A stretch of 32,339 bases of DNA, taken from Acidobacteriaceae bacterium (GTDB lineage Bacteria > Acidobacteriota > Terriglobia > Terriglobales > Acidobacteriaceae). This document shows, one piece after another, positions 1-32,339 of this stretch. The stretch covers positions 1 through 32,339 of the forward strand of contig JABFXN010000235.1 of the NCBI GenBank assembly GCA_013361705.1, given 5' to 3'. The notes under the pieces were generated by a model that had not been told where the DNA came from, made no database searches, and saw only the letters and a list, made by a program, of their open reading frames with translations. Each line of letters opens with the position of its first letter. Within the stretch, counting starts at the first letter, position 1. The position numbers and the translations under genes are program-made.

Positions 1-494
1 AATGCACTCAACGCCTTGCGCGCCCGCTGAAACTTCGACCCCATGCTTCCGCTCATATCGAAGATGATCCCGATGGTTACCGGAGCGTCATCCAGCGAGA
101 AAGTGCGGATCTCCTGCGGCTGGTTGTTCTCATAGACCCAGAAGTTCTCCCGCTCCAAGCCGGTCACCAGGCGGTTCATTGGGTCGGTTACCGTCATCGG
201 TACCAGTACAAGGTTGACCGAGACACGGATGCTGGCGCCCCGCGGCGCGGAAGCCGCCTCACGGGCGACATTCTCTCCACCCTCAATCACTTTTTTCGGC
301 TCAACCGGCGGCTTTGGTGGCGGAGGCACCGCGGTATTCACGTCTCCCAGGGGATTCTCCTGTGCCCACGCACTCCCGCCCAGCGCTATACCCATCACGA
401 GCAGCACTGCCAGGCGGCGCCATATGCGCTGCCCACGCTCCAGCCGACCCTTGAGACCCAGACCCGCCACCGTTAGCCTCGTTCCGGAGATCAT
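1..494 (-). CDS. VWA-domain secreted protein of acidobacterial type, N-terminal part (runs off the window)
   Basis: Reading the minus strand from ATG at 494 gives an open frame to the window edge, about 164 codons. It opens with a signal peptide (basic RRLAV followed by LLVMGIALGGSAWAQ), then a Pro/Lys-rich linker. A segment with VNLVLVPMTVTD and the phrase FWVYENNQPQEI is typical of the N-terminal half of VWFA-related proteins common in Acidobacteria. The MIDAS core DMSGSMGSK follows near residues 150-160, giving the DxSxS metal site. The protein is probably exported and binds a divalent metal; its partner is unknown. An in-frame upstream ATG at 566 is possible, but the start at 494 leaves a normal signal-peptide n-region and has GGAG just before it. 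The C-terminal part of the VWA domain is outside the window. Confidence 0.85.
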   Translation of the reverse strand, partial: MISGTRLTVAGLGLKGRLERGQRIWRRLAVLLVMGIALGGSAWAQENPLGDVNTAVPPPPKPPVEPKKVIEGGENVAREAASAPRGASIRVSVNLVLVPMTVTDPMNRLVTGLERENFWVYENNQPQEIRTFSLDDAPVTIGIIFDMSGSMGSKFQRARKALSA

Positions 495-642
495 CTCCGG
501 GAAGTACGAGTGTAATCCACCGTTTTTCTGTTTGACGCATCCCCCGGTGAAATCGCAGCCTCTCATTCCATGATCGGGAAAACCGGCCGCCGCACTGTCA
601 ACAAAATGTCATTCCAGCCCAAATATCCGCTGCAAACCGCCT

Positions 643-682
643 TCAACCACTCAACTATTCAACGATTCAACTACCCAACCCG
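643..682. repeat. Degenerate octamer tandem repeat (TCAACNAT-like)
   Basis: Five 8-bp units follow in phase: TCAACCAC, TCAACTAT, TCAACGAT, TCAACTAC, CCAACCCG. They sit in the roughly 260-bp gap between the divergent VWA and DUF1015 genes. Apart from this repeat I see only -10-like hexamers (for example TACAAT near 705-715) in the gap and no gene. The unit resembles the heptamer arrays found elsewhere in the window (CAAC core) but with a period of 8. Confidence 0.6.
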
Positions 683-755
683 GCCGCAGGCCCGCATGCC
701 CGCCAAGTACAATCTCTACTAGAACCTAAAGATTGGAGTGTCGCCTTCCGCACGC

Positions 756-2132
756 ATGGCTCGCATTTATCCGTTCCGCGCCTTCCGTTATAACCCCGCC
801 AAGGTCAAGCTGGAGGATGTCGTCACCCAGCCTTATGACAAGATCACCCCGGAGATGCAGGACCGCTACTACGCGAGGCACCCGCTGAATCTCATCCGCG
901 TGATCCTGGGTAAACACTTCCCCGGCGATACCGAAGAGGGAGAGAACGTCTACACCCGTGCCGCCGACACCCTCAACGCCTGGCGCACGGATCAGGTGCT
1001 GGTCGAAGAGGCAGAACCGGCCATCTACGGCTACTCGCAGGTCTATACCGTCCCTGGCACTACTGAAACGCGTGAGCGCCGCGGCTTTATCGCCCTCGGC
1101 CACCTGTACGATTACGCCGATCAGGTGGTTTATCGCCACGAACAGACCTTCCCCAAACACAAGTCTGATCGTCTGGCCCTGTTCAAAGCGACCCGTGCCT
1201 ACTGCGAGCAGATTTACATGCTCTACAACGACCCTGGTTTCAGCGTGGAACGCCTTCTCTTTGAGAACGGCCCAGCTCCCGATCAGGCCGTTGTTGACGA
1301 CTATGGTGTCCTCCACAAGCTCTGGAAGATCACCGATCCGTCCCTGATCCGCATCATCGTGGGGGCCATGCAGGATAAGAAGCTCATCATCGCTGACGGG
1401 CATCATCGCTACGAGACCTCAGTCGCTTACTCCAAGGAGCGCGCCGCCGAGCTCGGTCTGCCTTTCAATCCGGCTCCAGGCTCTGAGACCGCAGGCGCCG
1501 ATGAGGCAGAAAAGCTGCATGTCACCGCCACGGACCTCCCCACGCCGGCCTACCCTGAAGCTGCCATGATGATGACCTTCGTCAATATGGCCGCCCCCGG
1601 AATCACCATTCTGCCGACGCACCGCGTGCTCAACGGCCTGCAGAACTTCTCGGCGGACGACTTGCTCGTCAAGGCTGCTCCGTACTTTGACAGCGCTCCG
1701 CTGAACGGCAGCAACCATGTAGCCCTCAAGGCTGCGCTCGATGCGACCGAAGGAGTGGCCTTCGTTGCCGTCACAGCCCGCGGAAGCTGGCTGCTCACCG
1801 CAAAATCTGAAGCCATTGCTCCGAAGCTGCAGGAGTTTTCTCCGCGCCAGCGCCAGCTCGATGTCGTCCAGCTCCATGGCCTGCTCTTTGCGCAGATCCT
1901 CGGTCTTTCGCAGGAACAGGTGACAAAGCTGGGCAATGTGAAGTACCTGCGCGAGGCATCCGAGGCCGTGGAACTGGTGAACAAAGGAGAGGCAGACGTT
2001 GCTTTCCTTACCAAGCCGGTAACGCTGCAACAGCTCCGCGATGTCGCCTTCGCGAACGAAGTCATGCCGCAGAAGTCCACGGACTTCTATCCGAAGTTGC
2101 TGAGTGGTCTTGCCATCTATGCCCTGGACTAG
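756..2132 (+). CDS. DUF1015 family protein
   Basis: The protein of about 458 residues matches DUF1015 over its whole length. The N-terminus MARIYPFRAFRYNPAKVK is the usual family start, followed by VVTQPYDKIT, the RHEQTFPKHKSDRL segment and the conserved motif ADGHHRYETS. The molecular function is not established; the family is cytosolic. I chose ATG 756 because family members begin MARIYPFRA, but GTG at 738 is in frame and preceded by a GGA-containing stretch, so six extra residues are possible. The stop TAG at 2130-2132 is formed by the first bases of a palindromic repeat. Without the repeat the same codon would read TAA, so the C-terminus appears unchanged by the insertion. Confidence 0.88.
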   Translation: MARIYPFRAFRYNPAKVKLEDVVTQPYDKITPEMQDRYYARHPLNLIRVILGKHFPGDTEEGENVYTRAADTLNAWRTDQVLVEEAEPAIYGYSQVYTVPGTTETRERRGFIALGHLYDYADQVVYRHEQTFPKHKSDRLALFKATRAYCEQIYMLYNDPGFSVERLLFENGPAPDQAVVDDYGVLHKLWKITDPSLIRIIVGAMQDKKLIIADGHHRYETSVAYSKERAAELGLPFNPAPGSETAGADEAEKLHVTATDLPTPAYPEAAMMMTFVNMAAPGITILPTHRVLNGLQNFSADDLLVKAAPYFDSAPLNGSNHVALKAALDATEGVAFVAVTARGSWLLTAKSEAIAPKLQEFSPRQRQLDVVQLHGLLFAQILGLSQEQVTKLGNVKYLREASEAVELVNKGEADVAFLTKPVTLQQLRDVAFANEVMPQKSTDFYPKLLSGLAIYALD

Positions 2133-2937
2133 AGCATTTTTCCTGTTACTGGGTATCCCGACAGAGACAGAGGAGTGCCGCGGTGTTTTCATTGCGGAAA
2201 ACGCCCATCGATGTGGAAGCCCTACTCTGCACCGACAGAAAAAATGCTCTAAACCCGCGTTGTTTGCGGCGGCGGTAGCGGCGCTCCTGCTGCCCGCCGC
2301 CCGCGCGCAAACCTCTGCACAACCCCCCATTATTCTTCTCGACGCAGCTCACGGTGGCCCTGATACCGGTGCACGGCTCACGGAAAAAGTTCCCGAGCGC
2401 GACGTGACCATCGCCTTCGCTAACCGCCTGCAATCCTTGCTGATCGTCCGCGGCTTCAAAGTTGTTCTAACCCACACGACACCGGACGATGCCGCCAATC
2501 TCACCGGCGATGGCCGGGTTGAGCTTGCCAACCGCTCCGGGGCCATAGCCTGTCTCACGCTGCATGCCTCCGGCAATGCCGCTGGAGTCCACATCTTCAC
2601 CTCCGCGCTTCCGGAGACGGAGCCGACTCTCCAGGGCTCGAAGCCTGTCCTCTGGAATGAAGCCCAGGCGCCATGGGTCACACGTTCGCTTCGCCTCGCC
2701 TCAGAGCTGCAGGCGGCGATTTCCCGTTCCCATACGCCCGTTACCAATCACCGCACCTGGCTGGCTGCACTTGATTCCCTCACCTGCCCCGCAGTCGCAA
2801 TCGAGCTTGGCCCGCTCGATGACGCGACCGCCCAGGACCCCGCCTACCAACAGCGGGTCGCGGAAGCCGTCGCGGGTGCTCTGCTGTTCTGGCGAGGCCA
2901 TCCAAATGCCGTTACCGGCGCGGGAGCCGTGCGATGA
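2119..2937 (+). CDS. N-acetylmuramoyl-L-alanine amidase (Amidase_3)
   Basis: The domain IILLDAAHGG...GA with H78, E93 in PERDV, the LTLHAS histidine (H149) and the late AIELGPL glutamate match the zinc ligands and catalytic Glu of Amidase_3 enzymes. These cut the amide between MurNAc and the stem peptide in the periplasm. The usual DAGHGG reads DAAHGG. A hydrophobic stretch ALFAAAVAALLLPAARAQ is the export signal. The start is uncertain: the only good in-frame ATG is 2119, upstream of the palindromic repeat, so about 40 residues of repeat-coded peptide precede the hydrophobic core. GTG 2104 is a further option, and a TTG just before the core is weak. The 3' end overlaps the next gene by 4 bp (ATGA), indicating an operon with the GerMN and murI genes. 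Confidence 0.85.
   Translation: MPWTRAFFLLLGIPTETEECRGVFIAENAHRCGSPTLHRQKKCSKPALFAAAVAALLLPAARAQTSAQPPIILLDAAHGGPDTGARLTEKVPERDVTIAFANRLQSLLIVRGFKVVLTHTTPDDAANLTGDGRVELANRSGAIACLTLHASGNAAGVHIFTSALPETEPTLQGSKPVLWNEAQAPWVTRSLRLASELQAAISRSHTPVTNHRTWLAALDSLTCPAVAIELGPLDDATAQDPAYQQRVAEAVAGALLFWRGHPNAVTGAGAVR
2130..2251 (+). repeat. Palindromic TA-flanked repeat, copy 1 (in frame with the amidase gene)
   Basis: The 118-bp element runs from GAGCATTTTTCCTGT (2132) to its near-inverse ACAGAAAAAATGCTC (ends 2249), with TA on both sides. An inner 9-bp hairpin GGTGTTTTC/GAAAACGCC has loop ATTGCG. The element together with one TA is 120 bp, or 40 codons. It overlaps the stop codon of the DUF1015 gene and is read through in frame by the amidase gene. 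Two more copies lie at 18280-18395 (inverted) and 27912-28027. The TIR and TA boundary resemble miniature elements such as Correia or ERIC sequences; actual mobility is inferred. Confidence 0.85.
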
Positions 2938-3641
2938 TTCCCCGCTACCAGCGCATTCTGTTTCTGGCGCTGATGACACTCTCTGTTCTCATGGCGGGCT
3001 ATCTGTGGCGCGTGCACCAGCGCACTATCAGCCGGCTGAACTCCATCTCGAATGCGGCCGCACCCATTGAAGCTCCAGGGGCCGCCACGACCCAGACTGA
3101 GGCCGTTACCTTCCTGCTGGCAGACGACGCAGCGGGCACCATCACTCCCAGCGACCGCCAGATCGCGCTCCCCACTGAGCCGACGATCCGCCTGCGCGCC
3201 ATTCTTGAACGGCTTTTTGGTGATTACGGACAGACAGACTCGCCTCACCCCCTCAAGTTCGATGGCACCGCCATTGCCGACGTATTCTTCCTTCCACTCC
3301 CTCTAACACCTCCCAAACCACCGGAAGCCGCCGGCAAAAACACCGAAGAGAAGACGACACCCTCTCCCACCGCTTTTACCGACATGGCGGCGCGGAACGG
3401 ATACATGGCCGTGATCAATCTTCGACAGAGCTTCGCCGATGCACATCCCTCAGGGGTCGAAGTCGAGACCCTGACCGTGCTCTCTGTGCTGGGTACTGTC
3501 CACGCAAATTTTCCACAAGTCAGCCGGATCCGGTTCCTCGTGGATGGCAAAACAAGGCCCACATTAGCGGGTCATTTCTCTCTGGATCGGGTGTATCCTT
3601 CTAGCGACACCACCCTTCAATCAACGAAAGAGACACCATGA
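2934..3641 (+). CDS. GerMN-domain membrane-anchored protein
   Basis: The 235-residue protein has one N-terminal membrane segment (LFLALMTLSVLMAGYLW). A Pro-rich linker interrupts the domain. The C-terminal part NLRQSFADAHPSGVEVE, then LTVLSVLGTVHANFP and IRFLVDGKTRPTLAGH, is a good match to the GerMN domain, best known from Bacillus germination protein GerM but widespread in non-sporulating bacteria. The catalytic or binding role is unknown. The gene overlaps the amidase upstream and murI downstream by 4 bp each (ATGA), so translation is probably coupled. This context points to peptidoglycan turnover in the periplasm. Confidence 0.85.
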   Translation: MIPRYQRILFLALMTLSVLMAGYLWRVHQRTISRLNSISNAAAPIEAPGAATTQTEAVTFLLADDAAGTITPSDRQIALPTEPTIRLRAILERLFGDYGQTDSPHPLKFDGTAIADVFFLPLPLTPPKPPEAAGKNTEEKTTPSPTAFTDMAARNGYMAVINLRQSFADAHPSGVEVETLTVLSVLGTVHANFPQVSRIRFLVDGKTRPTLAGHFSLDRVYPSSDTTLQSTKETP

Positions 3642-4453
3642 CTGCCGTGCATGTTGGCGTCTTTGACTCTGGCTTCGGAGGCTTGACCGTATTGCGCGCA
3701 CTCCTGCCGCTGATTCCAGGAGCCCGCTATACCTATCTGGGCGATACCGCCCGTCTTCCCTACGGTGCCAAGTCACGCCAGACCATCGCGCGCTACGCCG
3801 TATCCTCCGCTAAGTTTCTCGAAGATCACGGCGCGGAGATGCTCGTCATCGCCTGCAACACCGCTTCAGCTCTTGCGATGGAGGAACTCAGAGCATCCAC
3901 CAGCCTTCCCATCCTAGGCGTAATCGAACCCGGGGCAGAGGCTGCGCGTGAAGCCACCGCTTCCGGTTCCACCCTGGTGCTGGCTACCCAGGCCACTGTT
4001 CAGTCAGACGCCTACCTCAAAGCACTGCAAGCCGTCGGCATTCAGGCTACACAGAAAGCCTGTCCGCTTCTGGTGCCGCTCGTTGAAGAAGGATGGATCG
4101 ACCACGACGTCACCGAACAAGTGGCGCGCATCTACCTCACCGAAGCTCTCGCCGATGCCGCTAAAGCCGGACTCTCGCCATCGACCGTGCTTCTGGGGTG
4201 CACCCACTATCCTCTGCTCCGTCCGCTCATCACACGGCTTCTCGCAGAACTGAGCCCGCAACCGATCACCGTCATCGACTCGGCAGAGACCACCGCCGGC
4301 AAAGTCGCGGAGATGCTCCACGCCCTACCCGGCCACCCATCGGGCAATCTGACCTTCTACGCCACCGACTCGACAGAAAAGTTCCAGGCCCTCGGCTCCC
4401 GCTTCCTCGGCCAGCCATTGCCCGAAGTCAACTTACTCGACCTTGGTGGTTAG
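3638..4453 (+). CDS. murI: Glutamate racemase
   Basis: The 271-residue protein converts L- to D-glutamate for peptidoglycan. It shows the family N-terminus GVFDSGFGGLTVLR with D10 and S11, the YLGDTARLPYG segment, and the two catalytic cysteines: C73 in IACNTAS and C188 in LLGCTHYPLL, with H190 beside the second. Its length is normal and the ATG overlaps the preceding stop by 4 bp. It is the last gene of a cell-wall operon with the amidase and the GerMN protein; a heptamer repeat separates it from the next gene. Confidence 0.97.
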   Translation: MTAVHVGVFDSGFGGLTVLRALLPLIPGARYTYLGDTARLPYGAKSRQTIARYAVSSAKFLEDHGAEMLVIACNTASALAMEELRASTSLPILGVIEPGAEAAREATASGSTLVLATQATVQSDAYLKALQAVGIQATQKACPLLVPLVEEGWIDHDVTEQVARIYLTEALADAAKAGLSPSTVLLGCTHYPLLRPLITRLLAELSPQPITVIDSAETTAGKVAEMLHALPGHPSGNLTFYATDSTEKFQALGSRFLGQPLPEVNLLDLGG

Positions 4454-4482
4454 CTCGATCCACGAGGTCTCGACGAGAAACT

Positions 4483-4510
4483 AGCAACCAGGAAACAGCA
4501 ACCAGCAACT
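4483..4510. repeat. Heptamer tandem repeat (AGCAACC type)
   Basis: Four 7-bp units are in phase: AGCAACC, AGGAAAC, AGCAACC, AGCAACT. The array fills the murI-EVE gap and its last base is the first base of a TAGAAT hexamer that lies just before the EVE start codon. It looks like a single-armed member of the composite repeats at 4911-5013 and 7449-7616. Confidence 0.65.
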
Positions 4511-4515
4511 AGAAT
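4510..4515 (+). promoter_or_regulatory. Candidate -10 hexamer for a near-leaderless EVE transcript
   Basis: TAGAAT fits the TANNNT -10 form and ends 6 bases before the ATG at 4522. No Shine-Dalgarno sequence lies between them (CTCCCC). This spacing is what a leaderless mRNA would show. The -35 zone falls within the heptamer array and has no recognisable -35 box, so the call is tentative. Confidence 0.35.
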
Positions 4516-4521
4516 CTCCCC

Positions 4522-4908
4522 ATGGCTGCCTACCTTCTCAAATCCGAACCCGACGCCTACTCCTTCGAAGACCTGCAGCGTGATGGTGAAACCGTATGGG
4601 ATGGCATCAAGAATCCCCAGGCCCTGATCACACTGCGTGGCATGAAACCGGGCGAAGACCTGGTCATCTATCACTCCAACGTCGGCAAAGCCGCTGTCGG
4701 TCATGCCAAGGTCGTTTCGGTCGATGCGTCTGACCCGAAGAATCCGGCCGTCCGCATCAAGCCGGTCAAAGCGATCGCACGCCCGAAGCCCCTCGCCGAA
4801 ATTCGCGACAATCCTCTCTTCGCGGACTCAATCATGTTCCGTCAGTTCCGCCTCTCGGTGGTACCGCTGACCAAAGAGCAGTTCACCTGGCTGGTCCAGG
4901 GCAAATAA
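4522..4908 (+). CDS. EVE-domain protein
   Basis: The 128-residue protein is a single EVE domain (PUA-like fold). It begins AAYLLKSEPDAYSFEDL, continues with TVWDGIKNPQALITLRGMKPG and VIYHSNVGKAAVGHAKVV, and ends with RQFRLSVVPLTKEQF. These are family landmarks, including the KSEP motif and the WDG motif. EVE domains bind modified bases in nucleic acids. Some are fused to restriction or methylation modules, but stand-alone bacterial members like this one have no fixed role. It is somewhat shorter than the usual 140-155 residues. No restriction gene is nearby, so a defence role is not supported by context. Confidence 0.9.
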   Translation: MAAYLLKSEPDAYSFEDLQRDGETVWDGIKNPQALITLRGMKPGEDLVIYHSNVGKAAVGHAKVVSVDASDPKNPAVRIKPVKAIARPKPLAEIRDNPLFADSIMFRQFRLSVVPLTKEQFTWLVQGK

Positions 4909-4910
4909 AG

Positions 4911-5013
4911 CAGTTACCAGTTAACAGTTACCAGTTGACGAGGTATGGGATGGGTGCAGAAACACCTTAAACACACTCAAGCGAGGCAACCCATCGCAGC
5001 CTCGCAACTGGCA
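4911..5013. repeat. Composite heptamer element, locus B
   Basis: The left arm has four 7-bp units (CAGTTAC, CAGTTAA, CAGTTAC, CAGTTGA; 4911-4938). A core of about 65 bp follows, ending with GCGAGGCAACCCATCGC (4981-4997), and then a single opposite-sense unit GCAACTG with GCA (5004-5013). Within the core GCGAGGC pairs perfectly with GCCTCGC (4981-5005). The same order and a nearly identical core end recur at 7449-7616. The element lies between the EVE and GGDEF genes; a TAGGAT hexamer (5030-5035) follows. Confidence 0.65.
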
Positions 5014-5047
5014 GCCAAAAAGTCCAAACTAGGATCTAGTCACTGGA

Positions 5048-6271
5048 ATGGATCACCTCCTCTCGTGGTTCGATAACAGGACGCTGCTGGTCTGCCAGCT
5101 CCTTCTAGAGCTGCTGATGGCCTCTGCCTTTCTGATCTTGCGGCGGGTGAATCCTGCCATGCGTGGCATCGGTCTTATGGCGGCGGGCTTTGCCCTGGGT
5201 GTCGGTGCGCTGTTACTTGTGGCAGCACGCGGCGCGGTTCCCCTGGTGGTCTCCGCCGCAGTCGGCAATACCATCGGCTATTTCAGCTACTATCTCGTGT
5301 TCCGAGGGATCCAGCTCTTTCTGAATGACCGCTCCCGGTATGGCTGGGTGATGGAGATCTCGGGCGCCGTATGTATCGCAGCGCTCTTCTATTTCAGCCT
5401 GGTCAAACAGGACATCGTAATCCGCTCCATCGCCGCCGCATGGTCGATCGGGATCGGACGCCTGCTTCCTGCCATCACCCTTTGGAGATGCTCAAACGCC
5501 AAACGATTCCTTCGTTTCGGAGCCGTTGCGTTTGGCATCTTTGCCCTTCTCAGCTTTCAGCGCATCGTTCTTCTTTTGGTACAGGGAGCCCCGCAGAACT
5601 TCATGCAGCGCGACAGTGTGCAGACCGTCAGCATCCTTACCGGTTTCCTTCACATCGGTGTTACTGGCATGTTCCTGCTCGCGATGATCACGAGTGAGCT
5701 GCGCGCCGCTACCCTTCGCACCGCCCAGATCGACTCGCTTACCGGAGCGCTCACCCGCGCCGCCGCCGAATCGAAGTTCGCACAAGAGCTTGAACATGCC
5801 GGTCGCAGCGGTCTGGCTCTGTCACTCATGCTTATCGATATCGACAACTTCAAAGCCTTTAACGACACCGCGGGGCATGCTGCCGGCGATGAAGCTCTCC
5901 GCCTGGTTTCTCAGGCGATTCAGGAACAGCTCCGTGCCTACGATACCTTCGGACGCTTCGGTGGCGATGAGTTGCTCTTGCTTCTACCAGGCACTGAAGG
6001 AACCGATGCTGTCACGGTCGCTGAGCGTATTCGCGACGCGATCCGTCGGATACCTCCAGTTCATGGCAAGCTTCCCATCACACTCTCCATCGGTATCGCC
6101 GAAGGAGAACCTCATGACACCACCAGAACCCTCTTGGCACGCGCCGACGCTGCTCTTTACCAGGTGAAACGCTCCGGTCGAAACGCCGCACACTTCCAGC
6201 CTTTTGGTATGACACCACCGATTCGCGAAGCATCTGAACCAGAAGGTCGCGAAGAGACCATCACTGACTGA
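5048..6271 (+). CDS. Membrane diguanylate cyclase (7 TM + GGDEF)
   Basis: The 407-residue protein has about seven hydrophobic segments in residues 10-215, then a GGDEF domain from about 228. The domain shows DSLTGALTR, the metal-binding DIDNFKAFND segment and the active-site loop GGDEL at 305-309, in place of GGDEF. Five residues before it is an RxxD inhibitory site (RAYD, 296-299), so product inhibition by c-di-GMP is expected. GGDEL is a minor variant of the signature; activity is likely but not certain. The N-terminal membrane part resembles no sensor domain I can name. The start ATG follows the composite repeat region without a clear Shine-Dalgarno site. A small membrane protein begins 6 bases after its stop. 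Confidence 0.9.
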   Translation: MDHLLSWFDNRTLLVCQLLLELLMASAFLILRRVNPAMRGIGLMAAGFALGVGALLLVAARGAVPLVVSAAVGNTIGYFSYYLVFRGIQLFLNDRSRYGWVMEISGAVCIAALFYFSLVKQDIVIRSIAAAWSIGIGRLLPAITLWRCSNAKRFLRFGAVAFGIFALLSFQRIVLLLVQGAPQNFMQRDSVQTVSILTGFLHIGVTGMFLLAMITSELRAATLRTAQIDSLTGALTRAAAESKFAQELEHAGRSGLALSLMLIDIDNFKAFNDTAGHAAGDEALRLVSQAIQEQLRAYDTFGRFGGDELLLLLPGTEGTDAVTVAERIRDAIRRIPPVHGKLPITLSIGIAEGEPHDTTRTLLARADAALYQVKRSGRNAAHFQPFGMTPPIREASEPEGREETITD

Positions 6272-6276
6272 ACGCC

Positions 6277-6585
6277 ATGAACCTTCCTTCCCTGCACCTC
6301 GCCGCCACGACCCTTCCCTTCTGGTTCCTCGTCCTTTCCCTCTTTCTCCCCCGCATCTGTCTCGCCATTGCCTGGCTGCAAGGCAATCTCGTCCCGTTCC
6401 ATCTCTTCGGCTGGGTGCCGCTGGTCGCCGCCATCCTCGTACCGCGCATTCTGATCCTGGTGCTCATCTATCAGAGCCAGGGCCTCTCAGTCTGGTTTCT
6501 CATCCACGCCGTCGTGATGGTCTGTGTCTTCGCCGGAGCTGGTTCACAACCCGCCCGCAGACGACGCCGCTCCGAAAACCTCTGA
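6277..6585 (+). CDS. Small membrane protein, function unknown
   Basis: The 102-residue protein has three hydrophobic stretches (FWFLVLSLFLPRICLAIAWL, VPLVAAILVPRILILVLIY, VWFLIHAVVMVCVFAGAG) and a very basic tail (RRRRR). It starts 6 bases after the diguanylate cyclase stop, so it is probably in the same transcript. I recognise no family. The Pro-Arg pairs in the membrane segments and the charged tail suggest a real inner-membrane protein with the tail in the cytoplasm. Convergent end to the methyltransferase is only 13 bases away. Confidence 0.7.
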   Translation: MNLPSLHLAATTLPFWFLVLSLFLPRICLAIAWLQGNLVPFHLFGWVPLVAAILVPRILILVLIYQSQGLSVWFLIHAVVMVCVFAGAGSQPARRRRRSENL

Positions 6586-6598
6586 CGAAACCGGACTT

Positions 6599-7435
6599 TC
6601 AACCGGCCTCAAAGAGGCTCACACGGCCCTCTTCCAAAGTCGACACACTCCTCACCCAGCGCTGCGCCGCAATCTCCGAAGTACAGGGGCCGAGCGAAGC
6701 AATCCGCATCGGCCGCCTGCGGCTCTCCTCCTCTAAACGCCGCAACACCTCTGCCAGCATCGAGCCTCGGAATGGCGTGTACAGATAGAAGATTGTTCCC
6801 CAGTCCAGATCAGCATCTCTCGCATCCTGCGCGACAAAACGTGCCCGTTCCAACCCGAGGTCCGCCGCACACCGTCGCGCGGCTGCCACATAGGCAGCCT
6901 GCACCTCAACCCCAACACTCTGGCATCCGGAGAGCATTGATGCCAGCAAAGACACATGTCCCATCCCGGCACCGAAGTCAATCAGACGGTCCGTCTCCTG
7001 CAAGCCAAGATGCTCGATCAGATCGAGGATGTGCCGCGCCGGTGTCGGCTGATAGAACACCATCTCCTCTGCCAGCTCCGGCAACTCCATCTCTGGCACG
7101 TGAAGCCGCAACAGGCCACTCACAATCTCATCCAGCGAGTCATACGAGAGCCCTGGACGCGGCAGCTCCGTCTCACGTTGACTCCGTAACCATTGCCGGA
7201 CATCTGCTACGGAACCCTGCCGTATCTCCTCGCGAACCGCGTCATACACAGCTGCGTTGGCCGCATCGAGCCGCGCACGCATGGTCACGGCTCGCCGCAC
7301 ACCAACACCGCTCCGCGGCTCAGCGCTTCCTAGAAAAAAATCCAACCGATCCAGCGCTTCGATGCGCTTCAGCAGCCCCTCTCTGCCAAAGAGATTCGAA
7401 TCGATCTCCAGTTCCGCGAGAAAATCATCAAGCAT
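6599..7435 (-). CDS. Class I SAM-dependent methyltransferase
   Basis: The 278-residue protein has SAM-binding motif I LIDFGAGMGHVSLLA at residues 151-165 and the acidic end of strand 2 in VGVEV around 174-178. A later segment FYLYTPFRG occupies the motif IV region, where YTPF replaces an NPPY-type signature. The first 120 residues are helical with no domain I can name. The substrate is unknown. It is transcribed toward the small membrane protein, with stops 13 bases apart. Its start ATG at 7435 is followed upstream by the composite heptamer element. Confidence 0.8.
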   Translation of the reverse strand: MLDDFLAELEIDSNLFGREGLLKRIEALDRLDFFLGSAEPRSGVGVRRAVTMRARLDAANAAVYDAVREEIRQGSVADVRQWLRSQRETELPRPGLSYDSLDEIVSGLLRLHVPEMELPELAEEMVFYQPTPARHILDLIEHLGLQETDRLIDFGAGMGHVSLLASMLSGCQSVGVEVQAAYVAAARRCAADLGLERARFVAQDARDADLDWGTIFYLYTPFRGSMLAEVLRRLEEESRRRPMRIASLGPCTSEIAAQRWVRSVSTLEEGRVSLFEAG

Positions 7436-7448
7436 ACGTCTTAACTAC

Positions 7449-7616
7449 AGTTGAAAGTTAAAAGTTGAAAGTTGAAACGGTACTGCAAGGGCACAAGAAG
7501 GCCCGTCAACACACCGATGCGAGGCAACCCATCGCTAGTCGCAACTGGCAACTGGCAACTGGCAACTGGCAACTGGCAACTGGCAACTGGCAACTGGCAA
7601 CTGGCAACTGGCAACT
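7449..7616. repeat. Composite heptamer element, locus C, with an 11-unit array
   Basis: The left arm is AGTTGAA, AGTTAAA, AGTTGAA, AGTTGAA (7449-7476). The core, about 64 bp, ends GCGAGGCAACCCATCGC and a nearby TCGCAACTGGCA, almost identical to locus B. The right arm is GCAACTG repeated ten times plus a partial unit (7541-7616), perfectly uniform. Left units read GTT and right units read AAC, so the arms are opposite in sense and could pair. The array lies directly before a TACACT hexamer of the next gene. A pure 7-bp array of this length is prone to slippage. Confidence 0.85.
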
Positions 7617-7621
7617 CCAGC

Positions 7622-7627
7622 TACACT
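7622..7627 (+). promoter_or_regulatory. Candidate -10 hexamer for the DUF1569 gene
   Basis: TACACT (TANNNT form) ends 7 bases before the GTG start at 7635. It begins 5 bases after the heptamer array, so the -35 zone lies in the array. There is no Shine-Dalgarno sequence between, consistent with a leaderless transcript. This is a pattern-based call only. Confidence 0.35.
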
Positions 7628-7634
7628 GTTGGCC

Positions 7635-8093
7635 GTGCCCTCCACCATCGCCAACCCAGCCGACCTCCAGGTGCTGAAATCCCGTATCGCCTCTCTCACT
7701 CCGGACACACCTCCGCAGTGGGGCGATATGACTGCGGCACAGGCCGTCTGTCATATGACCGACTCTCTGCTCTATGGCCTCAACCGGCGCACGATCCATA
7801 CCCGCATCAAGCCGCCGCTCCCGGTCGGGCTCTACAAGTGGCTTGCCCTGAACTTTCCCACCAAATGGCCGAAAGGCGTCCCGACCACTCCCGAGATGAA
7901 ACAGGGGGTTGGCGGCACCCCACCGGCGGAATTACAGTGCGATCGCGTGACTCTGCTGCAGGCCCTCGACGCCTTCGCCGCCAACCGGGGGAACTGGCCG
8001 CCCCACCCCATCTTCGCTGGTATGACCACCCGGGAATGGCACCGCTGGGCCTGGCTCCATACCGACCATCACCTGCGTCAGTTTGGCCGCTAA
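7635..8093 (+). CDS. DUF1569 / DinB-like protein
   Basis: The 152-residue protein matches DUF1569, a branch of the DinB-like four-helix superfamily. Landmarks are PPQWGDMTAAQAVCHMTDSL near the N-terminus and HPIFAGMTTREWHRW followed by HTDHHLRQFG at the C-terminus. The histidines in CHMTD and HTDHH are in positions where DinB-like proteins bind a metal. The biochemical role is unknown; some relatives are thiol transferases. I chose GTG 7635; a TTG six bases earlier (7629) is in frame and is the other option, and neither has a Shine-Dalgarno site. Confidence 0.82.
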   Translation: MPSTIANPADLQVLKSRIASLTPDTPPQWGDMTAAQAVCHMTDSLLYGLNRRTIHTRIKPPLPVGLYKWLALNFPTKWPKGVPTTPEMKQGVGGTPPAELQCDRVTLLQALDAFAANRGNWPPHPIFAGMTTREWHRWAWLHTDHHLRQFGR

Positions 8094-8167
8094 ACGGACG
8101 ATCCTTGGTATCCTAGACAAATCACGCTTTCAGTCAAAGACGCGCAGTAATTATGCGCAAGGACAGT

Positions 8168-9292
8168 ATGGAACGACGTAAAGTAGGTATCCTTGGCGCC
8201 ACCGGCATGGTGGGCCAGCGCTTTATCCAACTTCTCGCCAACCACCCATGGTTCGAGATTACGTGGCTCGCGGCATCGGACCGCTCCGCCGGTAAACCGT
8301 ACGGTGAGGCCACCAACTGGAAGCTCGACACGCCGCTGCCGGCGCAGATCGCCAAAATGATCGTGCAGCCCAATACGGTTCCCACGGCGGAGCAGCTCGC
8401 GTCCGGCGAAGTGCCGCGCATTATCTTTTCGTCCGTCGATTCGCCGATCGCCAAGGAACTGGAGCCCGCCTACGCCAATGCAGGGTGCGCCGTGATCTCC
8501 AACTCGTCGGCCTTCCGCATGACTCCGGACGTTCCTCTGGTTGTACCCGAGGTCAACTCCGATCACTTCGGACTGCTTGAGACCCAGGTCTCTCGCAAGC
8601 AGAACGGCGGCTTCCTGGTCACCAATCCCAACTGCTGCGCCATTGGCCTGGTGCTCGCACTGGCTCCGCTGGAACAGAAGTTCGGTATCGAGAGCCTTTT
8701 TGTCACAACCATGCAGGCTGTTTCCGGCGCCGGCTACCCCGGCGTTCCGTCGCTCGACATCCTCGGCAATGTCGTTCCCTTTATCAAGAACGAAGAGGAG
8801 AAGCTGGAGGAAGAGGTCGGTAAGCTGCTCGGCGCCTTCAACGCAGATGAGACTGCCGGCACCGGCTTCATCGACCTGCTTGATGCAAAAGTCTCCGCGC
8901 ACTGCAACCGGGTTCCCGTCATCGACGGCCATACCGAGTGCGTCAGCATCAAGCTGAAAACCCCGGCCACCTACGAACAGATGGTCGCTGCGTGGCGCGA
9001 GTTCCAGCCCCTGCGTGCGCATCACCTGCCCTCGGCCCCGCTGCATCCGGTCGAGTACGACGAAGCGGAAAACCGTCCCCAGCCCCGCCTGGACATCGCT
9101 CGCGGTAACGGCATGGCCACCACCGTCGGTCGTCTGCGCCCATGCTCGCTGCTGGATTGGAAGTTTGTCCTGCTCTCGCACAACACGGTTCGTGGAGCTG
9201 CAGGCGCGGCTATTCTGAACGCCGAGATCCTCGCGGTGATGGGTAAGTTCAAGTTCGCCGGCGCGCGACAGGAAGCGCTGGTGAACGCATGA
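8168..9292 (+). CDS. asd: Aspartate-semialdehyde dehydrogenase (archaeal/fungal-like type)
   Basis: The 374-residue enzyme reduces aspartyl phosphate to aspartate semialdehyde with NADPH, the branch step for lysine, diaminopimelate, threonine and methionine. The Rossmann motif [13 protein letters not shown] is at residues 8-20, the catalytic Cys in TNPNCCAIG (C156) and the catalytic His in [10 protein letters not shown] (H255). The [16 protein letters not shown] segment marks the group related to archaeal and fungal enzymes. ATG 8168 has AAGGA four bases upstream. An in-frame ATG at 8153 would add five residues, but lies in a small dyad (GCGCA...TGCGC, 8142-8158). The 3' end overlaps lysC by 4 bp. 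Confidence 0.95.
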
Positions 9293-10737
9293 GCACACCC
9301 CGAAATCACATCGTCGTCATGAAGTTCGGTGGAACCTCTGTCGAAGACGCCAAGGCAATTGACCGTACCGCCGCGATCGTCCGCACCCGTACCGAGAAGG
9401 GCCTCTCTCCGGTCGTTGTCGTCTCTGCCATGGCCAAGGTCACGGACCAGCTTCTGGCTGCCGCTGCTGCCGCCGGTAAAGGCGACAAGATGGGCGCGCT
9501 CGCGATCTCTGCGCGTTTGCGCAATCGCCACGTCGACACCGCCGCTGAGCTGCTGGACAACGAACACTTCACCGCCATACAGCCTGTCCTCGGGCATGAG
9601 TTCGATTCGCTCGACGATCTGCTCCGCGGCATTGCAGCTGTTGGAGAGCTCACGCCACGTACGACAGACAATGTCGTCAGCTACGGTGAGCGTCTCTCAT
9701 CGCGGATGGTTGCCGCGGCCTTCGATCAGCGCGGCCTGAACGGCATTCATCATGATGCGCGCGAGTCCATCATCACGGATTCAGCCTTCGGCAAAGCCAA
9801 GCCCCTCACCGACAAAATCGAAGAGAAGCTGGTCGCGAATGTTCTGCCGTTGATCGACGCCGGCAAAACCCCCGTCATGGGCGGCTTCATCGCTTCCAAC
9901 GAGCAGGGTATTACGACCACGCTGGGCCGCGGCGGCTCGGACTACACCGGTGCTCTGATTGGTGGCGGTCTGCATGCTGGCGCTATCGAGATCTGGACCG
10001 ATGTCAACGGCATCATGACAACGGATCCTCGCATCACCTCCGATGCGCTTCGTGTGAAGACCATCAGCTTCGAAGAGGCGGCTGAGCTTGCCTACTTCGG
10101 CGCGAAGGTGCTTCATCCGGCGACCATCCTGCCGGCCGTGCAGAAGAACATTCCCGTCTGGGTGCTCAACTCGCGCAATGCGGCGAACGAAGGCACTAAG
10201 ATCATCGCAGCCGCTCCACCCTGCAAGTCGCCCTTCAAGTGCATTGCAGCGAAGCGGAAGCTGACCATCATCGACATCGTCAGCTCCGGCATGCTGATGT
10301 CGCATGGTTATATGAAGGCCGTCTTTGACATCTTCGACCGGCACAAGGTCGTGGTCGATATGGTCTCCACATCCGAGGTCTCGATCTCGCTGACCGTCGA
10401 TTCAAACATCGGTCTCGATGCAGTGATCGAAGATCTCAGCGCCATCGCCGACGTCAAACTGGATCCCAATAAGGCTCTTATCTGCCTGGTAGGTGAAGAT
10501 ATCCGCGGTCACGCGGGCATCTCCGGTCAGGTCTTTACGGCTGTAAGCCACGTCAATGTGCGCATGATCAGCCAGGGAGCCAGCGAAATCAATATGAGCT
10601 TTATGATCGAGGAGTCGGACGTGGAAGAGGCGGTGCGCTCTCTGCATAAGAAGTTTTTCGCCAACCCTGATCCTGGCGTCTTCGATGTGGAAGCTCGCAC
10701 TGCAGCACAGACCGAACCTGCAACCGCAAAAGCCTGA
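9289..10737 (+). CDS. lysC: Aspartate kinase
   Basis: The 482-residue enzyme phosphorylates aspartate at the head of the diaminopimelate pathway. The kinase signature MKFGGTSVED is at residues 11-20, with GRGGSDYTGALIGGGL and YFGAKVLHPATILPA later in the catalytic domain. The C-terminal part from about residue 325 carries two ACT-like units (LTIIDIVSSGMLMSHGYMK and ALICLVGEDI), so feedback control by lysine or another end product is expected. It is monofunctional, with no homoserine dehydrogenase attached. Its ATG overlaps the asd stop (ATGA) and dapB follows 14 bases later, making an asd-lysC-dapB operon. Confidence 0.95.
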   Translation: MSTPRNHIVVMKFGGTSVEDAKAIDRTAAIVRTRTEKGLSPVVVVSAMAKVTDQLLAAAAAAGKGDKMGALAISARLRNRHVDTAAELLDNEHFTAIQPVLGHEFDSLDDLLRGIAAVGELTPRTTDNVVSYGERLSSRMVAAAFDQRGLNGIHHDARESIITDSAFGKAKPLTDKIEEKLVANVLPLIDAGKTPVMGGFIASNEQGITTTLGRGGSDYTGALIGGGLHAGAIEIWTDVNGIMTTDPRITSDALRVKTISFEEAAELAYFGAKVLHPATILPAVQKNIPVWVLNSRNAANEGTKIIAAAPPCKSPFKCIAAKRKLTIIDIVSSGMLMSHGYMKAVFDIFDRHKVVVDMVSTSEVSISLTVDSNIGLDAVIEDLSAIADVKLDPNKALICLVGEDIRGHAGISGQVFTAVSHVNVRMISQGASEINMSFMIEESDVEEAVRSLHKKFFANPDPGVFDVEARTAAQTEPATAKA

Positions 10738-10751
10738 TCAGAGAGATTTTG

Positions 10752-11426
10752 ATGCGTATCCTCGTCCTCGGACACGGTAAGACTGGCAAGCTTGTCGCCG
10801 ACGTCGCGCATGAGCGCGGCCATGGCGTGCACGTTCTCGACGCGAAAGAGAACCCTAACGCCGCAGCGCTGACGCCTCCCTTCGTCACCGGCTTCGATGT
10901 GGTGATCGATTTCACCACACCCGAAGCCGTCATTCCCAACCTGCGCGCTTGTCTCGCGACCGGCGCCCGCGTTGTGGTGGGCACCACCGGTTGGTACGAG
11001 AAGCTCGCCGACATGCGCAGCCTGGCCGAACGAAAAGAGGCCGGTCTGCTTTATGGCACGAACTACTCCATCGGAACCCAGGTGATGTTCCAGGCTGCCG
11101 CGGTTCTAGCCAAGGGACTCGCAAAGGCCGGCTACACATTCATGATCGACGAGACCCATCACGTTACCAAGCTCGATGCGCCCAGCGGCACAGCCATCAG
11201 CCTGGAACAAGCACTCGGCGGTGTGAAAGCTCCCATTACCAGTCACCGCGAGGGCGATGCTGTCGGAATTCATACGCTGACGGCCTCGTCCAAGGGAGAC
11301 AAGATCGTCTTGACCCATGAGGCATTCAGCCGCCGCGCTTTTGCCGAAGGTGCTGTCCGCGCTGCTGAATGGCTGTCGACGCGTAAAGGCTGCTATGACT
11401 TCAAGGACATCTTCTCGGAACTCTAA
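10752..11426 (+). CDS. dapB: 4-hydroxy-tetrahydrodipicolinate reductase
   Basis: The 224-residue enzyme reduces hydroxy-tetrahydrodipicolinate with NAD(P)H. The nucleotide site reads VLGHGKTGK (residues 5-13) in place of the common GxxGRMG form. VVIDFTTPEA and VVVGTTGW follow. The catalytic segment ETHHVTKLDAPSGTA places H136, H137 and K140 as in known DapB proteins. It is shorter than the E. coli enzyme (about 270), as in several related phyla. ATG 10752 was chosen over TTG 10749; GAGAG lies upstream. A strong bidirectional terminator follows. Confidence 0.94.
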   Translation: MRILVLGHGKTGKLVADVAHERGHGVHVLDAKENPNAAALTPPFVTGFDVVIDFTTPEAVIPNLRACLATGARVVVGTTGWYEKLADMRSLAERKEAGLLYGTNYSIGTQVMFQAAAVLAKGLAKAGYTFMIDETHHVTKLDAPSGTAISLEQALGGVKAPITSHREGDAVGIHTLTASSKGDKIVLTHEAFSRRAFAEGAVRAAEWLSTRKGCYDFKDIFSEL

Positions 11427-11433
11427 GCAGAAC

Positions 11434-11475
11434 AAACCAAAACCGCGGTTCTGATCAGAACCGCGGTTTTGGTTT
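11434..11475. terminator. Bidirectional terminator, perfect 42-bp palindrome
   Basis: The segment reads AAACCAAAACCGCGGTTCTG to its centre (TGATCA) and then the exact inverse, ending in TTTTGGTTT followed by TT. It starts 7 bases after the dapB stop, between convergent dapB and the TonB-receptor gene. A-rich and T-rich ends on either side suit intrinsic termination in both directions. Confidence 0.85.
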
Positions 11476-11507
11476 TAACCAGTAAGGCGATTCGGGTGGG
11501 CAGAGAA

Positions 11508-11552
11508 GCAGATTTCTCCGTTCCCTTCGGTCACTGCGAAATGACAAAGAAA
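11508..11552. repeat. Possible dispersed intergenic repeat fragment
   Basis: This piece of the dapB-receptor gap reads AAGCAGATTTCTCC, then TTCGGTCACTGCGAAATGACA. It resembles in form the segment at 23680-23719 (GGTCCTTCGCT ... GCTCAGGATGACAA). Sequences of the type GCAGATTTCTCC...TGACAA are, from memory, common between genes in Acidobacteria. No gene is seen here. Confidence 0.3.
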
Positions 11553-11580
11553 AAGGATTCGAGCGAAGTTCGAACCCTTA

Positions 11581-11612
11581 TTCAATTCTTCAACTTTTCA
11601 ATCCTTCCATTA
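11581..11612. repeat. Degenerate octamer repeat at the 3' end of the receptor gene
   Basis: Four 8-bp units are in phase: TTCAATTC, TTCAACTT, TTCAATCC, TTCCATTA. The last overlaps the stop codon (TTA on this strand) of the receptor gene. It resembles the octamers at 643-682. Confidence 0.45.
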
Positions 11613-13418
11613 CTTCGCCTTGCCCCACAACACCACGACTCCGGCGATATACGCCCGCCCAGGCATTGGTACACCAATCAGCTCCTGGTATTGCGAGTCG
11701 CTTCCGTTCGTCATGCGGAAGTAAGGCTGAACCTGCCTTCCCTCCCATGCCGCCGCTGCATCCCAGACTGGGTACACATCCCGCGCAAGCCGATGCACGG
11801 CACGCACTCTTGGCCGCAGGAGAACACCGTTTTTCCAGCGTCCGATCCACTCCACACCCGCATTCTGTGTGGGGAAGTTGAAGACATAAACGGACTGCAG
11901 TCCCTGCAACGCCTCACGGGCGCCTGAGATCTGAGTGAAGGCGACACGCACCGTTTGTCCGCTTATGGGTCGCCAGTCAATCGCTGCTTCCGCTCCGGTC
12001 AGCCGTACACCGGTCAGGTTCGCTGCACGCCACTTCTCGGAGGTGCTGGCTCGAACATAGTCAATCGCATTGGTCTGCCGCGAATGGAAACCTGTCACCG
12101 AAGCGGAGAATCTGTGCCCCTGGTACCAGTCCAGTCCTCCATCGAAGCTCCAGGCCGACTCCGGCTGCAGTGCCGCATTTCCCACTGTTGTCGGATCGTT
12201 GTAGTACAGGTCCGTATACGTCGGTAGCCGGTATCCGCGGCCGATGGATGCTCTCGCCTTCAGGCTCTGGCCCATCCAGAAGCTACCGGCGACTGATGGC
12301 ACCAGCACGGCGTTGCCGCCGCTGAAGACCTCTTCACGCAATCCGACGGAGAGGGTTCCCTTCCCTCGTCCACGAACTTCCAGATCTACATACCCTGCAC
12401 CGCGATTCCGTCCATGACGCCCAAGGTTGGTGCTGTCGATCTGGTCAGCATTTGTCTCCAACCCGTAGAAGACCTTCGCAGGCTTCCACGGCAAGGCATC
12501 CTGACGACGGACCACACCCTGCCAGCTCGTATCGATGTGCTGGTTCTTGTAGCCCAGCGGATTGCTCCGGGTCAGGAGAAAGATATCCGTATGCCGCCGG
12601 AAGGCCACCGCCGCCTGCGTCTTTGAATCGATCTGCTGGCTCAGACCGGCAAACCATCCCTTCGTCCGCTCCCACGAGGTGTAGTTTCCGTAGAACGCGT
12701 TGGCGCCGAAGGCGCGATCGCTGCCTGCCAGCAGTACATCGGACTCACCCAGCACCGAGTGAAACCGTGTCTCGGAACTCGCCTCTTCAGAGCGATAGTC
12801 CCGGTCCGGCATGAACCCGGATGAGAAATCCCGGCCAGCCGCAAAAACCTGGCTCAGCTTTCCTTTTCCCCACGAGGCTAGCGCCGACTGTTCCTGGCCT
12901 CCGAAGCTCCCTCCGCCTGCCTGCAGCCGCAACCGCAGTCCATCCTGCGCCGGGGCGGTGACAAAGTTCACGACGCCGCTCACAGCATCGGAGCCATAGA
13001 GCGTCGATCCTGCACCGTGCAGTACATGTGCTGTTGCGAGGGCTGCCATGGGCACTGGAAGGTCCAGGTTGAAATGCGAGGTTTCGGCATCATTGATACG
13101 CAGACCGTTCAACAGCACCAGCGTCTGCTCGTAGGAGCTCCCACGGATCGATAGATCCGCCTGCACTCCAGCACCTCCGCGCTGTTGGATGTCCACCGCG
13201 GGATCGCTGCGCAGCACATCGTTGTTGTCGCTCAGCGCCAGGCGGCGATCTTCGATCCCCAGCACCCGGGTCGACCTCGCCGAGTTCTCCTCTGCCAGGG
13301 CATCCGGAGCACCCACCACAACAACCGTCGTTCTTACTTCGGGCGTATCTTGTGACTTCTGCGCCCACGTCCACCCACTCACGCCGATCAGGCACGCAAG
13401 CAATACCAGAGTTTTCAT
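11610..13418 (-). CDS. TonB-dependent outer-membrane receptor (BtuB-like)
   Basis: The 602-residue protein has a signal peptide (MKTLVLLACLIGVSGWTWAQ) and a plug domain with DNNDVLRSDPAVDIQQRGG, the Secretin-like core LSIRGSSYEQTLVLLNGLRI and VLHGAGSTLYGSDAVSGVVN. A beta-barrel follows. It probably imports a ligand across the outer membrane using TonB energy. Length and plug sequence recall the BtuB/cobalamin group, but the substrate is not shown. VVVVGAP after the signal peptide is the nearest thing to a TonB box. The last residues are LWGKAK and not an aromatic end, which is slightly unusual. Only 79 bases separate it from the divergent aminopeptidase gene, too few for a cobalamin riboswitch. 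Confidence 0.88.
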   Translation of the reverse strand: MKTLVLLACLIGVSGWTWAQKSQDTPEVRTTVVVVGAPDALAEENSARSTRVLGIEDRRLALSDNNDVLRSDPAVDIQQRGGAGVQADLSIRGSSYEQTLVLLNGLRINDAETSHFNLDLPVPMAALATAHVLHGAGSTLYGSDAVSGVVNFVTAPAQDGLRLRLQAGGGSFGGQEQSALASWGKGKLSQVFAAGRDFSSGFMPDRDYRSEEASSETRFHSVLGESDVLLAGSDRAFGANAFYGNYTSWERTKGWFAGLSQQIDSKTQAAVAFRRHTDIFLLTRSNPLGYKNQHIDTSWQGVVRRQDALPWKPAKVFYGLETNADQIDSTNLGRHGRNRGAGYVDLEVRGRGKGTLSVGLREEVFSGGNAVLVPSVAGSFWMGQSLKARASIGRGYRLPTYTDLYYNDPTTVGNAALQPESAWSFDGGLDWYQGHRFSASVTGFHSRQTNAIDYVRASTSEKWRAANLTGVRLTGAEAAIDWRPISGQTVRVAFTQISGAREALQGLQSVYVFNFPTQNAGVEWIGRWKNGVLLRPRVRAVHRLARDVYPVWDAAAAWEGRQVQPYFRMTNGSDSQYQELIGVPMPGRAYIAGVVVLWGKAK

Positions 13419-13497
13419 GCACTTCTAGAATCTCATCTTTTGAATCGCATCTTCCGGACTTGCGGAGTAGCAGATCGGCTCCTACCCTAGGAACACT

Positions 13498-14766
13498 ATG
13501 TCTTCTGCAACCGTTCTTGCTCCCGTTGCCGCCAAAACCTTCGAAGAAAAGCTCGACGCCCTTGCACTGGTCACTGTCCGTGTCGGCCTTAACCTTCGCG
13601 CCGGACAGGAACTGGTCATCACCGCTCCGATGGAAGCGCTTCCCTTTGTTCGGCGCATTACGGAACACGCGTACAAAGCCGGCGCCACGCTGGTGACCAC
13701 TCTCTTCAATGACGATGAACTCACCCTGGCGCGTTACCAGTACGCTCCCGACGAGAGTTTCGATAAAACAGCGGTCTGGCTCTCAGAAGGGATTGCCAAT
13801 GCCTATCGTTCAGGCGCAGCACGTCTTGGCATTACGGGCGCCAATCCCTCTCTGCTTGCCGGACAGGAACCAGGCAAGGTCTCCCGCGCGAATGTCGCCG
13901 CCAGCAAAGCCGCCAAGCCGGCGATGGAGATCATCACTCGTCACGAGATCAACTGGACCATCGTCGCCTGCGCAACCCCTGCCTGGGCAAAGCTCGTCTT
14001 CCCTGACCTTGCCGAGGGAGAAGCCGTAGCGAAGCTATGGGATGCGATCTTCGCGGCCTCGCGTAGCGATCAGCCTGATCCAGTCGCAGCCTGGGAGGCA
14101 CACGGTAGCCGTCTGAAGGAACGTGTGGATTTCCTGAACGACAAGCGCTACTACGCGCTTCGCTTCCACTCGAACGACGGCCTCACCGACGTGACGGTGG
14201 GTCTGGCAGATAACCATCTGTGGGCGGGAGGCGGGACAACCGCCGGCAACGGCGTCTACTGCCAGCCCAATATCCCGACGGAAGAGTGCTTCACGACTCC
14301 GCATAAAGATCGCGTGAACGGCCGCGTGCGTGCCTCCAAGCCGCTCTCCCACCAGGGAACACTGATCGAGAACATCTCGGTTCACGTTGAAAATGGCCGC
14401 ATCGTCGATGCCTCCGCGTCTGCAGGAGAAGAAGCGCTGAAGAAGCTGATCTCCACCGATGAGGGCGCAGCCCGGCTTGGTGAAGTAGCGCTAGTTCCGC
14501 ATCACTCCCCCATTGCGGAAAGCGGCCTGCTGTTCTGGAACACTCTCTTCGACGAGAATGCGGCCAGCCACATTGCACTGGGACAGGCTTACTCCACCTG
14601 CATCATTGGCGGAGAGAAGATGAGCGAAGAAGAGCTGACAAAACTCGGCGCCAACAGCTCACTCATCCACGTGGACTGGATGATCGGCAACGCCAACATG
14701 AACGTAGATGGCGTATATGCCGACGGTTCCAGTGAGCCACTGATGCGCAACGGAAACTGGGCATAG
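13498..14766 (+). CDS. M29 family aminopeptidase
   Basis: The 422-residue protein matches the M29 metallo-aminopeptidases (AmpS, aminopeptidase T). The N-terminal domain has LRAGQELVITAP. The metal site region contains NIPTEECFTTPHKDRVNG (two glutamates), ALVPHHSPIAES, the ALGQAYSTC segment and LIHVDWMIGNANMNVDG with the His-x-Asp ligands. These bind two metal ions and release N-terminal residues from peptides in the cytosol. ATG 13498 has AGGAA four bases upstream. It stands alone between a divergent receptor gene and dapA. Confidence 0.93.
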   Translation: MSSATVLAPVAAKTFEEKLDALALVTVRVGLNLRAGQELVITAPMEALPFVRRITEHAYKAGATLVTTLFNDDELTLARYQYAPDESFDKTAVWLSEGIANAYRSGAARLGITGANPSLLAGQEPGKVSRANVAASKAAKPAMEIITRHEINWTIVACATPAWAKLVFPDLAEGEAVAKLWDAIFAASRSDQPDPVAAWEAHGSRLKERVDFLNDKRYYALRFHSNDGLTDVTVGLADNHLWAGGGTTAGNGVYCQPNIPTEECFTTPHKDRVNGRVRASKPLSHQGTLIENISVHVENGRIVDASASAGEEALKKLISTDEGAARLGEVALVPHHSPIAESGLLFWNTLFDENAASHIALGQAYSTCIIGGEKMSEEELTKLGANSSLIHVDWMIGNANMNVDGVYADGSSEPLMRNGNWA

Positions 14767-14779
14767 GATCACAGTTCAC

Positions 14780-14813
14780 GCGGTGCCCATGCCCTTTGGG
14801 GCCTGGGCACCGC
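14780..14813 (+). terminator. Stem-loop after the aminopeptidase gene
   Basis: GCGGTGCCCA pairs perfectly with TGGGCACCGC (10 bp) around a 14-base loop that itself can pair (GCCC/GGGC). It starts 14 bases after the stop. No T-run follows, so it may be a factor-dependent end or a 3' stabilising hairpin. Confidence 0.5.
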
Positions 14814-14890
14814 CCTCGTGTGACACACCGCTCAGCGATCGGCGTCAACTAAAATCCCGCGAGCCTTCGCAGCGCGCGCCGCCGTCGTTC

Positions 14891-14920
14891 CTGACAAGCA
14901 CCCGCCCGCAACGGTAAACT
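14891..14920 (+). promoter_or_regulatory. Candidate dapA promoter
   Basis: CTGACA (14891-14896) and TAAACT (14915-14920) are separated by 18 bases, and dapA starts 11 bases after the -10 box. This is the best sigma-70-like pair I see in the window. No Shine-Dalgarno site precedes the ATG, so the leader may be very short. Confidence 0.5.
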
Positions 14921-14930
14921 AGCATTTGTT

Positions 14931-15851
14931 ATGGACCTACAAGGCTGCGGGACAGCGCTGATTACGCCCTTCCGACCGGACAACACACTCGACGAACCTG
15001 CGATTAGCTCTCTGGTTCACTGGCAGATCGACTCCGGCATCAGCTTCCTGGTCGCCGCAGGCTCTACTGGAGAAGCTTCCACGCTCACCGAGTACGAGAC
15101 CGTCCGCTTGGTCGAGACGGTGGTTGGCTCAGCGGCAGGGCGGGTATCCGTGCTGGCGGGATGCACCCACAACAATACGGCTGAAGCTGTTGCGCGGGTT
15201 GAAAAACTTTCCCTCATTCCCGGCCTCTCCGGCATTCTGACGGCGAATCCCTACTACAACAAGCCTTCTCAGGAAGGTCAGTACCTTCACTTCAAGGCAA
15301 TTGCCGACGCGTCAGCCCTGCCCGTGATGCTCTATAACATTCCGGGCCGCACGGCGGCGAACCTTGAGCCGGCTACAGTACTTCGCCTGGCCGAGCACCG
15401 CAACATCGTCGGTATCAAGGAAAGCTCCGGCAATATCGCGCAGATCTCCGAGATTATTGCCACGGCCCCACGCAACTTCCGTGTCTTTGCCGGTGACGAT
15501 GGCATTGCCCTGCCAGCGATTGCTCAGGGTGCATCGGGACTTATCTCTGTCGGTTCCAACGTCATTCCGCACCATATGGCGCAGATGATCGATGCCGCAC
15601 TGAACAACGACTGGTCGACAGCTCGCCGCATTCAGAGGCACTACAGTAAATTCCTCAACGCGCTTTACTGGGAGCCGAATCCCTCACCGACAAAAGCGAT
15701 CCTGACCCTGATGGGCAAAATCCATGGTGGTCTTCGTTTGCCCATGACCGAGGTCTCACCGGTCACCCGCAGGAAACTCGATATTCTCATCGGCGAGCTG
15801 GGCCTACTGGTCGATGCTTTACCGACGGGAGAGGATCTGCGCGTTTTTTAA
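14931..15851 (+). CDS. dapA: 4-hydroxy-tetrahydrodipicolinate synthase
   Basis: The 306-residue enzyme condenses pyruvate with aspartate semialdehyde. It shows the Schiff-base lysine K163 in GIKESSGN, Y135 and R140 in YNIPGRT, and Y109 in ANPYYNKP. The pyruvate-binding loop reads AAGSTGEASTL, so the first Thr of the usual GTTGE is Ser (S45), a mild change. It lies between the M29 gene and a receiver-protein gene and has its own likely promoter. It works with asd, lysC, dapB and dapD of this window. Confidence 0.96.
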   Translation: MDLQGCGTALITPFRPDNTLDEPAISSLVHWQIDSGISFLVAAGSTGEASTLTEYETVRLVETVVGSAAGRVSVLAGCTHNNTAEAVARVEKLSLIPGLSGILTANPYYNKPSQEGQYLHFKAIADASALPVMLYNIPGRTAANLEPATVLRLAEHRNIVGIKESSGNIAQISEIIATAPRNFRVFAGDDGIALPAIAQGASGLISVGSNVIPHHMAQMIDAALNNDWSTARRIQRHYSKFLNALYWEPNPSPTKAILTLMGKIHGGLRLPMTEVSPVTRRKLDILIGELGLLVDALPTGEDLRVF

Positions 15852-15866
15852 CCTGTAATGAATGAC

Positions 15867-15898
15867 TTGCAGGGACATTGATCTTCCATGTCCTGCAA
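15867..15898 (+). terminator. Stem-loop after dapA
   Basis: TTGCAGGGACAT pairs with ATGTCCTGCAA (one bulged G) around a 9-base loop, 15 bases after the stop. There is no T-run. The rest of the roughly 170-bp gap before the receiver gene also holds the dyad at 15937-15956. Confidence 0.45.
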
Positions 15899-15936
15899 CG
15901 GGCAAACTTCTACAGCTCAACAGCGTCAGAGTAACG

Positions 15937-15956
15937 GGTCCTGTACACAGGGGACC
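15937..15956. other. Small inverted repeat upstream of the receiver gene
   Basis: GGTCCTGTACACAGGGGACC is an imperfect dyad (GGTCC/GGACC outside, CCTGT/ACAGG inside). It lies about 65 bases before the receiver gene and could be an operator or a hairpin. No regulator can be named. Confidence 0.3.
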
Positions 15957-16020
15957 GGCCGGGCAATTTACAGCCGATTCACTTTACGCACGTTTCACCT
16001 GAGTACGAGAAGTTGCTGTC

Positions 16021-16446
16021 ATGAATTCGCAGTTCCCGCATCGCACCATCCTGCTCGTCGACGATGACCCTGATATCCGGTCGCTCTACAAAGCGTTCCT
16101 GCGGCATGCAGGTTACGCGGTATTGAGTTGCCATAATGCGCAGCGCGCGGCGGAAGTCTTTGCCAGCCGGCCAAACGTCGATCTTTTGCTGACCGATATT
16201 CACATGCCCGAGAACTCCGGCGTGGAATTGGCACAGACACTCACGGCGGCAAAGCCCGAGATGCCTGTCATCCTGATCAGCGGCGAAGACCTGGGCCAGA
16301 GCCGGGCCGCGGAGATTATTTCCCGATCCTGGCGTTTTGTACAGAAACCTGTCAGCCTGCCTTATCTGCTGGATCTTATCCACACACTGCTGACGCCGTC
16401 GTTGAGCCGGCGGGGGTACAACCCTGGCTTACCCGTCCCGGCCTGA
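16021..16446 (+). CDS. Stand-alone response-regulator receiver protein
   Basis: The 141-residue protein is a single REC domain: acidic DDD at 14-16, phosphoacceptor D59 in LLLTDIHMP, S87 in ILISGED and K109 in VQKPV. No output domain follows; the last 20 residues are a short basic, Pro-containing tail. Such proteins relay phosphate or bind partners directly. No histidine kinase is adjacent. GAGAAG lies 8 bases before the ATG. The next gene is convergent, 15 bases away. Confidence 0.93.
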   Translation: MNSQFPHRTILLVDDDPDIRSLYKAFLRHAGYAVLSCHNAQRAAEVFASRPNVDLLLTDIHMPENSGVELAQTLTAAKPEMPVILISGEDLGQSRAAEIISRSWRFVQKPVSLPYLLDLIHTLLTPSLSRRGYNPGLPVPA

Positions 16447-16461
16447 GTCTGAGGGCGTGCC

Positions 16462-17349
16462 CTAGTGCAGTATCCCGATGGTGTGAAGCCACGTTGTGAC
16501 CAACGAAGGCCATTTCACAATCGGTAGCCCGTTTGCGCGCATGCCGTAGCCGTGCCCGCCTTCGGCATAAACGTGTAGCTCGGCTTTGACCTTGGCCTCC
16601 TTCAGGGCCTGGAAGTACACCAGCACATTCTCTTCGTGCACTGGGTCGTCTTCCGCCTGCAGCAGAAAGGTGGGCGGCGTCTCCGAAGTCGGCTTAACAC
16701 CTTCGTCGATCTGTTTCAGACTCGCATCGGTCAGGTACGCCGGATAGATCAGAACCGTAAAGTCGGGCCTGGCACTCACAGACGCCTCGTCGGCAGGCTC
16801 ATCGGCACGCTTGAAGTCAGCATGATTACTAAGCACCGCGGCAAGATGACCACCCGCCGAAAAACCCAGAACGCCAACCTGTGAGGGATTGATGCCCCAC
16901 TCGGCCGCATGCATTCTTGTAAGGCGAACCGCCTTCTGGGCATCCTCCAGGTCGATGGTGCTGGCAGGGTAATGCTCTTTCACAGGTACGCGGTATTTCA
17001 CGAGAACACACGCGATGCCTTCCGCATTGAGCCAGTCGCAGACCTCGGTTCCTTCAAGATCCTGAGCAAGGATGCGATACCCGCCCCCTGGGAAGACAAC
17101 CACGGCTGCCCCCGTACGCTTTTCCTTCGCAGGCTGATAGAGAGCCAACGAGGGTTGTTCGATGTTGCTCAATTTTGAGACCGAATGGCGACCAACCAGC
17201 TTGTCCGTTGGCTTCATGGTCTCGACTTCGGCGCCCGGAGCCCACGGTTCCGGCGTTCCGCTGGGCCACAGCGGCAAAGTGACAACCTGCGCTTGTGAAG
17301 ACAATGCGACGAAAAGTAGAGAAGAGGAGAGAACCAGGAAGGATCGCAC
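16462..17349 (-). CDS. Secreted alpha/beta-hydrolase (esterase/acetyl xylan esterase-like)
   Basis: The 295-residue protein has a signal peptide ([20 protein letters not shown]). The mature part shows the oxyanion motif [10 protein letters not shown], the nucleophile elbow [12 protein letters not shown], a late Asp in [13 protein letters not shown] and His in EGGHGYGM. These are the catalytic parts of the BD-FAE/Axe-type esterases that act on acylated sugars or xylan side groups outside the cytoplasm. The exact substrate is not shown. It stands alone, convergent with the receiver gene and divergent from dapD. Confidence 0.9.
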
Positions 17350-17399
17350 GAACGCATTTTACGCTGTGAATGGAATTCGCCTACGGGACAGCCATCACC

Positions 17400-17405
17400 T
17401 ACACT
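17400..17405 (+). promoter_or_regulatory. Candidate -10 hexamer for dapD
   Basis: TACACT lies 31 bases before the dapD start, at a distance that leaves room for the strong Shine-Dalgarno site. A weak -35 (TTCGCC) is 18 bases upstream. Confidence 0.35.
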
Positions 17406-17422
17406 GAAGACATACGCCTTTC

Positions 17423-17430
17423 AAGGAGAT
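17423..17430 (+). promoter_or_regulatory. Strong Shine-Dalgarno site deciding a TTG start for dapD
   Basis: AAGGAGAT ends 6 bases before TTG 17437. It is the strongest ribosome-binding site in the window and supports TTG as the real start. Confidence 0.8.
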
Positions 17431-17436
17431 AGCTTT

Positions 17437-18282
17437 TTGAGCATTACCCTCGAGCAGACCATTGAACATCACTTCGCCTCCGGAGCCGCAGCGATCGGTA
17501 ATCCCGATGCTGAAAAGGCTTTCCTGGAGCTCCGCGGTCAACTCGAAGCCGGTATGCTGCGCTCAGCTTCTCCCGATGCCGCCTCGTCCATCGGCTGGAC
17601 GGTCAACGCATGGGTCAAACGCGGCATCCTGTTGGGTTTCCGCATCGGCCAGCTCGAAGACCAGTCCTGCGGCCGTCTGAGTTTTATTGATAAAGCCACC
17701 TATCCGGCACGCACCTTTACCCCGGAACAGGGCGTCCGCGTTGTACCCGGCGGTTCGTCGGTACGCAGCGGAGCCTATCTCGCCAAGGGTGTGGTGATGA
17801 TGCCTCCCGCCTATGTGAACGTTGGTGCGTATGTGGATGAAGGCACTATGGTGGATTCCCACGCCCTGGTAGGCTCCTGCGCACAGATCGGCAAGCGCGT
17901 CCACCTCTCAGCGGCATGCCAGATCGGAGGCGTGCTGGAACCCGTAAATGCTTCGCCTGTGATCATCGAAGATGATGTTCTGGTAGGTGGCAATACAGGT
18001 GTCTATGAAGGGACAATTGTTCGTTCAAAAGCAGTATTGGCGGCAGGTACAGTGTTGACGCGTGGGACTCCGGTGTATGACACGGTGAATGGAACCGTTC
18101 TGAAGGCGACGGCGGACCAACCGCTCGTTATTCCGTCAGGTGCGGTTGTGGTTCCCGGTGCGCGTGCTGTTACCAAAGGAAAAGGAACTGAGTGGGGGCT
18201 TTCCGTCTACACCCCGATCATTGTGAAGTACCGCGACGAGAAGACTGATCTCTCGACGGCACTCGAAGACTTGCTGCGTTAG
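17437..18282 (+). CDS. dapD: Tetrahydrodipicolinate N-succinyltransferase
   Basis: The 281-residue enzyme transfers succinyl from succinyl-CoA to tetrahydrodipicolinate. It shows the N-terminal helical domain and a left-handed beta-helix of hexapeptide repeats from about residue 110 ([56 protein letters not shown]). Length is normal for the family. Its presence implies the succinylase branch; dapC and dapE are not in the window. Translation starts at TTG. The stop TAG (18280-18282) is made from a TA and the first G of palindromic repeat copy 2; without the repeat it would still be TAG. Confidence 0.95.
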
Positions 18283-18395
18283 AGCATTTTTTCTGTAGGA
18301 GTAATGTAGGGTTTCCGCATCTATGGGCATTTTCCGCAATGAAAACGCCGCTGCACTCACCTTCCGGGATACCCGGCAACAGGAAAAATGCTCTA
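18280..18395 (-). repeat. Palindromic TA-flanked repeat, copy 2 (inverted)
   Basis: The 112-bp element between TA dinucleotides is the reverse complement in orientation of the copies at 2130 and 27912. The ends are GAGCATTTTTTCTGT and ACAGGAAAAATGCTC. The inner hairpin GGCATTTTC/GAAAACGCC (18326-18349) has loop CGCAAT. A further small hairpin is TCCGGGATACCCGG. With one TA the length is 114, a multiple of three. It lies between dapD and RNase J, overlapping the dapD stop codon. Confidence 0.85.
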
Positions 18396-18408
18396 GCATG
18401 AAGATTTG

Positions 18409-20076
18409 ATGAGTCTCGACAAGCTGCATATCATCCCGCTCGGCGGCCTTGGCGAATTTGGCATGAACTGCTGTGCCATTCGCTATGGCGACCACATTCT
18501 CGTTATCGATGCCGGACTCATGTTTCCGGACGAGGAACTCTTAGGTGTCGACATCGTCGTGCCCGATATTGGGTACCTGGTCGAGAACCGCGAGAAGGTC
18601 AAAGCCATTCTGCTGACACATGGTCACGAAGACCACATTGGCGGCCTTCCGTGGATTTTGACCGAACTGCGGGACGTCCCCGTCTACGGCACCGAGTTCA
18701 CCCTCGCCTATGTCGAAGGCAAGCTGGAAGAGCACAAGCTGCTGGACGACACCGAGATGCTGGAGATGATTCCCGGCGAACAGTTTCAGGTCGGACCGTT
18801 CCGGATTCAGCCAATCCGGGTAACGCACTCCCTCGTGGACTGCGTCTCCCTGGCGATCCATACACCGGTGGGGACGATCCTGCATACAGGAGACTTCAAA
18901 GTCGACCTGGCTTCGCCGGACGGCCATCCCTTCGACCTGCAGGCATTTGCCGAGCTGGGACGGAACGGTGGCGTGCTCGCTCTCCTGCAGGATTCGACCA
19001 ACGTCGATCGGCCAGGACACACGCCGAGCGAGCTGGCCGTAAAGCCGCGGTTGGACGAGATCTTCGGACGGACAAAGAAAAGGCTCTTCTTCTCCTGCTT
19101 TTCCTCCTCGATCCACAGGCTGAAGCTGGCCTTCGAGCTGGCAGACAAACATGACCGCAAGGTGGCCGTCATCGGCCGGTCGCTGGACAACTCCACCGAG
19201 ATTGCCACCGACCTCGGATATATCGATATACCGTCTGGCATTTTGATCAATGGCGGGCAGATCAGAGACTATCCACCGGAGAAAGTTTGTGTCCTGATCT
19301 CCGGCACCCAGGGCGAGCCGATGTCGGCCCTTTCCCGCGCCGCCGTGGATAACCACAAGCACGCGCGGATTGAGCCCGGCGACACAGTTCTGCTCTCGAG
19401 CCGTATTATTCCCGGCAACGAAAAAGGCATCTTCCGCATGATCGATCACCTCGTGCGCCGGGATGCAAACGTGATCTTCGACGATGGCACCCAGGGAATC
19501 ATCCATGTGAGCGGACATGGCAGCCAGGAAGAGCTTCGCCTGATGATCAACCTGGTGAGGCCGAAGTACTTCATCCCTGTGCACGGTGACTATCGACATC
19601 TGAAGCGCCACGCGGAGCTTGCTGCATCGACCGGAATTCCGAAGCAAACCTTCCTGCTGGAAGACGGTGACGTGCTGGAACTGACGCGCGACTCAGCCAC
19701 CCGCAAGGACAAAGTACAGGCGGGCAGAATTCTGATCGATGACGGATCGACGGCAGATGTCGTGGACGATCTGGTTATCCGCGATCGCCGTCACCTTTCG
19801 GAGGCGGGCCTTTTGCTGCCGATCCTCGCCATCAACAAGCTGACCGGCCTGGTGGAAGGCGCGCCGGAGATCATTGCTCGCGGCTTCGCGGTGCCTGATC
19901 CGGCCATCCTGACCGAGGCGCGACAGGTGATCGCGCGTACCCTGGATGCCTCCTCCAACGAAGAAAAGGGCGACTACGGCGTGATCAAGGAGAAGATCCG
20001 GACGGACCTGAAGCGCTACATCCAGAAGAATACGAGCCGGCGGCCGCTGATCATGCCGGTGATTCTGGAGATCTAG
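18409..20076 (+). CDS. rnj: Ribonuclease J
   Basis: The 555-residue protein is an RNase J: a metallo-beta-lactamase/beta-CASP nuclease with 5'-3' exo- and endonuclease activity in mRNA decay and rRNA processing. The metal motif HGHEDHIGG is at residues 71-79, followed by THSLVDC, HTGDFKVD, and the beta-CASP part with FFSCFSSSIHRL. The late motifs HVSGHGSQEEL and PVHGDYRHL and a C-terminal domain complete it. ATG 18409 is chosen over TTG 18406. The start lies 14 bases after the palindromic repeat; no clear Shine-Dalgarno is present, only GAAG, and TAGCAT at the repeat edge is -10-like. Confidence 0.96.
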   Translation: MSLDKLHIIPLGGLGEFGMNCCAIRYGDHILVIDAGLMFPDEELLGVDIVVPDIGYLVENREKVKAILLTHGHEDHIGGLPWILTELRDVPVYGTEFTLAYVEGKLEEHKLLDDTEMLEMIPGEQFQVGPFRIQPIRVTHSLVDCVSLAIHTPVGTILHTGDFKVDLASPDGHPFDLQAFAELGRNGGVLALLQDSTNVDRPGHTPSELAVKPRLDEIFGRTKKRLFFSCFSSSIHRLKLAFELADKHDRKVAVIGRSLDNSTEIATDLGYIDIPSGILINGGQIRDYPPEKVCVLISGTQGEPMSALSRAAVDNHKHARIEPGDTVLLSSRIIPGNEKGIFRMIDHLVRRDANVIFDDGTQGIIHVSGHGSQEELRLMINLVRPKYFIPVHGDYRHLKRHAELAASTGIPKQTFLLEDGDVLELTRDSATRKDKVQAGRILIDDGSTADVVDDLVIRDRRHLSEAGLLLPILAINKLTGLVEGAPEIIARGFAVPDPAILTEARQVIARTLDASSNEEKGDYGVIKEKIRTDLKRYIQKNTSRRPLIMPVILEI

Positions 20077-20160
20077 AGTCCAGAATGGTGCTCCCAGGGT
20101 AGCCAGGTAGGTTCCCCGGATGGTGATTTCCGGCCCGGATTCCAACCCTAAGCGAGGACA

Positions 20161-20259
20161 ATGAAAGGTACTTCCGCGCGCTTTTTGCGCGGAAGCGGTC
20201 CCCATTTGTTCCGAGGTGTCGATGAAGCCACTCCGTTTTGTTACAACGCCTACGCGTAA
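20161..20259 (+). CDS. Possible 32-codon leader ORF overlapping the ftsK start
   Basis: ATG 20161 is preceded by GCGAGGACA, a good Shine-Dalgarno with 3-base spacing. The frame encodes 32 residues rich in Arg and Gly (MKGTSARFLRGSG start) and ends at 20259, inside ftsK in a different frame. It might couple or tune ftsK translation. It could equally be chance, since it has no homologue I know. Confidence 0.3.
   Translation: MKGTSARFLRGSGPHLFRGVDEATPFCYNAYA
20171..20195 (+). other. Stem-loop in the ftsK leader
   Basis: CTTCCGCGC pairs with GCGCGGAAG (9 bp, perfect) around a GCTTTTT loop, 26 bases before the ftsK ATG. It may terminate RNase J readthrough weakly or act in translation control. 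The gap 20077-20221 contains nothing else I recognise except the possible leader ORF. Confidence 0.45.
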
Positions 20260-22846
20260 TCGCCGCCTGAACGAGCTGATTGGCTTGGCCGTGCTGGTGG
20301 GGGGTGGTCTGCTGGCGCTGGCGCTGGTCAGTTACACGCCGACTGATCCCTCTTGGAACACCGTGGGGGGCTACGCCACAGGGCGTCCTGCACATAACTG
20401 GACAGGCATTGTCGGCGCTTTTATCAGTGACGCCACATTGCAGCTTCTCGGCATCGCGGCCTTCGCGGTTCCGCTCTCGCTCATGCGACTGGGCTACTGC
20501 TGGATAAGGTCGCGGCCCGCGGGGTCGCCTGTCGCCAAATTCGCAGGCCTGGCAATCTGGATCTTCTTCGGTCCGGCCATGTTCGCTCTGCTTCCGGGAC
20601 ATATGCTCTGGCGCAGCACATTGCCGATTGAAGGCGTAGAAGGCCGCCTGATGGCCGACGCCATCATTGCCCTGCTGAACTTCCCTGGCGCATGCATCGT
20701 CGTCGCCCTGATGGTGGTGATGGCCATCTATCTTTCCACGACCTTCACCTTCAATACAGCGCGTGAATGGGCGACCGCCCGCTTCGCCTTCCTGCAGGCG
20801 ATGCAGGATCGCTGGCGCAACTGGCGGGGCGCCCGTGCCTCCCGGGCGGACCGGGCGATTGCGGAGTACGAGAGCAAGCGCGAACGCGCCCTGGAGCGCG
20901 ACCGCCGCAGCCAGGAAAAGGCCGACCGCAAGGCGCAGAAGGCCACTGCCGCCGAAAGCACCTCCCTGCTCAGCAGCCTGTTCGGCTGGTGGGGCCGGAA
21001 GAAGGCACAGCCGCAGCCTCTGGGCGAGCGGGACAACGCCGATCCGGTGGAGGCGGAAGCGTCACCGGCGCCCTCTGTCTGGGCGAAAGTGCCGCGCACT
21101 ATGGTCGATGCCCCAGCCGAGACCGGAGACCCGGCGTTACCCGCCGCTTATGCCGCCGCTGCCGAGGAACGCCTCCACCAGGCGACCATCGAAGAGCCTA
21201 CTCCGGAGTGGGCACACCATCCAGCACAGGCTGAGCCGGAAACGCCTCGTAAGGTCGTCAACTTCCCCGCCCCAGTTGCCCCGGCCGCTCAGCAGACTGA
21301 GACCGAGGAAAAAGAGATCTCTTTTGGAAAGCGTGCGGACGAGAAGTTGAAGACCGTCACCCTGACCGCCAAGAGCGTGCATGGCTACAAGCTGCCGCCC
21401 TCGAGCCTGCTGCACCGCAGCGAGGAGCCAACCATCGTGCGAGAAGAGGCTCTTCGCGAAGAGGCCCGCACGCTGGTCGAGAAGTGTGCTGAGTTCGACG
21501 TCCACGGTCAGGTCACACAGATCAACCCCGGGCCAGTAGTTACGACCTTCGAGTTTCGTCCGGAAGCCGGTGTTAAGTATTCGCGCGTTACGGGCCTTGC
21601 CGATGACCTCTGCCTGGCTATGGCAGCCGAAAGCATCCTGATCGAACGCATGGCGGGTAAGAGCACCGTCGGTATCCAGGTGCCGAACAGCGAACGAGAG
21701 ACCATCTGGCTGCGTGACGTTGTGGAGAGCGAACACTTTGCCAATACCAAGTCGCGGCTGGCGATCGCCATGGGCAAGGACATCAATGGCCGCATCGTCA
21801 CAGCCGACCTTGCCTCCATGCCTCACGTTCTGATCGCCGGCTCTACCGGTTCAGGTAAGTCAGTGGCGATCAATGCCATGATCATGAGCGTGCTCTTCAA
21901 GGCGACACCGGAACAGGTGCGCATGATCCTGGTCGATCCGAAGCGAGTGGAACTGGGGATGTACGAGGGCATTCCGCATCTGTTCACGCCTATCATCACG
22001 GAGCCCAAGCTCGCGGCGAATGCGCTGAGGAATGCGGTCCGCGAGATGGAACGCCGGCTGAAGCTGCTCGCCTCCAAGCACGTCCGCAATATCGACCAGT
22101 ACAACAAGCTCTTTGAAAGCGGCACGCCGTCGATGTTTGAGGACGATGAAGAGCAGCAGCCTCTGCCGTACATCATGATCATCATCGACGAGCTCGCCGA
22201 CCTGATGATGCTGGATAAGGCAAACGTCGAAGAGGCCATTACCCGCCTGGCGCAGATGGCGCGCGCTGTTGGTATTCACCTGGTGCTGGCGACGCAGCGT
22301 CCTTCGGTCGACGTCATCACCGGCCTGATCAAGGCAAACGTGCCTACGCGTATGAGCTTCCGTCTGGCGACCAAGGTGGACTCGCGCACCATCATCGATT
22401 CCAACGGCGCTGAGAGTCTGCTGGGACGCGGCGACATGCTCTTTCTGCCGCCAGGAACCTCGCGTCTCCAGCGCGTCCATGCTCCATTTGTGACCGAGAA
22501 GGAGATCGCCGCCGTTACCGACTTCTGGAAACAACAGGGTGAGGCTGAGTACGTCCAGGGCTTCCTGGAAGGTCCAAAGGATGATAAAGGCCGCGACTTG
22601 GACGCGATGGATGGCGACGATACGAGCGATGAGCTCTTCGACGATGCTGTAAAGCTGGTCTTCGAATTCGGCAAGGCATCGACGAGTCTGCTGCAGCGTC
22701 GTCTGCGTATCGGATACGGACGCGCAGCGCATTTGATCGACATGATGGAGCGGGATGGTTTGGTAGGTCCTGCTGAAGGATCCAAGCCACGGGAGATTCT
22801 CAAGAGCGCTGACTGGCTGCGCGAGACGGATCCCGCGATGCGTTGA
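20222..22846 (+). CDS. ftsK: DNA translocase FtsK
   Basis: The 874-residue protein has about four membrane segments in residues 15-185, a charged and Pro/Ala-rich linker to about 370, and the motor domain. Walker A is GSTGSGKS (540-547) and Walker B IIIDELADLMM (D656, E657). The RPSVDVITGLIKAN segment is typical of FtsK/SpoIIIE. The C-terminal gamma winged helix (FGKASTSLLQRRLRIGYGRA) reads KOPS/SRS-type DNA signals. It moves chromosome termini through the division septum. ATG 20222 has GAGG six bases upstream; GTG 20216 is in frame but overlaps that site. A strong terminator follows. Confidence 0.96.
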   Translation: MKPLRFVTTPTRNRRLNELIGLAVLVGGGLLALALVSYTPTDPSWNTVGGYATGRPAHNWTGIVGAFISDATLQLLGIAAFAVPLSLMRLGYCWIRSRPAGSPVAKFAGLAIWIFFGPAMFALLPGHMLWRSTLPIEGVEGRLMADAIIALLNFPGACIVVALMVVMAIYLSTTFTFNTAREWATARFAFLQAMQDRWRNWRGARASRADRAIAEYESKRERALERDRRSQEKADRKAQKATAAESTSLLSSLFGWWGRKKAQPQPLGERDNADPVEAEASPAPSVWAKVPRTMVDAPAETGDPALPAAYAAAAEERLHQATIEEPTPEWAHHPAQAEPETPRKVVNFPAPVAPAAQQTETEEKEISFGKRADEKLKTVTLTAKSVHGYKLPPSSLLHRSEEPTIVREEALREEARTLVEKCAEFDVHGQVTQINPGPVVTTFEFRPEAGVKYSRVTGLADDLCLAMAAESILIERMAGKSTVGIQVPNSERETIWLRDVVESEHFANTKSRLAIAMGKDINGRIVTADLASMPHVLIAGSTGSGKSVAINAMIMSVLFKATPEQVRMILVDPKRVELGMYEGIPHLFTPIITEPKLAANALRNAVREMERRLKLLASKHVRNIDQYNKLFESGTPSMFEDDEEQQPLPYIMIIIDELADLMMLDKANVEEAITRLAQMARAVGIHLVLATQRPSVDVITGLIKANVPTRMSFRLATKVDSRTIIDSNGAESLLGRGDMLFLPPGTSRLQRVHAPFVTEKEIAAVTDFWKQQGEAEYVQGFLEGPKDDKGRDLDAMDGDDTSDELFDDAVKLVFEFGKASTSLLQRRLRIGYGRAAHLIDMMERDGLVGPAEGSKPREILKSADWLRETDPAMR

Positions 22847-22884
22847 TGCATGACTTCCAATTGAAGTAGTTTTTTCTTACAGAT

Positions 22885-22919
22885 AGATACGGAACGGCTC
22901 GCCGTTCCGTATCTGCTTT
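22885..22919 (+). terminator. Intrinsic terminator of ftsK
   Basis: AGATACGGAACGG pairs perfectly with CCGTTCCGTATCT (13 bp) around a CTCG loop, followed by GCTTTTT. It starts 39 bases after the ftsK stop. Confidence 0.93.
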
Positions 22920-23026
22920 TTGGGGCAAACCTCTCCGGATCAGGTGCATCCCAGGGTGTACATGGCGCCGGTGAAATTATTTTGCCGGCGGAGATGCAGA
23001 AGTGGCTGGCAGGGGAGTAGGATTTT

Positions 23027-23064
23027 CGCGATTTCTCCTGCTTGTCGCCGGCGGAGGAGAATCG
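23027..23064 (+). promoter_or_regulatory. Structured 5' leader of the DUF2383 gene
   Basis: GCGATTTCTCCT pairs with AGGAGAATCGC (11 bp, one bulged T) around a GC-rich loop containing GCCGGCGG. An additional CGCCGG/CCGGCG hairpin lies just upstream near 22960-22990. The two fill most of the roughly 200 bases between the ftsK terminator and the gene. The AGGAG of the hairpin is not the ribosome site used (GGAGG at 23113). Function unknown; no known riboswitch recognised. Confidence 0.4.
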
Positions 23065-23123
23065 CACAGCAGCCGGCGGACCCTGCACCAGCCACAACGT
23101 CTCTAAACAAATGGAGGATACCC

Positions 23124-23591
23124 ATGGCAATGAGCGATGCTGAAAAACAGAGCCGCATGAACGACACATTGCGCGAAGTCATCCAAACCCTGATCGACGG
23201 ACAGGAGGGCTTCCAGACGCTTGGTGAACACCTGAAGGATGACATGCTACGGCGTTACTTTCTGGCGGAAAGTCTTAAGCGGGCTCGCTTCCGGGCTGAC
23301 CTCGAAAACGAATTGCATCGTGCCGGCTTCCACGATGTGAAAGAGAGTGGAACGGTGGCCGGTACGATGCGCCGGTCCTGGGGCGATCTTAAGGCCAAAC
23401 TCGGCGGCGGTGATTACACCCTGCTGGCCACAGCCGAGCAAGGCGAAGATAGCACCAAGAAGGTCTATTCCAAGGCTGTCGAGGAGGCGCTGCCGCTGCC
23501 GGTGCATAAGATGCTGAGCGAGCAGTATGCGCATATCCAAACAGCTCATGATTACGTCCGCAGTGCACGCGATCGGCGTAAAGCGGCCTAG
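23124..23591 (+). CDS. DUF2383 (PA2169-type) four-helix-bundle protein
   Basis: The 155-residue protein matches the DUF2383 family of ferritin-like four-helix proteins. Landmarks are LREVIQTLIDGQEGFQTLGE, the LRRYFLAESLKRARFRADLE helix, SGTVAGTMRRSWGDLKAKLG and a C-terminal HDYVRSARDRR. The family is often linked to stress response, though the activity is unknown. ATG 23124 is set by GGAGG six bases upstream; the frame is open further upstream but has no better start. It is flanked by terminators on both sides, so it is a single-gene unit. Confidence 0.9.
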   Translation: MAMSDAEKQSRMNDTLREVIQTLIDGQEGFQTLGEHLKDDMLRRYFLAESLKRARFRADLENELHRAGFHDVKESGTVAGTMRRSWGDLKAKLGGGDYTLLATAEQGEDSTKKVYSKAVEEALPLPVHKMLSEQYAHIQTAHDYVRSARDRRKAA

Positions 23592-23604
23592 ATTGTTTGT
23601 TACG

Positions 23605-23634
23605 ACAAAAGCGGCCCGGCTGGGTCGCTTTTGT
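23605..23634. terminator. Intrinsic terminator between convergent genes
   Basis: ACAAAAGCG pairs with CGCTTTTGT and continues inward (CC/GG with one mismatch). The stem has A-rich and T-rich sides, so it could serve both the DUF2383 gene and the convergent NtrC-type gene. Confidence 0.75.
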
Positions 23635-23679
23635 GTTTGGGAAATGTGCTGAAATCACGAAGTGTATTGCCACACAAAA

Positions 23680-23719
23680 CAGGTCCTTCGCTAACCACCC
23701 CGGACGCTCAGGATGACAA
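23680..23719. repeat. Possible dispersed intergenic repeat fragment
   Basis: The sequence reads AGGTCCTTCGCT, then CGCTCAGGATGACAAC. It resembles the fragment at 11508-11552 in layout. It lies between convergent genes; the remaining bases 23635-23751 contain no gene. Confidence 0.3.
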
Positions 23720-23751
23720 CATTTTTCGACACCAACTTCAGGGACACAATC

Positions 23752-25131
23752 CTAGAGGTCGTCTTTGGAGGGTGCTTCGGGAGCGAGACCGTGTTTTTCC
23801 ATACGGTAGATAAGGGTGCGGCGGCTGATATCGAGATAGCGAGCAGCCTGGGTCTGGTTGCCGTTGAACTTCTCCAACGCACGGCGGATGAGGTCTCGCT
23901 CAAGTGCTTCAAGGCTGATGCCCTGTTCCGGCAGGTCAAGCCAGAAAGGCGCGGGACGCGGCGGAGCAGTAAGTTCCGGCGGAAGATCTTCCGTGGAGAT
24001 GATCTCAGAGGTCGAAAGCACCACCAGACGCTCCATCACATTTTCAAGCTGACGGACATTTCCTGGCCAGTGGTAGGCGATGAGATGCTGCAGCACGGTG
24101 GGTGAGAGACGCAGATGCTCGATGGCGTGTCGTTTGCGCGCGCGTTCAAAGAGCACCTCAATCAGCTCCGGTAGATCCTCCCTCCGCTCGCGCAACGGCG
24201 GAATGCGCAGCGGAACCACGGCAAGACGATAGTAGAGATCTTCACGAAAGGCTCCATCCTCGACCATTGCAGAGAGATCGCGGTGGGTGGCAGCAATGAC
24301 ACGAACATCTACCTTGATGGGATCGGTGGCGCCGAGCTTGGCAAGCTCTCCCTCCTGCAGAACTCGCAGCAGCTTAACCTGGGCTTCGAGTGGAAGCTCT
24401 CCGACTTCATCGAGAAATAACGTACCGCCATTGGTGGACTCAATGCGGCCCTCCTTATTGGCGACCGCACCGGTGAACGCGCCTTTGGTGTAGCCGAAGA
24501 GCTCGCTTTCGACGAGGTCGCGAGGGATGGCACCGCAGTTGATAGCGACGAATGGACGCTTGCCGCGACGACTGTTGTGATGGATGGCGCGAGCGACGAG
24601 CTCCTTGCCGGTGCCAGTCTCTCCCTGGATGAGCACCGTCGCATCGCGCTGGGCGACCCGTGCCGCCTGATCGAGGACACGGAGAAGTCCTTTGGAGTGA
24701 CCGACGATGGCTTCGAAGCCGTAGCGCTGATCGAGGGCGGAACGGAGAGTCTGGACCTCTTCGATGAGGCTCTGACGTTCCATCGCGCGATGAACAACAA
24801 GGACAAGCGCGTCAAAGTCCAGGGGCTTGGTGACATAGTCATAGGCGCCAAGCTTCATCGCCTCGACCGCGGTTTCGACTGTACCAAAAGCGGTAACAAC
24901 GATGACCGTCGTGCGAAGACCTGCCTGAGTAATACGGGAGAGCAGCTCCAGCCCTGTTGTAGGCATGCGCAGATCAGTAATGACAAGCTGCGGTTCGGAC
25001 TCGCGGAGCATGCGCCACGCTTCTTCGCCATCGGAGGCGACAGAGACTTCATAGCCTGCTTCCTCAAGCTGCAGCTTCATGACACGCCGGAGACTGACGT
25101 CGTCATCGACAACAAGGATTCGATTGCTCAC
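23752..25131 (-). CDS. NtrC-family sigma-54-dependent response regulator
   Basis: The 459-residue protein has a receiver domain (acidic DDD at 9-11, D53 in VITDLRMP, T80, K102), an AAA+ domain and a Fis-type HTH. Walker A GETGTGKE is at 170-177, the sigma-54 contact GAFTGA at 217-222, Walker B LFLDE at 238-242, and the HTH NQTQAARYLDISRRTLIYRM at about 425-445. It should activate sigma-54 promoters when phosphorylated. The preceding gene is a histidine kinase whose stop overlaps its ATG by 4 bp. The pair is divergent from a metal-efflux operon, a layout similar to ZraSR-type systems. Confidence 0.95.
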   Translation of the reverse strand: MSNRILVVDDDVSLRRVMKLQLEEAGYEVSVASDGEEAWRMLRESEPQLVITDLRMPTTGLELLSRITQAGLRTTVIVVTAFGTVETAVEAMKLGAYDYVTKPLDFDALVLVVHRAMERQSLIEEVQTLRSALDQRYGFEAIVGHSKGLLRVLDQAARVAQRDATVLIQGETGTGKELVARAIHHNSRRGKRPFVAINCGAIPRDLVESELFGYTKGAFTGAVANKEGRIESTNGGTLFLDEVGELPLEAQVKLLRVLQEGELAKLGATDPIKVDVRVIAATHRDLSAMVEDGAFREDLYYRLAVVPLRIPPLRERREDLPELIEVLFERARKRHAIEHLRLSPTVLQHLIAYHWPGNVRQLENVMERLVVLSTSEIISTEDLPPELTAPPRPAPFWLDLPEQGISLEALERDLIRRALEKFNGNQTQAARYLDISRRTLIYRMEKHGLAPEAPSKDDL

Positions 25132-26249
25132 GCCACCTCCACGGACCGACGTAATGGCGCGGATGCAATGGGAAGCTCCACACGGAATATCGCCCCGTTG
25201 CCGACATTCGGTGCGCAGGTGAGCGTTCCACCGTGCTGGCCGGCAATATTGGCCGCAATTGCAAGCCCGAGCCCTGTGCCATTTTCGCGCGTTGTGAAGA
25301 AGGGCTCGAAGATGCGCGCGCGGACTTCGGGACTGATGCCTTTCCCTTGATCCCGCACCTCGATGCAGAGGTTACGGTCGTGCACAAAACTATTGAGCGT
25401 AACGGTTCCTTCCCCCTCGGTTGCCTGAATCGCATTCAGAACAAGATTCAACAGAAGCTGCTTGATCTGCTCCGGATCGCATTCGACCGGCGGCAATACC
25501 GTGTCATGCTGGACCTCCAAAGTCACGTTCTGACGGCTGGCTGCATGCTGAGCAAGAGCGGCGACGGAGGAGACCATTTCGGCAGGCTCCATCCGTTGCA
25601 TGCGTGGAAGCCGGGGCCGGGCAAAGTCCAGGAAGTTTGTAAGGAGCTTATTGAGGCGCTGAGACTCCTTCGTAAGAATCTCCAGACACTCGGCGCGAGC
25701 TTCTGCGGATGCCTGTCCGCGGGCCAGGATACCGGCGGCGCCGCTGATGCTGGCCAGGGGATTGCGAATCTCATGGGCGAGGCTGGCGGAGAGCTGCCCT
25801 GCCGCGCTGAGACGCTCTGATTTACGAAGCTGGTCGATGTTCTGACGCAACTCGATGTAGACATGTTCTAACTCGCGCTTCGTTGTCTCAACTCGGCGGC
25901 GCTGCATGCGCTCGCGGTCAGCAAGCAAGCCGGCAATGATACCGGCAGCGCCGAAGGTGCTGAGCTCGACGACTTGATCCTGCGCGTCAAGTGGGGCGCG
26001 GAACCAGTGACGGTAGATCAAAGGAAGGAATAGAAGAGCCGCAAACAGGACGGTTCGCGCCGCGCCACGCCAGCCAAACAAGAGCCCGGCAAGCATAAAA
26101 GGCAGGATGTTGAGATGGTGCAGGATATTGTGCAGCACCACATAGCGTGGCGGAACAGCCCAGGTAAAGATGGCCAACAACACCACAAGGGTACCGACAA
26201 GCACCGCCTTGGCCTGCGACGATCGCAGCGCAGATGGAAGCTGGGCCAT
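25128..26249 (-). CDS. Membrane sensor histidine kinase, partner of the NtrC-type regulator
   Basis: From ATG 26249 the protein has 373 residues. About four hydrophobic segments lie in residues 14-110 with a His-rich loop (VVLHNILHHLN). A coiled linker leads to the HisKA site SLAHEIRNPLAS (H159). The ATPase domain shows the N box LVLNAIQATEG, G1 DQGKGIS, F box EPFFTT and G2 NGTGLGLAIA. No PAS domain is seen. The frame is open further upstream to 26393, but that part lacks membrane character and would add 48 residues; the later start gives a normal N-terminus. The signal is unknown; adjacency to CzcCBA suggests metal or envelope stress. Confidence 0.9.
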   Translation of the reverse strand: MAQLPSALRSSQAKAVLVGTLVVLLAIFTWAVPPRYVVLHNILHHLNILPFMLAGLLFGWRGAARTVLFAALLFLPLIYRHWFRAPLDAQDQVVELSTFGAAGIIAGLLADRERMQRRRVETTKRELEHVYIELRQNIDQLRKSERLSAAGQLSASLAHEIRNPLASISGAAGILARGQASAEARAECLEILTKESQRLNKLLTNFLDFARPRLPRMQRMEPAEMVSSVAALAQHAASRQNVTLEVQHDTVLPPVECDPEQIKQLLLNLVLNAIQATEGEGTVTLNSFVHDRNLCIEVRDQGKGISPEVRARIFEPFFTTRENGTGLGLAIAANIAGQHGGTLTCAPNVGNGAIFRVELPIASAPLRRSVEVA

Positions 26250-26412
26250 AGTGTTATTGTCCCACGCAGGCGGCGATGGCATGGGCCAGCGAAGCTGAGA
26301 GACTGCAGGCATCGCTGAGTTGCATAGCAATTCCGGAGCCAATTTGAGGGCAGCTAATTCCGGGCAGAAGCATCGACGCGGTTTGAATATCAACTTCTTA
26401 GAAGAACAACGG

Positions 26413-26457
26413 ATCGAGCTTCGCTCGATACTCCCACATCTGCTTCGCAGATATGGG
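26413..26457. other. Two adjacent hairpins with identical TTC loops in a divergent promoter region
   Basis: ATCGAGC-TTC-GCTCGAT (26413-26429) is followed by CCCACATCTGC-TTC-GCAGATATGGG (26433-26457, one mismatch). Both lie between the kinase gene and the efflux operon. They may be part of an acidobacterial intergenic repeat or an RNA/operator structure. The gap 26250-26546 holds no gene I can support. Confidence 0.45.
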
Positions 26458-26546
26458 GCACCCGGTATATGGGCCTGCCCGAGTGCCGGATAGCGGACAA
26501 AGGTGTACCAAATGGGACATCGTGCAAGGCCAAATCTCTATGAAAC

Positions 26547-27899
26547 ATGGGGATTTCTATTTGGCTAGCGAATTGCCATAGAAGCAGTGTGACGCTAGGA
26601 AAGTTGCTCCTCCTCCCACTGTTGCCGGCGGCTTTGCTGGCAGCCCAGACGCCTGTGGATACGCCGATGCCGGCAGAGCCTGCACCGCAGCAGACGGCAG
26701 CGGCTGCTGCGTCCGGCGAACTGCGTCTGACACTCGATGACGCGCTGGCAATGGCGCGACGCAACAGCCCACGCTTGCAGGAGGCACTTGCGGGAACACA
26801 GCGCGGCCAGGCAGCGGTACAGACGGCACGCGCTTACACGAACCCAAATATCGAGGTCTTTCAAGGCCGCCAGTATGCGCGACCGATCAAGACGCCCGGG
26901 ACTCCGGGCCTGCTGCAGCACTATGCGGGTTATCAGACTATTGAGATTCCATCGGAGCGCAGTGCACGCCGGAAGGCAGCGGAGTCCATGGCAGCAAGCG
27001 CGCGAGCGGCCGAACGCGGTGTGGGGCTGAATGTGATGGCCGATACGCAACGGGCTTTCTACGACGCGCTGAAGCGGCAAGAGGAGATTAATCATGCTCG
27101 CGAGAATCTGGCGCTGGTAGAGGACCTTCGGCGACGTGTCGAGGTCGAAGTCAATGTCGGCGAGAAGGGCAAGTTAGAGCTGACACGGGCTGAAGCCGAA
27201 CTCGCCCGCGCGCGGTTTGCGGTGAACAGTGCGCAGATCGAATACGCGTCGGCGATCGCAATCCTGCGCGCTGCCATCGCTGCGCCGGCCGATGCGAACC
27301 TGATTCCCGTAGGTTCAACCACAGCGCACATGACGCTACCAGCTTTGGATACGCTGCGCGATCAGGTGCTGACCGCGCATCCGGCGGTAGCCCAATCCGA
27401 AGCGGAATTGAATGCGAGCCGATCGACACTGGACCGCGAGAAGGCGCTCCGCATCCCGCAGCCAACGGCCTTTGCCGAATTTGAAAACCAGCCCGATCTC
27501 CGGTACTGGCGCGCCGGCATCACCATTCCTATTCCGCTGTGGGACAGGCGGCGTGGACAGATTGCGGATGCAAAGGCCGCCATCTCACAGGCAAACGCGA
27601 CGCTGGACCAGCGACGTCTGGAGCTGGTGAGCGCACTGGAACGGGCATATGAACAGTACCAACTGGCTGACCAGCAGGTAACTTCGCTGGAAGCCGGATC
27701 GCTGCGAGCGGCGGAGAGTGCTGTCGAAGCAGCGAAGTCCGCATACCGGTTTGGCGAGCGCGGCATTGTTGAGGTTCTGGACGCGCAACGCGTTTTGCAA
27801 AGCGTGCGCGGCGATTTGCTGGATGCGCAGTACGCGCGCCAGTCTGCATTGATCGATCTGGAAGAACTGGGCGCACTGACGCCGGGAGTGAGGCCGTGA
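26547..27899 (+). CDS. TolC/CzcC-like outer-membrane efflux protein
   Basis: The 450-residue protein belongs to the outer-membrane efflux (OEP) family. It has a signal-peptide core (LLLLPLLPAALLAAQ), a first OEP repeat beginning LTLDDALAMARRNSPRLQEA, and a second with LRDQVLTAHPAVAQSEAEL and the RRRGQIADAKAAISQANATL helix. The pattern is that of long alpha-helical hairpins in a trimeric channel. GTG 26589 would give a shorter, more typical signal peptide (MTLGKLLLLP) and is a real alternative to ATG 26547. It is the first gene of a three-gene RND system; the next start (TGATG at 27897) overlaps its stop. Confidence 0.9.
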   Translation: MGISIWLANCHRSSVTLGKLLLLPLLPAALLAAQTPVDTPMPAEPAPQQTAAAAASGELRLTLDDALAMARRNSPRLQEALAGTQRGQAAVQTARAYTNPNIEVFQGRQYARPIKTPGTPGLLQHYAGYQTIEIPSERSARRKAAESMAASARAAERGVGLNVMADTQRAFYDALKRQEEINHARENLALVEDLRRRVEVEVNVGEKGKLELTRAEAELARARFAVNSAQIEYASAIAILRAAIAAPADANLIPVGSTTAHMTLPALDTLRDQVLTAHPAVAQSEAELNASRSTLDREKALRIPQPTAFAEFENQPDLRYWRAGITIPIPLWDRRRGQIADAKAAISQANATLDQRRLELVSALERAYEQYQLADQQVTSLEAGSLRAAESAVEAAKSAYRFGERGIVEVLDAQRVLQSVRGDLLDAQYARQSALIDLEELGALTPGVRP

Positions 27900-29164
27900 T
27901 GACACGATGGTTGGAGCATTTTTCCTGTTGCTTGGTATTCCGGGAGGAGCGTGCAGCGGCGTTTTCATTGAGGGAAACGCCCATAGATGCAAAGGCCCTG
28001 CACTACACCTACAGGAAAAAGGCTCTAGCGGCCGCGGCGATGGCCGCGGTATTGCTGGGGACAGGTTGCAAGTCGAAGCCGAAGGAAGAGAAAGCAGCTG
28101 CAGGCGCCAGCAATCCAAACATAGTAGCGGTGACGCCGGTTTTGGCCGAGAGCCTGAAGTTTGGAACACCGCAGATGGCCGATGTGACCGGAACACTCCA
28201 GGTAGCCGCACGCGTCGAGACAGATGCGCAACGCATCGCCCGCGTCGGATCTCCGGTTGCCGGACGCATTCTGAATCTGCTGGTCTTTGAAGGACAGTAC
28301 GTACGCGCCGGGGCCGTCCTGGCCACGCTGCACAGCACCAATCTTTCTGACACGCAGTTTGCATTGATCAAAGCAGCGTCACAGCGAGAGCTTGCCGCAG
28401 CGGCCGAAAAGCGCGCAGAACAACTGGTATCCGCGGATGTCATTGGCCGCGCGGAACTGGAGCGGAGACGCGCGGAGCGGCTACAGGCTACCACTGAGGA
28501 GGCAAGCTATCGCACGCAACTGCTCGGCCTTGGCATGACCGAGGCACAGATACGGCAACTGGAGACATCGCGCAAACTGAGTGCCGATTATCCGATCGTT
28601 GCTCCAAAGAGTGGAACGGTTTTGAAACGAGAGATCACCATCGGACAAGTCGTACAACCGGCAGACCCCGCGTTCACCATCGCCGATCTGTCGAATGTAT
28701 GGATCACAGCTGATGTCCCTGAGCAGGAGGCCGGAATCCTGAAGCCCGGAATGGATGTTGAAGTGCGCGTACCGGCACTGAAGGATATGCAGCTCAATGG
28801 ACGGCTCTCATTCGTTTCTCCCATTGTCGATCCGGCCACTCGCACCGTAGAGGTACGTATGGATGTCCCGAATCCCGATGGCCGCCTGAAGCCGGACGAG
28901 CTTGCCAGCATGACCTTTACTGGCCGCAGCGACCGCAAGCTCACGGTGCCCAACGCCGCAGTAGTTCGTGAAGACAACAAGGACAACGTCTTTGTCCAGA
29001 TTGGGCCGCAGCGATACATCCTGCGAGAGGTGATCCTGGGCGAAGAAGAGAACGACAGACGCGTCGTTCTTAGCGGGGTTACGCCGGCAGAGCGGATTGT
29101 GACCGAGGGAGCCTTTCACCTGAACAATCAGCGCAAGCAGGCTGCGATCAAAGGAGAGAAGTAA
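27899..29164 (+). CDS. RND efflux periplasmic adaptor lipoprotein (CzcB/CusB-like) with repeat-coded N-terminal insert
   Basis: The 421-residue protein is a membrane-fusion protein: a barrel-sandwich segment (RVGSPVAGRILNLLVFEGQY and later YPIVAPKSGTVLKREITIGQ), a helical hairpin between them, a beta-barrel (ITADVPEQEAGILKPGMDV) and a membrane-proximal domain. The lipobox VLLGTGC puts the lipidated Cys at residue 57, far later than usual. Residues 6-43 are coded by the palindromic repeat; without it the start would be MTRWLAAAAMAAVLLGTGC. ATG 27899 overlaps the stop of the channel gene (TGATG), supporting this start. The pump gene begins 2 bases after the stop. Confidence 0.9.
   Translation: MTRWLEHFSCCLVFREERAAAFSLRETPIDAKALHYTYRKKALAAAAMAAVLLGTGCKSKPKEEKAAAGASNPNIVAVTPVLAESLKFGTPQMADVTGTLQVAARVETDAQRIARVGSPVAGRILNLLVFEGQYVRAGAVLATLHSTNLSDTQFALIKAASQRELAAAAEKRAEQLVSADVIGRAELERRRAERLQATTEEASYRTQLLGLGMTEAQIRQLETSRKLSADYPIVAPKSGTVLKREITIGQVVQPADPAFTIADLSNVWITADVPEQEAGILKPGMDVEVRVPALKDMQLNGRLSFVSPIVDPATRTVEVRMDVPNPDGRLKPDELASMTFTGRSDRKLTVPNAAVVREDNKDNVFVQIGPQRYILREVILGEEENDRRVVLSGVTPAERIVTEGAFHLNNQRKQAAIKGEK
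27912..28027 (+). repeat. Palindromic repeat, copy 3 (inside the fusion-protein gene)
   Basis: The 112-bp element runs GAGCATTTTTCCTGTTGC (27914) to ACAGGAAAAAGGCTC (ends 28025), with TA on the right and TG on the left. The inner hairpin GGCGTTTTC/GGAAACGCC has loop ATTGAG. With TA it is 114 bp, or 38 codons. It lies in frame between codon 5 and the hydrophobic core of a lipoprotein signal and is fully open in that frame. Orientation is the same as copy 1. Confidence 0.88.
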
Positions 29165-29166
29165 GC

Positions 29167-32100
29167 ATGCTGCAGTCCATCATTGCGGCTGCTTTGCGGC
29201 AGCGCCTGGTCCTCGTGGTGGTTGCGTGTGTGTTGATGGGCTTCGGCCTGAGCGCGGCGCAGAAACTTTCGGTCGACGCCTTTCCGGATGTAGCGAACAT
29301 ACAAGTACAGATTGCCACTGAAGCCGCCGGGAAGAGCCCGGAAGAGGTAGAGCGCTTCGTCACCATCCCGATTGAGATCGCGATGACCGGTCTGCCGGGC
29401 ATGACAGATATGCGGTCGCTGAATAAGCCAGGGCTGTCTCTGATCACACTGGTCTTCACGGATGAGAGCGACCTCTATCGCGAACGCCAGATGGTCTCTG
29501 AGAGACTGGCGGAGCTACGTGACCGCATGCCTGAAGGTGTCACGCCGGTGCTGGGACCGATCACCAATGCGTTGGGCGAGGTGTATCAGTACACACTGGA
29601 GCTCCCGGGCGAGGCCGAGGAGCATCATGTGCTGACGCGGGATGAGTTGATCGAGCGGCGCACGCTACAGGACTGGGTTGTTCGTCCCTTGCTACGGGGT
29701 GTTTCAGGTGTTGCCGAGATTAACTCGACCGGTGGCTACGTCAAGCAGTATGAGACGCTGGTTGAACCGCAGAAACTGCATTACTACAACCTGACCATCA
29801 ACGATGTCCGGGCGGCGCTGGCGCGCAATAACGCCAATGCTGGTGGAGGTGTGCTGCCGCAGCATGCAGAGCAGTATCTGATCCGCAGTGTGGGCCTGGT
29901 ACGCGATATAGCCGACATCGAAAATATCGTCCTTAAGGAGAACAAGAACACACCGGTCTATGTACGCGATGTAGCGACGGTTCGCATCGGAACCGAGGTC
30001 CGCTACGGCGCGATGATGAAGAACGGATACACCGAGGCCGTAGGCGGTGTCGTGCTGATGACCAGTGGCGGCAACGCCAAGGAGATCGTAAGCCGCGTGA
30101 AGGAACGCGTGGCCGAGATCAATGGCAAGCACATGATTCCTGGCGGCCTGCAGCTGGTGCCCTACTATGACCGCTCGCAACTGGTAGACGCGGCGATTCA
30201 TACGGTAACCGAGGTGCTGGGTGAAGGCATTGTCTTCGTCGTCGTGATCCTGTTCCTGTTTCTGGGTGATCTACGGTCCAGCCTGATCGTCAGTGCGAAC
30301 CTGATCCTGACACCGCTACTGACTTTCCTGGTGATGAACAATATCCACCTCTCGGCGAACCTGATGTCGCTGGGCGGTCTAGCGATTGCCATCGGCCTGA
30401 TGGTGGATGGATCGGTCGTGGTAGTGGAAAACGTCTTCGCTCGCCTAAGCCACAACCACGACCATGTGCATAGCGAGGAAAAGCCTTCGAAGCTGCGCCT
30501 CGTTCTGGACGCGACGCAGGAGGTCGCAACGCCTACGCTCTTCGGCGTAACCATCATCATCCTGGTCTTTCTCCCACTGATGACACTGGAGGGAATGGAA
30601 GGCAAGATGTTTGCTCCGTTGGCATACACCATAGCCATCGCGCTGGCTATCTCGCTGGTGTTGAGTCTGACGTTGTCGCCGATTCTCTCGTCGTATCTGC
30701 TGAAAGGTGGATCAGAAAACGACACGTGGCTGGTGCGGTGGCTGCGCAAGCCTTACAACGCGATGCTGAACTGGGCGCTGGGGCACCGCAAAGTGCTGGT
30801 CGTTGGCGTGGTGCTTGCCTTCTTCGGATCGCTCTCGCTCTTCCCTTTCCTGGGAACCTCGTTCATTCCGGAGATGCAGGAGGGCACGCTGTCGCCTAAC
30901 GCAGATCGCGTGCCGAACATCTCTCTGGAAGAGTCGCTGCGCATGGAAGGAAAGATGCAGCAGCTCATCATGAGCGTAAAGGGCGTGGAGAACGTGGTCT
31001 CGCGTGTAGGACGCGGCGAATCACCCGCCGACCCGGCAGGGCCGAACGAGGCCGACGTGCTCGCGTCGCTGACGCCATTTGATGAGCGTCCGCGCGGCAT
31101 GACACAAGACAAGATCGCAGAGGAGATCCGCGAGAACCTGGCGAAGCTGCCGGGTATCAATCTGGTGATGTCGCAACCAATCAGCGATCGCGTCGATGAG
31201 ATGGTCTCGGGTGTACGCGCCGACGTGGCCGTGATGCTGTATGGCGATGATCTTGATCTTCTGGTGCAAAAGGCAAACCAGATTGCGAAAGTCGCTACTG
31301 GGATCCAGGGTACGCAGGATACACGCGTAGATCGCGTGGGCGGCCAGCAGTACCTGACGATCAGCATCGATCGTGGAGCGATTGCGCGGTACGGTCTGAA
31401 TGCTGCCGATGTGAACGATGTCATCGAAACTGCCATCGCGGGGAAGTCGGCCTCTGAGGTTTATGAAGGCGAGCGCCGTTTTGCCAGTGTGGTGCGCCTT
31501 CCTGCCAATTTGCGCGATTCGCTCGAAGATATCCGGCAGTTGCAGGTCAGCTCGCCGGATGGGCCGCGTGTGCCACTCAAAGACCTGGCCAGCGTAAACG
31601 TCGTAGAGGGTCCGGCGCTCATCAACCGCAATATGGGCAAGCGCCGCATTGTGGTGGGCGTGAATGTACAGGACCGCGATCTCGGTGGATATGTAGCAGA
31701 ACTGCAGCAGAAGGTGAACCAGCAGGTGCAGTTGCCGGCAGGCTATTACATCGAGTGGGGCGGACAGTTTCACAACATGGAGCGGGCACTGCATCACTTG
31801 ATGATCATTGTGCCGATCACGATTGCGGCGATCTTCTTCCTGCTGTTCATTCTGTTCAAGTCAGTTCGCTTTGCCGCGCTGATCATCACGGTGCTTCCGC
31901 TGGCCTCCATTGGAGGCATTCTGGGGCTGTTTATCTCCGGCGAGTATCTCTCAGTACCGGCATCGGTCGGCTTCATCGCGCTGTGGGGTATTGCCGTGCT
32001 GAACGGCGTGGTGTTGGTGAGCTACATCCGCAAGCTACGCCAGGAGGGTCTGTCACAGGAGGATGCCATACGACAAGGGACGCGCCTGCGCTTCCGTCCG

Positions 32101-32313
32101 GTGATGATGACCGCGACCGTTGCGGCGTTGGGCCTGGTTCCCTTCCTGTTTGCGACGGGACCGGGATCTGAGATTCAACGGCCGCTGGCGATTGTGGTGA
32201 TTGGAGGTCTGGTGAGTTCGACGGCGTTGACGTTGATTCTCTTACCCGTGGTGTATGCAACGTTTGAGGGAAAGAATGCACAGGTGGCGTTGGAGGAGAC
32301 ACCTGAGGTGTAG
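29167..32313 (+). CDS. Heavy-metal-type RND efflux pump (CzcA/CusA family)
   Basis: The 1048-residue inner-membrane pump has the family N-terminus (QKLSVDAFPDVANIQVQI), twelve expected membrane segments and two large periplasmic loops. The proton-relay segment in the fourth membrane helix reads GLAIAIGLMVDGSVVVVENV, with D414 and E421. The position of CzcA D402 is Ala (A408), as in CusA, but DGS differs from the CusA DAA. The substrate is thus not clearly Zn/Co or Cu/Ag. The gene is complete, starts 2 bases after the adaptor gene and ends 26 bases before the window edge. Channel, adaptor and pump form one envelope-spanning complex. Confidence 0.94.
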   Translation: MLQSIIAAALRQRLVLVVVACVLMGFGLSAAQKLSVDAFPDVANIQVQIATEAAGKSPEEVERFVTIPIEIAMTGLPGMTDMRSLNKPGLSLITLVFTDESDLYRERQMVSERLAELRDRMPEGVTPVLGPITNALGEVYQYTLELPGEAEEHHVLTRDELIERRTLQDWVVRPLLRGVSGVAEINSTGGYVKQYETLVEPQKLHYYNLTINDVRAALARNNANAGGGVLPQHAEQYLIRSVGLVRDIADIENIVLKENKNTPVYVRDVATVRIGTEVRYGAMMKNGYTEAVGGVVLMTSGGNAKEIVSRVKERVAEINGKHMIPGGLQLVPYYDRSQLVDAAIHTVTEVLGEGIVFVVVILFLFLGDLRSSLIVSANLILTPLLTFLVMNNIHLSANLMSLGGLAIAIGLMVDGSVVVVENVFARLSHNHDHVHSEEKPSKLRLVLDATQEVATPTLFGVTIIILVFLPLMTLEGMEGKMFAPLAYTIAIALAISLVLSLTLSPILSSYLLKGGSENDTWLVRWLRKPYNAMLNWALGHRKVLVVGVVLAFFGSLSLFPFLGTSFIPEMQEGTLSPNADRVPNISLEESLRMEGKMQQLIMSVKGVENVVSRVGRGESPADPAGPNEADVLASLTPFDERPRGMTQDKIAEEIRENLAKLPGINLVMSQPISDRVDEMVSGVRADVAVMLYGDDLDLLVQKANQIAKVATGIQGTQDTRVDRVGGQQYLTISIDRGAIARYGLNAADVNDVIETAIAGKSASEVYEGERRFASVVRLPANLRDSLEDIRQLQVSSPDGPRVPLKDLASVNVVEGPALINRNMGKRRIVVGVNVQDRDLGGYVAELQQKVNQQVQLPAGYYIEWGGQFHNMERALHHLMIIVPITIAAIFFLLFILFKSVRFAALIITVLPLASIGGILGLFISGEYLSVPASVGFIALWGIAVLNGVVLVSYIRKLRQEGLSQEDAIRQGTRLRFRPVMMTATVAALGLVPFLFATGPGSEIQRPLAIVVIGGLVSSTALTLILLPVVYATFEGKNAQVALEETPEV

Positions 32314-32339
32314 CGAGTTGGTTGAATGTTTGACTAGTT

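Follow-up and report, generated by a model that had tools for sequence, protein, structure and literature searches.

MITEs that duplicate a TA target are on record in several bacterial groups, namely RUP in Streptococcus pneumoniae (with IS630-Spn1), Correia/NEMIS in Neisseria and ERIC in the enterobacteria (PMC2229807, in its accessible sections). The element described here resembles them, as far as those sections portray them, in its size class (~100-150 bp), terminal inverted repeats, TA ends, long RNA stem-loop and many copies; however, it resides in an unrelated host lineage and no partner transposase has been tied to it. RUP, according to the available text, has stops in all six frames, whereas the consensus of the present MITE has three open phases. 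A second term of comparison is provided by the Rickettsia palindromic elements (RPE), which are likewise palindromic, of similar size and found in frame in protein genes (PMC10969869 and PMC2229807, excerpts of both). The parallel concerns palindromic structure, size and in-frame insertion, the present host being an acidobacterium. In these excerpts RPEs occur in unrelated genes in general, whereas the established in-frame coding insertions of the present MITE are in signal-peptide n-regions, and its TA duplication is demonstrated below.

Two other systems come close. The Yersinia gene YPO1552 encodes a predicted exported protein whose signal peptide is partly formed by the YPAL/RU-2 MITE (PMC2229807, accessible sections), and in Coxiella burnetii the edges of QMITE1 and QMITE2 supply stop codons, with some in-frame fusions (PMC5896051, in the portion available). 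YPO1552 is, on that account, probably a new gene made by fusion, whereas here conserved proteins with insert-free orthologues were entered, 12 times; the Coxiella record, in the portion available, is a table of some genes, whereas 71 gene stops lie at the edges of the present MITE among 176 copies. In these partial sources there is precedent for MITEs flanked by TA, for MITE fusions in frame, for a signal peptide built by a MITE (one case) and for stops supplied by MITEs; it is the recurrence that looks new. Our literature search, which covered few subscription papers, found no report of one MITE repeatedly inserting in the signal peptides of conserved proteins, nor of a MITE for which stop codons hold a large part of the copies. 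Here we demonstrate the insertion of such an element into an adaptor gene, its empty site, the TA duplication and the keeping of the frame, together with recurrence in 12 independent signal peptides.

The adaptor insertion and its empty site

The window (the whole stretch of 32,339 nucleotides that was analysed) carries on its + strand an efflux operon recognized from open reading frames and Pfam: an outer membrane channel (OEP, 26547..27899), an RND periplasmic adaptor lipoprotein (HlyD_D23, above cut-off, 27899..29164) and an RND pump (ACR_tran, 29167..32313). The TGA of the channel frame overlaps the adaptor ATG at 27899 (TGATG), and the metal-efflux adaptor ZneB (3lnn) is the top-scoring solved chain for the adaptor. 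The adaptor sequence has the features of a lipoprotein signal, i.e. an n-region, a hydrophobic core and a Cys after a small residue, and the orthologues keep GC after the core; signal peptides were assessed via hydrophobicity and orthologues, and the lipoprotein assignment follows the lipobox rule. The N-terminus consists of MTRW, 38 further codons and ALAAAAMAAVLLGTGC, with the lipobox residue at Cys57. The open reading frame, its translation and the repeat comparison confirm the initial annotation in that these 38 codons, between the start in the TGATG overlap and Cys57, are repeat-coded.

They result from a net insertion of 114 bp (27914..28027, +), made up of a 112-bp MITE body and one TA, which encodes LEHFSCCLVFREERAAAFSLRETPIDAKALHYTYRKKA(L) in phase +2. 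The right TA of the target duplication stands at 28026..28027 (+, in CTAGCG); the left one, TA in the consensus of the other copies, is now TG (27912..27913, +), giving a Leu codon TTG where CTA is presumed to have stood. The insert occupies the identical codon in four orthologues (G000, G002, G009 and G013), and the orthologue of G017, 88% identical over the shared part, is an empty site reading ATG ACA CGA TGG TAT GCG GCC GCG GCG, i.e. MTRWYAAAAMAAVMLTAGC. The proposed in-frame palindromic insertion within the adaptor signal peptide thus has good support from four orthologues with the insert and one lacking it: the insert-free N-terminus that was to be sought among relatives exists in G017, and the real empty site is close to MTRWLAAAAMAAVLLGTGC, the product predicted by deleting 114 bp on paper. 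Seven more distant adaptor orthologues have no such insert, and their genomes gave no repeat match.

This reading assumes that the upstream ATG is used. The element might instead be a present 5' leader, with translation starting downstream, at the in-frame TTG at 27968 within the insert or the ATG at 28040 beyond it, and with a fortuitous upstream frame. We hold this to be improbable: the start, a GAGG/GAAG Shine-Dalgarno-like stretch and the TGATG overlap are kept in G000, G002, G009, G013 and the empty G017, the insert is 114 bp long and open in all four filled species, and an amidase copy of the same MITE gained 6 bp in frame. Furthermore, in a protein begun at 28040 the Cys would be preceded by MAAVLLGTG only, with no basic residue. 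The leader is favored by the gene finder, which places the adaptor start at 28040, by the absence of amino-acid constraint on the insert and by seven other read-through copies that look like leader insertions (all discussed below). We keep translation from the upstream ATG as the preferred reading; the gene-finder start is probably wrong, and automatic start-codon calls can err in genes of this kind. In the draft genome G013 (contig C550) the adaptor match is broken into two pieces, by a draft error or a frameshift.

A TA-specific MITE

A copy of a palindromic MITE, ~116 bp long with its two TA ends included, occupies positions 27912-28027 of the window, and a within-window repeat search pairs it with others at 2129-2252 and 18277-18396. 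The family model (116 nt including both TA) derives from 35 own-genome rows, a few of which are the same copy twice. Counting orthologous copies of different species each, there are 188 distinct full-length copies: 82 in G009 (1.2 Mb), 12 in G002 (0.4 Mb), 72 in the own genome and 22 in other stretches. A 30-base end pattern with <=3 mismatches has 120 matches (60 + 60) in the own genome, against 0 + 0 for the reversed-pattern control. Repeat matches were found in six of the 61 genomes searched, strong in G000, G002, G009 and G013 and weak in G011 and G017, and the MITE is abundant in four of the 19 same-genus genomes searched, the own one included. Stretches of G002, G009 and G017 also contain related elements with lower scores, of which several have ends close to TAGAGCAATTCTCC; these perhaps form a second family. 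The window also holds a tandem array of GCAACTG units at 7520-7630.

The generic traits of a MITE are all present: a short repeat, terminal inverted repeats and no transposase gene. In the adaptor copy, the left terminal inverted repeat GAGCATTTTTCCTGT (27914..27928, +) is complementary at 14 of 15 positions to the right one, ACAGGAAAAAGGCTC (28011..28025, +), and the ends of the MITE read TA-GAGCATTTTYCC. In 101 of the 188 copies the two inverted arms are identical over seven bases, versus 45.5 copies expected if the arms were independent. Several empty orthologous sites hold a single TA, with TA on both sides when the site is filled, which is a target-site duplication. The target preference, computed on 115 copies (the other 73 of the 188 are without TA at one or both annotated ends), is palindromic, approximately CGC-TA-GCG, in the 54 copies that lie outside stop codons and have TA at both ends.

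A TA target is that of IS630/Tc1-mariner-derived MITEs, and the element has it. The terminal inverted repeat of the own-genome IS630 element starts GAGCA and then differs from the MITE ends; the IS630 elements of G002 and G009 differ as well. A scan of IS630 loci and of distant end-motif pairs for an autonomous partner, leaving out four G009 pairs with one end in a known copy, gave nothing convincing. We also considered a REP/RAYT origin, Y1_Tnp being present in five of the six genomes tested and the MITE end motif (<=2 mismatches) lying within the loci of three of the 23 hits (L143, L147 and L155). The TA duplication and the 15-nt inverted ends lend no support to this origin, such a combination being unlike REP elements. 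No Rfam family reached its gathering score within the window.

As RNA, the whole element folds strongly (z = -4.57), and MITE hairpins have been proposed as RNase III targets (PMC2229807, accessible sections). It could be the hairpin rather than the peptide that matters, a stem after the start codon tuning adaptor output or mRNA processing in the efflux operon. That seems very unlikely to us: the start region, taken with just a portion of the element, is no more stable than shuffled sequence (z 1.23 and -0.29), the change in the right arm of the adaptor copy breaks one pair (14/15), and the tuning of one operon leaves the twelve events in different exported genes unexplained.

Rather, we regard it as probable, from the comparison of sequences, that a non-autonomous, TA-specific MITE of the Terriglobus lineage survives where its insertion costs little, and that the adaptor copy is an in-frame n-region insertion. 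The MITE would have entered the n-region of the adaptor lipoprotein signal peptide before the four sampled species split, presumably by cut-and-paste through an IS630-type enzyme acting in trans, at a putative target TGG CTA GCG (Trp-Leu-Ala) matching the preferred palindrome of the family, C-G-C-T-A-G-C-G. The insertion adds 114 bp, a multiple of three, and the open phases allow the element to be read through. Translation would proceed from the original ATG, the lengthened n-region of ~41 residues would remain acceptable to the Sec and the lipoprotein machineries, and cleavage by signal peptidase II would dispose of the insert, leaving the mature adaptor unchanged.

The coding properties of the family bear on this scheme. 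The MITE consensus is open in three of the six phases; the element ends read R-K-N-A-L (or Q-E-K-C-S), and the RKNAL-type sequence appears in both orientations. By virtue of the inverted-repeat ends, these residues stand ahead of the hydrophobic core, and a basic stretch does often precede the core. The Arg-Lys-Lys to which the initial annotation drew attention is found just before the core in G000 and G013, while G002, G009 and the family consensus read RKN; RKK is therefore not the original state of the repeat.

In-frame insertions in signal peptides

The adaptor insertion is one of 12 independent events in which the MITE entered an exported protein in frame, between start codon and hydrophobic core, and for each of which an insert-free counterpart is available. 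The amidase (Amidase_3, window copy 1) and a GH43-like protein (Pfam GH43 below cut-off) are, like the adaptor, empty in G017. An M1-like peptidase (Pfam M1 below cut-off) is filled in G000 only and empty in G013, G002, G009 and G017, and a DUF885 protein is filled in G000 only and empty in G009, its N-terminus differing in G002. Outer-membrane barrel proteins (OMP_b-brl_4) were entered in G009 at 1047377 of the joined run (empty in G002), in G000 and G002 at L196 (empty in G009), and in a second G009 gene (empty in G000, G013 and G002). The L075 protein, with no Pfam match, is filled in G000 and G002 and empty in G009, and a SAM_HAT protein of G009 is empty in G002 and G000. Lastly, the Reg_prop sensors of G002 and of G013 were entered at different sites (two events), so that each is the empty control for the other. 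The phases, +2 (3 events), +1 (3) and -2 (6), are all three open phases of the consensus. An insertion at an export signal in an acidobacterium had initially been thought new; with 11 other events here, and the MITE-derived signal peptide of Yersinia YPO1552 described in the accessible sections of PMC2229807, the adaptor case is not unique.

These events come largely from a survey of the 176 classifiable copies among the 188, 12 having been dropped for lying <400 bp from a stretch end. Within it, 24 copies lie in open reading frames that read through the element into the gene body, or 20 loci once the adaptor and amidase orthologues are merged; this list is a lower bound, the G013 adaptor copy (L031) having been missed and labelled non-coding in the length comparison. 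Ten of the 20 loci are insertions between start and hydrophobic core with insert-free comparisons. They make up ten of the 12 events, the other two being the L075 copy, too near a stretch end, and the G013 Reg_prop copy, which was not surveyed. When the other ten loci were set against relatives, the site lay upstream of the apparent start in seven (G009 33188, 96190, 376586 and 1036549; L052, L054 and L060); L187 was compared with no relative, and G009 865629 and L171 are unclear. Those two unclear loci aside, no in-frame copy was seen within a mature or cytosolic coding region in the 176-copy survey, and outside the read-through list the same survey classed no copy inside a predicted gene. 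Of all phase-compatible TA sites in genes, 8.7% fall within the first 30 codons, and 34% of these early sites (38% when weighted by target preference) belong to genes with a hydrophobic core; the P values of this comparison presuppose independence of the events and imprecise start calls. On disrupted genes, the evidence covers the 30 empty-site rows, with a stop codon at the site in 13, a predicted gene in one (the M1 signal peptide) and no predicted gene in 16.

An in-frame ATG is present within the element in the six reverse-phase events (MKTPLH..., MKTPLR... or MKTPPR...), and the left TA has been turned into part of an ATG in two cases, the Reg_prop gene of G002 and one receptor of G009; initiation in these genes may therefore take place within the element or at its border. 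At G002 282551 and G009 1047377 (joined-run coordinates), a change of the left TA to TG makes ATGGAGCAT at the element edge, a possible scar-made start codon.

The adaptor insert has equal length and an open frame in four species. Among six pairs of coding copies that species share, in the adaptor and the amidase, the length differences are 0 or 6 bp. The eight shared non-coding pairs, a set that excludes the mislabelled adaptor copy L031 and includes three comparisons of window copy 2, differ by 1, 1, 2, 16, 8, 2, 0 (two gap columns) and 0 bp, a non-multiple of three in six of eight; the pair differing by 16 bp carries 71 mismatches, and its orthology is in doubt. We tested the insert for amino-acid selection and found none: the pooled pN/pS is 1.13, a test with little power since the frame-shifted readings give 1.08 and 0.70, and the variable sites are spread over the codon positions as 5/5/4, versus 7/4/15 in the next 30 codons. 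Over the 12 final residues of the insert, the net charge ranges from +1 to +4 in ten of 12 rows and is 0 in two, in a table that has the adaptor twice and is without the G013 Reg_prop insert, and so covers 11 of the 12 events.

These data bear on the idea that the element was tolerated because it supplied a working n-region. Some of it stands, insofar as the function is plausible and the end charge mostly positive, yet the zero charge in two rows and the lack of amino-acid constraint (pN/pS 1.13) speak against a stricter version, in which the insert is an exapted n-region selected for improving adaptor targeting. Retention in four species and a basic end ahead of the core would agree with such a role; the pN/pS value, the even spread of variable sites (5/5/4 vs 7/4/15) and the two uncharged ends among the 12 tabulated rows do not, and we find it quite unlikely. 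Conservation of the frame without conservation of the amino-acid sequence fits filler better than a tuned signal.

Removal with the signal peptide would explain why in-frame coding insertions are found there and not in mature domains. From the pattern of sites, export tags would seem to offer coding DNA parasites a refuge. A wider proposal, which we advance tentatively and rate at slightly less than an even chance, is that signal peptides serve coding transposons as sites of post-translational disposal: suited as an n-region by its length, open phases and basic ends, the MITE would have spread time and again into the start regions of exported proteins, since signal peptidase would erase it from the mature product. 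Rebuilt stop codons and cut-away n-regions would together make a testable rule for the harmless entry of small mobile elements into coding DNA. The old question raised by RPEs, whether in-frame palindromic elements are selfish or useful, can likewise be recast as a comparison between orthologues with the element and without it, in the named strain T. albidus DSM 26559 and its relatives.

Insertions at stop codons

Among the 176 classifiable copies, 71 gene stops have their first base exactly at an element edge. In the contiguous G009 stretch 26 of 82 copies are at stops, versus 8.5% of the non-coding-plus-stop TA sites (binomial p 2e-9), and a local null, which includes each copy's own site, expects 35.2 stop-edge copies where 70 of 176 are observed. 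All ten empty-site rows for stop-edge copies (eight distinct sites; three of the rows align loosely, with gaps of -5, -4 and 12) have a stop codon at or <=6 bp from the empty site. The TA together with the first base of the element, G, rebuilds TAG, and stop codons are therefore a low-cost niche. The CTAG-type target preference may explain part of the excess, as may selection against other intergenic sites.

Both remaining copies in the window are of this kind. Copy 1 (2130..2251, +) does two things at once: it ends the upstream DUF1015 gene (738..2132, +), supplying the three bases of the TAG stop as its own first three, and it makes up an in-frame part of the signal peptide of the Amidase_3 gene (2104..2937, +), where it is read in phase +1 and a conserved ATG (MPW...) stands at 2119. 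The stop is TAA in the empty site of G017; the copy thus entered the TAA, which was rebuilt as TAG, and, read in the other phase, it extends the overlapping amidase's signal peptide. The own-genome copy 1 has a 6-bp gain that leaves the amidase frame intact. The edge of copy 2 (18280..18395, -) is the TAG stop of a THDPS/hexapeptide gene (17437-18282), with an RNase J gene next to it. Copy 2 also occurs in G002 and G009, with length differences of 1-2 bp.
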